64,000 bases of DNA from positions 62,001 to 126,000 of the forward strand of contig NZ_BBYK01000040.1 of NCBI RefSeq assembly GCF_001570365.1, read 5' to 3'. Source of the DNA: Microtetraspora fusca (lineage in GTDB: Bacteria; Actinomycetota; Actinomycetes; Streptosporangiales; Streptosporangiaceae). A program made the translations under genes and the position numbers. The notes under the pieces are model-generated. The model had not been told where the DNA came from. It worked only from the letters and a program-made list of their open reading frames with translations, and did no database searches. Below are positions 1 to 64,000 of this stretch, piece by piece (position 1 is the stretch's first letter; the number at the start of each line of letters is the position of its first letter).

Positions 1-762
1 CACGTCCTCGGCCCGTACATGGGCGTCGGCGGAGCGTCCGAAGAAGGTCACCCGGGCGCGGGTGCGGGAGGCCATGGCGGCGACCAGGGGGTCGTCGGCG
101 TTGAGCACGGCCACGCCGTCCTCCGGCAGCGCCTCCGGCAGCTCGCCCTTGGCCCGCGCGATCGCCTCCTTGCCGCCGAACACACCGAGGTGGGCGGTGC
201 CGACGTTCAGCACGACGCCGATCCGCGGCGGCGCGATCCGGGCCAGGTCGGCGATGTGGCCGATGTTGCGCGCGCTCAGCTCCAGGACCAGGAAGCGCGT
301 CGCCTCGTCCGCCCGCAGCACGGTCAGCGGGTGGCCGATCTCGTTGTTGTACGAGCCGACGGGGGCGACGGTGGGGCCCATCCGGGCGGCGAGCCTGGCC
401 AGCAGGTCCTTGGTCGTGGTCTTGCCGGCCGAACCGGTCACGCCGATGACGGTGGTGTCGGGAAGCTTGGACACCACGGCGTTCGCCAGCGCGGCCAGGG
501 CGGCCTGAACGTCCTCCACGATCACGGCCGGCGCCTCGACGGGCCGGGTCGCGAGGACGGCGACCGCCCCGTCCGCGCAGGCGCGGGCGGCGAAGTCGTG
601 GCCGTCCGCGCGCTCCCCTTTGATCGCGACGAACAGCGATCCCCGCTCGACGGCCCGCGAGTCGATCACGACGGGGCCGCGGATCACGGCGCGAGCGTCG
701 GCCATGCCGGTGAGCGCACCCGAGGTGATCTCGGCGACCCGGGCCAGCGGCAACGGGATCAT
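1..762 (-). CDS. murF: MurF, UDP-MurNAc-tripeptide:D-Ala-D-Ala ligase (C-terminus outside window)
   Basis: Cytoplasmic ligase adding D-Ala-D-Ala to the UDP-MurNAc tripeptide, the last cytoplasmic step before the lipid stage of peptidoglycan synthesis. The 254 visible codons open with MIPLPLARVAEI and show the N-terminal Mur domain (VVIDSRAVERGSLFVAIKGE), then the ATP P-loop GVTGSAGKTTTKDLL and the central-domain stretch NNEIGHPLTVL. The ATG at 762 is preceded by AGGAAAGA-type purines. It lies 48 bases after murE on the same strand, the usual dcw order. The C-terminal domain lies beyond the left edge of the window. Confidence 0.95.
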   Translation of the reverse strand, partial: MIPLPLARVAEITSGALTGMADARAVIRGPVVIDSRAVERGSLFVAIKGERADGHDFAARACADGAVAVLATRPVEAPAVIVEDVQAALAALANAVVSKLPDTTVIGVTGSAGKTTTKDLLARLAARMGPTVAPVGSYNNEIGHPLTVLRADEATRFLVLELSARNIGHIADLARIAPPRIGVVLNVGTAHLGVFGGKEAIARAKGELPEALPEDGVAVLNADDPLVAAMASRTRARVTFFGRSADAHVRAEDV

Positions 763-810
763 GCGTCTTTCCTGCTCTCTATCACGTTGATCGGTCGGTT
801 CGGCCGCGCC

Positions 811-2400
811 TCACGCACGGTGCGGCGGAGCGTCCCGCCCCGCCTCGTGCCCGGCTCGGCCTCCTCTTCTGGAGATGGCCTGGGCGACCACCTCGCGATC
901 GTCGAAGGGGATGACCCGTCCCTCGACGTACTGCCCCTGCTCGTGGCCCTTGCCGGCCACGACCACGACGTCTCCCGGCGCCGCGCCCGCGATCGCGAGT
1001 TCGATCGCGGCGGCCCGGTCGGGCTCCACGATCACATGCGCTCGTTCGCCCTTGGGCACCCTGAGCGCTCCCTCCATCATCGCGGCCAGGATCGCGAGCG
1101 GATCCTCGCTCCTGGGGTTGTCGCTGGTGAGGATCGCGACGTCGGCCAACCTCGCGGCCGCCTCTCCCATGATCGGGCGCTTGCCGCGGTCGCGGTCGCC
1201 ACCGCAGCCCAGCACGACGACGAGGCGACCCTGGGTCACCTCGCGCAGCGAGCCGAGGACCGACTCTACGGCACCGGGCTTGTGAGCGTAGTCCACGATC
1301 GCCTGGAAGCCGACCGCACCCGGCACCCGCTCCATCCGGCCGGGCACCCCGCCGAAGGCGGAGATCCCGTCGACCGCCGCCTGGAGGCCGACGCCGGCCT
1401 CGACGAGCGCGACGATCACGCCGAGGGAGTTGGCCACGTTGAACGGGCCGGGCAGGGACACCGAGACCTCGGCCTCGACTCCCCCGGGACCGACCACGCG
1501 GAATGCGCTGCCGTCGGCGCCCAGGCGCACGTCCTCGGCCCGCCAGTCGGCCTCCGGGGCGCCCTTGGCGGAGAACGTCGTCGTCGGCACCTTGGCCCGG
1601 CCCAGGAGCTCGCGGCCGTACGGGTCGTCGATGTTGACCACGCCGACGCGGGACAGCTCGGGGGTGAACAGCTTCGCCTTGGCGGAGAAGTAGTCCTCCA
1701 GGTCGCTGTGGAAGTCCAGGTGGTCCTGGGACAGGTTCGTGAAGATCGCGACGTCGTAGAAGACCCCGTCGACGCGTCCGAGGGCGAGGGCGTGGCTGGA
1801 GACCTCCATCGCGGCGGCGGTCACGCCCTGCTCGCGCATCAACCCGAACAGCCCGTGCAGGTCGCTGGCCTCGGGGGTGGTGAGCTCCGGGGCGAACCGC
1901 AGATCGCCCGCGCGGATCTCCACGCCGCCGACCAGGCCGGTGCGGTGCCCGGCGGCCCGCAGGCCCGCCTCCAGCAGGAAGGTCGAGGTCGACTTGCCAC
2001 TGGTGCCCGTCACGCCGATGACCGTGAGGTCACGGGCGGGCCGGCCGTACACCCAGGCGGAGACCTCACCGAGCACGGCCCGCGGGTCGGGCACGACGAG
2101 CACCGGCAGGCCGGTCGCCACGGCCGCGTCGCGGCCCTCCTCGTCCGTGAGGATCGCCACCGCACCCGCCGCCATGGCCTCGCGGGAGAAGGTGGCGCCG
2201 TGGGCGTTCTTGCCCGGCAGGGCGACGTACAGATCGCCGCGGCGGATGCGGCGGGAGTCGATGCCGATGCCGGTGACGGCGCCGCGCGCCGCCTTGGCGC
2301 CCGGCGCGGGCACCGCTGAGGACGTGCCGAGAAGGGCCGTCAGACCGGACAACGGACGGGCCGGGACGGCCTCGGGACGCATGGAGAACGGGGGACGCAC
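811..2400 (-). CDS. murE: MurE, UDP-MurNAc-dipeptide:meso-diaminopimelate ligase
   Basis: Adds the third stem-peptide residue to UDP-MurNAc-L-Ala-D-Glu in the cytoplasm. The 529-residue protein has the three Mur ligase domains: N-terminal DSRRIRRGDLYVALPG, ATP-binding GVTGTSGKSTSTFLLEAG (a T/N variant of the usual GTNGKT loop) and a C-terminal domain with DNPRSEDP from D427. That DNPR motif is the known signature for meso-diaminopimelate rather than lysine, fitting an actinobacterial wall. Start is GTG at 2400; an ATG at 2382 is an alternative, and neither has a strong ribosome site. It follows the transpeptidase gene by 22 bases and is probably co-transcribed with it. Confidence 0.95.
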   Translation of the reverse strand: MRPPFSMRPEAVPARPLSGLTALLGTSSAVPAPGAKAARGAVTGIGIDSRRIRRGDLYVALPGKNAHGATFSREAMAAGAVAILTDEEGRDAAVATGLPVLVVPDPRAVLGEVSAWVYGRPARDLTVIGVTGTSGKSTSTFLLEAGLRAAGHRTGLVGGVEIRAGDLRFAPELTTPEASDLHGLFGLMREQGVTAAAMEVSSHALALGRVDGVFYDVAIFTNLSQDHLDFHSDLEDYFSAKAKLFTPELSRVGVVNIDDPYGRELLGRAKVPTTTFSAKGAPEADWRAEDVRLGADGSAFRVVGPGGVEAEVSVSLPGPFNVANSLGVIVALVEAGVGLQAAVDGISAFGGVPGRMERVPGAVGFQAIVDYAHKPGAVESVLGSLREVTQGRLVVVLGCGGDRDRGKRPIMGEAAARLADVAILTSDNPRSEDPLAILAAMMEGALRVPKGERAHVIVEPDRAAAIELAIAGAAPGDVVVVAGKGHEQGQYVEGRVIPFDDREVVAQAISRRGGRAGHEAGRDAPPHRA

Positions 2401-2422
2401 GGCGAGAGCGTACCTTCCCCCG

Positions 2423-4915
2423 TCACTCTCCGGCGCGAAGGACGGCCTTGGGCGCCTTCGTTCCGGTCGGTGGGATCTTCCTGGTCTTCAAGGCGAAACT
2501 CATGACCTCCTTGAACACCGGCGCGGCCACCGCCCCGCCGTAATGGCCCTTCTTCGGATCCTGGATGACGGCCAGCGCCATGAGGCGCGGCGCGTCCGCC
2601 GGGGTGAAGCCGACGAACGTGGCCGTGTAACCGCAGTACCCGCCGCACTTCTGGTCGTACCGCATGGCGGTGCCGGTCTTTCCCGCCACACGATATCCGG
2701 GGATCGCCGCCTCCGTTCCCGTGCCGTCGTTGCCGACGGCGGCTTCGAGCATCGCGGAGATCTGCTTGGCGGTCGTCTCGCTGATCACCCGGGTCTGCTT
2801 CGGGGCGGGGGCCGGGACCAGCCGCCCGTGGCCGTCGGTGGTGCCCGCGATCAGCGACGGCGTCACGCGCACGCCGCCGTTGGCGATCGTCTGGTAGACG
2901 CTCGCCATCTGCAGCGCGGTGACCGAGACTCCCTGGCCGTATGCGACAGTGCAGCGCTGGCTGCCGGACCAGGCCCGCCAGTCGGGCAGCAGGCCGGCCT
3001 CCTCGCCGGGAAGGCCCGCGCCGCTGACGGAGCCGAACCCGAACGCCCGGATGGTGTCGTAGAGCCGCTGGTTGCTGAGTTTGTGCGCGGCCATGATCGT
3101 GCCGACGTTGCTGGACTCGGCGATGACCCCGGTGAAGGTGAGCTTCTCCGGCGGGTGCGGGTGGGCGTCCCTGAGCAAGCGGTCGGCGCACTGGATGTGA
3201 TCGGGCACCCGGAAGACCGTGTTCGGCGTCACCCCGGCGTGCTCGATCGCCGCGGCGGCGGTGATCACCTTGTTGGTGCTGCCGGGTTCGAAGACCTCGG
3301 AGACGGCCCGGTTGCCCCGGTCCTCCGCGGAAACGGTGTCCCAGTGGTTCAGGTCCACGCCGGGCGAGTTCGCCATGGCGAGGATCTGGCCGGTCTTGAC
3401 GTCTATCACGATCACGCTGCCGCTGACCGCCTTGCTGGCCTGGACCTGGCGGTCGATCGCCTGCTCGGCCGCCCACTGGATGTCCCGGTCGATGGTCAGC
3501 CGCACGTCCCGGCCCGCGACCGGCTCCTTGCGCGTGCTGCGCGTCATCGGGATGCGCTCGCCGCCGCGGCCGATCTCGATGCTCTGCTGGCCGTCCTGCC
3601 CCGCGAGGACCTTGTCGTACGTGCGCTCCAGGCCCTCGAGGCCGTGCCCGTCGTAGCCGACGAAGCCGATCAGGCCTCCGGCGAGCCTGCCTCCGGGGTA
3701 CATGCGGCGGTAGGTCGGCTTGGAACCGACGCCCTTGAACCTCATCCCCATGATCTTCTTGGCGCGCAGCGGGTCGACGTCCCGGTCGAGGGGGATGTAC
3801 CGCTGCTGCGTCTTCGCGAGCGCGGCGTCCACCTTCTCCTTGGGCAGGTTCAGCTCCCTGGCGAGCGTGCCGCTCACCTGTTCCCGCTTCTTGGGGTCCA
3901 CCTCGTGGGGGTCGACGTAGATCTCGGCCGCGTCCTTGGTGAGGGCCAGCTCGTGGCCGTTCACGTCCGTGATGGAGCCGCGTTTGGCGGGGAGGTTCTC
4001 CGGCTGGACCCGCTGCCGTTCCGCCTTGGCCTGGAGCACCTTCGAGTCGAGCCCCTGGAGCTGGACGAGGCGCCCCGCGAACAGCGACAGCACGAACGCC
4101 ATCGCGATCAGCCCCGCATGCAGCCGCCGCTCGGGGTTGCCCAGGCGCAGCACGGCGGGAGGCCGCGGCGGCGGGTTCCCGGGCGGCTGGTTGCCCGGGG
4201 GCCGGCCGGAGCCGCGCAGGCCGCGCGTGCGTACGGTCTCCTCCCGGTCGTCATCCCTCGGGCCGCGCGGCCCTCCGGGGCGCGGCTCACCGGGCCGCCG
4301 CGCCCTGGCCGGGTCCTCCCCCGTACGGCGCGGGCCGCCTGGACGGGGGGCCTTCGGGGAGCCGCCGGCGTGGCCGTCGGTGCGGCCTTCACTGGAAACG
4401 GAACGGGCTCCGGCACCGGACGAGGGCCGCCCGGAGCCGGACGAGGGACGGCCGGAGCCGGACGAGGGACGGCCGGAGCCGGACGAGGGACGGCCGGAGC
4501 CGGACGAGGGACGGCCGGAGCCGTTCGCGGGCTTCCCCGGGACGGAGGCGGGCCGTCCCGAGCCGGTCGCGGGTCTGCCGCCCGAACCGGGGGCCGGTCG
4601 TCCGGAGCCGGACGCCGGTTTGCCGGAAGATCCGGACGCGGGCTTCCCCGCGCCGGGAACGGGCTTCCCCGAGCCGGAGGCGGGCCGTCCGGAGCCGGAC
4701 GACGGTCTTCCCGAGCCGGGGACGGACCTGCCGCCCCCGGGGTTCTGCGGGCCGCGCCGGCCCGAGCCGCCGCTCGGTCCCTGAGCGCGTCCGCCCGCAC
4801 CGCTCCCGGGGCCCTGGCCTCCACGCCCGCCGGAACCGCCGCCCGGTCCCTGACCGCCGCGTCCGCCCGGGCCGCCGCGGCCGGGCCCCGGGTTCCGGCC
4901 GCCGCCCTCTCTCAC
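2423..4915 (-). CDS. ftsI: Septal class B penicillin-binding protein (FtsI/PBP3) with long low-complexity N-terminus
   Basis: Transpeptidase cross-linking septal peptidoglycan outside the membrane. Of 830 residues, about the first 260 form a predicted cytoplasmic Gly/Pro/Ser/Arg-rich tail, followed by one membrane segment at about 265-283 (GLIAMAFVLSLFAGRLV). The dimerisation domain carries LPAKRGSITDVNG. The active-site motifs are complete: SxxK at S546-K549 (EPGSTNK), SxN at S601-N603 and KTG at K746-G748. GTG at 4915 overlaps the upstream stop (GTGA), so translational coupling is likely. Family members usually have a cytoplasmic tail of tens of residues, and this one is several times longer. 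It contains a tandem heptapeptide repeat, listed separately. Confidence 0.94.
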   Translation of the reverse strand: MREGGGRNPGPGRGGPGGRGGQGPGGGSGGRGGQGPGSGAGGRAQGPSGGSGRRGPQNPGGGRSVPGSGRPSSGSGRPASGSGKPVPGAGKPASGSSGKPASGSGRPAPGSGGRPATGSGRPASVPGKPANGSGRPSSGSGRPSSGSGRPSSGSGRPSSGSGRPSSGAGARSVSSEGRTDGHAGGSPKAPRPGGPRRTGEDPARARRPGEPRPGGPRGPRDDDREETVRTRGLRGSGRPPGNQPPGNPPPRPPAVLRLGNPERRLHAGLIAMAFVLSLFAGRLVQLQGLDSKVLQAKAERQRVQPENLPAKRGSITDVNGHELALTKDAAEIYVDPHEVDPKKREQVSGTLARELNLPKEKVDAALAKTQQRYIPLDRDVDPLRAKKIMGMRFKGVGSKPTYRRMYPGGRLAGGLIGFVGYDGHGLEGLERTYDKVLAGQDGQQSIEIGRGGERIPMTRSTRKEPVAGRDVRLTIDRDIQWAAEQAIDRQVQASKAVSGSVIVIDVKTGQILAMANSPGVDLNHWDTVSAEDRGNRAVSEVFEPGSTNKVITAAAAIEHAGVTPNTVFRVPDHIQCADRLLRDAHPHPPEKLTFTGVIAESSNVGTIMAAHKLSNQRLYDTIRAFGFGSVSGAGLPGEEAGLLPDWRAWSGSQRCTVAYGQGVSVTALQMASVYQTIANGGVRVTPSLIAGTTDGHGRLVPAPAPKQTRVISETTAKQISAMLEAAVGNDGTGTEAAIPGYRVAGKTGTAMRYDQKCGGYCGYTATFVGFTPADAPRLMALAVIQDPKKGHYGGAVAAPVFKEVMSFALKTRKIPPTGTKAPKAVLRAGE
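4412..4516 (-). repeat. In-frame 21-bp tandem repeat in ftsI (GRPSSGS x5)
   Basis: Five consecutive 21-bp units encode GRPSSGS at residues 134-168 of the transpeptidase, the last ending in A. Unit-to-unit identity is near perfect, and weaker GRPASGS/GKPASGS-like copies flank it. The unit length is a multiple of three, so gain or loss of copies would keep the frame. The perfect copies suggest recent slippage. Confidence 0.9.
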
Positions 4916-5913
4916 CGGTTTGCGCCCTCCGTCTCACCGCCGGTACGCGTGCCGGACTCGTGCTCGGAGGAGATGAAGCGCGGGGGGGCCGTCTGGTTGG
5001 TGTCCAGCTTGGAGCCGCCGCGGGCCTGCTCGTCGAGCGCGTTCGGCTGGGTCAGCATGCGGACCTGGTTGTCGAGCTCGTCCGCCTGCTGGCGCAGCCG
5101 CTCGGTGCCCGAACGCAGGTCGCTCAGCTCGAACGAATCCTGCGCGAGCACGGTGTTCAGCAGCAGCAGGCTGACCAGGCCGCCACAGAGCAGCCCGACG
5201 ACGAGCAGCACGAACGGCGCGCGCGGCGGCCGCCTGCCGCTCCTCGCGGCGGCGGCGTCGGTCGCCGGCGCGGCAGACCGTGCCGGACGCCGGGTCCGCC
5301 TGAGGGCGACGGGCTCGGCCGTGGTGGTCGGGCCCGCCGCGGGCGCCTCGCGTACGGGTGCCGGACGGGCCGGAGCCTGGCGCGCGGGGGCCGGACGGGC
5401 GGGGGCCTGGCGGGTGGTGGTCGTGCCCGACCGCGTCGCCGTCGTCTTCGCAGCCGCGCTCTTCGCCGCGGTTCCCTTCGCCGCCGCGCCCTTCGCGGCG
5501 GCGCCCGCCGTCGGCGCGTTCTTCGCCGCCGGGCGGCCGCTCGCGCCGGTCCTTCCCTTCGGCGTGCTCGCGCTCCGCGAGGCGGCGGCGGCCGGCGCCG
5601 TCGTGGTCGTCGTCGTCGAGGCGGCGGAGGTCGCGGTCCGGCTCCTCGGCACCGTCGCGCTCCTGGACCCGGCGGGATTCTTCGCGGGGTCGGCGGTCGC
5701 GCTCCGGGCGCCGCGCCGTACCGGCGGCTCGGCCGGGGGGACGCGCCGCTCGGCGGGGACGCGGGCGCCGCGCGCGGGCGGATCCGCGGTCTCACCCTCG
5801 CGGACCTGCCGTCCGTCGCGTCCGTTCTGGGCGCGGCCGGCGGTGGGCACCGCCGTGCGCCCCCTCGCGGGAACGCGTCGCGCCGCCTGCCGGCTCTCCT
5901 GCTCAGTCCTCAT
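4912..5913 (-). CDS. FtsL-like septum formation protein with Ala/Thr/Pro-rich N-terminus
   Basis: Position between rsmH and ftsI and topology identify this 333-residue protein as the FtsL-type partner of the septal synthase. About 230 basic Ala/Pro/Thr/Lys-rich residues ([19 protein letters not shown], histone-H1-like) precede one membrane segment at about 233-257 ([19 protein letters not shown]). A short coiled-coil-prone stretch follows ([25 protein letters not shown]). Start is ATG 5913, overlapping the rsmH stop as ATGA; the stop overlaps the GTG start of ftsI. The two four-base overlaps imply tight coupling of three genes. Sequence similarity to characterised FtsL is confined to the membrane/coiled-coil part, so the name is by context. 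Confidence 0.8.
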
Positions 5914-6875
5914 CCCTCGCGGATCCTCTCTGCCGCCCGCAACCGGGCCGACGCCGCCCGCGGGTTGCGGGCCAACTCGTCTTCGTCCGGGAGCTCCGCT
6001 CCCCTCGTCAGAAGGCGGAACCGGGGCTGGTGAGCCTCGAGCGGGACCGGGAGCCCGGGGGGGCTGGTGTCCCTGGTTCGCGCCACGAGGACCTGCTTGG
6101 TGAGCCGGTCCTCCAAGGAGTGGTAGGCGAGCACGACCACGCGCCCGCCGAGCGCGAGCGCGTCGAGGGCGGCGGGCAGCGCCCGCTCCAGAGCGGTGAG
6201 CTCCTCGTTCACCTCGATGCGCAAGGCCTGGAAAGTCCTCTTCGCGGGGTTGCCCCCCGTCCGCCGGGTCGCGGCGGGGATCGCCGACCTGACCAGGTCG
6301 GCGAGCTGCTTGGTGGAGGTGATGGGCTGCTTGGACCGTTCCTTGACGATCAAACTGGCCACGCGCGCGGCGAAGCGTTCCTCGCCGTAGTCGCGCAGGA
6401 TGCGGGTCAGTTCCGCGGCGGAGTACGTGTTGACGACCAGTTCCGCGGTGAGCTCCTGGTCCGGGTCCATCCTCATGTCGAGGGGCGCGTCGTACGAATA
6501 CGCGAAGCCGCGCTCCGCCTCGTCGAGCTGGGGTGAGGAGACGCCGAGGTCGAACAGCACGCCGTTGACCCTCGGCCGCCCGATGCGGTCCAGAACGTCG
6601 GTCAGCTCGTCGGAGACCGCGCGCACGATCGTGGTGCGCCCGGCGTACGGCGCCAGGCGCGCGGTGGACCGCTCGATGGCGGTCGGGTCGCGGTCGATGC
6701 CGACGAGATGGAGGGAGGGGTGGGCGGCGAGCAGCGCCTGAGCGTGCCCGCCCAGGCCGAGATTGGCGTCGACGACCACGGGATCCGGCCCGGACAACGC
6801 CGGAGCGAGAAGATCCAGTACGCGATCGAGCATGACCGGAACGTGACCGGACGGCTGCTCGGAGAACTCCGACAA
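5910..6875 (-). CDS. rsmH: RsmH (MraW), 16S rRNA m4C1402 methyltransferase
   Basis: SAM-dependent methylation of the N4 of C1402 in 16S rRNA. The 321-residue protein starts [23 protein letters not shown], the typical family opening. It has the SAM-binding stretch [14 protein letters not shown] and the conserved [30 protein letters not shown] and [13 protein letters not shown] blocks. Length matches the family. It overlaps the downstream ftsL-like gene by four bases and lies 263 bases from mraZ. That gap is larger than elsewhere in the cluster and may hold an internal promoter. Confidence 0.96.
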
Positions 6876-6961
6876 CGCTGTAAACCCCCAAAATGCTGCC
6901 GCTGCAAAGCTCGCGGATATGCGGCCACCGTCGGCGATCTTCTATGGATCCCCCACCCAAA

Positions 6962-6989
6962 GGGCCGCTCCCGTACGGGGAGGCGGCCC
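6962..6989. other. Hairpin in the mraZ-rsmH spacer
   Basis: In the 263-base gap between rsmH and mraZ, GGGCCGC (6962-6968) pairs with GCGGCCC (6983-6989), and between them lies the palindrome CCCGTACGGG. The transcript of either strand could fold it. It could attenuate read-through from mraZ, protect a processed end, or mark a terminator before a separate rsmH promoter. No U-run follows on the minus strand, so a classical terminator is unlikely. Nothing else is recognised in this gap. Confidence 0.4.
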
Positions 6990-7138
6990 GCCCGGCCAGG
7001 TCCCCATCCGCGTTGCCGGCCGCGGAACCTGACACCGGGGAAGGTGCATCAGGTGCCGCGGGGAGCGGGTGGAGACCTCGCCGAACGTCACCGACGGGTC
7101 TTTCCTGATCTCGCCGACGCGAGATCCGATCTCATGAA

Positions 7139-7570
7139 TTACAGAACTCCGGGCAACACCTCCTCGGAAAGGTCGGAGAACGCCTGCTCCTGCTCCGCCA
7201 GATAGGCCTCCCAGGCCACGGCGTCCCAGATTTCCAGGCGAGTGTTTGCTCCGATGACGGCGCAGTCACGTTCCAGGCCTGCGTATTGCCGCAGGCTCGG
7301 GGGAATCGTGATCCGTCCCTGCTTGTCCGGCGTCTCGTCGGACGCGCTCGCGAAGAAGACTCGGCTGTAGTCCCGGACCGCCTTGGCGGTCACCGGCGCG
7401 GTGCGCAGAGCCTCGGTGATGCGCTGGAACTCCTCTACGGGGAAGACGTAGAGGCAGCGCTCCTGGCCCTTGGTGATCACAAGACCCTCCGCCAGCTCCT
7501 CGCGATACTTCGCCGGCAGGAACAGCCGTCCTTTGTCGTCCAGACGCGGTTGGTGGGTGCCGAGGAACAC
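7139..7570 (-). CDS. mraZ: MraZ, transcriptional regulator of the division cluster
   Basis: AbrB-fold DNA-binding protein that controls its own operon. The 143 residues contain the two MraZ repeats: [23 protein letters not shown] near the start and [22 protein letters not shown] in the second half. GTG at 7570 is chosen because GGGAGG lies seven bases upstream and the protein then starts at FLGTH as in relatives; the upstream in-frame GTG at 7579 abuts that ribosome site. It is the first gene of the leftward division and wall operon and is preceded by a promoter covered with box repeats (7621-7662). Confidence 0.95.
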
Positions 7571-7620
7571 CGGCTCCACCTCCCGTGCCTTGCGGAGCGC
7601 TCAGCGCTTTCGCCCCTGCC

Positions 7621-7662
7621 CTCCACTGCGCACCACCATACTCCACTTCTCCCCACCGTCAA
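7621..7662 (-). promoter_or_regulatory. mraZ promoter overlapped by four MraZ-type boxes at 10-bp period
   Basis: Read on the minus strand there are four hexamers, GTGGGG (7651-7656), GTGGAG (7641-7646), GTGGTG (7631-7636) and GTGGAG (7621-7626), each starting exactly 10 bp after the previous one. The arrangement matches the direct-repeat operators known for MraZ, an octameric-ring regulator. A TTGACG -35 (7657-7662) and TATGGT -10 (7635-7640) with a 16-bp spacer are interleaved with the boxes, so bound MraZ should block RNA polymerase. The predicted leader before the GTG start is about 58 bases. Confidence 0.75.
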
Positions 7663-7836
7663 CCGATTCCGGCCCTCGTCGCGGGCTATTTCGTTCGCAT
7701 TTCCGCAGGTCAATTGAGGTGGTGCGGAGTGGGGCGCCCGGGAGCCCCGCGACCCCCGTGCGGGCGTGTCGGAACCCGCCTCCGCGGGGCGGGAACCCCG
7801 GCCGCATCGAGGTTTCCGGCGGCCCCTGGAGCCGGT

Positions 7837-7852
7837 GTGGAGGAAAGTGGAG
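7837..7852 (+). promoter_or_regulatory. Two MraZ-type boxes facing the moxR operon
   Basis: On the plus strand GTGGAG occurs at 7837-7842 and again at 7847-7852, the same hexamer and 10-bp period as the mraZ operator but pointing the opposite way. They lie about 190 bases before the moxR start. Two boxes is the minimum tandem found in MraZ sites of other bacteria. No confident -35/-10 pair could be assigned nearby; TTATGT at about 7857 is a weak candidate. MraZ control of the divergent operon is inference. Confidence 0.5.
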
Positions 7853-8041
7853 CGAGTTATGTCACGGGATTCGGACGGCCGCGCGACCTCAACGAGAAAC
7901 GAGCTCATAACACTATGGGCAGTTCACCCGGATTTCCGGACAAAGTCGCCCAAGAACCTGAGGCGTCATAAGGTCGGTGCACAGAATGGATAAGGAACGT
8001 CAAACGCCCCATTCATGCGGGCGCATCCTCTTGGAGGCCAG

Positions 8042-9025
8042 GTGGCACTAACGAGCGACGTCGCCCCCGACGCCGGAAATCGGCTGGAAGACCTGGTCGA
8101 CACCGCGCACCGGATCCGCCGGGCGATCGAGTCGGTGATCGAGGGCAAGGCCGACGCGGTCCGCCTCACCCTCACCGTCCTCCTGGCGGAGGGCCACCTC
8201 CTCATCGAGGACGTGCCAGGTGTCGGGAAGACGATGCTGGCCAAGGCGCTGGCCCGGTCCATCGACTGCCCCGTCAGGCGCGTTCAGTTCACCCCGGACC
8301 TGCTGCCGAGCGACATCACCGGCGTCAGCGCCTACAACCAGCAGACCCGGGAGTTCGAATTCAAGCCGGGCCCCGTCTTCGCCAACATCGTCGTCGGCGA
8401 CGAGATCAACCGTGCCTCCCCCAAGACGCAGTCCGCGCTCCTGGAGTGCATGGAGGAGCACCAGGTCACCGTCGACGGGGTCACGTACGAGCTCGAGTCG
8501 CCCTTCATGGTGATCGCGACCCAGAACCCGATCGAGATGGAGGGCACCTATCCGCTTCCGGAGGCGCAGCGGGACCGCTTCACCGCGAAGATCGCGATGG
8601 GCTACCCCGAGCCGACGGCCGAGCTGGAGATGCTCGACGTGCACGGGGCGTCCCAGCCGCTCGGCAAGCTGGAGCCCGTGGCGACGACCGCCGAGGTGCG
8701 CGCGCTCATCCAGGCGGTCCGCGCGGTCTACGTCTCCCAGGCGGTGAAGAAGTACGCCGTGGACATGGTGACCGCGACGAGGCGATCGCCGGACCTGCGC
8801 CTGGGCGCCTCGCCGCGCGCGACGCTCCAGCTGGTGCGCGGAGCCAGGGCGCACGCCGCGCTGTCCGGCCGCGACTACGTGATCCCGGACGACCTGCAGG
8901 AGCTGGCGGTGCCGGTGCTCGCGCACCGGCTGCTGCCCAGCCTGGAGGCGCAGGGGCAGCGCCGCCAGCCGGAGCAGGTGGTGGCCGAGCTGGTGCGCCG
9001 CGTCCCCGTTCCGGACACGCACTGA
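8042..9025 (+). CDS. MoxR-family AAA+ ATPase
   Basis: Chaperone-like AAA+ ATPase of the MoxR family. It has Walker A in EDVPGVGKTMLAKALARS, Walker B in NIVVGDEINRASPKTQSALLECMEEHQVTVDG, sensor-type ATQNPIEMEGTYPLPEAQRDRF and the arginine-rich lid at the C-terminus. Start is GTG 8042 (327 residues), with GGAGG four bases upstream; an ATG at 8015 has no ribosome site at a useful distance. It is first in a three-gene operon with a DUF58 protein and a transglutaminase, a common actinobacterial set whose substrate is unknown. It diverges from mraZ and may share its regulator. Confidence 0.93.
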   Translation: MALTSDVAPDAGNRLEDLVDTAHRIRRAIESVIEGKADAVRLTLTVLLAEGHLLIEDVPGVGKTMLAKALARSIDCPVRRVQFTPDLLPSDITGVSAYNQQTREFEFKPGPVFANIVVGDEINRASPKTQSALLECMEEHQVTVDGVTYELESPFMVIATQNPIEMEGTYPLPEAQRDRFTAKIAMGYPEPTAELEMLDVHGASQPLGKLEPVATTAEVRALIQAVRAVYVSQAVKKYAVDMVTATRRSPDLRLGASPRATLQLVRGARAHAALSGRDYVIPDDLQELAVPVLAHRLLPSLEAQGQRRQPEQVVAELVRRVPVPDTH

Positions 9026-9083
9026 CGTCCTCCCCGCGCCGCGGCCAGGGGCGCGGCGCCCCAGGAGAGTTCAAGGAGATTCG

Positions 9084-10310
9084 ATGACGGGGCTCAAGGC
9101 GCTGACCTCGCGCGGCAGGTCCTTCCTCGCGTCGGGGGCGGCGGCGCTGCTGTGCGCACTCGTCCTCGGTGAACAGGACCTGCTGCGGATCGCCGTGCTG
9201 GTCATCGCGATGCCGTTGGTTTCCGCGATGGTCGTGGCGCGGACCCGCTACCGGCTGACCTGTGCCCGGCGCCTGGACCCCGCCCGCGTCGAGGCGGGCG
9301 CCGGCAGCACGGTCACCCTCAGGCTGGAGAACGTGACCCGCCTCCCCACCGGGCTGCTGCTCGTCGAGGACAACCTCCAGTACGCCCTGGGGACGCGGCC
9401 CCGGTTCGTCCTGGACCGGGTGGAGCCGCACGGTGTGCGCGAGGTGGACTACAAGGTCAACTCCGACCTGCGCGGCCGCTATCCCATCGGCCCGCTGTCG
9501 GTCCGGATCGCCGACCCGTTCGGGATGGTCGAGCTCACCCGGTCGTTCACGATCACGGACACCCTGGTGGTTGTGCCCCAGGTGGTGGCGCTCCCCCACG
9601 TGCGCCTCTCCGGCGAGTGGAGCGGCGGCGGCGACAGCCGTACCCGGTCGGTGGCGGCGGCGGGCGACGACGACGTGGCCCCGCGCGAGTACCGCATGGG
9701 GGACGACCTGCGGCGGGTGCACTGGAGGTCCACCGCCCGCCGGGGCGAGCTGATGGTGCGGCGCGAGGAGCAGCAGTGGCAGAGCAAGGGCGCGCTCCTG
9801 CTGGACACCCGCAGGCACGCCCACCGGGGCGACGGCCCGCGCTCGTCGTTCGAGGTGGCGGTCTCGGCCGCGGCGTCGATCGGCGTGCACCTGGCGCACG
9901 AGGGCCTCGGCCTGCGCCTGGTCACCGACCAGGGCCCGCAGCACCTCGCGGAGGGCGGCCTGGCGTGGTCGCTGCTCGACACCCTCTCCGTCGTACGGCA
10001 GAGCTCGGCCCGCTCACTGGAGCACGGGGTCGCGGCGCTGCGTCAGGGCGGCGGGGAGGGGCTGATCGTGGCGGTCCTCGGGGCGATCGACGCCGAGGAG
10101 GCCCAGGCGCTGGCCCGGCTGCGGCACAGCGGCGTGACGGGGGTCGCGGTCATGCTCGACGTCACGACCTGGGATTCGGCGCCGGACGAGTCGTTCGAGG
10201 TGGCGCGGTCCGTGCTCTCGGGGGCCGGCTGGCGGGTGCTGCGGCTTCCCTCCGGGACGTCCCTCGCCGACGTCTGGCCGGAGGCGGCGTACAAGAGGAG
10301 CGCGGCGTGA
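9084..10310 (+). CDS. DUF58 (VWA-like) membrane-anchored protein
   Basis: Partner of the preceding MoxR ATPase. The 408-residue protein has two N-terminal membrane segments (FLASGAAALLCALVLG and LLRIAVLVIAMPLVSAMVVA), then a beta-rich region with RLENVTRLPTGLLLVEDNL. The DUF58 signature block REYRMGDDLRRVHWRSTARRG follows and leads into a VWA-like fold (ALLLDTRRHAH). In the family this domain is thought to be remodelled by MoxR. A GGAG-type site precedes ATG 9084, and the gap from moxR is 58 bases. The biochemical role is not established. Confidence 0.9.
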   Translation: MTGLKALTSRGRSFLASGAAALLCALVLGEQDLLRIAVLVIAMPLVSAMVVARTRYRLTCARRLDPARVEAGAGSTVTLRLENVTRLPTGLLLVEDNLQYALGTRPRFVLDRVEPHGVREVDYKVNSDLRGRYPIGPLSVRIADPFGMVELTRSFTITDTLVVVPQVVALPHVRLSGEWSGGGDSRTRSVAAAGDDDVAPREYRMGDDLRRVHWRSTARRGELMVRREEQQWQSKGALLLDTRRHAHRGDGPRSSFEVAVSAAASIGVHLAHEGLGLRLVTDQGPQHLAEGGLAWSLLDTLSVVRQSSARSLEHGVAALRQGGGEGLIVAVLGAIDAEEAQALARLRHSGVTGVAVMLDVTTWDSAPDESFEVARSVLSGAGWRVLRLPSGTSLADVWPEAAYKRSAA

Positions 10311-10356
10311 CGACGGGACGGGGTCGCGATGATCGGAGAGGGCCGGTGATCGGGCG

Positions 10357-12723
10357 ATGAGGCTGTCGGTCGTCGCGGGGCTGGCCGTCGGCGCGGTCAC
10401 GCTGACGCTCTACTCGCTGTTCGATGGCGGGGCCTGGTTCTGGGCCTGCGTGGGCACGCTGCTGGTCACGACCGGCGGGGCGGCCCTCGCGTCGCGGTTC
10501 GAGGTGCCGAAGTGGGCGGTGCCGCCCCTGCTGCTGCTGGCGACGGCGGTGTACCTGTCGGCCACGTTCGCCAAGGAGCACACGTGGGCGTGGGTGATCC
10601 CGACGAAGGCGTCGGCGCTGCGGCTGGGCGAGCTGCTGGCCGAGGGGTTCACCGACATCCAGCGGTACGCCGCGCCGGTGCCGGCCGAGCCCGGCGTGAG
10701 CCTGCTGACCGCGAGCGGCGTCGGCCTGATCGCCGTCCTGGTGGACCTGCTGGCCGTACGGCTGCGCCGGGCGGCGCTGGCGGGGCTGCCCCTGCTCGGC
10801 CTGTTCACGGTGCCCGCCGCGGTGCTGACCGAGCCGGTCGCCTGGCCGGCCTTCGTGATCGCGGCGATCGGCTACGTCGGGCTGCTGGTGTCGGACGGGC
10901 GGGAGCGGCTCACCCAGTGGGGCCGTGCCGTACTGGTGCGGCGCGCCCGTACGGTCGGGACGGACAAGGCGGACTCGGGACGGCTCGCGCTCTCCGGCAA
11001 GCGGATCGGCGCGACCGCGATCGCCCTCGCGGTCATCCTGCCGGCGCTGCTCCCGGCGCTGAGCCCCGATCCGCTGTTCGGCTTCGGCGTGGGCAACGGG
11101 TCCGGGAGGGGCGGTAACAGCATCGGCATCCCCGACGCGATCGCCAAGCTGAGCGGCCAGTTGTCGCAGCAGCGGAACCTGACGGTGCTGACCTACACCA
11201 GCGCCGACGACCGGCCGCGCTACCTGCGCATCTACGCGCTCGACCTCTTCGACGGGAAGAAGTGGACGGTGAGCCCGCTGCGCGGCCGCCCGGAGGACCG
11301 GGTCTCGGAGGGACCGCTGCCGCCACCGCCCGGCCTCGGGCCCGGGATCGCGACGGACCGGGTGGAGAGCCGCATCAGCGTGAGCGAGGACATCGACCCG
11401 CTGCGCTTCCTGCCCCTGCCCTACCCGGCGGTCGAGATCGACGCCGACGGCGACTGGCGGGCGGACCAGGCGTCGCGGATGGTGTTCTCCACCAGTGACC
11501 AGGCCGCCGGGCTGGACTACCGGGTGGTGGTGAACGAGCCGCGGCCCACCCGTGACCAGCTGGACACCATGGACACGCCGACGCCGGACTCGCGGTTCCT
11601 CGTGTTGCCAGAGCTGGACCCCAAGGTCGTCGCCATGGCGGAGCGGGTGACCGCGGAGGGCGCCACGCAGTACGCGAAGGCCGTCCTGCTGCAGGAGTGG
11701 TTCACCCGTACCGGCGGCTTCAGCTACAGCCTGGAGACGAAGGGGTCCGGCGGCGGCGCGCTGTCGCGGTTCATCCTCACCGGACGCACGGGGTACTGCG
11801 AGCAGTTCGCCAGCGCGATGGCGGTGATGGCCCGGGTGATCGGCATCCCGGCGCGGGTGTCGATCGGCTACACGGGCGGCACGAAGATCGGGAAGTCGTG
11901 GTCGGTGCGCACCCAGGACGCGCACGCCTGGCCGGAGCTGTACTTCGAGGGCGCGGGCTGGCTGCCCTTCGAGCCGACGCCGACCGGCGCCGCGGGCCAG
12001 GGCACGGCCCGCGTGCCCGACTACTCGCTACCGCGGCCGACCGAGGTCACGCCGTCGGCCGACCCCTCCGCCGGGACAAGCTCCGAGGAGGACGACACCG
12101 CCACCCACAGCCCCACCCGCCGCAATCTGCGGGACTTCGACCGCGATCTCGGGGCGGTCCCGGTCGCGGTGGACCCGGGGACGCCGGTGGCCGTGAAGAT
12201 CGCGCTGTGGGCGGCGGGAGTCCTGCTGCTCGCGCTGGTCCCGGCGGCGGCCCGGACGCTGGTCCGCCGGCGCCGGCACGCGCTGGTCCGGCGCGGCGCC
12301 GCCGGTCGCGGCGGGGCCGAGCCCGCGATCAGGGCCGCGTGGGCGGAGCTGTGCGACACGCTGACCGATCTCGGCGAGTCGCGGGAGCCGAGCGAGAGCC
12401 CCCGCGCGCTCGCCCGGAGACTGACGGAGATGTACGAGTTCGACGCGGAGGCCGCGGCGGCGGTCACGGCCGTCGCGACGGCCGAGGAGCGGATGCGTTA
12501 CGCCGCGTCCACACCGTCGGCGGGACCCGCGGCGGCCGAGCTGTCACGCGTACGGCGGGCCCTGACGGGAGCGGTGCCGAGGAGGCGGCGGATGGGGGCG
12601 CTGCTCGCGCCGCGGTCGATCCTGCTGCGGGTGCGGTCCGCGGGGACGAAGGTGCTGGACGCGTTCGACCGGCTGGAGGGCGTCCGGCTGCCCCTGTCCA
12701 GGGGTGAGGCGGGCACGAGGTAA
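10357..12723 (+). CDS. TgpA-type membrane transglutaminase-like protein
   Basis: Integral membrane protein of 788 residues. Several N-terminal hydrophobic segments (to about residue 240) are followed by an exported transglutaminase/protease-like core. C481 lies in GRTGYCEQFASAMAVMAR and H523 in TQDAHAWPELYF. The usual Asp-Pro-Thr block is here FEPTP, with Glu instead of Asp. One more membrane segment (VAVKIALWAAGVLLLALVPAA) precedes a cytosolic C-terminal DUF4129-like tail. Members form an operon with MoxR and DUF58, as here. The reaction in actinobacteria is unknown; a cell-envelope protein target is plausible. The ATG is preceded by GGAGAGG about 15 bases upstream. Confidence 0.9.
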   Translation: MRLSVVAGLAVGAVTLTLYSLFDGGAWFWACVGTLLVTTGGAALASRFEVPKWAVPPLLLLATAVYLSATFAKEHTWAWVIPTKASALRLGELLAEGFTDIQRYAAPVPAEPGVSLLTASGVGLIAVLVDLLAVRLRRAALAGLPLLGLFTVPAAVLTEPVAWPAFVIAAIGYVGLLVSDGRERLTQWGRAVLVRRARTVGTDKADSGRLALSGKRIGATAIALAVILPALLPALSPDPLFGFGVGNGSGRGGNSIGIPDAIAKLSGQLSQQRNLTVLTYTSADDRPRYLRIYALDLFDGKKWTVSPLRGRPEDRVSEGPLPPPPGLGPGIATDRVESRISVSEDIDPLRFLPLPYPAVEIDADGDWRADQASRMVFSTSDQAAGLDYRVVVNEPRPTRDQLDTMDTPTPDSRFLVLPELDPKVVAMAERVTAEGATQYAKAVLLQEWFTRTGGFSYSLETKGSGGGALSRFILTGRTGYCEQFASAMAVMARVIGIPARVSIGYTGGTKIGKSWSVRTQDAHAWPELYFEGAGWLPFEPTPTGAAGQGTARVPDYSLPRPTEVTPSADPSAGTSSEEDDTATHSPTRRNLRDFDRDLGAVPVAVDPGTPVAVKIALWAAGVLLLALVPAAARTLVRRRRHALVRRGAAGRGGAEPAIRAAWAELCDTLTDLGESREPSESPRALARRLTEMYEFDAEAAAAVTAVATAEERMRYAASTPSAGPAAAELSRVRRALTGAVPRRRRMGALLAPRSILLRVRSAGTKVLDAFDRLEGVRLPLSRGEAGTR

Positions 12724-12740
12724 GGGGAACGGGGACGTCG

Positions 12741-12769
12741 GTGGCGGCTCACTCGCGGCGGGCCGCCAC
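12741..12769. terminator. Possible terminator between convergent transglutaminase and DUF3040 genes
   Basis: GTGGCGGC (12741-12748) is complementary to GCCGCCAC (12762-12769), an 8-bp GC stem with a 13-base loop in the 81-base gap between two convergent genes. There is no T-tract on either side, as is common in high-GC actinobacteria. Confidence 0.4.
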
Positions 12770-12804
12770 GACGCTCTCCCCCGTGACGGTCGCCGAAGGC
12801 GGGG

Positions 12805-13185
12805 TCAGCGCTCGTCGGTGCGACGGCGCCAGCGCTCCTCCATGCGGTCCATGAAGCCCCGGCGCTGCGGGCGGCGGCCGCGTGCCCGGGGGGCCGGGCT
12901 CTCGACACCGAAGCCGTTCATGCGCTTCCAACTGGACAGGCCCCAGAGGCAGGTCGCCAGCATCACCACGAACCCGGCGACGCCGAGCCAGATCTCGTTC
13001 GCCACGACGCCGACCATCAGCAGGACGACGCCGAGCGCGAAGCCGATCGACGCCTTCAGCAGGCGCCGCTTGTAGTGACTGCGCGGATCACTGATCCGAA
13101 CGGCATTGGCCCACTTCGGGTCCTCGGCGTAGAGGGCCTGCTCGATCTGGTCGAGCAAGCGCTGCTCGTGCTCAGACAGCGGCAC
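12805..13185 (-). CDS. DUF3040 small membrane protein
   Basis: Actinobacteria-specific small membrane protein, 126 residues with the chosen start. It opens with the family signature PLSEHEQRLLDQIEQALYAEDPKWA, then two adjacent membrane segments (IGFALGVVLLMVGVVAN and IWLGVAGFVVMLATCLWGL) and an Arg-rich tail ending ERWRRRTDER. GTG 13185 is preferred because GGGAGG lies four bases upstream and the protein then begins exactly at the family signature; a longer reading frame extends to 13236. The function is unknown. It stands alone between a convergent operon and dinB. Confidence 0.9.
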   Translation of the reverse strand: MPLSEHEQRLLDQIEQALYAEDPKWANAVRISDPRSHYKRRLLKASIGFALGVVLLMVGVVANEIWLGVAGFVVMLATCLWGLSSWKRMNGFGVESPAPRARGRRPQRRGFMDRMEERWRRRTDER

Positions 13186-13332
13186 GGCGCCTCCCAAGGA
13201 CGGCCCCATTTCGGGGAAGACGGCAACGGACGACACGGGGTGTCCGGACCTCGCGGTCGGTTATCCCCAGAATACGAGGCTGTAGACGTAGACGAAAGAA
13301 AACGTCCAACGTGGTCCAAACCGGTGGGGACG

Positions 13333-14565
13333 TCATAGATCCATTGGACCAGACGGAGGGCGCACGAGCGAAGCCGGGCGGACCGCATCGGGGCCGAAGC
13401 GCCGGATCGCCTTGTCCATCGCCTGTTCCGCCTCCCGCCAGCCGGTCTCCCGCTCGCCGAGGCTGAGCTGGCGGGCGGCCGTGCCGGCCGGGCGGAGGTT
13501 TTCCACGCGCACCCCGACCAGCCGCAGCCGAACCCGATCCAGCCCGGCGGCCGCGAAAAGTTCACAGGATGTGGCGAATATCTCCTTGGCGACATCGGTT
13601 GCCTCGCGCAGCGTACGCGATCTCGTGATCGTGGTGAAGTCGGAACGGCGTAGCTTGACGCTGACCGTCCGGCCGACCTGGCCGCTCGCCCTGAGCCGGG
13701 CGGCGACCCGCTCGGACAGCCGCAGCAGCTCACGCCTGATCGCCTCCGGGTCGTCGACGTCGAACGGGAACGTCTCCTCGTTGCCGATGCTCTTGTCCGG
13801 GGTGTGCGCCACCACCGGGCGCTCGTCCCGGCCCCAGGCCAGGGCGGCCAGATGGGCGCCGACGGCCCCGAGCTCGCGCTGCAGCGTGGACACGGGCACC
13901 TGGGCCAGATCGCCGACGGTGCGGATGCCGAGCCGGATCAGGACCTGCTCCGTGCGCTCGCCGACCCCCCACAGGGCGGCGACGGGCAGCGGGTGGAGGA
14001 ACTCGACCACGCCGTCCGCCGGGACGACGAGCAGGCCGTCGGGCTTGCACTGGCGGGAGGCGAGCTTGGCCACGAACTTGTTGCTCGCGACGCCGACCGA
14101 GCAGGTGATGCCGAACCGCTCGGCGACCTGCTCGCGGATCATGGCGGCGATGGCGGAGGGACTGCCGAGCCGGCGCCGGGCGCCGCCGACGTCGAGGAAC
14201 GCCTCGTCGGAGGCGACCGGCTCCACCTCGGGGGTGATCGACCGGAAGATCTCCATGACGCCCCGGGAGACCGCGGCGTACTTGCGGTGACTCGGCGGGA
14301 TGATCGTGGCGCGGGGGCAGAGGCGCATCGCCCGGGTCATCGGCATCGCCGAGTGCACGCCGAACCGGCGGGCCTCGTAGGTGGCGCTGAGGACCACCCC
14401 GCGGGCCCCGGTGGCGCCGACGATGACGGGCAGGCCGCGCAGCTCGGGCCGGTCGAGCAGCTCGACGCTGGCGAAGAAGGCGTCCATGTCCACGTGCAGG
14501 ATCGGGCAGCCGCTGTCGTCGGCCAGCCCGCCGCCGCCTTGAGGGAGCATCTGCTTCCGGGACAC
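13333..14565 (-). CDS. dinB: DNA polymerase IV (Y-family, DinB)
   Basis: Error-prone translesion polymerase. The 410-residue protein carries the catalytic carboxylates D26 (HVDMDAFFASVE) and D120-E121 (ASDEAFLDV). It also has the thumb helix-hairpin-helix (LWGVGERTEQVLIRLGIRTVGDLAQV), a little-finger domain and a late QLSLGE stretch that resembles a beta-clamp-binding motif. GTG start at 14565. It lies 27 bases after a methyltransferase gene on the same strand, so co-transcription is likely. No convincing LexA-type palindrome was seen upstream of the operon, so SOS control is not supported by sequence. Confidence 0.94.
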   Translation of the reverse strand: MSRKQMLPQGGGGLADDSGCPILHVDMDAFFASVELLDRPELRGLPVIVGATGARGVVLSATYEARRFGVHSAMPMTRAMRLCPRATIIPPSHRKYAAVSRGVMEIFRSITPEVEPVASDEAFLDVGGARRRLGSPSAIAAMIREQVAERFGITCSVGVASNKFVAKLASRQCKPDGLLVVPADGVVEFLHPLPVAALWGVGERTEQVLIRLGIRTVGDLAQVPVSTLQRELGAVGAHLAALAWGRDERPVVAHTPDKSIGNEETFPFDVDDPEAIRRELLRLSERVAARLRASGQVGRTVSVKLRRSDFTTITRSRTLREATDVAKEIFATSCELFAAAGLDRVRLRLVGVRVENLRPAGTAARQLSLGERETGWREAEQAMDKAIRRFGPDAVRPASLVRPPSGPMDL

Positions 14566-14592
14566 GCCTCCGATCCTATCCGAACAGGCGTT

Positions 14593-15312
14593 CTATCGGT
14601 AGGCGATGACGTGCACCTGCGTGGCGATGTCGCGCAGCACGGGATGGGCGGCGGCGGCCCGCTCCAGCTCGACCAGGGCCGCCGGGTCCGCCTCGGCGAG
14701 CCGGCTCGGCACGAGATCGGCGAAGGCCCGGACGCCGTGCACGTCCGCGACGGTGAACCCGGCCTTGACCAGGAGGCCGGTCACGTCCTCCCTGGTGAAC
14801 CTGCGCGGGGTGGGGTCGCGGTCGCCCCAGCGCCCGGCGGAGTCGGCGAGCACCTGGCGCGCCTCGCTGAAATTGCCGGACAGGGCGCGGTGGATGGCGG
14901 TGGCCACCGGGTTCGCGGCCAGCACGCTGACCACGCCGCCCCGGCGCAGGATGCCCGCGACGGCGGCGAGCGCCGCGGCGGGGTCCTCAACGTATTCGAG
15001 CACGCTGTGGCAGAGCACCAGATCGGCGCCCTCGGGCTCCAGGAGGTCGCCGAGATCCCCGGCGTCGCCCTGCACTCCCCGTACGGGAACACCGGTCTCG
15101 GCGGCGCGGCGCTCGAGCGCGGCCAGCGAGTCCGGTGACGGATCGACCACGGTGACGGCGTGACCCAGCCCGGCCAGCGGCACCGCGAAACCGCCGGTGC
15201 CCCCTCCCGCGTCCACGATGTCCAGCCTGTCGCGTCCGGTCGCGGCGGTCAGGTCCGCCAGGACCGCGCGGAGCGCCTCCCAGACGACGGTCTGCCGCGT
15301 GGCGTCACGCAC
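14593..15312 (-). CDS. Class I SAM-dependent methyltransferase, substrate unknown
   Basis: Rossmann-fold methyltransferase of 239 residues. Motif I is IVDAGGGTGGFAVPLAG, followed by the acidic VVDPSPDSL, GDAGDL and motif IV DLVLCHSVLEYVEDP. The C-terminal half resembles the small-molecule or CmoA/UbiG-like group and has no RNA-binding domain. GTG 15312 follows GAGGGAGGGG at good spacing. It sits between nusB (82 bases upstream) and dinB. A similar gene next to dinB is common in actinobacteria, but the substrate cannot be told from sequence. Confidence 0.85.
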   Translation of the reverse strand: MRDATRQTVVWEALRAVLADLTAATGRDRLDIVDAGGGTGGFAVPLAGLGHAVTVVDPSPDSLAALERRAAETGVPVRGVQGDAGDLGDLLEPEGADLVLCHSVLEYVEDPAAALAAVAGILRRGGVVSVLAANPVATAIHRALSGNFSEARQVLADSAGRWGDRDPTPRRFTREDVTGLLVKAGFTVADVHGVRAFADLVPSRLAEADPAALVELERAAAAHPVLRDIATQVHVIAYR

Positions 15313-15394
15313 TTTCGCCCCTCCCTCGTACGGCTCCCGCCAGCCTAACGGCCCGGCCGGACACCCCCGCGCGGGGCGGGAGCGGGCCGGCCGA

Positions 15395-15805
15395 TCAGAG
15401 GGACAGCGACGGCTTGAGCTGCTTGAAGCGGGCGAGCAGGCCGTTGACGAAGTGCGGCGACTCGTCGGTGGACAGCTCGGCGGCGAGATGCACCCACTCG
15501 CTGATGACGACGCCGTCGGGCACCTCGTCCGACCAGAGCATCTCGTACGTGCCGCCGCGCAGGATGTTGCGGTCGACGGCGGGCATGCGCTCCAGCGTCC
15601 AGCCCTCGGCGTACGTGGCCAGGAGCTCGTCGATGCGGGCGAGGTTCTTGGCCACGCCCTCCACCAGGACGGAGGTGTACTCGTTGACGGGCGGCTCGGC
15701 GCGCTGGACGCGCTCGGCCAGGACGTTCAGCGGGCTCTCGTCGCGCGCCTCGGCCTCGAACAGGATGTCGAGCGCGCGCCGCCGGGCCTTGCCCCGAGCT
15801 GACAC
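15395..15805 (-). CDS. nusB: NusB, transcription antitermination factor
   Basis: Component of the rRNA antitermination complex with NusE (S10), binding boxA RNA. The 136 residues show the all-helical NusB fold: SARGKARRRALDILFEAEARD, MPAVDRNILRGGTYEML and the C-terminal ISEWVHLAAELSTDESPHFVNGLLARF. GTG 15805 lies one base after the efp stop, so the ribosome probably re-initiates there. Longer upstream readings run inside efp in another frame and are rejected. Confidence 0.95.
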   Translation of the reverse strand: MSARGKARRRALDILFEAEARDESPLNVLAERVQRAEPPVNEYTSVLVEGVAKNLARIDELLATYAEGWTLERMPAVDRNILRGGTYEMLWSDEVPDGVVISEWVHLAAELSTDESPHFVNGLLARFKQLKPSLSL

Positions 15806-15806
15806 G

Positions 15807-16367
15807 TCAGGCCCGACCGAGGTATTCGCCGCTGCGGGTGTCGACCTTGACCTTCTCGCCGGTCGTGATGAACAGCGGAACCTTGATCTCGGCGCCGGTC
15901 TCCAGCTTGGCGGGCTTGGTGCCGCCGGTGGAGCGGTCACCCTGCAGGCCGGGCTCGGTCTCGGCGATGGTCAGCTCGACGGCGGCGGGAAGCTCGACGT
16001 AGAGCACGTTGCCCTCGTTGATCGCCACCGTGGCGAGCATGTTCTCCAGCAGGTAGTTGGCGGTGTCGCCGACGGCGGCGCGGGAGACGTGCATCATGTC
16101 GTACGTCTCGGTGTCCATGAAGACGTAGTCCTCGCCGTCCATGTACGAGTACTGCATCTCGCGCTTGTCGACGTTGGCCACCTCGACCTTGACGCCCGCG
16201 TTGAAGGTCTTGTCCAGGACCTTGCCGGACTTGACGTTCTTCAGCTTGGTGCGGACGAACGCGCCGCCCTTGCCGGGCTTGACGTGCTGGAACTCCACGA
16301 CGGTCCAGAGTTCCCCGCCGTCGAGCTTGAGCACCAGTCCGTTCTTGAGGTCGTTCGTCGTCGCCAC
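15807..16367 (-). CDS. efp: Translation elongation factor P
   Basis: Relieves ribosome stalling at consecutive prolines. The 186-residue, three-domain protein has the tip loop VKPGKGGAF with K33 at the position that is modified in other bacteria, and the C-terminal signature [12 protein letters not shown]. Neither lysyl-transferase EpmA/B genes nor a rhamnosyl-transferase are nearby. A lysine-tipped loop in actinobacteria may work unmodified; that point is inference from the family. It lies 24 bases downstream of pepQ and one base from nusB. Confidence 0.97.
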
Positions 16368-16391
16368 GTGGTTCTCCTGAATGCGGCTGCC

Positions 16392-17453
16392 CTAGATGAC
16401 GAGCAGCTCCTTGGTGGTCAGTGTGAGGAGCTCCGGACCGTCGGCTCGAGCCACAAGCGTGTCCTCGATGCGCACCCCGCCCCTGCCGGGTAGGTAGACC
16501 CCCGGCTCAACGGTGAGCGGAACCCGATCGTCTATTCTACCGGTCTTGCCGGGGCCGAGGAACGGCTGCTCGTGGATCTCCAGGCCGACCCCGTGGCCGA
16601 GTCCGTGGCCGAAGTGCTCGGCGTGCCCGGCCTCCTCGATCACCGTCCGCGCGGCCGCGTCCACCTCGTGCGCCGACGCCCCGGGCCGTACGGCGTGGCG
16701 GCCCGCGCGCTGGGCCCGCCGTACGAGCTCGTAGAGGTCGCGGAGCCAGTCGGCGGGGCGGCCGACGGCGACGGTGCGGGTCATGTCGGCGTGGTAGCCG
16801 TCCACCCGGGCGCCGAAGTCCATGGTCACCAGGTCTCCGGACTCGATCGCGCGCCCGGACGGCGAGTGGTGCGGCACGGCGCCGTTCGGGCCGCTCGCCA
16901 CGATGGAGTCGAAGGCGGGCTTCTCGGCGCCGAGCTCCACCATGGCGGACTCCAGCCACCGGGCGACCTCGATCTCAGTGACGCCGGGCGCGATCCGCTC
17001 GACCACCCGCGAGAACGCCGCGTCGGTGATCGCGCAGGCGCGGCGGAGCGCCTCGATCTCGGCCTCGTCCTTGACGGTCCGGACCTCCTCGACCACCCCG
17101 GAGACCGCGCCGAGGTCCGGGTGGTCCGCCAGGAGCCTGTGGTACTCGGCGACCGACATGTCGTGCGCCTCGACGGCGAGCCGTCCCGCGCCCTCCGGAC
17201 GTCCGGTCAGCGCGCCGGCGACGTCGCGCGCCTCCACCGTCTCGACGTCGGCGCACTCGCGCCGGGCCGTCCCGATGTAGCGGGAGTCGGTGGCGAGCAC
17301 GGCCTCCCCTTCCGCGGTGACGAGCACCGCGGCGTTGGAGCTGGACAGACCGGTGAGGTAGCGGACGTTGACCGGCCGTGTGACGAGCAGCGCGGTCAGG
17401 TCGTGCCCGGACAGTGCCGCGGCGACCTTGGCGCGGCGCGAGGCGAATGGCAT
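16392..17453 (-). CDS. M24B Xaa-Pro peptidase (PepQ-type)
   Basis: Cytoplasmic dinuclear-metal peptidase cleaving X-Pro bonds. The 353 residues show an N-terminal creatinase-like domain (LTALLVTRPVNVRYLTGL) and a pita-bread catalytic domain with all five ligands: two Asp in VTMDFGARVDGYHADMTRT, His in GHGLGHGVGLEIHE, Glu in LTVEPGVYLPG and Glu in GVRIEDTL. ATG 17453 has GGAGG eight bases upstream. It heads the conserved pepQ-efp-nusB run. A proline peptidase beside the proline-stalling rescue factor is a recurrent actinobacterial arrangement. Confidence 0.94.
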   Translation of the reverse strand: MPFASRRAKVAAALSGHDLTALLVTRPVNVRYLTGLSSSNAAVLVTAEGEAVLATDSRYIGTARRECADVETVEARDVAGALTGRPEGAGRLAVEAHDMSVAEYHRLLADHPDLGAVSGVVEEVRTVKDEAEIEALRRACAITDAAFSRVVERIAPGVTEIEVARWLESAMVELGAEKPAFDSIVASGPNGAVPHHSPSGRAIESGDLVTMDFGARVDGYHADMTRTVAVGRPADWLRDLYELVRRAQRAGRHAVRPGASAHEVDAAARTVIEEAGHAEHFGHGLGHGVGLEIHEQPFLGPGKTGRIDDRVPLTVEPGVYLPGRGGVRIEDTLVARADGPELLTLTTKELLVI

Positions 17454-17520
17454 GGGGGGTCCTCCGATCGACGAGGTGGACTCTACGCCGAGCCGCGCCG
17501 AGCCGCGCCGCCTCCCGGGC

Positions 17521-19095
17521 TCAGGCGCTCTCGGCGGGCGCGGGCCGCTGGGCCTGGGCGGTGCGGGAGGAGCGCAGCGGCACCTCGCGCAGGAGCAGCA
17601 CCGCGACGAACCCGAGGAGCGCGGCGGGCACGCCGACGAGGAACACCGTCTGCATGCCGCGCGCGTACGCCTCCAGCACCATCGCGTGGATCGGGGCGGG
17701 CAGCTGCGCGATGGCCTCGGGCGTGCCGAGGCTGAGGGTGGAGCCGCCGCCCGACGGGGTGATGTGCGCGGCCGCCATCATCGACGTCAGCTCGCTCTTG
17801 ACCTTGTTCGTGAGGATCGCGCCGTACGCGGCGACGCCGACCGCGCCGCCGAGGCTGCGGAAGAACGAGACGCCGGAGGTGGTGGCGGCCATGTCGCGCA
17901 ACTGGGCGGCGTTCTGGGCGGCGAGGATCAGCATCTGCATGGTGAGGCCGAGGCCGACGCCGAAGACCGCCATGTCGATGCCGATCACGAGGTCGCCGGA
18001 GTCGACGTGCAGCCGGGAGAGCAGGCCGAGGCCGACGGCGACGAGCAGCATCCCGGCCACGGGATAGGCCTTCCAGCGGCCGGTCCTGGTGACGATCCGG
18101 CCGGAGACGATGGAGCCGAGGAAGAGGCTCACGACCATGGGCAGCGTCATCAGTCCGGAGGCCGTCGGGCTCATGCCCTTGACGATCTGCAGGTACTGCG
18201 GCAGGTAGATCATCGCGCCGTACATGGCGATGCCGACGAGGAGGGAGGCCAGGCCGGCCAGCAGGAAGGTCCGGTCGCGGAACAGCCGGGGCGGGAGGAT
18301 CGGGCCGGCCGCCCGGCGCTCGGCGACCACCGCGAGCAGGCCGAACGCCACGCCCAGCGCGCACAGGCCGTATGTCCAGCCGGAGTTCCACTCGAACTCG
18401 TGGCCGCCCAGGGAGAGCACGAGCATGAAGGCGGTGGCGGCGCCGGTGATCGTGAAGGCGCCCCACCAGTCGAGGCGGGCGTCGCGGTGCTCGTGGTCGA
18501 GGCGCAGCACCTTCTGGATCACGGCGAAGGCGACGACGGCGAGCGGGACGCAGACGTAGAAGCACCACCGCCAGCCCAGCCAGGACGCGTCGACGATGAA
18601 CCCGCCGAGCAGCGGGCCGGCGACGGTGGAGACGCCGAAGACCGCGCCGACGTAGCCGGAGTAGCGTCCCCGCTCCCTCGGCTCGACCACGTCGCCGAGG
18701 ATGACCTGGGTCAGCGCGGAGAGCCCGCCCGTGCCGAGGCCCTGCACCGCCCTGGCCGCGATCAGCATCCCGATGTTCTGCGACATCCCCGCGACCACCG
18801 AGGCGGCCACGAACAGCCCGAGGGACGTCTGGAACATGAGCTTGCGCCCGAAGATGTCGGACAGCTTGCCCCACAGCGGGGTCGAGACGGTCATCGTGAG
18901 CAGCGTCGCGCTGGCGACCCAGGAGAGCTGATCCTGTCCGCCGAGGTCGCCGACGATGGTGGGAAGCGCGGTGCCGACCACGGACGTCGAGATCATCGAG
19001 GTCAGGAGCGCGAGGAGCAGCCCCGAGAGGATCTCCATGACCTCCCGGTGCGTATACGTCCGGCGGGTTCCCGCCCGATTCACGACGTCAGTCAC
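17521..19095 (-). CDS. MFS drug exporter, DHA2 (EmrB/QacA) 14-TM family
   Basis: Proton-driven multidrug efflux pump of the inner membrane. Length (524 residues) and hydrophobic pattern fit 14 membrane helices. Visible signatures are WVASATLLTMTVSTPLWGKLSDIFGRK (loop 2-3 motif A), ARAVQGLGTGGLSALTQVILGD, RGRYSGYVGAVFGVSTVAGPLLGGFIVD (antiporter motif C) and GWRWCFYVCVPLA. It starts at GTG 19095. The gene is divergent from a TetR regulator with a short intergenic region carrying TTAG/CTAA boxes and a consensus TTGACA, so de-repression by a substrate drug is likely. The substrate is unknown. Confidence 0.93.
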   Translation of the reverse strand: MTDVVNRAGTRRTYTHREVMEILSGLLLALLTSMISTSVVGTALPTIVGDLGGQDQLSWVASATLLTMTVSTPLWGKLSDIFGRKLMFQTSLGLFVAASVVAGMSQNIGMLIAARAVQGLGTGGLSALTQVILGDVVEPRERGRYSGYVGAVFGVSTVAGPLLGGFIVDASWLGWRWCFYVCVPLAVVAFAVIQKVLRLDHEHRDARLDWWGAFTITGAATAFMLVLSLGGHEFEWNSGWTYGLCALGVAFGLLAVVAERRAAGPILPPRLFRDRTFLLAGLASLLVGIAMYGAMIYLPQYLQIVKGMSPTASGLMTLPMVVSLFLGSIVSGRIVTRTGRWKAYPVAGMLLVAVGLGLLSRLHVDSGDLVIGIDMAVFGVGLGLTMQMLILAAQNAAQLRDMAATTSGVSFFRSLGGAVGVAAYGAILTNKVKSELTSMMAAAHITPSGGGSTLSLGTPEAIAQLPAPIHAMVLEAYARGMQTVFLVGVPAALLGFVAVLLLREVPLRSSRTAQAQRPAPAESA

Positions 19096-19107
19096 GGATC
19101 CCCCAGA

Positions 19108-19165
19108 TTAGTTAGTTTCTCTAAGAATTAGTAGTCGCTTGTTTACATGTCAAACGCGTTAGGGT
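19108..19165. promoter_or_regulatory. Divergent MFS/tetR promoter region with TTAG-CTAA operator
   Basis: TTAG at 19112-19115 and CTAA at 19121-19124 form an inverted repeat with a five-base centre. Further TTAG boxes lie at 19108-19111 and 19129-19132. A perfect TTGACA for the MFS gene (minus strand) is at 19148-19153, with an ACTAAT-like -10 about 15 bp away that borders the boxes. In the other direction TAGGGT (19160-19165) lies eight bases before ATG 19174, fitting a leaderless tetR transcript. Binding by the adjacent TetR protein is inference. Confidence 0.55.
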
Positions 19166-19173
19166 TGCGCCCC

Positions 19174-19719
19174 ATGAGAGATCGTGCGGCGACCAGCCGG
19201 CGGATCCTGGAGGCCGCCAGGGAGCTGTTCGCCGAGCACGGCTACGAGCAGGTCACGATGCGCATGATCGCCGCCGCGGCCGACGCCAACGTCTCCCTGA
19301 TCAACCGCTACTTCGGCACGAAGGCGGGACTGTTCGCCCAGGTCGTCGCGACCGGCTCCACTCTGGAGGCGGTCATCGAGGGGGATCCCGAGGGCCTGCC
19401 CGCGCGGCTCGCGGCGCGCATGGCGCTGCGGCTGCACACCGGGACGGTGGAGCAGCTCACCCGCACGATCGACCGCGCGGGGACGAGCCCCGAGATCAGG
19501 GCGGTGCTCCGGGCCCGGGTCGAGGACGCCATGATCGGCGCGATCGCGGCACGGCTGAGCGGCCCGCGTCCGAGGGAGCGGGCCGCGCTGGCGGTGACGT
19601 TCATCCTCGGCGTCAGCTCGCTGCGCCGCCTGCTCGGACCGGAGCCGCTCCACGACTCCGACCCGGCGGCGGTGGAGGCCCGGCTGACCGCCGTCTTCGC
19701 CGCATGCCTCCGTCCTTGA
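19174..19719 (+). CDS. TetR-family transcriptional repressor
   Basis: DNA-binding repressor of 181 residues with the chosen start. The N-terminal helix-turn-helix is RRILEAARELFAEHGYEQVTMRMIAAAADANVSLINRYFGTKAGLF; the remainder is an all-helical ligand domain ending LTAVFAACLRP. An upstream in-frame ATG at 19147 would add nine residues but overlaps the exporter -35 hexamer, whereas ATG 19174 lies just after a TAGGGT -10, so a leaderless start there is preferred. Divergent orientation to the exporter gene indicates local repression. The ligand is unknown. Confidence 0.9.
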   Translation: MRDRAATSRRILEAARELFAEHGYEQVTMRMIAAAADANVSLINRYFGTKAGLFAQVVATGSTLEAVIEGDPEGLPARLAARMALRLHTGTVEQLTRTIDRAGTSPEIRAVLRARVEDAMIGAIAARLSGPRPRERAALAVTFILGVSSLRRLLGPEPLHDSDPAAVEARLTAVFAACLRP

Positions 19720-19836
19720 GTGGTGATTTGTTCCGTATGCACGGATAAGTCATGCCCCCTGCTCCGGCTGTCTCACCGGCACCTCCCGCATCGGCGGCAA
19801 GGGTCCGCGAGCGCGCCATGAGAGGGGCGGGCCGGG

Positions 19837-20871
19837 TCAGCCGGCGATGTCCCTGATCTTCTCGATCAGCGCGAGGCGCTCCTCGTGAGTACGAGCGATC
19901 GGCGCGACGTTGATCGTGGTCACCCCGGCCTCCCGCATCGCCGCCACCCGGTCGCGGACGAAGCCCTCGGAGCCGATCAGCGACATCCGCTCGATCAGTT
20001 CGGCCGGGACGAGCGCGGCGGCCTCGTCCTTCTTCCCCTCCAGGTAGAGGTCCTGGATCCGCTCGGCCTCCTTCTCGTAGCCGTAGCGCCGGGCGAGGTC
20101 GTTGTAGAAGTTCTTGCCCTTGGCGCCCATGCCGCCGATGTACAGCGCGGCCATGGGACGGCCCAGGTCGCGCAGCCCGTCCACGTCGTCGCCGATCGCG
20201 AGGAACGCCTGGGCGATGACGTCGAGCTCGCCGAGCGACGGGTCACGCTTCGCCTTGCCCGCCGCCAGAGAGGCGCCCCAGACGTCGGCGGCCTTCTCCG
20301 GCATGAAGAAGATCGGTTCCCAGCCCTCGGCCAGCTCGGCGGCCAGCTCGACGTTCTTCGGTCCGATCGCGGCGAGGACGATCGGGATGCGGTCGCGCAC
20401 CGGGTGATTGATCAGCTTCAGCGGCTTGCCCAGGCCGGTGCCGCCCGGGAAGGGCAGGGTGTAGTGCTTTCCGGCATACTCCAGGCGTTCGCGCCGCCAG
20501 ACCTTGCGGCAGATCTCGATGACCTCGCGGGTCCGGCCCAGCGGCGCGGTGTACGGCACGCCGTGGAAGCCCTCGATGACCTGCGGGCCGGAGGCGCCCA
20601 GCCCGAGCGTGAACCGGCCGTCGGACACGTAGTCCATCCCGGCGGCCGTCATCGCCAGCAGCGCCGGGGTGCGGGAGTAGATCGGCAGGATGCCCGAGGC
20701 GATCTGCAACCGCTCGGTCCTGGCCGCGATGTAGCCCATCTGGCTGACCGCGTCGAAGCTGTACGCCTCGGCGACGAAGACGATGTCCAGCCCGGCCTTC
20801 TCGTAGTCGGCCAGCTCGGCCACGGTCTCCTTGAACCCGCCCGCGTAGTTCAGGGCCATCCCGATCCGCAT
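19837..20871 (-). CDS. LLM-class flavin (probably F420)-dependent oxidoreductase
   Basis: Luciferase-like TIM-barrel enzyme of 344 residues. Matching blocks are MRIGMALNYAGGFKETVAELADYEKAGLDIVFVAEAY, IASGILPIYSRTPALLAMTAAGMDYVSDGRFTLGLGASGPQVIEGFHG and the late MREAGVTTINVAPIA. This subgroup in actinobacteria normally uses coenzyme F420 for hydride transfer; that assignment is from family knowledge. The ATG follows GTACGGG. No cofactor or pathway genes adjoin it, so the substrate is unknown. It lies about 100 bases beyond the end of the molybdo-enzyme maturation cluster and may be transcribed separately. Confidence 0.88.
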   Translation of the reverse strand: MRIGMALNYAGGFKETVAELADYEKAGLDIVFVAEAYSFDAVSQMGYIAARTERLQIASGILPIYSRTPALLAMTAAGMDYVSDGRFTLGLGASGPQVIEGFHGVPYTAPLGRTREVIEICRKVWRRERLEYAGKHYTLPFPGGTGLGKPLKLINHPVRDRIPIVLAAIGPKNVELAAELAEGWEPIFFMPEKAADVWGASLAAGKAKRDPSLGELDVIAQAFLAIGDDVDGLRDLGRPMAALYIGGMGAKGKNFYNDLARRYGYEKEAERIQDLYLEGKKDEAAALVPAELIERMSLIGSEGFVRDRVAAMREAGVTTINVAPIARTHEERLALIEKIRDIAG

Positions 20872-20972
20872 CCCGTACGTCCTTCCGCGTGCAGCACCGG
20901 AACCGAATGATGTTCCGTTTCTTTTGGGGCTCCCAGGCTAACGACCGGACCGGCGACGGCCAACCTGGAGGA

Positions 20973-21557
20973 TCAGCGGGATCCGAGCACGCGCAGATCG
21001 TCCGGCGTGTCGAGGTCAGCGGGGTCGCCCGCCCCGTCGCAGTCCACCCGGGTGACCAGCTCGGGACGCGCCCGCAGGAAGGGCCGCGCCCCCACGTCGC
21101 CCCGGGCGAGCGCGGCCACCTCCACGAAGTGCTCGCGGGCGATGAGCACGGGGTTGCGCGGCGCGCCGCCGTAGCAGGCCACCGCGACCGCGGCGCCCGC
21201 GCGGTACGCCGCGATCAGGCGGCGTACCGCCTCCGGCCGGACCAGCGGCTGGTCCACGAGGGCGATCACCGCGGCGCCGGCGGAGGCGGGCAGCGCGGCG
21301 AGCCCCGCGCGCAGCGACGAGCCCATGCCGGTCGCCCACTCGGGGTTGCGCACCGCCACCGCGCCCGGGACCCGCACCTCGGCGGCGCCGAGCACGATCA
21401 GCACCGGGTCGCAGCCGCCCTCGGCGAGCAGCCGCACACCGCGATCGGCGAGCCGCTCCCCCTCGAACTCCACCAGCGCCTTCGGCGTGCCCATCCTGCG
21501 GCCCGAACCGGCCGCGAGCAGGACGCCCGCCACGTCGCCGGGATCAGCCGTCGCCAT
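20973..21557 (-). CDS. MobA/MocA-like nucleotidyltransferase
   Basis: NTP-transferase of the molybdopterin cytidylyl/guanylyl group, 194 residues. The nucleotide-binding signature is VAGVLLAAGSGRRMGTPKALVEF, and the metal and substrate part is ATGMGSSLRAGLA followed by VIALVDQPLVRPEAVRRLI. It probably makes the cytosine dinucleotide form of the molybdenum cofactor (MocA type) used by xanthine- and CO-dehydrogenase enzymes. ATG 21557 has GGGAGG six bases upstream. It overlaps xdhC by 14 bases and closes the four-gene set. Confidence 0.85.
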   Translation of the reverse strand: MATADPGDVAGVLLAAGSGRRMGTPKALVEFEGERLADRGVRLLAEGGCDPVLIVLGAAEVRVPGAVAVRNPEWATGMGSSLRAGLAALPASAGAAVIALVDQPLVRPEAVRRLIAAYRAGAAVAVACYGGAPRNPVLIAREHFVEVAALARGDVGARPFLRARPELVTRVDCDGAGDPADLDTPDDLRVLGSR

Positions 21558-22701
21558 CCGCACCCTCCCTGCCCGGACTCGCCGCGACGGGCGCGCCCGG
21601 AAGCCCCGCGTCGCGATGGATCCGGCCCGTGGTCTCGGTCAGGGCGCGGCCGGAGCCGCCCCACCGGAGCTGGATCAGCTCGGCCGCGATCGACACCGCC
21701 GTCTCCTCGGGCGTGCGCGCGCCGAGGTCCAGCCCGATCGGCGAGCGCAGCCGGGACAGCTCCGCGTCCGTGAGCCCCGCCTCGCGCAGCCGCCGCAGCC
21801 GGTCCTCGTGCGTGCGCCGCGACCCCATCGCCCCCACGTACGCCGCCGGGGTGCGCAGCGCGACCTCCAGCAGCGGGACGTCGAACTTGGGGTCGTGGGT
21901 GAGAACGCAGATCACGGTGCGCTCGTCCACCTCGGCCGTGGACAGGTAGTCGTGCGGCCACTTCACCACGACCTCGTCGGCCTCGGGGAACCGGCGGGAG
22001 GTGGCGAACACCGGACGCGCGTCGCAGACCACCACGTGGTAGCCGAGGAACTTGCCGATCCGCGCCACGGCCGCGGCGAAGTCGATGGCCCCGAACACCA
22101 GCATCCGCGGCGACGGCGCGAACGACTGCACGAAGATCTGCAGGTCGTCCAGCCGCCGCTCCCCCTCGGGACCGTACCGGCGGATGCCGGTGAGCCCCTG
22201 GGCGAGCATCCCGCGCGCGTCGTCGTCCACCGCGTCGTCGAGCCGGGACGAGCCGAGCGTGCCGGAGCCGCGGCCGGGCCGCACGACGCGGCGCGCCCCG
22301 ATCGGCCCCGGCCCCGCGACGATCGTCGCCACCGCCACCGGCTCGCGCCGCTCGATGGAGGCGGCGACCTCCCCCAGCTCGGGGTAGGTCGCGCGCGAGA
22401 CGGGCTCGACGAACACGTCGATGACGCCGCCGCAGGTCAGGCCGACGGAGAAGGCGTCGTCGTCACTGACGCCGTACCGCTGGAGCACGGGCGTGCCGTC
22501 GGCGACCACCTGCTGGGCGAGGTCGTAGACCGCGCCCTCGACGCAGCCGCCGGAGACGCTGCCGGCCGCCTCGTCCCCGAGCACCGCCATGGCGGCCCCG
22601 GGCGGCCGGGGCGCGCTGCGGAACGTGCCGACCACGGTGGCCAGGCCGAACCGCTCCCCCGCCTCCCACCAGCGCACGATCTGGGACAGCACGTCACGCA
22701 T
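21544..22701 (-). CDS. XdhC/CoxI family molybdenum-cofactor maturation protein
   Basis: Binds and protects the molybdenum cofactor and hands it to a xanthine dehydrogenase or CO dehydrogenase apoenzyme. The 385 residues contain the N-terminal XdhC_CoxI domain (RFGLATVVGTFRSAPRPPGAAMAV, SVSGGCVEGAVYDLA, GLTCGGVIDVFVEP) and a C-terminal Rossmann domain (PRMLVFGAIDFAAAVARIGKFLGYHVVVCDARPVFA). ATG 22701 is chosen for GGGAGG four bases upstream and overlaps the end of the VWA gene by eight bases. No target enzyme gene is present in the window. Confidence 0.92.
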   Translation of the reverse strand: MRDVLSQIVRWWEAGERFGLATVVGTFRSAPRPPGAAMAVLGDEAAGSVSGGCVEGAVYDLAQQVVADGTPVLQRYGVSDDDAFSVGLTCGGVIDVFVEPVSRATYPELGEVAASIERREPVAVATIVAGPGPIGARRVVRPGRGSGTLGSSRLDDAVDDDARGMLAQGLTGIRRYGPEGERRLDDLQIFVQSFAPSPRMLVFGAIDFAAAVARIGKFLGYHVVVCDARPVFATSRRFPEADEVVVKWPHDYLSTAEVDERTVICVLTHDPKFDVPLLEVALRTPAAYVGAMGSRRTHEDRLRRLREAGLTDAELSRLRSPIGLDLGARTPEETAVSIAAELIQLRWGGSGRALTETTGRIHRDAGLPGAPVAASPGREGADGDG

Positions 22702-23875
22702 CCGGCCTCCCTCTGTGAACCACCACATTGCGGGCCGCGTCGCCGGCCAGGCGGAGCGCGAGCTCCTCGTACGCGGCCAGGCTGTGCCCGGCGACGAACT
22801 CGGTGACGTACGGCAGGGCCGCCCGCATCCCGGCGGTCAGCGGCCGGTAGGCCGGGTCCCCCTTGTGCGGGTTGACCCAGATCACCCGGTGGGCGAGCCG
22901 CGACAGGCGTTCCATCTGGCGTCCGAGCAGGCTCGCGTCGCCCCGTTCCCAGCCGTCCGAGGCGATCACCACGATCGCTCCCCGGGGGTCGGACAGCCGG
23001 AGCAGCTCCTTCAGCTCCTCCCCCAGCCGGGTGCCGCCGCTCCAGTCGGGGATCGCGGCCGAGACGGCGTCCATGGCGACGGCGGGGTCGCGGTGGCGCA
23101 GCTCGGCGGTCACCCTGGTGAGCCGGGTGCCCACGGTGAACACCTCGGTGGCGCGCGGCTCGGCGCGGACCAGGGCGTGCGCGAAGCGCAGCAGGGTGTC
23201 GGCGTAGGGGGCCATCGAGCCGCTCACGTCCACGAGCATGACGACCCGCCGCGGCTTCTCGGTGCGGTCGCGGAACCGCAGCCGGGCCGGCTCGCCGCCG
23301 CGGCGGACCGCCTCGCGCACGGTGCGGCGGCCGTCGAGCGCGCCGTGATGCGACGGCGCGCGGCGACGCGACCTGCGCCGCTCGCGGGCGCTCCTGAGCA
23401 TCCCGAGCAGCCGGGCCACCTCCTGCCGCTCGGCCGCGGTCATCCGGGCGACGTCCCGGTGGCGCAGCACCTCGATCTCGCTCGCCGTGGCCGCCGCGCT
23501 CGCCTCGCCTCCTTCGTCCCGCTCTCCGGCTCCCTCGTCGGGGCGCAGGACGAACCGGGTCACGGTCACCGCGGGCGGCGCGCGGCGGGCGGCGGGCCGC
23601 TCGCCGCCGAAGTAGGCCGCGAAGCACCGGTCGTACCGGTCGAGGTCGTCGGGGCAGGAGCAGAGCGTCAGCCGGCCGGCCCAGTAGACGTCGCGCGGCT
23701 CGCACGCGCCCAGCTCGCGCAGCGCGGCGAGGAAGCCCTGGGTCCGCTGGTGGTCGGCGGCGACCCCCGCCGCGCGCAGTGTGCGGGCGAAGCCCGTCAT
23801 CGCCCGGACGAGGGCGGCCCGGTCGTCGCCCGCCGCCTCGCGTCCCTCACGTGCCTCGCGGCGCGGCTCAGGCAC
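22694..23875 (-). CDS. CoxE-like VWA-domain protein
   Basis: Partner of the MoxR/CoxD ATPase in assembling the active site of molybdenum hydroxylases. The 393 residues start at GTG 23875, overlapping the ATPase gene by eight bases. The C-terminal VWA domain keeps its metal site: DVSGSM, the Thr in GGTRLGEELKELL and the Asp in IASDGWERGD. The N-terminal half is helical with CSCPDDLDRYDRCF. Coupled translation with the upstream ATPase and downstream xdhC indicates one complex or pathway. Confidence 0.9.
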   Translation of the reverse strand: MPEPRREAREGREAAGDDRAALVRAMTGFARTLRAAGVAADHQRTQGFLAALRELGACEPRDVYWAGRLTLCSCPDDLDRYDRCFAAYFGGERPAARRAPPAVTVTRFVLRPDEGAGERDEGGEASAAATASEIEVLRHRDVARMTAAERQEVARLLGMLRSARERRRSRRRAPSHHGALDGRRTVREAVRRGGEPARLRFRDRTEKPRRVVMLVDVSGSMAPYADTLLRFAHALVRAEPRATEVFTVGTRLTRVTAELRHRDPAVAMDAVSAAIPDWSGGTRLGEELKELLRLSDPRGAIVVIASDGWERGDASLLGRQMERLSRLAHRVIWVNPHKGDPAYRPLTAGMRAALPYVTEFVAGHSLAAYEELALRLAGDAARNVVVHRGRPDA

Positions 23876-24827
23876 GGCCGCTCCCGCCTCCCGCGCGCGT
23901 GGCGAGCCCGTCGCCCAGCAGGCCGCCGCGCCGTACGGCCTCCTGGTCTTCGCGGTATTTGAGCAGCGCGCCCAGGGTGACCGCGGCCAGGCCGGGGTCG
24001 AGACGGACGGCGCCGAGCGTGAGCAGGGCCTCGGCCCAGTCGAGCGTCTCGGCCACGCCGGGCGGCTTGACCAGGTCGGCCTCACGCAACCGCCCGGCCG
24101 CCCCGGCCACCTCGGCCGCGAGCTCCTCCGTACAGGCGGGCAGCCGCCGCAGCAGGATCGCTACCTCGCGCTCGAAGGAGGGATGCTCGATCCAGTGGTA
24201 CAGGCAGCGCCGCTTGAGCGCCTCGTGCACCTCGCGGGTGCGGTTGGAGGTCAGGACGACGACCGGCGGCGTCTGCGCCCTGATCGTGCCGAGCTCGGGC
24301 ACGGAGATCGTGAAGTCGGACAGGACCTCGAGGAGGAACGCCTCGAACTCGTCGTCGGCCCGGTCGATCTCGTCCACGAGCAGCACGCAGGGCCATGTCT
24401 CCAGGGCGCGCAGCAGCGGCCGGGCGACCAGGAACCTGCGGTCGTAGATCTCGCCTTCCAACGCCCGGACGTCGGTGACCCCGGCCGCCTCGGCGGCCTT
24501 GAGGTGCAGCAACTGGCGCGCGAAGTCCCAGTCGTAGAGCGCCTGGGCGGCGTCGAGCCCCTCGTAGCACTGCAGCCGGATGAGCGGGGCGTCGAGGATC
24601 GCCGCGAGCGTCTTGGCCAGCTCGGTCTTGCCGACCCCCGCCTCGCCCTCAAGAAAGAGCGGGCGCCCCATCCGCAGCGCCAGGAACGCGGCCGTGGCCA
24701 GGCCCTCGTCGGCCAGGTAGTCGTGCTCCTCCAGCAGCGCGGCCAGCTTGACCGGCGAGTCGATCCCCGCCGCCGCGCCGGTCACCTCGCCGGCCGCCGC
24801 CGGGTCCGGGTTCGTCCTCTGCGACAC
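23868..24827 (-). CDS. CoxD-like MoxR-family AAA+ ATPase
   Basis: AAA+ ATPase of the CoxD type, 319 residues. Walker A is FLEGEAGVGKTELAKTLAAIL, Walker B CVLLVDEIDRADDEFEAFLLEVLSDF, sensor 1 VVVLTSNRTREVHEALKRRCLYHWIEHP. In Oligotropha CoxD helps insert sulfur or copper into CO dehydrogenase; here the target is unknown. It differs clearly from the 8.0-kb MoxR. GTG 24827 is the first codon of the four-gene operon and sits at the foot of an 11-bp inverted repeat (24827-24865). Confidence 0.9.
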   Translation of the reverse strand: MSQRTNPDPAAAGEVTGAAAGIDSPVKLAALLEEHDYLADEGLATAAFLALRMGRPLFLEGEAGVGKTELAKTLAAILDAPLIRLQCYEGLDAAQALYDWDFARQLLHLKAAEAAGVTDVRALEGEIYDRRFLVARPLLRALETWPCVLLVDEIDRADDEFEAFLLEVLSDFTISVPELGTIRAQTPPVVVLTSNRTREVHEALKRRCLYHWIEHPSFEREVAILLRRLPACTEELAAEVAGAAGRLREADLVKPPGVAETLDWAEALLTLGAVRLDPGLAAVTLGALLKYREDQEAVRRGGLLGDGLATRAGGGSGRA

Positions 24828-24865
24828 ACAGTCAGGCTACGTCCCCCGCCCCTCGCCTGACTGTG
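24827..24865 (-). promoter_or_regulatory. Perfect 11-bp inverted repeat at the start of the maturation operon
   Basis: CACAGTCAGGC (24827-24837) and GCCTGACTGTG (24855-24865) are exact complements around a 17-base centre. In the minus-strand mRNA the hairpin ends on the first base of the coxD-like GTG start, and its loop is purine-rich (GAGGGG, GGGGGA), so it would display the likely ribosome site in the loop. It could equally be a protein operator. The arm length makes chance occurrence unlikely. Confidence 0.6.
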
Positions 24866-24928
24866 GTCGTTTTCGCCAAACAGCCGATGGATTCGTATGA
24901 GTTGCTCTGCGTTTCCGGCCGTGGCGCG

Positions 24929-25135
24929 CTAAAGAGCCACCAGCCGTCCACCGCGGCCCCGCAGGCGTACCGAAGCCAGGGCGCCACAGGCGAGAGCCAC
25001 GGCGAGCAGCGTGCCGCAGGCCGCGACCGACGTGCGGATGTCGCCCGCGAGGGCGGCGTGCAGGCCGCGGACGGCCCAGTATCCAGGGGAGATCGGGGCC
25101 ACGGCCGCGACCCGGTGCGGCAGGACGCCGAGCTC
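24929..25135 (-). pseudogene. C-terminal fragment of an ABC-2 type permease
   Basis: The frame read leftward from about 25135 gives LGVLPHRVAAVAPISPGYWAVRG, which has the form of the conserved late segment of ABC-2 exporter permeases (LP..., P.SP.YWA.RG). It is followed by a hydrophobic last helix (CGTLLAVALACGALASV) and a stop at 24929. Upstream of 25135 the frame no longer looks like a permease and no start or ATPase partner exists. This is a remnant, recognised by motif only. Confidence 0.55.
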
Positions 25136-25237
25136 GCGCCGTGGCTGGACCTGCCCCTCGACCTGACCGCCGAGTTCGAGGCCGACGTGGACGACCTCGT
25201 GCGACTGATCGAGGCGACCGCACGACGAGAGCACTGA
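25124..25237 (+). pseudogene. 3' remnant of an unidentified plus-strand gene
   Basis: Codons from about 25124 to the TGA at 25237 encode DAELAPWLDLPLDLTAEFEADVDDLVRLIEATARREH. Almost every codon ends in G or C, as expected of a coding end in this genome, while the same frame further left is not gene-like. It abuts the permease remnant end to end on the opposite strand. The family is not recognised. Confidence 0.35.
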
Positions 25238-25334
25238 GGGCGGCTCCCCGGATGCGATCCGGCAGGACGGCGACGGCCTGGCACGGCGTCCGCGTGGCGT
25301 GGCCGGCTGTCCCCCGAGCGATATGGTCACGAGC

Positions 25335-25955
25335 ATGGAGCCGCCCGCCCTCCGCCCTCCCGCGTCCCTGGACCTCGCCGCCTCCCCGTGCGCGGACGCG
25401 CTGCGCGCCGAACTGATCGCGCGCTGGGCGGAGCCACACCGGCGCTACCACACCACCGCGCACCTCGCCGCCGTGCTCGCCGCGATCGAGCCGCTCGCCG
25501 GGCACGCCGCCGACCCCCGGGCCGTACGGCTCGCCGCCTGGTTCCACGACGTGGTCTACGAGGGGCGGGCGGGGTGGGACGAGGAGCGCAGCGCCCAGCT
25601 CGCGCAGTCTCGCCTGGCCGCGTGCGGGGCGCCGGACGGCCTGGTCCGCGAGGTGGCGCGGCTGGTGCGGGTGACCGCGTCGCACGCGTACGAGCCCGGC
25701 GACGCGGACGCGGCGGTGCTGTGCGACGCCGACCTGTCCGTTCTGGGCGGGGAGTGGCCGGCCTACGCGGCGTACGCGCGGGCGATCCGCGAAGAGTACC
25801 GGGACGTGCCGGATGAGCTGTTCCGGGCGGGACGCGCGCAGGTCCTGCGGGGGCTCCTGGACCGGCCCCGCCTGTACGGCACGGCCGCCGGCCGGGCGCT
25901 GTGGGAGGCGCGGGCCAGGGAGAACCTCAGCAGAGAGCTGGCGTCACTCGGCTGA
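25335..25955 (+). CDS. HD-domain predicted metal-dependent phosphohydrolase
   Basis: Soluble protein of 206 residues with HD-superfamily ligands: His residues in HRRYHTTAHLAAVLAAIEP, the HD pair in RLAAWFHDVVYEGRAG and the distal Asp in AVLCDADLSVLGG. It matches the HD family in which YHxxxH and FHD blocks are spaced by about 35 residues; the substrate is unknown. Start is ATG 25335; ATG 25323 and 25299 are in frame but no better supported. It converges on the DUF4031 gene, the two coding ends overlapping by 12 bases. Confidence 0.85.
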   Translation: MEPPALRPPASLDLAASPCADALRAELIARWAEPHRRYHTTAHLAAVLAAIEPLAGHAADPRAVRLAAWFHDVVYEGRAGWDEERSAQLAQSRLAACGAPDGLVREVARLVRVTASHAYEPGDADAAVLCDADLSVLGGEWPAYAAYARAIREEYRDVPDELFRAGRAQVLRGLLDRPRLYGTAAGRALWEARARENLSRELASLG

Positions 25956-26234
25956 CGGGCGCCCGGCCAGGGGACGCCGCTTGGGGCTGCGCAGCCCGGC
26001 GGCCCGCAGGCGCGACACGAGCTCCCGGCTCGACACCTGCTCGGCGCCGAGCAGGACGGCGTGGTCGTAGACCGTCTCCGGAACGTCGTAGTGATCGCGG
26101 TCGAAGGCGCGTGGCGGCACGCCGAGGAGCCGGGCGAAGCCGTGCAGCTCCTCGTACGAATGATCGCTGACGAGGTGCGACCAGAGCAGCCCGCGGGGCC
26201 CGGGCCAGTTGGGCCGGTCGATCAGCACGCTCAC
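25944..26234 (-). CDS. DUF4031 protein
   Basis: Small protein of 96 residues beginning SVLIDRPNWPGPRGLLWSHLVSDHSYEELHGFARLLGVPPRAFDRDHYDVPE, the DUF4031 signature. GTG 26234 is chosen because GAGG lies four bases upstream and homologues start at the SVLID block; a GTG at 26246 lacks a ribosome site. The function is unknown; conserved Asp, His and Trp residues suggest an enzyme or metal-binding role. Confidence 0.88.
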   Translation of the reverse strand: MSVLIDRPNWPGPRGLLWSHLVSDHSYEELHGFARLLGVPPRAFDRDHYDVPETVYDHAVLLGAEQVSSRELVSRLRAAGLRSPKRRPLAGRPSAE

Positions 26235-26273
26235 TCTGGACCTCACGGGGGCTCGACGATCGTAACGTGGACG

Positions 26274-26726
26274 TCAGTCGTGGTCGGGGGCCTCGCCGCG
26301 GGCGCGGATGAGGGCGCGCAGCTCGGAGACCGCCTTCCGGGAGCGCGCCTTCTCCGTGCCCTGGATGCCCATCGCGCCGACGCTGAAGCCGTCGGCCAGG
26401 TCGAGCTTGGGCCAGGGGTCGCCCTCGAACAGGTTCACGTCGAGCACCTGGGCCCACTCGAAGCGGTGGGTCCGCAGCGCGTTGACGACCTTGATGCCCC
26501 GCTCGTCCGCCTCCACGCGGAGCCGCCCGAGAAGGTGCAGCACGGCCGCCACCGCGATGCCGAAGGCGATCATGCCGAGCCGGTCCGGCAGATGGAACTG
26601 CTCGGGCAGGATCACCGCGAGGACCACCGAGCCCGCCACCATCACCGCCGCCATGCCGTACGCGATGAGCCGCGCCCGGCGCGGACGCCAGACCACCGGC
26701 AGCGGGGGCGGCGCGTCGGCCGTCAT
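26274..26726 (-). CDS. PH-domain membrane protein (ribosome-associated operon neighbour)
   Basis: The 150-residue protein has two close membrane segments (ARLIAYGMAAVMVAGSVVLAVI and GMIAFGIAVAAVLHLLG). A small beta-rich PH-like domain follows, with RVEADERGIKVVNALRTHRFEWAQVLDVNLFEGDPWPKLDLADG, the usual bacterial PH signature with W before the basic patch. This type of gene is commonly found just beyond ribH in actinobacteria. The role is unknown; membrane association is clear. Confidence 0.85.
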   Translation of the reverse strand: MTADAPPPLPVVWRPRRARLIAYGMAAVMVAGSVVLAVILPEQFHLPDRLGMIAFGIAVAAVLHLLGRLRVEADERGIKVVNALRTHRFEWAQVLDVNLFEGDPWPKLDLADGFSVGAMGIQGTEKARSRKAVSELRALIRARGEAPDHD

Positions 26727-26824
26727 CGCGCGCCCCCACGTACGATGTGGCGGCCGGCGGGTGGGGTACCTCTGAGCGTCTGCATGATCACCGAGATGCG
26801 TTGGTCCTACGGGTCGCGTGCGCG

Positions 26825-28579
<1,755 letters not shown>

Positions 28580-28583
<4 letters not shown>

Positions 28584-29212
28584 GTGGTAACTGCCTCCAG
28601 CGTGCGGGACTGGCGCAGCCAGTCGCGGAACCCGATCAGGACCAGGACGAAGAAGACGGCGTAGACGGCGCCGGAGACGACCAGCCCCGAGTGGAACGCC
28701 AGCGGGACGCCGACCAGGTCGACGGCGACCCACAGCAGCCAGAAGTCGACCAGCGCCCGCCCCTGCGCCCAGGTCGCCACCGCGCTGCCGACGAAGATGT
28801 ACGCGTCGGGCCACGGCGCCCACGACACGTTCAGGCCGCGGGAGTTGAGGTACTGGAAGAGCAGGGCGACCGCGACGGTCCCTGCGGCCAGCGCGGTGAC
28901 CAGCGCGACGCGCTCGCGCGCGGTGGCCGAGCGGACGGCCAGCGGCGCGCCGTCGCGGCTGCGGCGCGACCAGCGGACCCAGCCGTAGATCGCGAGCGCG
29001 CCGAACAGCACCTGCTTGAGCGCGTTTCCCGTGATGTGCGCGCTGATCGACGCGGCGAACAGCAGCACCGAGCCGGCGAACTGGACCGGCCAGGTCCAGA
29101 TCGTCCGCTTCATCGCGAGCCACAGCGTGGCCAGCGCGCACGCGTTGCCCAGCAGGTCGGACCAGGCGACGTGCCGGCCGAGGACCTCGAACCCCGCCTC
29201 CGCCCAGTTCAC
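28580..29212 (-). CDS. ribM: RibM (PnuX), PnuC-family riboflavin transporter
   Basis: Membrane protein of the PnuC/vitamin-transporter family, 210 residues with about six to seven hydrophobic segments. Typical blocks are [36 protein letters not shown] and [43 protein letters not shown]. PnuC proteins carry nicotinamide riboside, but a member lying between ribE and ribBA corresponds to RibM, the riboflavin facilitator known from actinomycete rib operons. GTG 29212 overlaps the ribE stop (GTGA) and its own stop overlaps ribBA. The riboswitch upstream should repress it with the pathway. Confidence 0.88.
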
Positions 29213-29817
29213 GGCCGGACCCCGAGGCCGTGCGCGCCGATGAGCTTCTCGACGTGCTTGGCGAGGACGTCGACCTCCAGGTTGACCGGGTCGCCCGGCT
29301 GCTTGCGGCCGAGGGTGGTCATCTCCAGCGTGGTCGGGATCAGGCTGACGGCGAAGCCGCCCGTGTCCACGCCGGCCACGGTCAGGCTGACGCCGTCCAC
29401 CGCGATCGAGCCCTTCTCGACGACGTAGCGGTCCAGCTCGGCCGGCAGGGAGATCCGCACGACGTCCCAGTGCTGGGCGGGCTCGCGGGTGAGCACCACG
29501 CCGGTGCCGTCCACGTGGCCTTGCACGATGTGGCCGCCGAGCCGCTGGTCGACGCGTACGGCCCGCTCCAGGTTGACCCGCGAGCCCGGCACCAGCACGC
29601 CGAGGCAGGAGCGGTCCAGGGTCTCCTTCATCACGTCGGCGGTGAACACGCCGTCCGCGACGTCGACGACGGTCAGGCAGACGCCGTTGACCGCGATCGA
29701 CGCGCCGTGGACGGCGTCGGCGGTGACGATCTCGCCGCGCACCGACAGGCGGGCCGAGTCGGCGAGCGGCTCGATCGCGACGACCTCGCCCAGTTCCTCG
29801 ACGATTCCGGTGAACAT
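29209..29817 (-). CDS. ribE: RibE, riboflavin synthase alpha subunit
   Basis: Dismutates two lumazine molecules to riboflavin. The 202 residues form two similar lumazine-binding halves: [17 protein letters not shown] with [29 protein letters not shown], then [11 protein letters not shown] with [38 protein letters not shown] 29817 is one base from the ribD stop, and the gene overlaps ribM by four bases. It ends at GVRP shortly after the second domain. Confidence 0.96.
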
Positions 29818-29818
29818 C

Positions 29819-31018
29819 TCAGTTCTCCTTCGATGGTGCCGGCCGGAGGGACGCGGCGGCGTCCCCGGAGCCCGGGGAGACTCCGGGGCGGAGCACGACC
29901 CGCAGGTCCGGCCCGATGGGGGTGACATCTTCGATTTCGAAGCGGTGGATGTCGGCGATCGTGGCGACACCGGCCGGGCCGAGCGCCGCCGCCCCCGCCC
30001 CCAGCAGCGCCGGGGCGAGATAGCCGACGACCCGGTCCACCAGGCCCTCCCTGACGAAGGACCCGGCCAGCCGCGGCCCGCCCTCCACGAGCACGCTCAC
30101 GATCTGCCGCCGCCGCAGCTCCTCCAGGAGCACGCGCAGGTCCAGCCCGTACGGCGTGCGCGGCAGCCGTACGACGTCGGCGAGGTGCGGCGGAACGACG
30201 GCGTCGGCGGCCACCGCGACCAGGGTGGGCGCCGTCCCCGACAGGACGCGGGCCGCCTCCGGCGTGCGCGCGGCCGAGTCGACGACGACGCGCAGCGGCG
30301 GCCGCTCGGGGTCGACTCCCTCGGACGTCCTGACGGTGAGCAGGGGGTCGTCGGCGAGGACCGTGCCGATCCCCGCCACGATCGCGTCGCACTCGCCGCG
30401 CAGCCGGTGGACGTCGGCGCGGGCCTCGCCGGAGGTGATCCACTTGCTGGTGCCGTCCCGCGCCGCGGACCTGCCGTCGAGCGTGGCCGCGAACTTCCAG
30501 GTCACGTGCGGCCGGCGGGCCCGGACGGAGGTGAGCCACGCGGTGTTGACCCGCTCGGCCTCCTCGGTCAGCACGCCGACGTCGACCCGGACGCCGCGCT
30601 CCCTGAGCCGTTCGACGCCTCCGGCGGCCACGGGGTTGGGGTCGGCGACGGCGACCACGACCCGGGCGACGCCCGCGTCGAGCAGCGCCTGCACGCAGGG
30701 GCCGGTCCTGCCGGTGTGGTTGCACGGCTCCAGGGTCACGTAGGCGGTGCCGCCCCTGGCCCGCTCCCCCGCCTCGCGCAGCGCGACGACCTCGGCGTGG
30801 GGCCCTCCGGCGTAGGCGTGGAAGCCCTCGCCCACGACGGCGGAGGCGGCGTCGAGCACGACGCAGCCGACCACGGGGTTGGGGCTGGTGGTGCCGAGGC
30901 CGCGGGCCGCGAGCGCGACGGCGCGCCGCATGTGCGGCACGTCCCTGGGGTCGGCGCCGCCCACGGCTGTGTCGACGGGGACCGCGCCCTCGCGGGTCGC
31001 GGGGATCTGCTCGCTCAC
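29819..31018 (-). CDS. ribD: RibD, bifunctional deaminase/reductase
   Basis: First gene of the riboflavin operon. The 399-residue protein has an N-terminal cytidine-deaminase-like domain with zinc ligands in GGPHAEVVALREAG and TLEPCNHTGRTGPCVQALL. The C-terminal NADPH-dependent reductase carries TWKFAATLDGRSAARDGTSKWITS and VEGGPRLAGSFVREGLVDR. GTG 31018 (VSEQIP) is chosen with AGGAGG about ten bases upstream; an earlier in-frame GTG abuts that site. Its 5' leader contains an FMN riboswitch and a terminator-like hairpin. Confidence 0.94.
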   Translation of the reverse strand: MSEQIPATREGAVPVDTAVGGADPRDVPHMRRAVALAARGLGTTSPNPVVGCVVLDAASAVVGEGFHAYAGGPHAEVVALREAGERARGGTAYVTLEPCNHTGRTGPCVQALLDAGVARVVVAVADPNPVAAGGVERLRERGVRVDVGVLTEEAERVNTAWLTSVRARRPHVTWKFAATLDGRSAARDGTSKWITSGEARADVHRLRGECDAIVAGIGTVLADDPLLTVRTSEGVDPERPPLRVVVDSAARTPEAARVLSGTAPTLVAVAADAVVPPHLADVVRLPRTPYGLDLRVLLEELRRRQIVSVLVEGGPRLAGSFVREGLVDRVVGYLAPALLGAGAAALGPAGVATIADIHRFEIEDVTPIGPDLRVVLRPGVSPGSGDAAASLRPAPSKEN

Positions 31019-31071
31019 CCCGGTCACTCCTCCTCGCCTGTGTCGCCAGGCGGGCCCCGGGGTGTGGAAAG

Positions 31072-31094
31072 GACGCGGCCACGCGGGCCGCGTC
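31072..31094 (-). terminator. Terminator-like hairpin between riboswitch and ribD
   Basis: GACGCGGCC (31072-31080) and GGCCGCGTC (31086-31094) form a perfect 9-bp stem with a five-base loop. On the minus strand it is followed by CTTTCC. Lying between the aptamer and the ribD start, it is the likely off-state element of the riboswitch; no competing antiterminator was worked out. Confidence 0.6.
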
Positions 31095-31167
31095 GCACGG
31101 GTGGCGTCGCCGCCGGCCGGCCCGGCTACGCCGGACCCGCCGTGAAACGGCCGGTCACCCGTTCGCG

Positions 31168-31320
31168 CGCTTCCTCCCATCCGGACTATGACCGTCGGTC
31201 CTGGAATCGCACCAGGTCCACCGGCCGATGGCTTCGGCCGGGTCGCGGACTTCACCGCGTCCCCGAGAGGGGACGGATGTCACCGCCGGTTCGGAATTTC
31301 ACCGACCCCGGAGCACGCTT
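31168..31320 (-). ncRNA. FMN riboswitch (RFN element) of the riboflavin operon
   Basis: The minus strand shows the conserved RFN core in order: GTGCTCCGGGGTCGGTGAAA, then TTCCGAACCGGCGGT, AGTCCGCGACCC, GGTGGACCTGGTG, TTCCAGGACCGACGGT and finally CATAGTCCGGATGGGAGGAA. These invariant blocks identify the FMN aptamer. It begins about 300 bases before the ribD start. Binding of FMN should shut off the five-gene operon including the transporter. A TTGCCA/TAAG-like promoter may lie at about 31360-31394, but it is weak by eye. Confidence 0.97.
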
Positions 31321-31430
31321 GCTCTCTGTCTTATGCGTGGTCGCGTACCCGAGTGCCGGGTTCGCTCCCGCTTATCAGTCTGCCATGGCCTGGCAAACCG
31401 CTCCCAACCCACCCCCAAGGGGGCGTCGAG

Positions 31431-32336
31431 TCAGGCGTGGAGCGCCTCGTACGCGGCGACGGCCTCCCTGGCCCGGAGCGCGACGGGCGAGTAGCGCATC
31501 TGGGCGGGCACCAGGCCGAGCCCCCGGTGCAGCGTCCTGAGCGTGGCGCTCGCCCACAGGTCGCCCAGCGGCGTGGCGGGCAGGCCGTACAGGCGGCGCG
31601 CCCAGCGGGGCAGCGACGCGAACGCGAGGGTCATGATCATCGGAAGAACGGCCCTGAGCGGGGCGAGACGCAGCGGCAGCGGCGCGTTGAGCGCCAGCAG
31701 CAGCGGATGCGACGCCTCGGGAACGAAGTAGAGGCCCGGCCGCCGCTCCTCCATGTAGTCGTGCAGCTCGGCGACCGTCCCGGGGACGTCGTCCGGCCGC
31801 AGCCCGACGACCTCGGCGGCGCGCCGCCACTCGGCCACGAACCGGTCGGCGTCGGCGTCGCTCAGCGAGACGCCCGCCCGGCGGGCGACCGACAGATAGG
31901 AGTCGACCTCGCCGACGTGGACCCAGCGCAGCGCGTCGGGGTCGTCGAGCCGGAACCGCTCGTCCCGGTCCGGGTCGAACGCCGTCAACGCGGCGTGGAT
32001 GCGGCGCACCCGGGCTCCGGCGGCGGCCACCTCGGCCGTGGTCCCGAAGGTCCGCACGCGGACGAAGTCGGTCGTGCGCTGGAACCGGGCCCAGGCCTCG
32101 GCCGGGTCGAGGAGCGCGGAGTTCTGCAGGACGCCGCGCATGGCGCGCGGGTGCAGGCCCTGCATGAGCAGCGCCCGGAAGCCGCCGACCATGAGGATCG
32201 GCTCGCCCATCACCCGCCAGGTCACCGAGCCGGGGCCGAAGATGCCGTGGTCCTCGCGCCCGCGGGCTCCCGCGCGGACGCCCGTGCCGCGTTCCGTCCC
32301 GCCCGCGCGGACGCCCGTGCCGCCGCTGCCGCTCAT
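31431..32336 (-). CDS. DUF2236 / oxygenase MpaB-family protein
   Basis: The 301-residue protein belongs to the DUF2236 family, which includes haem-containing latex-clearing and MpaB-type oxygenases. Visible blocks are GIFGPGSVTWRVMGEPILMVGGFRALLMQGLHPRAMRGV, FQRTTDFVRVRTFGTTAEVAAAGARVRRIHAAL and DALRWVHVGEVDSYL, with conserved histidines in LHPRAM, RRIHA and WVHV. ATG 32336 has AGGAGG four bases upstream. The first 25 residues are Gly/Arg-rich with a repeated GTGVRAG. The substrate is unknown. CCCCC-AA-GGGGG just past the stop (31412-31423) may terminate it. Confidence 0.85.
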   Translation of the reverse strand: MSGSGGTGVRAGGTERGTGVRAGARGREDHGIFGPGSVTWRVMGEPILMVGGFRALLMQGLHPRAMRGVLQNSALLDPAEAWARFQRTTDFVRVRTFGTTAEVAAAGARVRRIHAALTAFDPDRDERFRLDDPDALRWVHVGEVDSYLSVARRAGVSLSDADADRFVAEWRRAAEVVGLRPDDVPGTVAELHDYMEERRPGLYFVPEASHPLLLALNAPLPLRLAPLRAVLPMIMTLAFASLPRWARRLYGLPATPLGDLWASATLRTLHRGLGLVPAQMRYSPVALRAREAVAAYEALHA

Positions 32337-32505
32337 GTCGGCCTCCTGCCGTCGTGCCGAGAACGCCGAGGGCGCCGAAGGCGAAGCCGCCCCGGACGGC
32401 CGTCGTGATCGGCCTCCGATAGGTCCCCGCTCGGTTCACGACACCACACTAAATCCGAAAATCTAACACCAGAAGTCAAAATGTCTTGATTGTGTGAAGA
32501 TCGCG

Positions 32506-32544
32506 TCACGATCCCGTGAGCTGGGACGATCGGGTCGTTATAGA
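32506..32544 (+). promoter_or_regulatory. Palindromic operator and -10 of peptide ABC operon 1
   Basis: TCACG-ATCC-CGTGA (32506-32519) is a palindrome in an AT-richer 220-base leader. TATAGA at 32539-32544 is a good -10 element. The same arms, in GCGTCACGA context, precede operon 2 (40874-40908), also just upstream of a TATAG-type -10. The rest of this 347-base intergenic region (32337-32683) shows no gene. Confidence 0.55.
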
Positions 32545-32683
32545 TCGGGACAAAGCTCAGCAGACCGTGTGAACCAGGCATCAGATTCACAACGTTCCGT
32601 TCCTACCCTCTTCCGTCAAGAAACGAAATGGTGCTAGTTATCCGGGAGAGTTGTGACAGCTCATGCCTTTGAGGAGAAAATTC

Positions 32684-34417
32684 GTGTCATACGCACGGAG
32701 GACCGGAAAGTTCCTCGCGGTTGCCACAGGAGCGGCGATCCTGCTGACCGCCTGTGGCTCCGGCGAGAAGACGCCCGCCGCTGAGGGCACCGCTCCGGCG
32801 AGCAACGCCCCCGCCGCCGACACCCAGACCATCACCCACGCCCACGAGCAGGAGATCGGCTCCTACAACAACAACACGTCCGAGGAGTACTCCTCCAAGG
32901 ACGCGATCGTTCTCAACCGGGTGCTGCCGGACGTCTGGTACTTCGGCGCGGACGGATCGGTCCAGCGCAACACGGACATGGCGACCTACGAGAAGGTCTC
33001 CGACAGCCCGCTGACGGTCAAGTACACCTTCAACCCGAACGCGTCCTGGTCCGACGGCCAGCCGATCGGCTGCGCCGACGTGCTGCTGACCTACGCCACG
33101 GGCTCGGGCAAGTTCCCCGATTTCTCCTTCATCGACACCGAGCAGTGGCCCCGGGTCGAGATGCCCGACTGCAAGGTCGGCGACAAGGAGGTCACGCTCA
33201 AGTACAAGAAGTCCTTCGTCGACTGGGAAGCCATGACGATGGTCACCCAGCCGGCGCACATCGTCGCCGAGCAGGGCGGGCTCACGGTCGAGCAGCTGGT
33301 CGACGCCATCAAGTCGGGTGACAAGGCCAAGCTGAAGAAGGCCGCCCAGTTCTACAACAAGGGCTGGCTCTTCAACGGCAAGCTGCCGGACAAGAAGCTC
33401 ATGCCCTCCTCCGGCCAGTTCCTGATCGACTCCTACTCGCCGGGTCAGTCCATCACGCTGGCCAGGAACGAGAACTACTGGGGCGAGAAGGCCAAGGCCG
33501 CCAAGGTCGTCATCCGCTTCATCCCGCAGGACGAGCAGGTCCAGGCGCTGCAGAACGGTGAGACCAACATCATCGAGCCGCAGTCGAACCCCGACGTCCT
33601 GGCCCAGCTCAACGGGCTGAGCGGTGTCACGGTGAAGACGGGTGACCAGTTCCTCTTCGACCACCTGGACTTCAACTTCAATAAGGGCCCGTTCAAGGAC
33701 GACATCAACCTCCGCAAGGCGTTCGCGCTCTGCGTGCCGCGCCAGCAGATCGTCGACAACCTGATCAAGCCGCAGAACCCGCAGGCCGCCCCGATGGACG
33801 TGCGCAACATCGCCCCGTTCCAGCCGGGCTACGCCGAGGCGGTCTCCTTCAGCGGCGGCGACAAGTGGAACACCGTCGACATCGAGGGCGCCAAGAAGCT
33901 GCTCGGCGGCAAGAAGGTGAAGGTCCGGATCGGCTACAACCAGCCGAACCCGCGCCGCACCCAGGTCGTCGAGCTGATCAAGGCCTCCTGTGACCAGGCC
34001 GGCTTCGACATCGAGGACACCGGCAGCGAGAAGTTCTTCGACGAGAGCGGCGACCTCGCCACCGGCAACTTCGACGTCGCGCTCTTCGGCTGGTCCGGCT
34101 CGGCCCTGAACAGCGGCTGGACCTCCACCTACAGCACCGTCAAGAAGTGCACCCCCGAGGGCAAGGGCAACAACAAGGGCTGCTACTCCAACAAGGAGGT
34201 CGACAAGCTCACCGACGAGATGCTCGGCGAGACCGACCCGGCCAAGACGCAGGAGATCATCAAGCAGATCGAGAAGATCCTCTGGGACGACCTGGCCACC
34301 ATCCCGCTCTACTCCCAGCCGGCGCTCGCCGCGTGGAGCGAGAACCTGGCGAACGTCCAGCCCAACCCCTCCCAGGCCTCCATCACCTGGAACATGCACC
34401 AGTGGGCCATGCAGTAA
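32684..34417 (+). CDS. ABC importer substrate-binding lipoprotein, SBP_bac_5 (peptide type), operon 1
   Basis: Extracytoplasmic receptor for an Opp/Dpp-type importer, 577 residues. GTG 32684 is chosen because GAGGAG lies seven bases upstream; ATG 32663 lies before that site. The signal peptide SYARRTGKFLAVATGAAILLTAC ends in a lipobox with the Cys in LTACGS. The mature part has the family features: SPLTVKYTFNPNASWSDGQPI, SSGQFLIDSYSPGQSITLARNENYWG and INLRKAFALCVPRQQIVDNLI. Extra Cys pairs and many Lys residues are notable. The ligand cannot be predicted; an oligopeptide is likely. It is the first gene of SBP-B-C-D-F. Confidence 0.92.
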   Translation: MSYARRTGKFLAVATGAAILLTACGSGEKTPAAEGTAPASNAPAADTQTITHAHEQEIGSYNNNTSEEYSSKDAIVLNRVLPDVWYFGADGSVQRNTDMATYEKVSDSPLTVKYTFNPNASWSDGQPIGCADVLLTYATGSGKFPDFSFIDTEQWPRVEMPDCKVGDKEVTLKYKKSFVDWEAMTMVTQPAHIVAEQGGLTVEQLVDAIKSGDKAKLKKAAQFYNKGWLFNGKLPDKKLMPSSGQFLIDSYSPGQSITLARNENYWGEKAKAAKVVIRFIPQDEQVQALQNGETNIIEPQSNPDVLAQLNGLSGVTVKTGDQFLFDHLDFNFNKGPFKDDINLRKAFALCVPRQQIVDNLIKPQNPQAAPMDVRNIAPFQPGYAEAVSFSGGDKWNTVDIEGAKKLLGGKKVKVRIGYNQPNPRRTQVVELIKASCDQAGFDIEDTGSEKFFDESGDLATGNFDVALFGWSGSALNSGWTSTYSTVKKCTPEGKGNNKGCYSNKEVDKLTDEMLGETDPAKTQEIIKQIEKILWDDLATIPLYSQPALAAWSENLANVQPNPSQASITWNMHQWAMQ

Positions 34418-34466
34418 GTCGGGTGGCAACCTGACGACACAGCAGGTCAGGTGACTTCCTGACGGC

Positions 34467-34496
34467 CGCGAGGCCGGGCGCGAGCCCGGCCTCGCG
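34467..34496 (+). terminator. Strong hairpin between binding-protein and permease genes, operon 1
   Basis: CGCGAGGCCGGGC (34467-34479) and GCCCGGCCTCGCG (34484-34496) form a perfect 13-bp stem with a GCGA loop and no T-tract. In the 223-base gap before the permease it probably stabilises the binding-protein mRNA or causes partial termination, giving more receptor than membrane components. Confidence 0.7.
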
Positions 34497-34640
34497 TGGC
34501 GCCTGAGGGCGTCGCCACATCTCATGAACCACCGGTCCGCCGGCGCTCCGCCTCACCAGGCGGTCCGGCGGGTCCGGATCACCGGGTCGCGCCCCGCCAC
34601 CCCGCCACGGCCGGCCCGTCACCCGCAGGAGGTCGGGGAA

Positions 34641-36149
34641 ATGCTTGCATTCATCGCGCGGCGGCTGGCCATATCGTGCCTCGTCTTGCTCGCCGCGACA
34701 TTCATCATGTTCGTCCTGGTGGCCCTGTCAGGGGATCCGCTCGCCGATCTGCGCGAGCAGTCGACCCCGCAGGCGCAGGCGCAGATGGCGGCCCGTACCG
34801 CGGCCATGAGACTCGACGTCCCGGTCCCCGTCCGCTACCTCGGCTGGCTCGGCGACCTCCTTCACGGAAACCTGGGCGTCGACAAGAGCGGCAACCCGGT
34901 CAGCGCCCAGCTCGCCCAGGCGACCGCGGCCACCCTCCAGCTCGTCATCGTGGCGACCCTGCTGGGCGCGTTCATCGGCGTCACGATCGGTATCATCTCC
35001 GCGCTGCGCCAGTACAGCAGCTTCGACCACGGGATCACCTTCGCAGCGTTCGTGTGCTTCTCGCTACCGGTTTTCTGGGTGGCGACGATGCTCAAGCAGT
35101 ACGTGGCGATCGAGTTCAACGACTGGCTGCGCGACCCCGTCATACCCACCTGGGTCATCCTGGCGGCCGCCGTGTTCGCCGGGCTGGTCTGGGCCTCGAT
35201 CTACAACGGGGGGCGGCGCGGGAAACTGATCGCCTTCGGCATCGGACTCGTCGTCACGGCCGTCATCCTCTACGCCCTGTCCGCGAGCCGCTGGTTCGCC
35301 GACCCCGGCCTCGGCTTCCCCTTCGTCCTCGTGGTGTCGCTCGCGGCTGCGGCGGGCGTCGCGGTGCTGGTCTCCGGCTGGGAAAACCTCCAGCCGATGT
35401 ACGCGGCGCTGGCCGCCGCGGGCGTGGGCGCGCTGCTGTACTACCCGCTGCAGCAGGTGCTGTCCGACGCGAACATGCTCTCCATCCTGGGGCTCGGCCT
35501 CCTCACGATCGTGGTGAGCTGGGTGCTCGGTCACATGCTGGGCGGGCTGCTGCGCCGCCAGGCCATCCCCGTGGCCATCTTCAGCGGGCTGCTCACCGGC
35601 GGTCTGATCTTCTTCGACCGGCTCCTCCAGGCATGGGGAGGCTACGTGACCTCGGTGCGTGGCCGTCCGGTCGCCACGATCGGGTCCGAGACCCCCAACT
35701 ACACCGGTGACTTCTGGAACGTCTCGCTGGACGCCTCCATGCACCTGCTGCTGCCCACGCTGGCGCTCATCCTGATCGGCCTGGCCGGTCACTCGCGCTA
35801 CAGCAGGGCCAGCATGCTGGAGGTGATGAACCACGACTACGTCCGTACGGCACGGGCCAAGGGCCTGCCCGAGCGCACCGTGATCATCAAGCACGCGTTC
35901 CGCAACGGAATGATTCCGATCACCACGATCCTCGCGCTCGACTTCGCCGGGGTCTTCAGTGGAGCGGTCGTCACCGAGCACGTCTTCGGCTGGCGGGGGC
36001 TGGGAGAGATGTTCAACAAGGCGCTCAAGGCAGTGGACCCCATGCCGATCATGGGCTTCTTCCTGGTCGCGGGTGCTGCCATCGTGATCTGGAACATGAT
36101 CGCGGACATCGCCTACGCCTACCTCGACCCGCGCATCCGGCTGTCGTGA
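34641..36149 (+). CDS. ABC importer permease, DppB family, enlarged
   Basis: Membrane permease of operon 1. ATG 34641 follows GGAGG by eight bases. The N-terminus MLAFIARRLAISCLVLLAATFIMFVLV and the C-terminal EAA loop (EVMNHDYVRTARAKGLPERTVIIKHAFRNGMIPITTILAL) are classic DppB. At 502 residues it is about 180 longer than relatives. From about residue 170 to 330 a block of five or six additional hydrophobic segments (WVILAAAVFAGLVWASIYNGG, LIAFGIGLVVTAVILYAL, FVLVVSLAAAAGVAVLVSG and others) is inserted before the core resumes. The reading frame is continuous and codon use is unchanged. Confidence 0.9.
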   Translation: MLAFIARRLAISCLVLLAATFIMFVLVALSGDPLADLREQSTPQAQAQMAARTAAMRLDVPVPVRYLGWLGDLLHGNLGVDKSGNPVSAQLAQATAATLQLVIVATLLGAFIGVTIGIISALRQYSSFDHGITFAAFVCFSLPVFWVATMLKQYVAIEFNDWLRDPVIPTWVILAAAVFAGLVWASIYNGGRRGKLIAFGIGLVVTAVILYALSASRWFADPGLGFPFVLVVSLAAAAGVAVLVSGWENLQPMYAALAAAGVGALLYYPLQQVLSDANMLSILGLGLLTIVVSWVLGHMLGGLLRRQAIPVAIFSGLLTGGLIFFDRLLQAWGGYVTSVRGRPVATIGSETPNYTGDFWNVSLDASMHLLLPTLALILIGLAGHSRYSRASMLEVMNHDYVRTARAKGLPERTVIIKHAFRNGMIPITTILALDFAGVFSGAVVTEHVFGWRGLGEMFNKALKAVDPMPIMGFFLVAGAAIVIWNMIADIAYAYLDPRIRLS

Positions 36150-36168
36150 CGGAGCGGAGACACTTTCG

Positions 36169-37146
36169 ATGACACTGAACACAGAGCAGGTCGAGCCCGG
36201 CGTCGACACGCAGGGTATGACCATCGCCGCCCGCACCCAGCGCCAGCTCGTCACCCGCAGGTTCTTCCGGCACAAGGGCGCGCTGTTCGGCCTGGCCCTG
36301 TTCGCCCTGGTCTTCATCCTGGCCTTCTCCTCGATCGGTTTCGGGCCGATCCCGGGCTGGTGGGACAAGTCATGGACAGGCACCGGCACCGTCCTGGACC
36401 GTGGGCGTCCCACGCTCAGCCTGCTCCCCGAGTTCCTCGGCGGCACGGGCATCCACCTCGGCGAGCACCCGTTCGGCCAGGACAACCTCGGCAAGGACTA
36501 CTTCGCGCTCACCATGCGCGGCGCGCAGATCTCGATCATCGTGGCGCTGGCCATCGGCCTGGTCTCCACGGTCGTGGGCACCGTGATCGGCGCCCTGGCC
36601 GGTTACTTCCGCGGCTGGGCCGAGTCGGTGCTGATGCGGTTCACCGACGTGATGATCACTATCCCGGTCATCGTCATCGGCGCCGTCGTCGGCCGGATGG
36701 CGGGCAACCTGGGCCCGTACTTTCTGGCCCTGATGCTCGGCATCATCACCTGGACCAGCGTCGCCCGCCTGGTCCGCGGCCAGTTCCTGTCGCTGCGCGA
36801 GAAGGAGTTCGTGGAGGCCGCGCGCGCCGTGGGCACGTCCGCCAACCGGATCATCTTCAAGCACATCCTGCCCAACACGCTCGGCGTGATCATCGTGAGC
36901 GCCACGCTCGCGGTCTCCTCCGGCATCCTGCTGGAGACGGCGCTGTCGTTCCTCGGATTCGGCGTCAAGCTCCCGGACACCTCGCTCGGACAGCTCATCG
37001 AGACCTACCGCAGCGCCATGGTGACCCGGCCGTGGCTCTTCTGGTGGCCGGGCATCTTCATCATCGCGATCGCGCTGTCGGTCAACTTCATCGGCGACGG
37101 CCTGCGCGACGCCTTCGATCCTCGACAGAACCGGGTGCGCAACTGA
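36169..37146 (+). CDS. ABC importer permease, DppC family, operon 1
   Basis: Second permease subunit, 325 residues. A cytoplasmic N-terminal tail precedes the first helix (GALFGLALFALVFILAFSSIG), a periplasmic loop follows, and then the core with EAA loop VRGQFLSLREKEFVEAARAVGTSANRIIFKHILPNTLGVIIVSATL and the end GDGLRDAFDPRQNRVRN typical of DppC. It is 19 bases after the DppB gene, and its stop overlaps the next ATG (TGATG). Confidence 0.94.
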   Translation: MTLNTEQVEPGVDTQGMTIAARTQRQLVTRRFFRHKGALFGLALFALVFILAFSSIGFGPIPGWWDKSWTGTGTVLDRGRPTLSLLPEFLGGTGIHLGEHPFGQDNLGKDYFALTMRGAQISIIVALAIGLVSTVVGTVIGALAGYFRGWAESVLMRFTDVMITIPVIVIGAVVGRMAGNLGPYFLALMLGIITWTSVARLVRGQFLSLREKEFVEAARAVGTSANRIIFKHILPNTLGVIIVSATLAVSSGILLETALSFLGFGVKLPDTSLGQLIETYRSAMVTRPWLFWWPGIFIIAIALSVNFIGDGLRDAFDPRQNRVRN

Positions 37147-38228
37147 TGACGACCAACACACAGGGTGTCCACATCGGTCGGCGCCTGTCGGACTCCAAGC
37201 GCCCCGGCGAGACCGAGATCCTGAAGGTCGAGAACCTCCAGGTCAGCTTCCCCACCGACGACGGCCTCGTGCAGGCCGTACGCGGGGTGTCCTACACGGT
37301 GCGCGAGCGCGAGGTGCTCGGCATCGTCGGCGAGTCCGGCTCCGGCAAGTCGGTCTCGTCGATGGCGGTCATGGGCCTGCTGCCCAAGAGCGCCAGGATC
37401 ACCGGCAGCATCCGCTACAGGGGCGAGGACGTCCTGGCCATGAGCGAGCGCAAGCGCCGCGGGCTGCGTGGACGCAAGATCGCCATGGTCTTCCAGGACC
37501 CGATGACCGCGCTCAACCCGGTGCACACCATCGGCGACCAGCTCGCCGAGGCGGTGCTGGCCCACGAGCTGATCCCGCGCAAGGAGGCGATGGCCCGCGC
37601 CAAGGAGATGCTCGACCTGGTGGGCATCCCCCAGGCCGAGGCCCGGCTGCGCAGCTATCCGCACGAGTTCTCCGGCGGCATGCGGCAGCGCGCGATGATC
37701 GCCATGGCGATCATCAACAACCCGGACGTGATCATCGCCGATGAGCCGACCACGGCGCTCGACGTGACCGTCCAGGCGCAGATCCTGGAGAAGCTGCTGG
37801 AGGTCAAGGACGCGGTGGACGCCGCGATCGTGCTCATCACGCACGACCTCGGCGTCATCGCCGGCATGGCCCACCGCGTCCTCGTCATGTACGCCGGCAA
37901 GCCGGTGGAGATCGGCGAGGTCGACCAGGTCTTCGCCCAGCCCCGCATGCCGTACACGGTGGGCCTGCTCGGGTCGATCCCGTCGGCGTCCGTCTCCGGC
38001 GATCGGCTGCAGCCGATCAAGGGCACGCCGCCCTCGCTGATCAACCTGCCGGTGGGCTGCCCGTTCTCCCCGCGCTGCCCGCTCGCCGACGACAAGTGCC
38101 GTACGGCGGAGCCGCCCATGGAGGAGACCGACACCGGCACGCAGTTGGCCGCCTGCCACCACTGGCCCCGGCTGGCCGAGGCCACGGACCCGACCGCGTT
38201 CTTCCGCACGAACAGCGAGACCTCATGA
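37146..38228 (+). CDS. ABC importer ATPase, DppD type, operon 1
   Basis: Cytoplasmic ATPase of 360 residues. Walker A is [20 protein letters not shown]-loop [12 protein letters not shown], signature [15 protein letters not shown] and Walker [23 protein letters not shown] with switch His in [11 protein letters not shown]. The C-terminal oligopeptide-transporter domain has cysteines in [16 protein letters not shown], which bind an iron-sulfur cluster in some relatives. ATG 37146 shares its A with the permease stop, and its own stop overlaps the next ATG. Confidence 0.95.
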
Positions 38229-39223
38229 CCGAGAACACGCCTCTGTTGGAGGTCGAGGACCTGGTGATGCGCTTCCCCGTCAGGGGGACCGGCCTCATCC
38301 GCCGGGTCGTCGGCCACGTCCAGGCCGTCAGCGGCGTCTCCCTGCAGGTGGACAGGGGCGAGACGCTCGGAGTCGTCGGCGAGTCCGGCTGCGGCAAGTC
38401 CACGACGGGACGCGCGATCCTGCAGCTCCATCGGCCCACCTCCGGCTCCGTCCGGTTCGAGGGCAAGGAACTGACCACGATGACGGCCAAGCAGATGCAG
38501 GCCGTACGGCGGGACATCCAGATCGTCTTCCAGGACCCCTACGCGTCACTCAACCCGACGATGCCGGTCAACGACATCATCGCCGAGCCGCTCAAGGTCC
38601 ACGGCCTGTGGAAGTCCACGGGGCCGGAGAAGGTCGCCGAGCTGCTCCGCATGGTCGGGCTCAGCCCCGAGCACGGCAACCGCTACCCGCACGAGTTCTC
38701 CGGCGGGCAGCGTCAGCGCGTCGGCATCGCCCGGGCGCTGGCGCTGGAGCCGAAGCTGCTGATCCTCGACGAGCCCGTCTCCGCGCTGGACGTGTCGGTC
38801 CAGGCCGGCGTGGTGAACCTGCTGGAGGACCTGCAGGACAGGCTCGGCCTCGCGTACGTGTTCATCGCGCACGACCTGTCGGTGGTCCGGCACATCTCGG
38901 ACCGGGTCGCGGTGATGTACCTGGGCAAGATCGTGGAGATGGCCGACCGCGACGACCTCTACGACCGGCCGATGCATCCGTACGCCCAGGCTCTCCTCTC
39001 GGCGGCCCCGACGGCCGATCCGGCGGTGGAGCGGCGCAGGGAGCGGATCATCCTCACCGGTGACGTGCCGAGCCCGATCGACCCGCCGAGCGGCTGCCGC
39101 TTCCGCACCCGCTGCTGGAAGGCGCAGAGCATCTGCATCAGCGAGGAGCCTCCGCTGACCGACCGCGGCGACGGCCACCATGTGGCCTGCCACTTCGCCG
39201 AGATCAACACGGCCGTCAGCTAG
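38225..39223 (+). CDS. ABC importer ATPase, DppF type, operon 1
   Basis: Second ATPase, 332 residues, pairing with the DppD-type subunit. Walker A is [19 protein letters not shown]-loop [16 protein letters not shown], signature [40 protein letters not shown] and switch region [26 protein letters not shown]. The C-terminal Cys-bearing tail is [18 protein letters not shown] 38225 overlaps the preceding stop (ATGA). A strong terminator follows at 39239. Confidence 0.95.
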
Positions 39224-39238
39224 GCATCCGCCGAACCC

Positions 39239-39273
39239 GGGCCCCCGGCCGCCCCCTCCCCGGCCGGGGGCCC
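39239..39273 (+). terminator. Terminator after ABC operon 1
   Basis: GGGCCCCCGGCC (39239-39250) pairs perfectly with GGCCGGGGGCCC (39262-39273), a 12-bp stem with an 11-base loop, 15 bases after the last gene. The remaining stretch to 39559 shows GC-rich repeated CGG/GAAGCC motifs but no supported gene. Confidence 0.8.
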
Positions 39274-39559
39274 GTCCCATCTCCGCCCAACACGGGCGGG
39301 CGGACGGTCCCCCGAGGTAGTCGGGCGCACTCCGGCGCCTCCCACGACTCCGGGACTCTCGATCCACCCCCGACGCTCGGGGCCGAGCGCGGCCTGGTCG
39401 GTGCTTCCCCCCGAAACCGGCGGTTCTCCGTTCGGAGCAGGTACTTCCGCACCAGGTTCCCTGCTGGGAGTGGGCGATTTCCGGCCCGAAGCCGACGCCC
39501 GGCGGCCTGGGGCCGACGCTTCCCGGCCCGCAGGAGGAGGCGTACGGCTGCCCTGAGCA

Positions 39560-39811
39560 TCAGGGCTCGCACATCGGGCGCGGCAGGGGGTCGATACCGT
39601 CGGCCAGGCCGCGCATGGCGGCGGCCAGCCGATGGCGCACACCCCCGAGGATGCTCGCCGCCATCCGGTCTTCGGCGTCGCCCGCGCGGACGCGTCGCGC
39701 CGCGCGGAGGCGACGGCGCAGGCCGGTCTCCGCGACGAGTTCGGCGTGGGCCCGGTTGATGTCGGCCAGCCCCATCTCGGCGGCCTTCCGCATGTCGTCC
39801 ATCGTGCTCAT
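39560..39811 (-). CDS. Small hypothetical protein downstream of the ArsR regulator
   Basis: 83 residues, MSTMDDMRKAAEMGLADINRAHAELV then an Arg-rich helical region and AAAMRGLADGIDPLPRPMCEP. Codon third positions are almost all G/C, which supports real coding. No membrane segment, signal or known family was recognised. It follows the ArsR-type gene by 73 bases on the same strand and may be co-transcribed. Start ATG 39811 (or 39802, 39793); the ribosome site is weak. Confidence 0.55.
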   Translation of the reverse strand: MSTMDDMRKAAEMGLADINRAHAELVAETGLRRRLRAARRVRAGDAEDRMAASILGGVRHRLAAAMRGLADGIDPLPRPMCEP

Positions 39812-39884
39812 CTGCTTTCGTTCAGGGGGTGGATAAGGGCGACCGCGGCGCGTCTCGCCTCGCCCGCGTGGCTGTGCCGGCGGG

Positions 39885-40514
39885 TCACTCCGTCCCGGCG
39901 TCCTTCTCGGGACCGTCCTTCTCGGGACCGTCCTTCTCGGGACCGTCCTTCTCGGGACCGTCCTTTTCGGTGTCGCCGGTGGAGGGAAGCGGGGACGCGT
40001 TCGTCAGGATGCGGACGAAACGCGCGCCCTCCGGCGCCGGGGCGCGCCCGGCGATCCGATCGGCGTACGGCTCCATGAGTTTCCTGAATGCTTCGCCCAG
40101 TTCGTCGAGCTCCTCGGCCGTCATAGGAGCCGTGACGGTGGAGGTGAATCCGGCCTTTCGCCACTCCTCCGGCGCGTGCTTGCGGCCTTCGATCCACTCC
40201 AGCATGCGGACGGCCTCGCGTTCGATGTAGACCCGCTCGAACTCGGCCGCCGCCGGGGTGCCCGGAGACCACTGCTGCTCGACGTCGACGATCTTCCATG
40301 GCCGCTCCCGCTGGTCGGTCGACGAAGGGGCCTCGGCCACGAAGCCGTACTTGGCGAGCTGGCGCAGGTGGAAGGAACAGGACGCCTGGCTGGTGCCCAG
40401 ATGTCGCGCGCAGGTCGCCGCCGTGGCGGGTCCGATACGGGCCAGCAAGTCGAGCAGATCCAGTCTCAGAGGGTGCGCCACTGCCCGCATGGCGCGAGGG
40501 TCGGTGACTCGCAT
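39885..40514 (-). CDS. ArsR-type winged-helix regulator with GPEKD tail
   Basis: 209-residue transcription factor. The N-terminal winged helix reads PRAMRAVAHPLRLDLLDLLARIGPATAATCARHLGTSQASCSFHLRQLAKYGFVAEAP, the HTH_20/ArsR-like form common next to MFS genes in actinomycetes. The second half (EEWRKAGFTSTVTAPMTAEELDELGEAFRKLMEPYADRI) is a helical domain, and the tail holds four GPEKD repeats. No metal-binding Cys motif of classical ArsR is seen, so a non-metal signal is likely. ATG 40514 lies six bases after a -10 element, implying a leaderless mRNA. It divides the two peptide-importer operons and could regulate them, but that is inference. Confidence 0.88.
   Translation of the reverse strand: MRVTDPRAMRAVAHPLRLDLLDLLARIGPATAATCARHLGTSQASCSFHLRQLAKYGFVAEAPSSTDQRERPWKIVDVEQQWSPGTPAAAEFERVYIEREAVRMLEWIEGRKHAPEEWRKAGFTSTVTAPMTAEELDELGEAFRKLMEPYADRIAGRAPAPEGARFVRILTNASPLPSTGDTEKDGPEKDGPEKDGPEKDGPEKDAGTE
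39900..39959 (-). repeat. 15-bp tandem repeat encoding GPEKD x4
   Basis: Four consecutive 15-bp units, identical except for one or two bases, encode GPEKD near the C-terminus of the ArsR-type protein; a degenerate DTEKD precedes them. The unit keeps frame, so copy number could vary without loss of the protein. Confidence 0.9.
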
Positions 40515-40515
40515 A

Positions 40516-40563
40516 TGCCAAAGCTATCTTTGACGCTTCAAGGTGTCAAACACTTCTTTGGCA
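40516..40563 (-). promoter_or_regulatory. Nested 48-bp dyad overlapping the arsR promoter
   Basis: Outer arms TGCCAAAG (40516-40523) and CTTTGGCA (40556-40563) and inner arms TTTGAC (40529-40534) and GTCAAA (40545-40550) are all perfect and share one centre, with five-base spacers on both sides. On the minus strand TTGACA (40544-40549) and TAGCTT (40521-40526) form a -35/-10 pair with a 17-bp spacer directly before the ATG at 40514. The dyad thus encloses the promoter, as expected for an autorepressor operator. Confidence 0.75.
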
Positions 40564-40598
40564 TCGACGCCCCGCCCCTCGCGCGGCGTCCATGAACC

Positions 40599-40723
40599 TT
40601 GGCCGAGGGGCCACTTCGCCGGAGGGAACCCCCGGTCCTCGCGAAGCCCGCTTCGCCGGACGTCCGGTCCTCGCTTCCTTCCGCGCCGCCCCCTCAATCC
40701 CGGCGAACGCTCGCGGACAGCGC
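40599..40723 (+). repeat. Dispersed intergenic repeat, copy A
   Basis: This 125-bp stretch matches the reverse complement of 50393-50519 over its full length, roughly 80% identical by eye with two small indels. Shared blocks include ACTTCGCCGGA, GCTTCGCCGG, GTCCTCGCT and GACAGCGC. Internal GAAGC...GCTTC and CCGG...CCGG pairs suggest RNA or cruciform structure. Neither copy contains a plausible gene. Confidence 0.75.
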
Positions 40724-40873
40724 ACCCGGGAACCCGGGCCGGCCGGCCCCCCGCGACGCCGAGCCCCGAAAAGGACTGTCCGAAACACGCGGTTAAATCA
40801 CTCCGATTCGACTGCGGCAATTCCCCGAAAGCCGCGATTCCGGCGAATTGCACCGCAACATCATCCGGATTGC

Positions 40874-40908
40874 GTCACGAAATCGTGACATACGCTCATA
40901 CGTATAGT
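40874..40908 (+). promoter_or_regulatory. Palindromic operator and -10 of peptide ABC operon 2
   Basis: GTCACGA-AA-TCGTGAC (40874-40889) is a perfect 7-bp-arm palindrome; TATAGT (40903-40908) is a strong -10, so the palindrome covers the -35 position. The matching TCACG/CGTGA element precedes operon 1 (32506-32544). The leader to ATG 41103 is about 190 bases, AT-rich, without a recognised gene or riboswitch. Confidence 0.6.
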
Positions 40909-41102
40909 CGACATGGTCTCTCGCAACATCCACCCAGGTCAACGCCTCACCTCGACACAAGGTGATTTACTTTGGAGCACGAACCAGGCAAGAAATAAAT
41001 GACGTCCGCCCTCTCATTGACCCACGGAAAATAACTTGCCAAAGTTCCCTCAAGTCGGGATTTCTACCGACCTTTGATGTCCCTCTCGGGAGCTCCATCG
41101 CG

Positions 41103-42110
41103 ATGACGATCCCTTCAGAGACCACCGCAGAGCCGACGGCGGCGATCGCACCCGCCGCGTCCGGCGGAGACCTGGTCGGACGATCACCCGGCCAGCTCAT
41201 GTGGCGGCGCTTCCGCCGGGACCCGACAGGCATGATCTCGGCGGTCATCGTCCTGCTCTTCATCCTGGTCGCCGTCGCCGCCCCGCTGATCTCCCTGCTG
41301 TACGGCAAGGACCCCTACACGACCTACGGCCAGGACCGGCCCGGCCTGCTGAACGACTTCGGCTTCCCGCTCCTGCCCAACGGCGGCATCAGCTCGGAGT
41401 TCTGGTTCGGCATCGAGCCCGGCCTCGGCCGCGACGTCTTCATGCAGCTCGTGTACGGCATCCGCACCTCGCTACTGATCGCGCTGGCGGCCACGGTCGC
41501 CACCACGCTGATCGGCATCGTGATCGGCATCGTCGCCGGCTACGTGGGCGGCAGGACCGACTACCTCATCGGCCGCGTGATCGACGTCCTGCTGTCGTTC
41601 CCCTCGACGCTCTTCATCATCGCGTTCATGCCGGTGCTGGAGAACATCATGGTCAAGCCGGAGGAGGAGACGCCGGTCTGGCTGCGCGCGGCGGCGCTGA
41701 TCACCTTCCTGACGGTCTTCGGCTGGGCCGGGCTGGCGCGTCTGCTGCGCGGCAACGTGCTCTCCCTGCGCGAACGGGAGTTCGTCGAGGCGGCCAAGGT
41801 CACCGGCGCCTCGCCGGCCCGGATCGTCTTCCGGGAACTGCTGCCCAACCTGTGGACCCCGATCCTGATCCAGTCGACGCTGCTGCTGCCCGCCCTCGTC
41901 ACCTCCGAGGCCGCACTGTCCTTCCTGGGCGTCGGCATGATCGAGCCGACCCCGGACTGGGGCCGCATGTTCCTGCGCGGCACCGAGGTCTACACCGACG
42001 ACATCACCTACCTGATGTTCCCCGGCATCGCCCTGCTGATCTTCGTCATCGCGTTCAACCTGCTCGGAGACTCCGTGCGCGACGCCTTCGACCCCAAGAT
42101 CAGACGCTGA
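41103..42110 (+). CDS. ABC importer permease, DppC family, operon 2
   Basis: 335-residue permease that, unusually, is first in its operon. After a long N-terminal tail the first helix is MISAVIVLLFILVAVAAPLISLL, then a loop (GISSEFWFGIEPGLGRDVFMQLVYGIRTSLLIALAATV). The EAA loop is LRGNVLSLREREFVEAAKVTGASPARIVFRELLPNLWTPILIQ, and the end is GDSVRDAFDPKIRR. ATG 41103 follows GGGAG by 11 bases. The binding protein follows after 36 bases, then the other permease and two ATPases. Confidence 0.92.
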   Translation: MTIPSETTAEPTAAIAPAASGGDLVGRSPGQLMWRRFRRDPTGMISAVIVLLFILVAVAAPLISLLYGKDPYTTYGQDRPGLLNDFGFPLLPNGGISSEFWFGIEPGLGRDVFMQLVYGIRTSLLIALAATVATTLIGIVIGIVAGYVGGRTDYLIGRVIDVLLSFPSTLFIIAFMPVLENIMVKPEEETPVWLRAAALITFLTVFGWAGLARLLRGNVLSLREREFVEAAKVTGASPARIVFRELLPNLWTPILIQSTLLLPALVTSEAALSFLGVGMIEPTPDWGRMFLRGTEVYTDDITYLMFPGIALLIFVIAFNLLGDSVRDAFDPKIRR

Positions 42111-42146
42111 CCGCGTCTCCCGCAGATCCCCCAGATTAGGAGCGAC

Positions 42147-43937
42147 ATGTCCATCCGCAAGCGTTCGACGGTGGCCGTTCTCGCCGTCGGCGTCCTGGCT
42201 CTCACCGGCGCCTGTGCCAAGGGCGGCGGAGGCGGGACGCCCGCCGACGCCGGCAACCCGTCCGGCGCCGCGTCGGACCGGGGGCCGTCCGCCAACACCG
42301 CGCCGAAGATCACCATCGGCACGGCCGACGACTCCAAGGGGCCCGCGATCGCGCCGGAGGGCGTCGTCAAGGGCGGCACGATCACCATGATCGACCGCGA
42401 CGACTACGCCCACCTCGACCCGGGCCGCATCTACTCCAACACCGAGGGCAACTTCGCCCTGGTATACGCCCGCCAGCTCACGGGTTACAAGCGGATCGCG
42501 AAGAACGACTACAAGCTGGTCGGCGACCTCGCCACCGACACCGGCCAGGTGTCCGACGGCGGCAAGACCTGGAAGTTCACGCTGAAGGACGGCGTGAAGT
42601 GGCAGGACGGCACCCCGATCACCTCCGGTGACGTGAAGTGGTCCATCGAGCGCCTCTTCGCCTCCTACAGCACCGAGGGCGCCCCCTACGTCCAGCAGTG
42701 GCTGACGCAGGAGAACTACAAGAAGGCCTACAAGGGCCCCTACGACGGCAAGCACCTCGACAACGTCGAGACTCCCGACGACAAGACCATCGTCTTCAAG
42801 TTCAAGGAGCCGCACGCCGACGCGAACTTCGCGCTGGCGATGACGACCTACGGCATCGTGCCCAAGGCGAAGGACACCAAGGAGAAGTACGACAAGGAGC
42901 CCTTCTCCAGCGGTCCGTACATCATCGCCAACCACGTCACGGACAAGTCGATGGATCTGGAGCGCAACCCGAACTGGGACCCGGCCACCGACCCGATCCG
43001 CGGCGCGTACCCGGACAAGTGGCATCTGGAGTTCGGCTACCAGGCCCTCCAGGTCACCGACCGGTTCATCGCCGACGCGGGTGACGACAAGAAGACGTTC
43101 AGTTTCTACACGCACGTCGCACCGGAGCGGCTCCAGCAGGTGTTGTCCGACCCCGCCCTCAAGCCGCGCCTGTTGAGCCAGCCGTCACCGTACGCGGACT
43201 ACTACTACTTCAACCTCGACCGGGTGAAGGACATCAAGATCCGCCAGGCGATCAACTACGCGTGGCCGGCCAAGCAGATCCAGCAGATCGGAGGCGGACC
43301 GGCCTCCTCGGTGATCTCCACCACGATCCTCAACCCCACCCTGGCGGGCTACCAGGAATACGACCTCTTCAACAAGAGGGCCAAGCCCGAGGGTGACGTC
43401 GAGAAGGCGAAGGAGCTGCTCGCCCAGTCGAGCAACCCGCACCCGACGATCGTCTACGCCTACAACCAGACGCCGACCCAGGAGCGCGTCACCGTCGCGA
43501 TCAAGACGGCGCTGGAGAAGGCCGGCATCAACGTCGTCGCCAAGCCGCTCAACCCCAAGACCTGGTACGACTCGGTTACCAAGATCGACAACGGGTTCGA
43601 CATCTACTGGGGCGGCTGGGGCGCCGACTGGCCCAACGCGGCCACGGTCTTCCCGGTGATCTTCGGACCGGTCGTCGAGGGCGGGCAGAACGTCTCCCAC
43701 TTGAAGGACCCGGAGATCGAGGCGGAGATCAAGCGCATCCAGGGCATGAGCGACGCCAACGAGGCGAACAAGGCGTGGGGCGCCCTCGACAAGACCATCA
43801 TGGAGAAGGTGACGCCGCTGATCCCCGACGTGAACAGCATCTCCAACCAGCTGAACGGCTCGCTGATCGGCGGCGCCGAGATCGACCCGATCAGCTGGGT
43901 CGTCTCCCCGAACACCATCTTCGTGAAGCAGCAGTAG
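42147..43937 (+). CDS. ABC importer substrate-binding lipoprotein, operon 2
   Basis: 596-residue SBP_bac_5 receptor. The signal peptide MSIRKRSTVAVLAVGVLALTGACAKGG has its lipobox Cys in TGAC. The mature protein shows GGKTWKFTLKDGVKWQDGTPITSGDVKWSIERLF, SSGPYIIANHVTDKSMDLERNPNW and a late GFDIYWGGWGADWPNAATVFPVIFG, which is typical of peptide-binding members. It is clearly a different sequence from the operon 1 receptor, so the two operons likely take different ligands. A hairpin follows the stop. Confidence 0.93.
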   Translation: MSIRKRSTVAVLAVGVLALTGACAKGGGGGTPADAGNPSGAASDRGPSANTAPKITIGTADDSKGPAIAPEGVVKGGTITMIDRDDYAHLDPGRIYSNTEGNFALVYARQLTGYKRIAKNDYKLVGDLATDTGQVSDGGKTWKFTLKDGVKWQDGTPITSGDVKWSIERLFASYSTEGAPYVQQWLTQENYKKAYKGPYDGKHLDNVETPDDKTIVFKFKEPHADANFALAMTTYGIVPKAKDTKEKYDKEPFSSGPYIIANHVTDKSMDLERNPNWDPATDPIRGAYPDKWHLEFGYQALQVTDRFIADAGDDKKTFSFYTHVAPERLQQVLSDPALKPRLLSQPSPYADYYYFNLDRVKDIKIRQAINYAWPAKQIQQIGGGPASSVISTTILNPTLAGYQEYDLFNKRAKPEGDVEKAKELLAQSSNPHPTIVYAYNQTPTQERVTVAIKTALEKAGINVVAKPLNPKTWYDSVTKIDNGFDIYWGGWGADWPNAATVFPVIFGPVVEGGQNVSHLKDPEIEAEIKRIQGMSDANEANKAWGALDKTIMEKVTPLIPDVNSISNQLNGSLIGGAEIDPISWVVSPNTIFVKQQ

Positions 43938-43944
43938 GCCACGC

Positions 43945-43976
43945 CTCCGGGGCGCCTCGCGCGAGGCGCCCCGGAG
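43945..43976 (+). terminator. Strong hairpin after binding-protein gene, operon 2
   Basis: CTCCGGGGCGCCTC (43945-43958) and GAGGCGCCCCGGAG (43963-43976) form a perfect 14-bp stem with a GCGC loop, in the short gap before the downstream permease. As in operon 1 it is placed to raise receptor mRNA over downstream genes. Confidence 0.7.
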
Positions 43977-43994
43977 CCCCGCACAGGAGCTCCA

Positions 43995-44975
43995 GTGCTT
44001 CGTTTCCTGACTCGCAGAGGTCTCGGCGCGGCGTTCATCCTTCTGATCGTCGCCGCCGTGACGTTCTTCCTCTTCTTCGCCGTACCCGGCGACCCCGCCC
44101 GGCTCGCCTGCGGCAAGGTCTGCCCGCCCGAGACGCTCGTCCAGGCGAGGCACAACCTCGGCCTGGACCAGCCGATCTTCGTCCAGTTCGTCGAGTGGGT
44201 CTCCGGGATCTTCGTCGGCCGCGACTACGAAGAGCTGGGGCACTGCCCGGCTCCCTGCCTGGGCTATTCGTTCGTGAACCGGGAGCCGGTCTTCGGCACG
44301 ATCGTCGACCGGCTGCCGGTGACGCTCTCGCTGACCGTCGGCGCGGCGATCATCTTCCTGCTCTTCGGCGTCGGCACCGGCATCATCGCCGCGCTGAACC
44401 AGGGCAAGGCGCTCGACAAGGTCGCCAGCGTGTCGTCCCTGATCGGCGCCTCGGTGCAGATCTACTTCGTCGGCACCCTCGCCATGTACTTCCTCGTCTT
44501 CCAGTGGCAGATCATCGAACGGCCCCGCTACGTGCCGATCACCGAGGACCCGATCGGCTGGGCGTACGGCCTGCTGCTGCCGTGGATCGTCCTGGCGATC
44601 ATCTTCACCGCCAACTACACCCGCATGACCCGCTCGACCATGGTGGAACAGCTCAGCGAGGACTACGTCCGCACGGCACGCGCGAAGGGCATGTCCGCGC
44701 GGACGGTCGTGCTGCGGTTCGCGCTGCGCGGCACGCTCACCCCCATCGCGACGATCTTCGGCATCGACCTCGCCACCCTCATCGGCGGCGCGATCATCAC
44801 CGAGACGACCTTCAGCCTCCAGGGCATCGGCCGCCTGTCGATCCAGTCGGTCAACAACGACGACCTGCCGATGCTGATGGCCACCGTCCTGCTCGCCGCC
44901 GCCGCGATCGTCGTCTTCAACGTCATCGTCGACGCGCTCTACGCCGTCATCGACCCGCGCGTCCGCCTCAGCTAG
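43995..44975 (+). CDS. ABC importer permease, DppB family, operon 2
   Basis: 326-residue permease of normal family length. N-terminus LRFLTRRGLGAAFILLIVAAVTFFLFFAVPGDPA, EAA loop MVEQLSEDYVRTARAKGMSARTVVLRFALRGTLTPIATIFGIDLATLIGGAIITETTF and end YAVIDPRVRLS. A Cys-containing periplasmic loop (ACGKVCPPE, GHCPAPCLG) is distinctive. GTG 43995 follows AGGAGCTCC. The next gene begins 10 bases after the stop. Confidence 0.94.
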   Translation: MLRFLTRRGLGAAFILLIVAAVTFFLFFAVPGDPARLACGKVCPPETLVQARHNLGLDQPIFVQFVEWVSGIFVGRDYEELGHCPAPCLGYSFVNREPVFGTIVDRLPVTLSLTVGAAIIFLLFGVGTGIIAALNQGKALDKVASVSSLIGASVQIYFVGTLAMYFLVFQWQIIERPRYVPITEDPIGWAYGLLLPWIVLAIIFTANYTRMTRSTMVEQLSEDYVRTARAKGMSARTVVLRFALRGTLTPIATIFGIDLATLIGGAIITETTFSLQGIGRLSIQSVNNDDLPMLMATVLLAAAAIVVFNVIVDALYAVIDPRVRLS

Positions 44976-44985
44976 GAGCCATCGC

Positions 44986-46043
44986 TTGACCGCCGTCACG
45001 ATCACCGAGACCGGCCGGGGCCGCCGGAGCGACTCGTTCCTGTCCGTCCAGGACCTGCACGTCTCCTTCCAGACAGAGGACGGGGTCGTCAAGGCGGTGG
45101 ACGGGCTCTCCTTCGAGGTCGAGAAGGGCACCACCCTCGGCATCGTCGGCGAGTCCGGCTCCGGCAAGTCCGTGACCAACCTGACGATCCTCGGGCTGCA
45201 CAGCAGCGAGCAGGCCGAGATCCGCGGCGAGATCTGGTTCGAGGACCAGGAGCTGGTCGGCGCGAGCCGCGGCGCCCTGGAGCGGCTGCGCGGCAACCGC
45301 ATCGCCATGATCTTCCAGGACCCGCTGACCGCGCTCTCGCCGTTCCACACCGTCGGCCGGCAGATCGGCGAGGTGTACCGCAAGCACAAGGGCGCGAGCA
45401 GGCGCGAGGCGCGCGACCGGGCGGTCGAGATGCTCGAACGCGTCGGCATCCCCAACGCCAAGGTCCGGGTGGACGACTACCCCCACCACTTCTCCGGCGG
45501 CATGCGGCAGCGCGTGATGATCGCGATGGCGCTGGTCTGCGACCCCGCGCTGGTCATCGCCGACGAGCCGACCACCGCGCTCGACGTGACCGTCCAGGCG
45601 CAGATCCTCGACCTGCTCAAGGACCTCCAGGACCAGATGGGCACCTCCATCATCCTGATCACGCACGACCTCGGCGTGGTCGCCCAGACGGCGCACAACG
45701 TCCTCGTCATGTACGCCGGCCGGGCCGCCGAGCGCGGCACGGTGCGCGAGGTCCTCGGCGCGCCCCGGCACCCGTACACCTGGGGGCTGCTGTCCTCGGC
45801 CCCGCGGCTCGGCTCGTCCGTGGACGTGCCGCTCAAGCCGGTGCGGGGGACGCCGCCGAGCCTGCTCAACCCGCCCTCCGGCTGCCGCTTCCACCCTCGC
45901 TGCGACTACCGCAACCAGGTCGGCCCCGACCTGTGCTCCACGGAGCTGCCGGAGCTGTCGCCGGAGCGCGGGCACGGCGACGCGTGCTATCTCACCCTGA
46001 CGCAGAAGCAGGAGATCTTCACCCAGCTCATGGAAGGCCGCTG

Positions 46044-46044
<1 letters not shown>
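44986..46044 (+). CDS. ABC importer ATPase, DppD type, operon 2
   Basis: 352-residue ATPase starting at TTG 44986, supported by GGAG seven bases upstream. Walker A is [19 protein letters not shown]-loop MIFQDPLTALSPFHTV, signature [40 protein letters not shown] and switch [11 protein letters not shown]. The C-terminal Cys tail is GCRFHPRCDYRNQVGPDLC. Its stop shares a base with the next ATG (TGATG). Confidence 0.95.
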
Positions 46045-47072
<1,028 letters not shown>

Positions 47073-47094
47073 CTGCGTCCACGGACCTGCCGGG

Positions 47095-47138
47095 CCCGTG
47101 TTTTCTTGAGCACGGGATGAACCGCGGACTGTCCGCGG
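47095..47138. terminator. Bidirectional terminator region between ABC operon 2 and tricorn gene
   Basis: Two hairpins lie in the 88-base convergent gap: CCCGTG (47095-47100) with CACGGG (47111-47116) around a TTTTCTT loop, and CCGCGGAC (47122-47129) with GTCCGCGG (47131-47138). Position between convergent genes supports termination in both directions. Confidence 0.55.
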
Positions 47139-47160
47139 CCTCCCGTACTCTCACCACTCG

Positions 47161-50100
47161 TCACCGCAGCGGCGGCAACTCCGGCGGGGTCGCCGGACCC
47201 CTCTCCTCCAGCGCCGCCAAGGCGAGCTCCACCGCCCGCGCCAGCTGCGGATCCCGCCCGGCGACCAGGTCCTGCGGCGTCACGATGACCTCGACGTCCG
47301 GGACGACGCCGTGGTTCTCCACGCCCCACCCCTCGCCCTCCAGCCAGAACGAGTACCGCGGCTGAGTGACGACGGTCCCGTCCACAAGCGAGTACCGCAT
47401 GTCGATGCCGATCACGCCGCCCCAGGTCCGCGTGCCCACGAGCGGCCCGATGCCGCGATGCTTGATCCCGGCGCTGACGATGTCCCCGTCCGACCCGGCG
47501 AACTCGTCGGTGACGGCCACAATAGGCCCGCGAGGCGAGTCGTCCGGGTACCGCATCGGCTCGTACCCCCGGGCCAGCGACCACCCGGTCACCCGGCGCT
47601 GCAGCTTCTCCAGCACCAGCTCGGAGACATGACCGCCGCCGTTGTCGCGGACGTCCACGATGAGCCCGTCGAAACCCATCTCGGCACGCAGATCCCGGTG
47701 GAACTGCGCCCAACCGTTGGCCACCATGTCCGGCACGTGCAGGTAGCCGAGCCGCCCGCCCGACGCCTCACGCACGAACGCCCGCCGTCCGGCCACCCAG
47801 TCGTGGTACCGCAGCGGCGTCTCGTCGGCGACGGGCGTGACGACGACCCGGCGGGTCTCGCCGCCGGAGCCGGGCTGGACGGTCAGCTCCACGGGCCGCT
47901 CCGCCGCGCCGGACAGCAGGGCCAGCGGCCCGCGGACCGGGTCGACCCGGCGCCCGCCCACGGCGACGATCGCGTCGCCCTCCCGGACGGCGACGCCGGG
48001 CGCGAGCAGCGGCGAGCGGGCCTCGTGGTCGGAGGACTCCCCGGGCAGGATGCGGCTGATCCGCCACACTCCGTTCTCGTCCCGGGCGAGGTCGGCGCCG
48101 AGCTGGCCCTGGCGGCGCTTGGGATCGCGGGCGGCGCCGTTGGGTCGCGCGTAGGCGTGGGAGGTGGCCAGCTCACCCTGGACCTCCCAGAGCAGGTCGA
48201 TCAGCTCGGAGTAGGTGCCGATCCGCTCCACGAGCGGGGCGTAGCGGTCGAGCGTGGCCTGCCAGTCGACGCCGTTCATGTCCGCGCGCCAGAAGTGGTC
48301 GCGCATGAGCCGCCCGGCCTCGTTGTAGGCCTGCCGCCATTCGGCGACCGGGTCGATGGTCACGGCCACACGGTCCAGGTCGATGGTGACGACCTCGCCG
48401 TCCTCTCCGGTGGCGCGGGTCTGCAGGCCGTTCTTGCCGGTGGCCACCAGGCGCGTGCTGTCGCCGCTGACCTCGAAGGCCCGGAACTCCCTGCCCAGCT
48501 CGCTGACCTTGCGCTTGGTCAGGTCGTAGCGTTCCAGGATCGGCGCGCCGGGCTCGGTGCCGTCGCCGAGCTGGCCGTTGAGCGGATGGCGCAGCCACAG
48601 CAGGCCGTCCTTGGCGGCACGCAGGTTGGAGTAGGTGCCGGCGGGTACCGGCACAGGCACGATCCGCGCCGCCAGCCCGTCGGCATCCACCTCGGTCACG
48701 GGCGGCGTGTCGGACGTGCCATCGTTCCCGGCGTCCGGACTGGCGTCGGCCTCCCCGTTGAAACCGCGGCCCGCCAGCGAGGGGTCGAACGGCGAGGGCG
48801 TGGTCGCCTTGAGCGGCACCAGGTACGGCCGGCCGCTGCTGGGGAAGGACAGGTCAAAGACGTGGGCGTCGTAGACCGGGTTGAACGTGCGGTCAGACAG
48901 GAAGGCCAGGTACTTGCCGTCCTCGGTGAAGGACGGGCTGTAGTCGTTGAAGCGCGGCGGCGTCACCTCGATCGCGGTGCCGCCGTCCACGCGGGCCAGC
49001 TTGAGGTGGCAGCGCTCGGCTTGGTAGGCATGCGCCCACGCGAGCCAGGCCGAGTCCGGCGAGAATGTCAGCTGCCTCACGTCGCCGTGAGTGGTGCGGT
49101 CCAGCTCGCGGACGTTCCCGAAGTCGACGTCCACCACCAGGAGCCGCCCGTCGTGAGTGGCGACCGCGGCGTGCTTGCCGTCCGGCGCGGCGGCCAGGTC
49201 GAGCACCCGGCCGAGCTGACCGGCGGCCAGCGTGCGAATCTCACCGCCGGGTGCGCCGATCTCCAGCGCGTCCTCGCCGGAGGCGTCCGACACCCAGACG
49301 ACCCGGCCGGCGTCGTCGAGAGGCCGCGGCAGCCGTACCCGGACGCCGGGCTCGGCGCGCAGCACGCCCGCTGGGCCGTCGCGGTGGGTCAGCCAGTGGG
49401 CGGTGCCGCGGATCTCGATCACGCTGGCCCGCCCGGTACGGTCCGGCGCGAAACTGTCGACCTTGCTCGGCGCCGGCCGCTTGGCCCGGGCCGGGCGCGG
49501 CCCGCTCAGGGTGAGGTCCAGCTTGTACGGCTCTGCTTCCAGGCTCTCCAGCAGCCACAGCTCGGCGCCGAGGCTGTAGACGACGCGGGAGCCGTCGGAT
49601 GCGGCATGGCGCGCGTAGAAGCCGCGGTGCGTGGTGTGCTGGCGCAGGTCCGAGCCGTCGGGCAGGCAGGAGTACAGGTTGCCGTCGCCGTCCGTGTCGG
49701 CGAGGAAGGCCAGGCGCTCCCCCACCCACATGACCGACCAATGCTGCGCAGAGTTGTCGGCGAACAGGCGGGTGAACTCGCCGTCACCCGTGGCGTCCAC
49801 CCAGATCTTGGCCGCGGTACCGCCGCGGTAACGCTTCCACTGCGACGGTTCGCGCCACACCGCCGAGACGGCCGCCACCTTGGGGCCGCTGACCGCGGCC
49901 TCGCTGACCCTGCCGTACGGCAGAGCCTTCGCCTGGCCGCCGTCCAGCGGAACCGCGTAGGCCCACAGCCGGGTGCGTGAGCCGTGGCCCGCGGCGGTGA
50001 CGGCCAGCACGTTCCCGTCCTCGGTCCAGCCCCGCACGCCCGTCATGGCGTTGCCCCAGTGCGTGAGCCGCTCGCTCTCGGCGCCCTCCAGATCGGCGGC

Positions 50101-50310
50101 GAACACCTCGGGCTCGCCCTCGCGGGTGCTCGTCCACGCGATGTGCGTGCCGTCGGAAGAGAACCGGGGGTGGGAGACCGCGACCTGGTCAGCCGTGAAC
50201 CGCCAGGCCCTGCCGCCGCCCACGGGCGCCAGCCAGACGTCGTCGTCCGCTACGAAGGTGAGGAGGTCGTCATGCAAGTGGGGGTATCTCAGATATGCAC
50301 CATTTGCCAC
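47161..50310 (-). CDS. Tricorn-type protease (S41)
   Basis: Large cytosolic protease of 1049 residues that degrades oligopeptides made by the proteasome or other proteases. The first half is beta-propeller sequence with WD/DPP-like repeats (PRFSSDGTHIAWTSTREGEPEVF, YSPSFTEDGKYLAFLSDRTFNP). A PDZ domain follows (LAPGVAVREGDAIVAVGGRRVDP) and then the S41 catalytic core. H718 lies in GELATSHAYARP and S940 in DEFAGSDGDIVSAG, matching the tricorn catalytic His and Ser. There is no signal peptide. It sits beside two peptide importers. The 246-base upstream gap contains the second dispersed repeat copy. Confidence 0.93.
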   Translation of the reverse strand: MANGAYLRYPHLHDDLLTFVADDDVWLAPVGGGRAWRFTADQVAVSHPRFSSDGTHIAWTSTREGEPEVFAADLEGAESERLTHWGNAMTGVRGWTEDGNVLAVTAAGHGSRTRLWAYAVPLDGGQAKALPYGRVSEAAVSGPKVAAVSAVWREPSQWKRYRGGTAAKIWVDATGDGEFTRLFADNSAQHWSVMWVGERLAFLADTDGDGNLYSCLPDGSDLRQHTTHRGFYARHAASDGSRVVYSLGAELWLLESLEAEPYKLDLTLSGPRPARAKRPAPSKVDSFAPDRTGRASVIEIRGTAHWLTHRDGPAGVLRAEPGVRVRLPRPLDDAGRVVWVSDASGEDALEIGAPGGEIRTLAAGQLGRVLDLAAAPDGKHAAVATHDGRLLVVDVDFGNVRELDRTTHGDVRQLTFSPDSAWLAWAHAYQAERCHLKLARVDGGTAIEVTPPRFNDYSPSFTEDGKYLAFLSDRTFNPVYDAHVFDLSFPSSGRPYLVPLKATTPSPFDPSLAGRGFNGEADASPDAGNDGTSDTPPVTEVDADGLAARIVPVPVPAGTYSNLRAAKDGLLWLRHPLNGQLGDGTEPGAPILERYDLTKRKVSELGREFRAFEVSGDSTRLVATGKNGLQTRATGEDGEVVTIDLDRVAVTIDPVAEWRQAYNEAGRLMRDHFWRADMNGVDWQATLDRYAPLVERIGTYSELIDLLWEVQGELATSHAYARPNGAARDPKRRQGQLGADLARDENGVWRISRILPGESSDHEARSPLLAPGVAVREGDAIVAVGGRRVDPVRGPLALLSGAAERPVELTVQPGSGGETRRVVVTPVADETPLRYHDWVAGRRAFVREASGGRLGYLHVPDMVANGWAQFHRDLRAEMGFDGLIVDVRDNGGGHVSELVLEKLQRRVTGWSLARGYEPMRYPDDSPRGPIVAVTDEFAGSDGDIVSAGIKHRGIGPLVGTRTWGGVIGIDMRYSLVDGTVVTQPRYSFWLEGEGWGVENHGVVPDVEVIVTPQDLVAGRDPQLARAVELALAALEERGPATPPELPPLR

Positions 50311-50392
50311 ATCCGCACCCTATGTCGATCAAGTCCTTCCTGCTGGAGGATTTCCAGACCGAGGCTCCGGACCTAATGGGGTGTATACGGAC

Positions 50393-50519
50393 GCGCTGTC
50401 GGCAAGCGTTCACCTGGATCGAGGGAGCGGAGCGGAAGGGAGCGAGGACTGGAAGGCCCGGCGAAGCTCGCTTCACGATGACCGGAGGTTCCTTCCGGCG
50501 AAGTGACCGACCCGGCCAA
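50393..50519 (-). repeat. Dispersed intergenic repeat, copy B (inverted)
   Basis: Reverse-complement counterpart of 40599-40723, about 127 bp. It lies in the gap between tricorn and rpe. Copy B retains CTTCGCCGGA, CCGGTC, GAAGC-GA-GCTTC and the GACAGCGC end. No open reading frame with gene-like codon use crosses it. Confidence 0.75.
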
Positions 50520-50541
50520 CGCCAGGTCGTGTCTGACACTC

Positions 50542-50561
50542 CCTAGTGCCGTGGCACTAGG
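50542..50561 (-). terminator. Compact hairpin at the end of rpe
   Basis: CCTAGTGCC (50542-50550) and GGCACTAGG (50553-50561) are perfect complements around GT, so the folded form has seven to eight pairs and a small loop. It spans the rpe stop codon and is the likely 3' end of the minus-strand housekeeping operon. Confidence 0.6.
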
Positions 50562-51225
50562 CCTGCTGGGCGGCCGCGGCGAGCGCCCGCAGGTCGCGTA
50601 CGGCCTTGGCCGCGTCCTCCGCGCCGTAGACCGCGCTGCCGGCCACGAAAACGTCGGCCCCGGCCTCCGCGCAGCGCTCGATCGTCTCGGCGGAGACGCC
50701 GCCGTCCACCTGCAGCCACACCTCGCCGCCGTACTTCTCGATGAGCGCGCGGGCGCGCGACAGCTTGGGCAGCACCACGTCAAGGAACTTCTGGCCGCCG
50801 AAGCCGGGCTCGACCGTCATCACCAGAAGCATGTCGATCTCGGGCAGCAGGTCCTCGTAGTAGTCCACGGGGGTCGCCGGGTTGAGCGCGAACCCGGAGC
50901 GCGCGCCCGCGGAGCGGATGGCGCGCAGCGTCCGCACCGGCGCCTTGGCCGCCTCGGCGTGGATCGTCACGCTGCCCGCGCCCGCCTCCGCGTACGACGG
51001 CGCCCACCGGTCCGGGCTCTCGATCATGAGATGGCAGTCGATCGGGAGCGACGTCGTCTTGAGCAGCGACTCGACGATGGGCAGGCCGAGCGTGAGGTTG
51101 GGCACGAAGTGGTTGTCCATGACGTCCACGTGCAACCAGTCGGCGACGCCCTCCACCCGGGTCGCCTCGTCGGCGAGCCTGGAGAAGTCTGCGGACAGGA
51201 TGCTGGGCGAGATCTGTACGGCCAT
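50557..51225 (-). CDS. rpe: Ribulose-phosphate 3-epimerase
   Basis: TIM-barrel enzyme interconverting ribulose-5-P and xylulose-5-P. The 222 residues include [66 protein letters not shown] and [10 protein letters not shown], containing the metal His/Asp residues and the phosphate-binding GG. ATG 51225. It is the last gene of the run after rsmB, 88 bases away. Confidence 0.97.
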
Positions 51226-51313
51226 GATGCCCGAGTTTAGCCGGGTCGGCTCCCGGACCCGCCGCGGGTTCCCCCGGCGGCGGGCCCCGTCCCGGCCACG
51301 CCCGCGGCCCGTC

Positions 51314-52819
51314 TCACCTGCGGCGCAGCAGCGCGAGGAACATCGCGTCGGTGCCGTGGCGGTGCGGCCAGAACTGCGCGTACGGGCCGTCGCCGAGGCC
51401 GGGGACCTCCGGCAGGTACTCCCTGGCGTCCAGGATCTCGGCCCGCCCGTTCCCCACGAGGTCGCCGACCACCGTCCGGGTCTCGGCCAGGTGCGGCGAG
51501 CAGGTCACGTACGCCACCACCCCGCCGGGCCGTACCGCGTCGAGCGCGGTGGCGAGCAGCCGCCGCTGCAGGGCGGTCAGCTCGGGGATGCTGCGCGGGT
51601 CGCGCCGCCAGCGCGCCTCCGGGCGACGGCGCAGCGCGCCCAGCCCGGTGCAGGGAGCGTCCAGCATCACCCGGTCGAACGCGCCCGGCCGCCACGCCGG
51701 CTCGGTGCCGTCGGCCGTGATGATCTTGGCCTCCGCGGTGGCCTGCCAGGCCAGCCGGGCGCGGTGATACTGCACGTCCGCGCCCAGCAGGCGAGCGCCC
51801 CGCTGGGTGGCCACCGCGTCGAGCAGCCCGGCCTTGCCGCCCGGCCCGGCGCACATGTCGAGCCAGCGCGCGTCCTGCTCCAGGGGAACCCGGGTGAGGG
51901 CGAGGGCGACGAGCTGGCTGGCCTCGTCCTGCACGGCCGCCCGCGCCTCGCCGATCGCCCGGATGGCGCCCGGGTCGCCGTCGCGCAGATAGGCCCCGTA
52001 CGGCGAGTACGCGGCCGGCTCGGCCCCGGCGGCGACGAGCTCGTCCAGCGAGCACCGGCCGGGCCGCGCCACGAGCGCCACCTTGGGCCGGTCGTTGTCG
52101 GCGGCGAGCAGGGCGGCGGTCTCCTCGACGTCGCCGCCGAGCGCGTCCCGCAGGGCGGCGACGATCCAGGCGGGGTGGCTGTAGGTGACCGCGAGATTCC
52201 CCACGGGGTCGTCCTCGCGCGGCGGGGCGACGATGGGCAGCCACTCCTCCAGCGTCCGGGTGGCGACCTTGCGCAGCACGGCGTTGGCGTACCGGGCGGG
52301 GCCGCTGCCCACGCGGAGCCGTACCAGGTCGATGGTCGCGCTCACCGCCGCGTGCGCGGGGATGCGGGTCCGCAGCAGCTGGTGGACGCCGAGCCGGATC
52401 GCGTCCAGCAGCGGCGGGTCCACCTCCTCCGGCGCGCGGTCACTGCACATCGCGATGACTTCGTCGTACGTGCCGAGCCCGCGCAGCGTGCCGTACGCCA
52501 GTTCGGTGGCGAGCGCCGCGTCCCTACCGGTGATCTTCCGCTGCCGCAGCAGCGTCGGCATCAGCAGGTTGGCGTACGCGTCACGCTCGTCGACGGCGCG
52601 CATCAGGTCGTAGGCGGCGTTGCGCGCCTCGTCCCTGACCGGCCTGCCCGGGCCGCGCCGCCCGCCCTGGCCTCCACCGCGCCGTTGCGGGCCGCCCTTC
52701 CCATGGCGGGCGCCCTCCTGCGCGGACCTGTCCTGCCCGCCGCGGCGCTGCTCGCCGGGGCCGCCTCCGGCGCGGTTCTGCCCGGAGCGGTTCCGTCCGC
52801 CGCGGTTGTCGCTGTTCAC
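51314..52819 (-). CDS. rsmB: RsmB-type 16S rRNA m5C methyltransferase
   Basis: Methylates C967 of 16S rRNA (E. coli numbering). The 501 residues begin with a Gly/Arg/Gln-rich tail of about 70 residues ([13 protein letters not shown]), then a NusB-like RNA-binding domain ([24 protein letters not shown]). The Rossmann domain follows with [37 protein letters not shown] and the catalytic VTCSPH. GTG 52819 lies five bases beyond the fmt stop. The tail is longer than in E. coli but usual in actinomycetes. Confidence 0.94.
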
Positions 52820-52824
52820 GTCGC

Positions 52825-53754
52825 TCAGCCCAGCCGATCTTCGCCGGTCACGCGCACGCCGCGCGCCCACTCCGCCGCCGTCATCAGGCGCTTGCCCTGC
52901 GGCTGCACCTCGCCCAACTCGACCGGGTGGGACGCGGTGCCGACCAGAACGCTGTTCTTGGCCGCCCTGATCTCCCCGGGACCGAGCCGGTCCGCGTCGG
53001 GTGCGAGCTTCACCGGGCCGACCTTGACCCGCTGGCCGCGGAACTCGGTCCACGCGCCGGGAGCGGGCGTGCAGGCGCGGACCAGGCGGTCCACCCGCAT
53101 GGCGGGAGCCGTCCAGTCCACCCGGGCGTCGTCCACGTCGATCTTGGGGGCGAGGCTGACGCCGTCGTGCGGCTGCTCGCGCGCCTCCAGCGTGCCGTCC
53201 TCGATGCCGTCCAGGGTGGCGAGGAGCAGCTCGGCGCCGGACTCGGCGAGGCGGCCGAGCAGGTCGCCGCTGGTGTCGTCGGGCCGTACCGGCTCGGTCA
53301 CGACGCCGAAGACGGGGCCCGCGTCGAGCTCCTTGACGATGCGGAAGGTCGCGGCGCCGGTGATCTCGTCGCCGTGCAGCACGGCGTGCTGGACCGGCGC
53401 CGCGCCGCGCCAGGCGGGCAGCAGCGAGAAGTGCAGGTTGACCCACCCGTGCCGGGGGATGTCCAGCGCGGACTGCGGCAGCAGCGCGCCGTACGCGACG
53501 ACGGGGCAGCAGTCCGGGCCGATCTCGCGCAGCCGGTCGAGGAAGTCGGGGTTCCCGGCCTTCGCCGGCCTGAGCACCTCGATGCCGGCCTCGTCGGCGA
53601 GCTGGGCCACGGGGCTGGGGTGAACCTTGCGCCCCCGGCCCGACTGCGCGTCGGGGCGGGTGACGACGGCGACGACCTCATGCCGGGACGAGTCCAGCAG
53701 CGCGCGCAGCGAGGGCAGCGCGGTGTCCGGCGTGCCGGCGAAGACGAGGCGCAC
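52825..53754 (-). CDS. fmt: Methionyl-tRNA formyltransferase
   Basis: Formylates initiator Met-tRNA. The 309 residues begin [21 protein letters not shown] and contain the formyl-THF site [52 protein letters not shown] with the catalytic Asn, His and later Asp, plus the C-terminal tRNA-binding domain. GTG 53754 shares its first base with the def stop, so the two genes are coupled, as expected for the formylation/deformylation pair. Confidence 0.96.
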
Positions 53755-54302
53755 TAGATGGCCCTCCCCCGCGTCGCGTGCGGAGAGAACTTGACGGCCG
53801 GGGCGGACAGCCCGCTCCACTCGGCCTCGCGGATGGCCCGCATCGCCTGCTTGCGCTGCTTGGCGTCCATGCGGTCGATGAAGAGCACGCCGTCGAGATG
53901 GTCGGTCTCGTGCTGGAAGCAGCGCGCCATCAGGTCGGTGCCCTCCAGCACGACGGGATCGCCGTGCATGTTGAAGCCCTTGGCCACGGCCCTGATGGCG
54001 CGGGGCGTCGGGAAGGACAGTCCGGGGAAGGACAGGCAGCCCTCCTCGCCCTCCTCGTCGAGCTCGGAGGACAGGTCGAGGTCGGGGTTGATCAGATGGC
54101 CGAGCTGGTCGTCCACGTAGTAGGTGAACACGCGCAGCCCGACGCCGATCTGCGGCGCGGCGAGCCCGGCGCCCGGCGCGTCCATCATCGTGTCGGTGAG
54201 GTCCTTGACGAGCCGGCGCAACTCCTTGTCGAAATCCACCACCGGCTCCGCCGGGGTGCGCAGCACCGGGTCGCCGAACAGGCGGATCGGCTGAATGGCC
54301 AA
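53754..54302 (-). CDS. def: Peptide deformylase
   Basis: Removes the N-terminal formyl group from new proteins. All three motifs are present in 182 residues: [10 protein letters not shown] (motif 1), EGCLSFPG (motif 2, metal Cys) and QHETDHLDG (motif 3, HExxH). TTG 54302 is the start, with GGAG seven bases upstream. It directly precedes fmt. The 166-base gap to the upstream hypothetical gene shows no clear feature. Confidence 0.96.
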
Positions 54303-54468
54303 CAGAGGGCTCCGTTCACATCAGGTGACGTCAAGTTCCAGGGATCAGCCCAGTTTACGGCCCTCCGGCACCGAGCCCGAATGCCGAGCGCCGCCGCGCG
54401 CCCGGAACGCCGTGGCCGTGCGAGTGCCCCCGGACGACGGCGGACGCGATCTGGGCGGTGGTGGTGGA

Positions 54469-55686
54469 TCAGGCGATCCGGGAGCGGGCCTTCATCGCGG
54501 TCTTGCGCGCCGACTTGGCGATGACCACGTCGGGGTGGTGGCGGCCCAGCATCTCCAGGACGGCCAGGGCGTCGGGGTGTTCGGTGCGGCCCATCTCGGG
54601 GACCAGCGTGCGCAGGTCCTCTCCCAGCATGTCGATCTGCCCGACCGACTCGCCCCCGGAGCCGATGTACAGCAGGGCGGCGAGCGTGTCCACCGCCACC
54701 CAGGCGCCGTCGCTCTCGCTCAGCGCGGGCGCCTCCAGGTCGCGGACACCCAGCCAGGCCGCGGCGTACCGCCACATCATCGGCTCGGACAGCGCCTCAC
54801 GGACGGCAGGCTCGGCCTCGGGGCCCAGCTCCTCCAGGATCGTGCCGGCCGTGCCCCGCTGCGCGGCGTTCCCGGACGCCGCGATCTTGATGAGCTCGCG
54901 GGCGGCGTCCTCGGGGATCCGCCGCTCCAGCCACAGCGTGGCGACGCTCGACGACGCCTTTCCCTCCAACATCGCCTCGATCAGCTCCGCCGCGCCCAGC
55001 TCGGCGAACCCCGCCACCTCGTGCAGGGAGGGCGCGTCGTGCCCCTCCCTCAGCAGGTCGCGGCGCACCGCCCACACGCCGGGCGGCGTCAGCCGTACGA
55101 CCTCGGCGACGGGCTCGATCAGTCCGCAGTACTCCAGTAAGCCGAGCGCGTCGGCCAGCTCGGCGGCGAGCGTCATCCGCAGGCGCCGCAACTCCGCCGG
55201 GCGGGCCTCGCAGCCGACCTCGTGCGCCTGCAGGATGCCCGAGGCCAGGGCGGCGACGGGCATGCCCGTCCGGACCGAGTAGATGGTCGCGAGGATCTCG
55301 GTCAGGTGCTCGTCGATCACGCTGGAGCCGGTCAAGCCCTCGTCGGTGCGGTCGAGCACGTCCATGACCACGCCGTCCCAGAACTCCAGCAGGTCGTGGA
55401 CCGGTGGGCCGGGCCGGGCGCCGGCCTTCGTGATCTCGATGAGGCGGCCGTTCACCGCGACGATCCAGATGAGACGGAGCCGGCGGGCCTCCAGGCCCAG
55501 CTCGCGGACCGCGGCCGCCGCGTCCTTCTCGGTCAGCAGCCCGCCCTCGGTGACCTCGCGCACCCCGGTCCACCGCGCGAGCCGTACGGCGTCACGCACG
55601 AGCGGCACCAGGGGCACGGCACGCACCAGTTCCTCGTCGGGGGCGAGGTCGACCGGCGGGAAAGTGAGGGCGTCGCTGTCGGCCAT
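54469..55686 (-). CDS. Hypothetical protein, short paralogue of the priA-def pair
   Basis: 405 residues without a recognised family. It is mostly helical, with repeat-like units (EDAARELIKIAASGNAAQRGTAGTILEELGPEAEPAVREAL) that look HEAT-like. The last segment, HPDALAVLEMLGRHHPDVVIAKSARKTAMKARSRIA, is shared with the next gene upstream. It aligns with residues from about 180 to the end of that 559-residue protein but lacks its N-terminal part. No signal peptide or membrane helix is seen. ATG 55686 has only a distant GGAG. Its housekeeping neighbourhood suggests a conserved actinobacterial role that cannot be named. Confidence 0.8.
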   Translation of the reverse strand: MADSDALTFPPVDLAPDEELVRAVPLVPLVRDAVRLARWTGVREVTEGGLLTEKDAAAAVRELGLEARRLRLIWIVAVNGRLIEITKAGARPGPPVHDLLEFWDGVVMDVLDRTDEGLTGSSVIDEHLTEILATIYSVRTGMPVAALASGILQAHEVGCEARPAELRRLRMTLAAELADALGLLEYCGLIEPVAEVVRLTPPGVWAVRRDLLREGHDAPSLHEVAGFAELGAAELIEAMLEGKASSSVATLWLERRIPEDAARELIKIAASGNAAQRGTAGTILEELGPEAEPAVREALSEPMMWRYAAAWLGVRDLEAPALSESDGAWVAVDTLAALLYIGSGGESVGQIDMLGEDLRTLVPEMGRTEHPDALAVLEMLGRHHPDVVIAKSARKTAMKARSRIA

Positions 55687-55828
55687 TACAGCAACTTACT
55701 CCACATACGACGCCTGCTGTGCCGTTCGCCGCTTCCTCCTCAGGCGTCTCGCGAACGCACGCAGGCGGGCGCCGGTGCGCACCCGTGAACGTTTCGTCGA
55801 TCTCCCCGGAGGAGCCGCCCCGCGCGGG

Positions 55829-57508
55829 TCAGCGGATGCTGCGCGAGCGGGCCTTGAACGCGGCCTTACGGGCCGCCTTGGCGGTGACCTTGTCGGGGAG
55901 CGTGTTGCCGAGCAGTTCGAGCACCTCGACCACGTCGGGGTGGTCCACCCGCCACATGTCCTCGATCAGGTGCGGCGGAGGCCCGGAGACCGCCATGTTC
56001 TCGGCGAAGCCGTCCGGGTCGATCTGGGCGGCGGGCAGCGCGAGGGCGAGCATGTCCACGCTGACCCAGAGCAGCTCGTCCTGCGTGAGCGCGGGCGCGG
56101 GCAGGCCCCGGGACGCCAGCCAGTGGATGGCGTGCGGCCGCAGCTCCGGATCGTCGAGGCAGCGGGTCACCGCGGGCTCCGCCCCGGCCGGGAGGCGGTC
56201 CACGATCGTGACGGCGATGCCGCGCATCTCGGCCGGCGCCCCCACCACCGCGGCGAGCAGCTCGGCCGCGGCCTGCTCGGGCGTGCGCTGGGCCAGCCAC
56301 CGGTCGATGTCACCCTCGGCCACCTCGGCGGGCAGCCCGCTGGTGATGAGCCCCGAGACGAGGCCGCTCGCGTCGCCCTCGGCCAGGTCGGCCGCGATGG
56401 GCGGCTCCAGCCCGATCTCCAGGTAGAGCTCCCGTAGGCCCCACAGCCCGTGCGGGGTCAGCGCGACGCCGCCGCCCACGTGGTGGACCGTGCCCGTGTA
56501 GACGAGCCGTTCCAGCGCCTCGTCGACGCCCTCCACCCGCTCGGCCACGGCCAGCTCGCGGAGGTACTCGCCGACGCTGTCCGGCGGCACCGGCACCTGC
56601 AGCCGGTACAGCAGGTCGTGGACCGCGTAGACGGACTCGTCCACGACCTCGTTGCCGGTGATCTCGACGGGGGCCTCGATGAGGAACTCCACCGTCGCCG
56701 CCCACAGGTCGAGCAGGTCCTCCTCGTCGCGGGACTCCAGGGGGACGAATCCCTCCTCCAGGAGCACCGCCGTGCCGTCCAGCCGGGCCAGGCCGAGGTC
56801 GAGGGCCAGCCGCCAGGCCAGCCCGGGCCGGCCCAGGCAGAGCTCGCGCTCGACCTCCCGCGCGTCCTTGACCCGCAGCGCCTTCCTCACCGTGGCGGTC
56901 CTGCCGCCCTCGGACATCCACACCACGAGTTGGTGCGCGTCCCGCAGCAGCGGCACCTCGCGTACGGCACGGGCGATCTCGGACGGCGCGGCGAGCCGCA
57001 CCGCCGGGAGCGGCGCGCAGCCCGGACAGTCGCAGGGGTCCTCGTCGAGGCCGTCGAGCTCATCGACCGCCCGCTGGACGGCGAGAGGGTCGGCCAGGTC
57101 GAGCGAGTCGGCGTCGATGGCGCTGAAGATGCTCTTGGCCATGCCGAACTTGCTCGTGTCGGCGAGGGCGGCGGGCATCTCGGGCGCGATCTCGTCGAGC
57201 GCGACCCGAATGCGCTCCGCCGTCTTCGCGCCGATCTCACCCGAGTCGACGAGGAACTCGACGAGGGTGCGCGCGGCGGCGACGGTCTCGCCCGCGCTTT
57301 CAGGCGGCGCGATGACCTTACGCGGATAGATCTCCAGCAGCAGCTCTTCGAACGTTCCCGGCCGGAAATCGCCGAGCTCGTTCACCTCCAGGTAGTCGCT
57401 GGCGTAGTCGCACAGCAAGCGCACCTCGTCGACGTCGACCTCGACGCCCTTCTCACGCCCCCACGCGCGCAGGTCGTCGACAGCGCGGTTCACCCATTCG
57501 ATCGACAC
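55829..57508 (-). CDS. Hypothetical protein, long paralogue with CDCPGC motif
   Basis: 559 residues, cytosolic by composition. The first 175 residues form a separate helical domain (VDEVRLLCDYASDYLEVNELGDFRPGTFEELLLEIYPRKV, then VAAARTLVEFLVDSGEIG) ending in DEDPCDCPGCAPL, a compact Cys cluster that could bind a metal. The rest parallels the 405-residue neighbour: REVPLLRDAHQLVVWM, VDRLPAGAEPAVTRCLDDPELRPHAIHWLASRGL and the end HPDVVEVLELLGNTLPDKVTAKAARKAAFKARSR. The basic KARSR tail might bind nucleic acid; that is speculation. GTG 57508 has a weak ribosome site. Confidence 0.82.
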   Translation of the reverse strand: MSIEWVNRAVDDLRAWGREKGVEVDVDEVRLLCDYASDYLEVNELGDFRPGTFEELLLEIYPRKVIAPPESAGETVAAARTLVEFLVDSGEIGAKTAERIRVALDEIAPEMPAALADTSKFGMAKSIFSAIDADSLDLADPLAVQRAVDELDGLDEDPCDCPGCAPLPAVRLAAPSEIARAVREVPLLRDAHQLVVWMSEGGRTATVRKALRVKDAREVERELCLGRPGLAWRLALDLGLARLDGTAVLLEEGFVPLESRDEEDLLDLWAATVEFLIEAPVEITGNEVVDESVYAVHDLLYRLQVPVPPDSVGEYLRELAVAERVEGVDEALERLVYTGTVHHVGGGVALTPHGLWGLRELYLEIGLEPPIAADLAEGDASGLVSGLITSGLPAEVAEGDIDRWLAQRTPEQAAAELLAAVVGAPAEMRGIAVTIVDRLPAGAEPAVTRCLDDPELRPHAIHWLASRGLPAPALTQDELLWVSVDMLALALPAAQIDPDGFAENMAVSGPPPHLIEDMWRVDHPDVVEVLELLGNTLPDKVTAKAARKAAFKARSRSIR

Positions 57509-57614
57509 AGGGAGACGCTAACGGGTTACTGACAGCATCGCGAATCGGCGGCGAAGACGCAGGAAACCGCAGGTCCCGGAGGTGCACCGCACCGCCGGCC
57601 GGCCCGCGTCGCCG

Positions 57615-59840
57615 TCACACAGGGTCGAGCGGATCGACGCGCACCCGCACGAGGTCGGCCGCCTTGCGCGCCGAACGCACCCCGCTCGCTCCCTTGAGCG
57701 CCCGCGCCAGCGCCGCCCCCTGGGCGCGCGGCACCCGGATCATCGCCCGTTCCAGCTCGCTCTCCCGGTCGCCGCCGGATCGCGGCCCCTCGACCGGTAC
57801 GGGACCGAGGACCTGGGCCCCGGCCGGAAGCTCCACCGAGGCGAGCATCTCCCGGACCGCCGACGGCGGCCCGGTCAGCGTGGCGACGCGGGTGACCGGA
57901 GGGAAGCCGAGCTCCGCGCGCTCCCCCAGCTCTCGCTCGGCGTGGGTGACCGGGTCCCATCGCACCAGCGCCTGTACGGCGGGGACCGACGAGTCGGCCA
58001 GCACCACCGCCTCGGCCCCCGGCCGCAGCAGCGCCGCCGCGTTCATCCAGCGGCGCAGGGCCTCCTCGGCGGCGCGCAGCTCGGGGCGGCCGAGCAGCGC
58101 CCAGCCGTCCAGCAGCACGGCGGCGGCGTATCCCCCGTCCGGTACGGGCTCGGCTCCGGGGGTGGCGACGACCAGGGCGGGCGCCGCGCCGATCGTGGCG
58201 AGGACCTCGTCCCGTCCGGACGTACGCACCGTGACGGAGGGGAAGGCGCGGCCGAGTTCCTCGGCGGTGCGCCGGGAGCCGGTGACGACGGCGCGCACCC
58301 GGCGCCCGCCGCACGCGCCGCAGCGCCAGTCGCCCGCGATCCGCCCGCACCAGCGGCAGTACGGCGCGGCGTGGCCGGAGCGGAGCGCCAGCGGCCCCGA
58401 GCACCCGGCGTGGCCGCACCGGGCCAGGGCGCGGCAGTTCTGGCAGGCGAGCACGGGCAGGTATCCCCTGCGCGGCACCTGGACCAGCACGGGACCGTGC
58501 TCCAGCCCCCGCCTGAGCGCCCGCCAGGCGAGGCTCGGCAGCCGGACGGCACGGGCCGCTTCATCCCTGGCCATCTCGGCGTCGTCGCCCGCCGGACGCA
58601 CCCGCGGAGCCCGCGCCCGGACCTCCTCGCGCCGGCCCACCAGCGGCCTGGCCCACCCCGAGGCGATCAGCCGGGTGGCCTCCACCGTCCGCGCGTACCC
58701 GCCGATCAGCATGGCCGCGCCGGCGCGGTGGGCGCGCAGCGCGAGCACCTCGCGGGCGTGGGGGTAGGGCGCGTGCTGCTCATCGTGCAGATCGTCCCCG
58801 TCGTCCCAGATGACCGCGAGGCCGAGGTCGGCCACGGGGGCGAAGGCCGCGGCCTTGGTGCCGACGGCGACCGGCACCTCCCCCCGCAGCACCCTGAGCC
58901 AGCGGCGGTAGCGCTCCGCCGGGCCGAGATCGGCGGTGATCGCGACATGGGGAGTGTCCCCGAGCACGCGGTCCGCCAGCGCCACGTCCTTCCCGTCGGG
59001 CAGCACGACGACGGCGCCGCGCCCGCTCGCCAGGGTCGCCCGTACGGCCGCCGCGACGGCGTACGGCCAGGAGGGCCCGTCCCGATCGGTGCCCGGCAGG
59101 GCGGACCAGACGGCCCGGGGCGAGCGCCCGTCGGCGAGGGCGGCGAGGAAGGACTCCCCGGCGGGATAGGCACGCCAGTGGCCCGCGTCCACGTCCGACC
59201 GGCCCGTCCCTCCCCGGTCGGCACCACCCGGCCCTGCGCCCGCCGCAGGAGACCGGCCCGGCTTGGCGCCCTCCGTTTCCGACCGGCCCGTCCCACCACC
59301 GTCGGCGCCCCCCGGTGCGGCGCCCTGCGCGCTGGTCGCCGATTCCTGGGGTGGCCGGGGCTCGGCCTCGACCTTCGCATGCCGGGGCGGCACGGCCAGA
59401 CGCAGGACGTCGGACATCGTCCCGGCGTAGCGGTCGGCGACGGCCCGGGCGAGGCCGGCGATCTCGGCCGTCAGCACGGGTTCGGGTGAGATCACCCGCT
59501 CCAGGAACGCGAGCCTGCCCTCGTGGTCGGTGTTCTCGGCCCGTTCGAGCAGGAAGCCGTCGGTGAGCTTCCCCGCGAAGCGCACCCGCACCCGGCAGCC
59601 CGGCACGGCGTCGGCGTCCATGGACGCCGGAACGAGGTAGTCGAACGGCCGGTCCAGGTGGGGCAGCGGCGTGTCGACCACGACCCGCGCCACCGGAGCC
59701 TGCGCGGCCGGCTCGGGAGCGCCCTTGGCCGGGCCCGGCTTCCTCCCGGTCGGCCCCGCGGCCCCGGCGATCCGCCGCGGCCCGCGCTCCGGCATCGCGA
59801 GCAGCGCCTCCTGGCCCTCGGGCGATGTCGGAACGGTCAC
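57615..59840 (-). CDS. priA: PriA-like primosomal protein N', helicase motifs lost
   Basis: 741-residue protein starting at GTG 59840 after AGGAAAA. The N-terminal 3'-DNA-binding domain is recognisable (VARVVVDTPLPHLDRPFDYLVPASMDADAVPGCRVRVRFAGK), as is the zinc region with eight cysteines (CQNC, CGHAGC, CRWC, CGAC). Where PriA has GSGKT the sequence reads AVWSALPGTDRDGPSW, and where it has DEEH it reads IWDDGDDLHDEQ, so ATP hydrolysis is unlikely. This fits known actinobacterial PriA proteins. A Gly-rich duplicated linker (GADGGGTGRS, GADRGGTGRS) interrupts residues around 175-215. Confidence 0.88.
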   Translation of the reverse strand: MTVPTSPEGQEALLAMPERGPRRIAGAAGPTGRKPGPAKGAPEPAAQAPVARVVVDTPLPHLDRPFDYLVPASMDADAVPGCRVRVRFAGKLTDGFLLERAENTDHEGRLAFLERVISPEPVLTAEIAGLARAVADRYAGTMSDVLRLAVPPRHAKVEAEPRPPQESATSAQGAAPGGADGGGTGRSETEGAKPGRSPAAGAGPGGADRGGTGRSDVDAGHWRAYPAGESFLAALADGRSPRAVWSALPGTDRDGPSWPYAVAAAVRATLASGRGAVVVLPDGKDVALADRVLGDTPHVAITADLGPAERYRRWLRVLRGEVPVAVGTKAAAFAPVADLGLAVIWDDGDDLHDEQHAPYPHAREVLALRAHRAGAAMLIGGYARTVEATRLIASGWARPLVGRREEVRARAPRVRPAGDDAEMARDEAARAVRLPSLAWRALRRGLEHGPVLVQVPRRGYLPVLACQNCRALARCGHAGCSGPLALRSGHAAPYCRWCGRIAGDWRCGACGGRRVRAVVTGSRRTAEELGRAFPSVTVRTSGRDEVLATIGAAPALVVATPGAEPVPDGGYAAAVLLDGWALLGRPELRAAEEALRRWMNAAALLRPGAEAVVLADSSVPAVQALVRWDPVTHAERELGERAELGFPPVTRVATLTGPPSAVREMLASVELPAGAQVLGPVPVEGPRSGGDRESELERAMIRVPRAQGAALARALKGASGVRSARKAADLVRVRVDPLDPV

Positions 59841-59934
59841 TTTTCCTGTCCTACCAGATGCCGTCGGCCCCACCGCCGGGCCGTACGGAGGGGTTGGCCG
59901 CCGGGGCGGGGAGCGGCGTCGGCGGAACGCGAAA

Positions 59935-59962
59935 CGGCACCCGCCGGAGACGACGGGTGCCG
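59935..59962 (-). terminator. Terminator after metK
   Basis: CGGCACCCG (59935-59943) and CGGGTGCCG (59954-59962) form a perfect 9-bp stem with a 10-base loop, followed on the minus strand by TTTCG. It lies 14 bases past the metK stop and 95 bases before priA. Confidence 0.75.
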
Positions 59963-59975
59963 CTTGCTGGACGTG

Positions 59976-61163
59976 TCAGAGGCCGACGGCCTCGCGCAGG
60001 GCGTCGGCGCGGTCCGTGGACTCCCACGAGAAGCCCTCGCGGCCGAAGTGGCCGTACGCGGAGGTCTCGGAGTAGATCGGGCGCAGCAGGTCGAGGTCGC
60101 GGATGATGGCGGCCGGGCGCAGGTCGAAGACCTTGAGCACCGCCTCCTGGATCTGGGCGACCGGGACCTTCTCGGTGCCGAAGGTCTCGATGAACACGCC
60201 CACCGGCTGAGCCTTGCCGATCGCGTACGCCACCTGGACCTCGGCGCGGTCGGCGAGGCCGGCCGCGACGACGTTCTTGGCGACCCAGCGCATGGCGTAG
60301 GCGGCCGAGCGGTCGACCTTCGACGGGTCCTTGCCGGAGAAGGCGCCACCGCCGTGGCGGGCCATGCCGCCGTAGGTGTCGACGATGATCTTGCGGCCGG
60401 TCAGACCGGCGTCGCCCATCGGGCCGCCGATCTCGAAGCGGCCGGTCGGGTTGACGAGCAGCCGGTAGCCCTCGACCTCGATCTCGAGATCGGCAAGCAC
60501 CGGCTCCACGACGTGCTCGCGGATGTCGGGTGTGAGCATCTCGCGCAGGTCGATCTCGGGGGCGTGCTGGGTCGACACGACGACCGTGTCGAGCCGCACC
60601 GGGCGGTCGCCGTCGTACTCGATGGTGACCTGGGTCTTGCCGTCCGGACGCAGGTAGGGGATGGTGCCGTTCTTGCGGACCTCGGACAGGCGGCGGGCCA
60701 TCCGGTGCGCCAGCGTGATCGGCAGCGGCATCAGCTCGGGGGTCTCGCGGCAGGCGTAGCCGAACATGAGGCCCTGGTCGCCGGCGCCCTGGCGGTCGAG
60801 GTCGTCCACGCCCTCGCCCTCACGGTGCTCATAGGCGTCGTCGACGCCCTGCGCGATGTCGGGCGACTGCGCGCCGATGGACACCGACACACCGCAGGAG
60901 GCACCGTCGAAGCCCTTGTGGGAGGCGTCGTAGCCGATCTCCAGGATCTTGTCCCGGATCAGGGCGGGGATGTCGACGTAGGTCTCCGTCGTCACCTCGC
61001 CGGCGACGTGGACCTGGCCAGTGGTGATCAGCGTCTCGACGGCGACACGGCTCTTGGGGTCGTCCTTGAGCATGGCGTCGAGAATCGCGTCACTGATCTG
61101 GTCGGCGATCTTGTCCGGGTGGCCTTCGGTAACCGACTCGGAGGTGAACAGGCGACGGGACAA
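59976..61163 (-). CDS. metK: S-adenosylmethionine synthetase
   Basis: Makes SAM from methionine and ATP. The 395 residues open [27 protein letters not shown] and contain the P-loop-like [19 protein letters not shown] and [15 protein letters not shown] 61163 is preferred over ATG 61178: AGGAG lies seven bases before the TTG and the protein then begins exactly like other actinobacterial MetK proteins, while the ATG has no ribosome site. No SAM riboswitch was recognised in the 144-base upstream gap. Confidence 0.96.
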
Positions 61164-61307
61164 CTCGTGGCTCCTCATGCAGCGGCTGCTGACGTCAACA
61201 ATGCTCCGCTGAGTGTAGCCGCACCGGGTACGGCCCCGCGAAGCACCGTCGCCCTGGAAGATCCCAAAAGACCGACTTACCCAGCCTGGAAAGAGGAAAA
61301 GCGCCGG

Positions 61308-62507
61308 TCAGGCGAGTCGTGCGGCCACCAGATCCCACACCACGTCCGCGAGATCCTCCTTGGGCCCTCGCGGGATCTCGACCGGGTCGCCGCCCGCCAC
61401 GAGGACCACGGCGGCGTTGTCGGGGGTGCCGAACGCGAGGTTCTCCCCCACCTGGTTGACCACGAGCAGGTCGCAGCCCTTGCGCTCGAGCTTGGCCCGG
61501 CCGTTGGCGAGCACGTCGTCGGTCTCGGCCGCGAAACCGACGATGACGCGCGGGGACGGCGCGCGCCCCTCGCGGCGGATCTCACCGAGCTCGGCCAGCA
61601 CGTCCGGGTTCTTCACCAGGTGGATGGGGTCCGGCTCGGCCGCCGACTTCTTGATCTTCGTGTCGCTGTGCGTCGCCGGGCGGAAGTCCGCCACCGCGGC
61701 GGCCATGACCACGGCGTCGGCGTGCCCGGCGGCGGAGACGACCGCCTCGCGCAGTTCGGTGGCCGTCTCGACCCGCACCACCTTGGCCCCGGCCGGGTCG
61801 GGCAGCGCGACGTTGGCCGACACCAGCGTCACCTCCGCGCCGCGGGCCACGGCCGTACGGGCGAGGGCGTAGCCCTGCAGGCCCGACGAGCGGTTGCCGA
61901 TGAAACGGACCGGGTCGATGGCCTCGCGGGTGCCCCCGGCGGAGATCACGACGTGCCGACCGGCGAGGTCCGCCGGGCGCCCGGCGAGGACGCGGCGGCA
62001 GACCTCGAAGATCTCGGCCGGGTCGGGCAGCCGCCCGGGGCCGCTGTCCGCCCCCGTGAGCCGTCCGACCGCCGGATCGATGACGATCGCGCCGCGCTCG
62101 CGCAACGTCGCCACGTTGGCCCGGGTGGCGGGGTGCTCCCACATCTCGGTGTGCATCGCGGGCGCGAACACCACCGGACAGCGGGCCGTCAGCAGGGTGT
62201 TGGTGAGGAGGTCGTTCGCCAGGCCGTGCGCGGCCCGGGCGAGCACGTCCGCGGTGGCGGGCGCCACGACGACGAGGTCGGCGTGCTGCCCGATCCGCAC
62301 GTGCGGCACCTCGTGGACCGACTCCCACACCTCGGTGGTCACCGGGTTGCCCGACAGCGCGGCCCAGGTCGGCTCGCCGACGAAACGCAGCGCGTCACGG
62401 GTCGGGACGACCCGCACGTCGTGGCCGGACTCGGTGAACAGGCGGAGCAGTTCGCACGCCTTGTAGACCGCGATGCCGGCGCTGACCCCAAGGACCACCG
62501 ATCTCAC
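61308..62507 (-). CDS. coaBC: CoaBC, phosphopantothenoylcysteine synthetase/decarboxylase
   Basis: Two steps of coenzyme A synthesis in one polypeptide of 399 residues. The N-terminal flavoprotein CoaC domain has [42 protein letters not shown] and the PxMxxxMW clamp as APAMHTEMW. The C-terminal CoaB domain has ISAGGTREAIDPVRFIGNRSSG, MAAAVADFRP and KIKK. GTG 62507 follows GGAGG at a slightly long distance. It lies 56 bases after rpoZ. Confidence 0.95.
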   Translation of the reverse strand: MRSVVLGVSAGIAVYKACELLRLFTESGHDVRVVPTRDALRFVGEPTWAALSGNPVTTEVWESVHEVPHVRIGQHADLVVVAPATADVLARAAHGLANDLLTNTLLTARCPVVFAPAMHTEMWEHPATRANVATLRERGAIVIDPAVGRLTGADSGPGRLPDPAEIFEVCRRVLAGRPADLAGRHVVISAGGTREAIDPVRFIGNRSSGLQGYALARTAVARGAEVTLVSANVALPDPAGAKVVRVETATELREAVVSAAGHADAVVMAAAVADFRPATHSDTKIKKSAAEPDPIHLVKNPDVLAELGEIRREGRAPSPRVIVGFAAETDDVLANGRAKLERKGCDLLVVNQVGENLAFGTPDNAAVVLVAGGDPVEIPRGPKEDLADVVWDLVAARLA

Positions 62508-62563
62508 GTTGTGAAACCTCCCGCGCGCCTCCCGCGCGAGCGGGGCGGGCGCCTTGAGCGCCG

Positions 62564-62827
62564 TCAGCCCTCGATGGGCTCGGAGGTGAGCAGGCCGTCG
62601 CTGACCTCGCGCAGGGCGATGGACAGCGGCTTCTCCTGGGCGTGGGTCTCCACGAGGGGCCCGACGTACTCCAGCAGGCCCTCGCCGAGCTGGGAGTAGT
62701 AGGCGTTGATCTGGCGCGCCCGCTTCGCGCCCATGATGACAAGGCTGTACTTGCTGTCGACGATGTCGAGCAGCGAGTCGATCGACGGGTTGGTGATGCC
62801 TTCCGCATAGGTGCCGCTGGTTGCCAC
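62564..62827 (-). CDS. rpoZ: RNA polymerase omega subunit
   Basis: Small RNA polymerase assembly subunit, 87 residues. It contains [40 protein letters not shown] and [14 protein letters not shown], the conserved omega regions. GTG 62827 follows GGGGAAG. It is the third gene of the mihF-gmk-rpoZ-coaBC run. Confidence 0.96.
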
Positions 62828-62873
62828 GTTGATGCTTCCCCTAGCTAGGTGGACGTCCGGTCGTCTCGGAGTC

Positions 62874-63524
62874 CTAAGCCTCCGCAGTACCGGCCAACAA
62901 GGCTATCAGGCGACCGCATACGCCCTGGACGGACGTGTTGACAAGAGTGAGGTCGAATTCCTTCTCGGCGGCCATCTCCACGCGCCCGGCGTCGAGGCGG
63001 CGCTCGATGACGTCGGGGGGTTCCGTGCCGCGCCCGCGCAGCCGCCGCTCCAGTTCCTCCCAGCTCGGCGGGGCCAGGAAGACGAGCAGCGCCTCGGGCA
63101 TGCTCTCACGCACCTGCCGCGCGCCCTGGAGGTCGATCTCCAGCAGCGTCGGCACACCCGCGGCCAACCGTTCGAGTACGGGCGTGCGGGGCGTCCCGTA
63201 CCGGTTGCCGGCGAACTCGGCCCACTCCAGGAGCTCTCCCGAGGCGATCATGCGATCGAACTCGGCGTCGTCGGCGAAGTAGTACTCCACGCCATGGGTC
63301 TCGCCAGGGCGGGGTTTCCTGGTTGTCACCGAGACCGACAGCCACACCTCGGGGTGCGACCGCCGGAGCTCGGCGACGACCGTGGACTTCCCGACGCCCG
63401 ACGGACCGGAGAGGACCGTCAGGCGGCGGTGCGGAGGCATGGAGTCACCGGCACATGTCCCGGACCCGCTGGAAGCGGCTGCCTGGCGGGCCCGATCCTC
63501 GCCGGGCCAGGACGTATCGGTCAC
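62874..63524 (-). CDS. gmk: Guanylate kinase
   Basis: Phosphorylates GMP to GDP. The 216 residues start with a 28-residue tail absent from the E. coli enzyme, then P-loop [16 protein letters not shown] (G40-T48). The GMP-binding region follows with [20 protein letters not shown] and [18 protein letters not shown] 63524 follows GGGGGA; ATG 63440 is an alternative without a clear ribosome site. It lies 36 bases after mihF. Confidence 0.95.
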
Positions 63525-63560
63525 TCGATATCCCCCGTAAATCTTGCAGCGAAGCCGAGA

Positions 63561-63884
63561 TCAGCTCTCGGCGCCGCCGAACTCCCGCTCCAGGGAAGCG
63601 CGCTGGTTGGCACCGAGACCCCGCACGCGGCGGGACTCGGCGATACCAAGGCGCTCCATGAGCTGCTTGGCGCGGACCTTGCCCACGCCAGGGAGCGACT
63701 CCAGCAGAGCCGAGACCTTCATCTTGCCGATGACGTCATCGGTCTGCCCATCCTTCAGCACCTCAGCCAGAGAAACCGCGCCGTGCTTGAGCCGGTTCTT
63801 GACCTCGGCACGCTCCTTGCGAGCCTTGGCAGCCTTCTCAAGTGCCGCCGCGCGCTGCTCGGGAGTCAGGGGAGGAAGAGCCAC
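63561..63884 (-). CDS. mihF: mIHF, actinobacterial integration host factor
   Basis: Nucleoid-associated DNA-binding protein specific to actinobacteria, 107 residues. The full-length family form starts ALPPLTPEQRAAALEKAAKARKERAEVKNRLKHGAVSLAEVL, and the DNA-contacting helix-two-turn-helix part is VSALLESLPGVGKVRAKQLMERLGIAESRRVRGLGANQR. GTG 63884. It heads the housekeeping run. The 116 bases to the window edge contain no gene; a TTGACG hexamer lies within them without a clear -10. Confidence 0.97.
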   Translation of the reverse strand: MALPPLTPEQRAAALEKAAKARKERAEVKNRLKHGAVSLAEVLKDGQTDDVIGKMKVSALLESLPGVGKVRAKQLMERLGIAESRRVRGLGANQRASLEREFGGAES

Positions 63885-64000
63885 GCCGGGTCACCTCGAA
63901 TTTCTGTCGATGTACTCGGACGGGAGGGGAAACTAGCTGGTCCATGCCCACTCCGGCAACGTCAAGCCAGGTTTCTCTCACCACAAAATTGAATCTATTA

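What the first reader, a model, noticed from the sequence alone, without database searches (positions are those of the whole stretch)
40599..50519. A 125-bp dispersed intergenic repeat in two inverted copies
Copies at 40599-40723 and 50393-50519 align end to end at about 80% identity, lie only in gene-free DNA and contain potential stem pairs. They flank the segment with operon 2 and the tricorn gene. This looks like a genome-wide small repeat family or structured RNA element not covered by standard annotation, and inverted copies could permit inversion of the 10-kb segment.
Basis: partly seen in the sequence, partly recalled or inferred. Interest (0 to 1): 0.75.

Follow-up and report, generated by a model that had tools for sequence, protein, structure and literature searches.

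The report
IS630-type miniature transposon landing on stop codons
The repeat looks like a worn-out, protein-less jumping element of a known bacterial kind; its target is the four-letter site CTAG, which in this genome survives largely as the stop codon of genes, so it sits just behind genes without breaking them.

Summary
In detail: 106 of 128 aligned columns match, inverted, between genes. The copies belong to a dispersed family: at least 18 places with element ends plus 4 core-only places in this Microtetraspora genome. Best reading: MITEs of an IS630 (Tc1/mariner-type) insertion sequence. The 25-bp left end (up to 3 mismatches) occurs in 112 of 297 family genomes; some inverted pairs, 1244-1271 bp apart, flank an IS630 transposase, others are 91-148 bp apart, at CTAG sites. 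One copy has clean empty CTAG-type sites in three of three relatives. Against: within single host copies the two ends match only weakly, and no IS with matching ends was found in the host. Structured RNA is not supported; nor is inversion, though the test was weak. A twist: CTAG is 18-fold depleted (68 seen, 1215 expected in 464 kb), 27 of the 68 being gene stops; 11 of 14 testable copies abut a gene's stop within 4 nt. Insertion at CTAG restores the stop. Beside copy 2 a 17-bp CTAG-bounded palindrome recurs at stop codons.

The parts
40599..40723 (-). MITE copy 1 (left end at the high coordinate; left end repeat about 40713-40726, GGTGCGCTGTCCGC; no CTAG left)
50393..50519 (+). MITE copy 2; left end GCGCTGTCGGC; right end repeat not recognisable, palindromes follow in its place
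   Evidence: half-length orthologous copy in G001
50522..50546 (.). 25-bp unit CCAG-GTCGTGTCTGACACTCC-CTAG: 17-bp imperfect palindrome between target-like sites; also at G000 C45:214926 and (one base different) C50:158282, and in G002 C30
50543..50560 (.). 18-bp perfect palindrome CTAGTGCCGTGGCACTAG whose last CTAG holds the epimerase stop codon; the only place in the genome with the pattern TAGTGCC...GGCACTA
50557..51225 (-). ribulose-phosphate 3-epimerase gene; its TAG stop lies in the CTAG at 50557-50560

Best explanation
The repeat is a MITE: a short element without a transposase gene whose ends are bound and moved in trans by an IS630-family (Tc1/mariner-type) transposase. Shown by sequence: shared left and right ends across copies, CTAG or near-CTAG beside them, clean empty sites for one copy, and IS630 elements in related genomes with a like 25-bp end and CTAG target. 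Inferred: the transposase cuts the element out and joins it at the TA of a CTAG, copying TA (or CTAG) to the other side. Because CTAG is its own reverse complement and is restored at both joins, a gene whose stop codon is the TAG of the target keeps that stop on whichever side it lies. In this genome CTAG is rare in genes, and 40% of the sites counted are stop codons, so surviving copies sit directly behind genes. Full-length copies are 79-88% identical to copy 2, their ends have decayed and no matching IS was found, so they are probably inactive fossils, at least two of them older than the split from M. niveoalba.
For: At least 25 matches in the host genome (40 of 73 first-look candidates scored). 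More complete copies run from CTAG-TGCGCTGTCC... to ...GGACACCC(C)A-CTAG. The left-end pattern with up to 3 mismatches occurs in 112 of 297 Streptosporangiaceae genomes; I see one control hit in the 297 rows. Inverted pairs 1256, 1271, 1244 and 1266 bp long with CTAG on both sides enclose a long ORF (L156, L157, L158, L180); three of these proteins (L156, L157, L180) were scanned and score as IS630 transposase (NCBIfam NF033545, 175.8, 166, 137.7 bits, cut-off 100; Pfam DDE_3, HTH_29, HTH_32). Other pairs are 91-148 bp long, recurring within G082, G099 and G217. Of 110 distinct ends in loci L126-L205, 53 follow exact CTAG and 88 are within one mismatch. The left ends of 14 host copies agree with one IS end at 14-22 positions (10 of 14 at 18 or more), the right ends at 12-20. 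Elements with the same ends and core occur in another genus, g79 (L149, L150, L167, L175); L087, the same contig as L175 by length and match, is named Microbispora. Empty sites at the L009 locus in G001, G002 and G003: TGGTAG-CTAG (CTAT in G002)-CGG. CTAG-stop orthologues without element: L018 site in G001 and G003, L003 site in G003. Stop-codon adjacency 12 of 28 ends against 15 of 1484 shifted sites; CTAG background. Similar elements lie in 142 plasmid records, 134 of them Streptomyces; the two that I opened are annotated 'IS630 family transposase'.
Against: Within single host copies the two ends, compared over 26 bp, agree at 13-19 positions, while 200 shuffles per copy average 12.8-15.4 and reach 17-20: weak inverted repeats, in no copy beyond every shuffle. 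No IS with matching ends was found in the host: its six matches to the IS630 query are 32-44% identical, three of them cut by a stop, and where ends could be defined they are a different repeat; 108 contigs may hide one. Transposition was not observed. Of five sites aligned, only L009 is clean; L006, L002, L013 and L015 are too diverged to show an exact join, and even at L009 the sites beside the element read CTG and CTAA, so an exact duplication is not seen and TA cannot be told from CTAG. The 14-base end with up to 2 mismatches is hardly enriched (237 against 209 control hits). Both window copies are degenerate.
Confidence: 0.85

Rival explanations
1. A structured RNA or 3'-end RNA element (terminator, mRNA stabiliser) kept by selection.
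For: Copies lie directly behind genes; GC-rich stretches can pair.
Against: No more stable than shuffled sequence on either strand (z 0.02 to 1.27); a two-sided change in 1 of 31 pairs; no Rfam gathering-level match there; of the 9 ends lying exactly at a stop, 3 are left and 6 right ends, so no fixed orientation; orthologous genes in relatives do without it.
Confidence: 0.06
2. MITE moved by another transposase family with CTAG targets (for example an IS5-type element).
For: A MITE with ends like an IS5-type element also uses CTAG (MITEPsy1, passages of PMC3189936); CTAG duplication is not distinguishable from TA here; match to the IS630 ends is imperfect.
Against: Like ends enclose IS630 transposases in L156, L157 and L180. 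Loci of the IS5-type (DDE_Tnp_4) hits in the genus showed no pair of ends, with strict patterns only.
Confidence: 0.06
3. The inverted copies serve as a recombination switch inverting the 10-kb segment.
For: Copies are inverted and flank the segment.
Against: Longest exact run 12 bp; same orientation in three of three relatives, which is weak because no complete pair was seen in them.
Confidence: 0.02

Closest known systems
RUP of Streptococcus pneumoniae (107 bp, proposed to be moved by IS630-Spn1)
   Same: Short, no transposase gene, ends like those of an IS630 element, TA target (passages of PMC2229807 and PMC3049150)
   Different: Host group; RUP is densest 50-150 bp from genes and its IS is in the genome, whereas here copies sit on or near the stop codon and no cognate IS was found; sequences not compared
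ERIC and Correia/NEMIS repeats
   Same: Small repeats with TA at the ends and terminal repeats (table in PMC2229807, passage)
   Different: Other hosts; effects on RNA are reported for them, no sign of such here
ISY100 (IS630/Tc1/mariner of Synechocystis)
   Same: 24-bp end repeats, 30 bp of each end enough for activity, cut-and-paste into TA (passages of PMC2170065); the mechanism borrowed here
   Different: Full insertion sequence, biochemically tested
BOX and SPRITE repeats of pneumococcus
   Same: BOX encodes the stop codon of 36 annotated genes and SPRITE clusters at 3' ends of convergent genes (passages of PMC3049150)
   Different: There the repeat supplies the stop; here the target is the stop and is restored
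MITEPsy1 of Pseudomonas syringae
   Same: 100-nt MITE inserting at CTAG or YTAA with a 4-nt duplication; transposition shown (passages of PMC3189936)
   Different: Ends like ISPsy2, an IS5-type element

Membership tests
MITE (non-autonomous derivative of an insertion sequence) | Short, no transposase gene | tested here: met
   14 copies of 69-181 bp between hand-set target sites, too short for a transposase; window copies also
MITE (non-autonomous derivative of an insertion sequence) | Terminal inverted repeats | tested here: inconclusive
   Consensus ends TGCGCTGTCCGCGAACGTTCACCGGG / TGGGGTGTCCACGAACCTTGGCCGGG agree at 20 of 26 (counted by eye), but single host copies do not beat the best shuffle. 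Clear 25-bp repeats at both ends in related short elements (L185, L194)
MITE (non-autonomous derivative of an insertion sequence) | Insertion polymorphism: empty target site in relatives | tested here: met
   L009 site in three of three relatives; 4 other aligned sites lack the element but are not clean
MITE (non-autonomous derivative of an insertion sequence) | Target-site duplication | tested here: inconclusive
   CTAG or one-step forms beside the ends, rarely identical on both sides; TA against CTAG cannot be told
IS630-moved element | Ends shared with an IS630 element | tested here: met
   Left-end pattern (up to 3 mismatches) flanks IS630 transposases in related genera; left ends agree at 14-22 and right ends at 12-20 positions with one IS end
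IS630-moved element | (supporting, not defining) IS with matching ends in the same genome | tested here: not met
   None found around the host's DDE_3 and protein matches; a fossil family can outlive its parent
IS630-moved element | Mobilised by the transposase | not testable with these tools
   Needs an in vitro or in vivo assay
Structured RNA family | Known family or conserved structure with covariation | tested here: not met
   (9 sequences only)
RUP / ERIC / Correia | Sequence homology to that family | not tested
   Compared by properties read in papers only

The most novel reading that the evidence does not exclude
In GC-rich actinomycetes CTAG has been cleared from genes and survives largely as stop codons, so IS630 elements and their MITEs live in a stop-codon niche: every insertion rebuilds the stop on both sides and leaves another CTAG, so further elements stack on the same spot. 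The 17-bp CTAG-bounded palindromes at stop codons would be the end point of this process, either excision footprints or the smallest elements still able to spread, and they would shape the 3' ends of genes genome-wide.
Probability: 0.35. Interest if true: 0.55.

Novelty: new member of a known kind. Interest (0 to 1): 0.36.

Why it matters
It adds an IS630-derived MITE family in Microtetraspora and Microbispora; searches with Streptomyces, actinobacteria and Microtetraspora as terms listed no paper that by title or abstract start describes one (Streptosporangiaceae itself was not a term). More general is the link between target depletion and insertion site: because CTAG is scarce and largely confined to stop codons, a simple 4-bp target rule becomes a harmless landing site behind genes. 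That predicts where IS630 elements should be found in any CTAG-poor genome and can be counted directly.

Tried and rejected
Structured RNA: folds, Rfam, RNAalifold, rejected. Inversion: synteny in three relatives, no sign, weak test. Active preference for stop codons: not needed. Nine of 14 copies have a stop exactly at the target site (6 TAG, 2 TGA, 1 TAA) against 27 of the 50 background CTAG sites not inside ORFs (TAG only). One search gives 0.15 for 10 or more of 14 at that rate and 0.017 against all 68 sites; 10 was a round figure between the 9 exact and 11 near cases. The family-wide excess (17 of 53 CTAG ends against 6 of 82 control CTAG ends) can likewise come from loss of insertions inside genes. 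IS5-type transposase (DDE_Tnp_4) loci as source: no paired end with strict patterns. The repeat on plasmids: no match; an exact left-end pattern and the 25-bp palindrome in viral contigs: none. The 18-bp palindrome as a repeat family: one place, though a like stretch without the second CTAG lies at L013. Clean empty site for copy 1 in G002: not seen there, but the flanks are too diverged. Four of the 18 places with element ends (the two window copies, L011, L020) were left out of the stop-codon test because one or both boundaries could not be set. L004 and L010 were but left out of the query, for brevity.
Full report
WHAT IS THERE. Copy 1 (40599-40723) lies between an ArsR-type regulator and an oligopeptide permease gene; copy 2 (50393-50519) lies between the ribulose-phosphate 3-epimerase gene and the tricorn gene.

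A DISPERSED FAMILY. In the host genome (9.02 Mb, 108 contigs) copy 2 has 25 matches at E 0.01, a lower bound because 40 of 73 first-look candidates were scored. Read with their flanks these are 18 places with at least one recognisable element end (20 rows, two places giving two rows each) and 4 places (5 rows; L024 and L025 seen only in the alignment) that share only the core. With a more complete copy as query, two genus mates give 6 and 5 rows, some of them core-only, one gives none, and 37 genomes of other genera give none at E 1e-6 with up to 20 candidates scored each. The genus is Microtetraspora: G001 shares a 22,230-base contig and its match with M. niveoalba NBRC 15239; M. malaysiensis and a Microbispora each hold a copy.

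ANATOMY. More complete copies read CTAG-TGCGCTGTCCRCRnACGTTCACCGGGATCGAGGGAGCGG... core ...GAAGTGACCGACCCGGCCAAGGTTCGTGGACACCCCA-CTAG. The sites beside the ends are CTAG or variants (CTGG, CCAG, TCAG, CTAA and others). Lengths between hand-set sites were 69-181 bp in 14 copies. Internal length varies by deletions in the core. The consensus ends agree with each other at 20 of 26 positions by eye, but in single copies the agreement is only 13-19 of 26, where shuffles average 12.8-15.4 and reach 17-20. The terminal repeats of this family are thus decayed, and the case for them rests on the consensus and on relatives.

THE PARENT ELEMENT. A 25-base pattern of the left end with up to 3 mismatches occurs in 112 of 297 Streptosporangiaceae genomes; in the 297 rows I see one hit for the control, the pattern read backwards. 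Several hits are inverted pairs: 1256 bp (L156), 1271 bp (L157), 1244 bp (L158) and 1266 bp (L180), each with CTAG outside both ends and a long ORF between. Three of these proteins (not that of L158) were scanned: all three pass the NCBIfam IS630 transposase cut-off (175.8, 166 and 137.7 bits against 100) and match Pfam HTH_29, HTH_32 and DDE_3. Other inverted pairs are 91-148 bp long and recur in G082, G099 and G217: short elements with the same kind of ends. In another genus (g79; L149, L150, L167, L175) copies carry the same ends and core as the window repeat. Of 110 distinct ends in loci L126-L205 (ends within 300 bp of a locus edge were left out), 53 follow exact CTAG and 88 are within one mismatch. 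Like elements lie in 142 plasmid records, 134 of them Streptomyces; the two that I opened are annotated 'IS630 family transposase', and in both my end pattern recovered only one end, after CTAG.

NO PARENT IN THE HOST. The host's six matches to the IS630 query are 32-44% identical, three of them with a stop inside. Around them, and around the DDE_3 hits, no pair of ends of this kind was found; L214/L219 has a different end (GTGGCCCGTCAC...). In M. niveoalba two small transposase remnants lie beside ends of the right kind with 5 mismatches (L217, L220). The full-length host copies are 79-88% identical to copy 2. Copy 2 and the L010 copy have counterparts at the same sites in M. niveoalba (the second by eye). 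I infer fossils of an IS once present in the genus.

EMPTY SITES. Joined flanks of 12 copies were searched in the genus; five sites with joined-flank matches in relatives were aligned. At the L009 site G001, G002 and G003 all lack the element and read TGGTAG-CTAG-CGGAGC (CTAT in G002), while the host reads TGGTAG-CTG-[element]-CTAA-CGGAGC. The L006, L002, L013 and L015 sites lack the element in the relatives aligned, but their flanks are too diverged for an exact join. At the L018 site two of three relatives, and at the L003 site one of three, have the gene ending in CTAG with no element.

STOP CODONS. For 14 of the 18 places both boundaries could be set. In 11 of the 14 (12 of 28 ends) a coding-like ORF stops within 4 nt of the boundary; at sites shifted 60-900 bp into the flanks the same test was met 15 times in 1484. 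At 9 ends the stop is exactly the target site: 6 TAG, 2 TGA, 1 TAA (one, at L009, in a weak ORF of 69 codons). The TGA at L002 stands where G003 has TAG in CTAG. Examples are the genes ending RESRATEFAR*, RRDGYKLIFG* and KAIVRRVIYR*. The background explains this: 464 kb of the host (20 stretches of 20 kb and the window) hold 68 counted CTAG sites, 1215 expected from base composition; 27 are stops of coding-like ORFs, 18 lie inside such ORFs and 23 elsewhere. Among the 50 sites not inside ORFs, 27 are stops, close to the 9 of 14 seen. So targeting of CTAG plus loss of harmful insertions is enough; no special attraction to stops is needed. The element leaves such genes whole because CTAG is restored on both sides. 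ORFs were called by length and third-position GC, not from an annotation.

STACKED PALINDROMES. Copy 2 lacks a recognisable right end. In its place follows CCAG-GTCGTGTCTGACACTCC-CTAG-TGCCGTGGCA-CTAG, the last CTAG holding the epimerase stop. The first unit occurs again between CTAG sites at C45:214926 and, with one base different, at C50:158282 in the host, and in G002 (one search lists only part of its 72 CTAG pairs, so this is a lower bound). Both of these other host copies begin exactly at a gene's TAG (frame open for 366 codons at C50, and for 642 codons to the edge of the fetched stretch at C45); at the G002 copy the test shows no coding-like ORF. The second unit has one place in the genome. 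I read these as remnants or miniature relatives of other CTAG-targeting elements stacked on one stop codon; this is inference, and no full-length element with these tips was found, nor was a genome-wide search for one made.

RNA AND INVERSION. Folding energies equal those of shuffles (z 0.02, 0.52, 0.37, 1.27), 1 of 31 consensus pairs shows a two-sided change in 9 copies, and Rfam at gathering level gave only an FMN riboswitch and mraW elsewhere in the window. The 10-kb segment is collinear with M. niveoalba over 40933-51239, and the operon has the same orientation beside the epimerase in G002 and G003, where the tricorn gene is missing from this place. As no complete pair of copies was seen in these relatives, this says little about inversion in the strain itself.

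KNOWN KINDS. Passages read in PMC2229807, PMC3049150, PMC3189936 and PMC2170065 describe RUP, ERIC, Correia, BOX, SPRITE, MITEPsy1 and ISY100. The repeat fits the RUP pattern: a MITE using IS630 ends and TA-containing sites. For the stop-codon point, five searches listed no paper that by title and abstract start describes it; subscription papers are mostly not held, so this is weak evidence of novelty. That BOX repeats supply stop codons is in print.

Noticed in passing
window 50522-50560: Stacked CTAG-bounded palindromes of 17 and 10 bp between MITE copy 2 and the epimerase stop codon; the 17-bp unit recurs at G000 C45:214926, C50:158282 (one base different) and G002 C30, the two host copies exactly on a gene's TAG stop.
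   Followed up: partly
host genome, CTAG N6-30 CTAG: 72 CTAG pairs 10-34 bp apart where about 5 are expected from CTAG density in the 464-kb sample; clustering in mobile or AT-richer regions was not ruled out.
   Followed up: no
window 47074-50556: The tricorn gene with MITE copy 2 is absent between the ABC operon and the epimerase gene in G002 and G003; in G002 a stretch 96% identical lies on another contig (C2), closer than the flanking genes (91-92%), suggesting relocation.
   Followed up: partly
L021, L022, L023, L057, L060, L063: Other repeats share the MITE core (GAGCGAGGACCG...AGCGAAGGCCCAGCGAAGCGGGCTTCGCGAGGACCG) but lack its ends; which captured which is unexplained.
   Followed up: no
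host genome (464 kb sampled): CTAG is 18-fold below the composition expectation: 68 sites against 1215, 27 of them gene stops.
   Followed up: yes
window 39899-39973: Tandem array of a 15-bp unit CGTCCTTCTCGGGAC.
   Followed up: no
window 31163-31320 and 6978-7094, minus strand: FMN riboswitch and mraW RNA matches.
   Followed up: no
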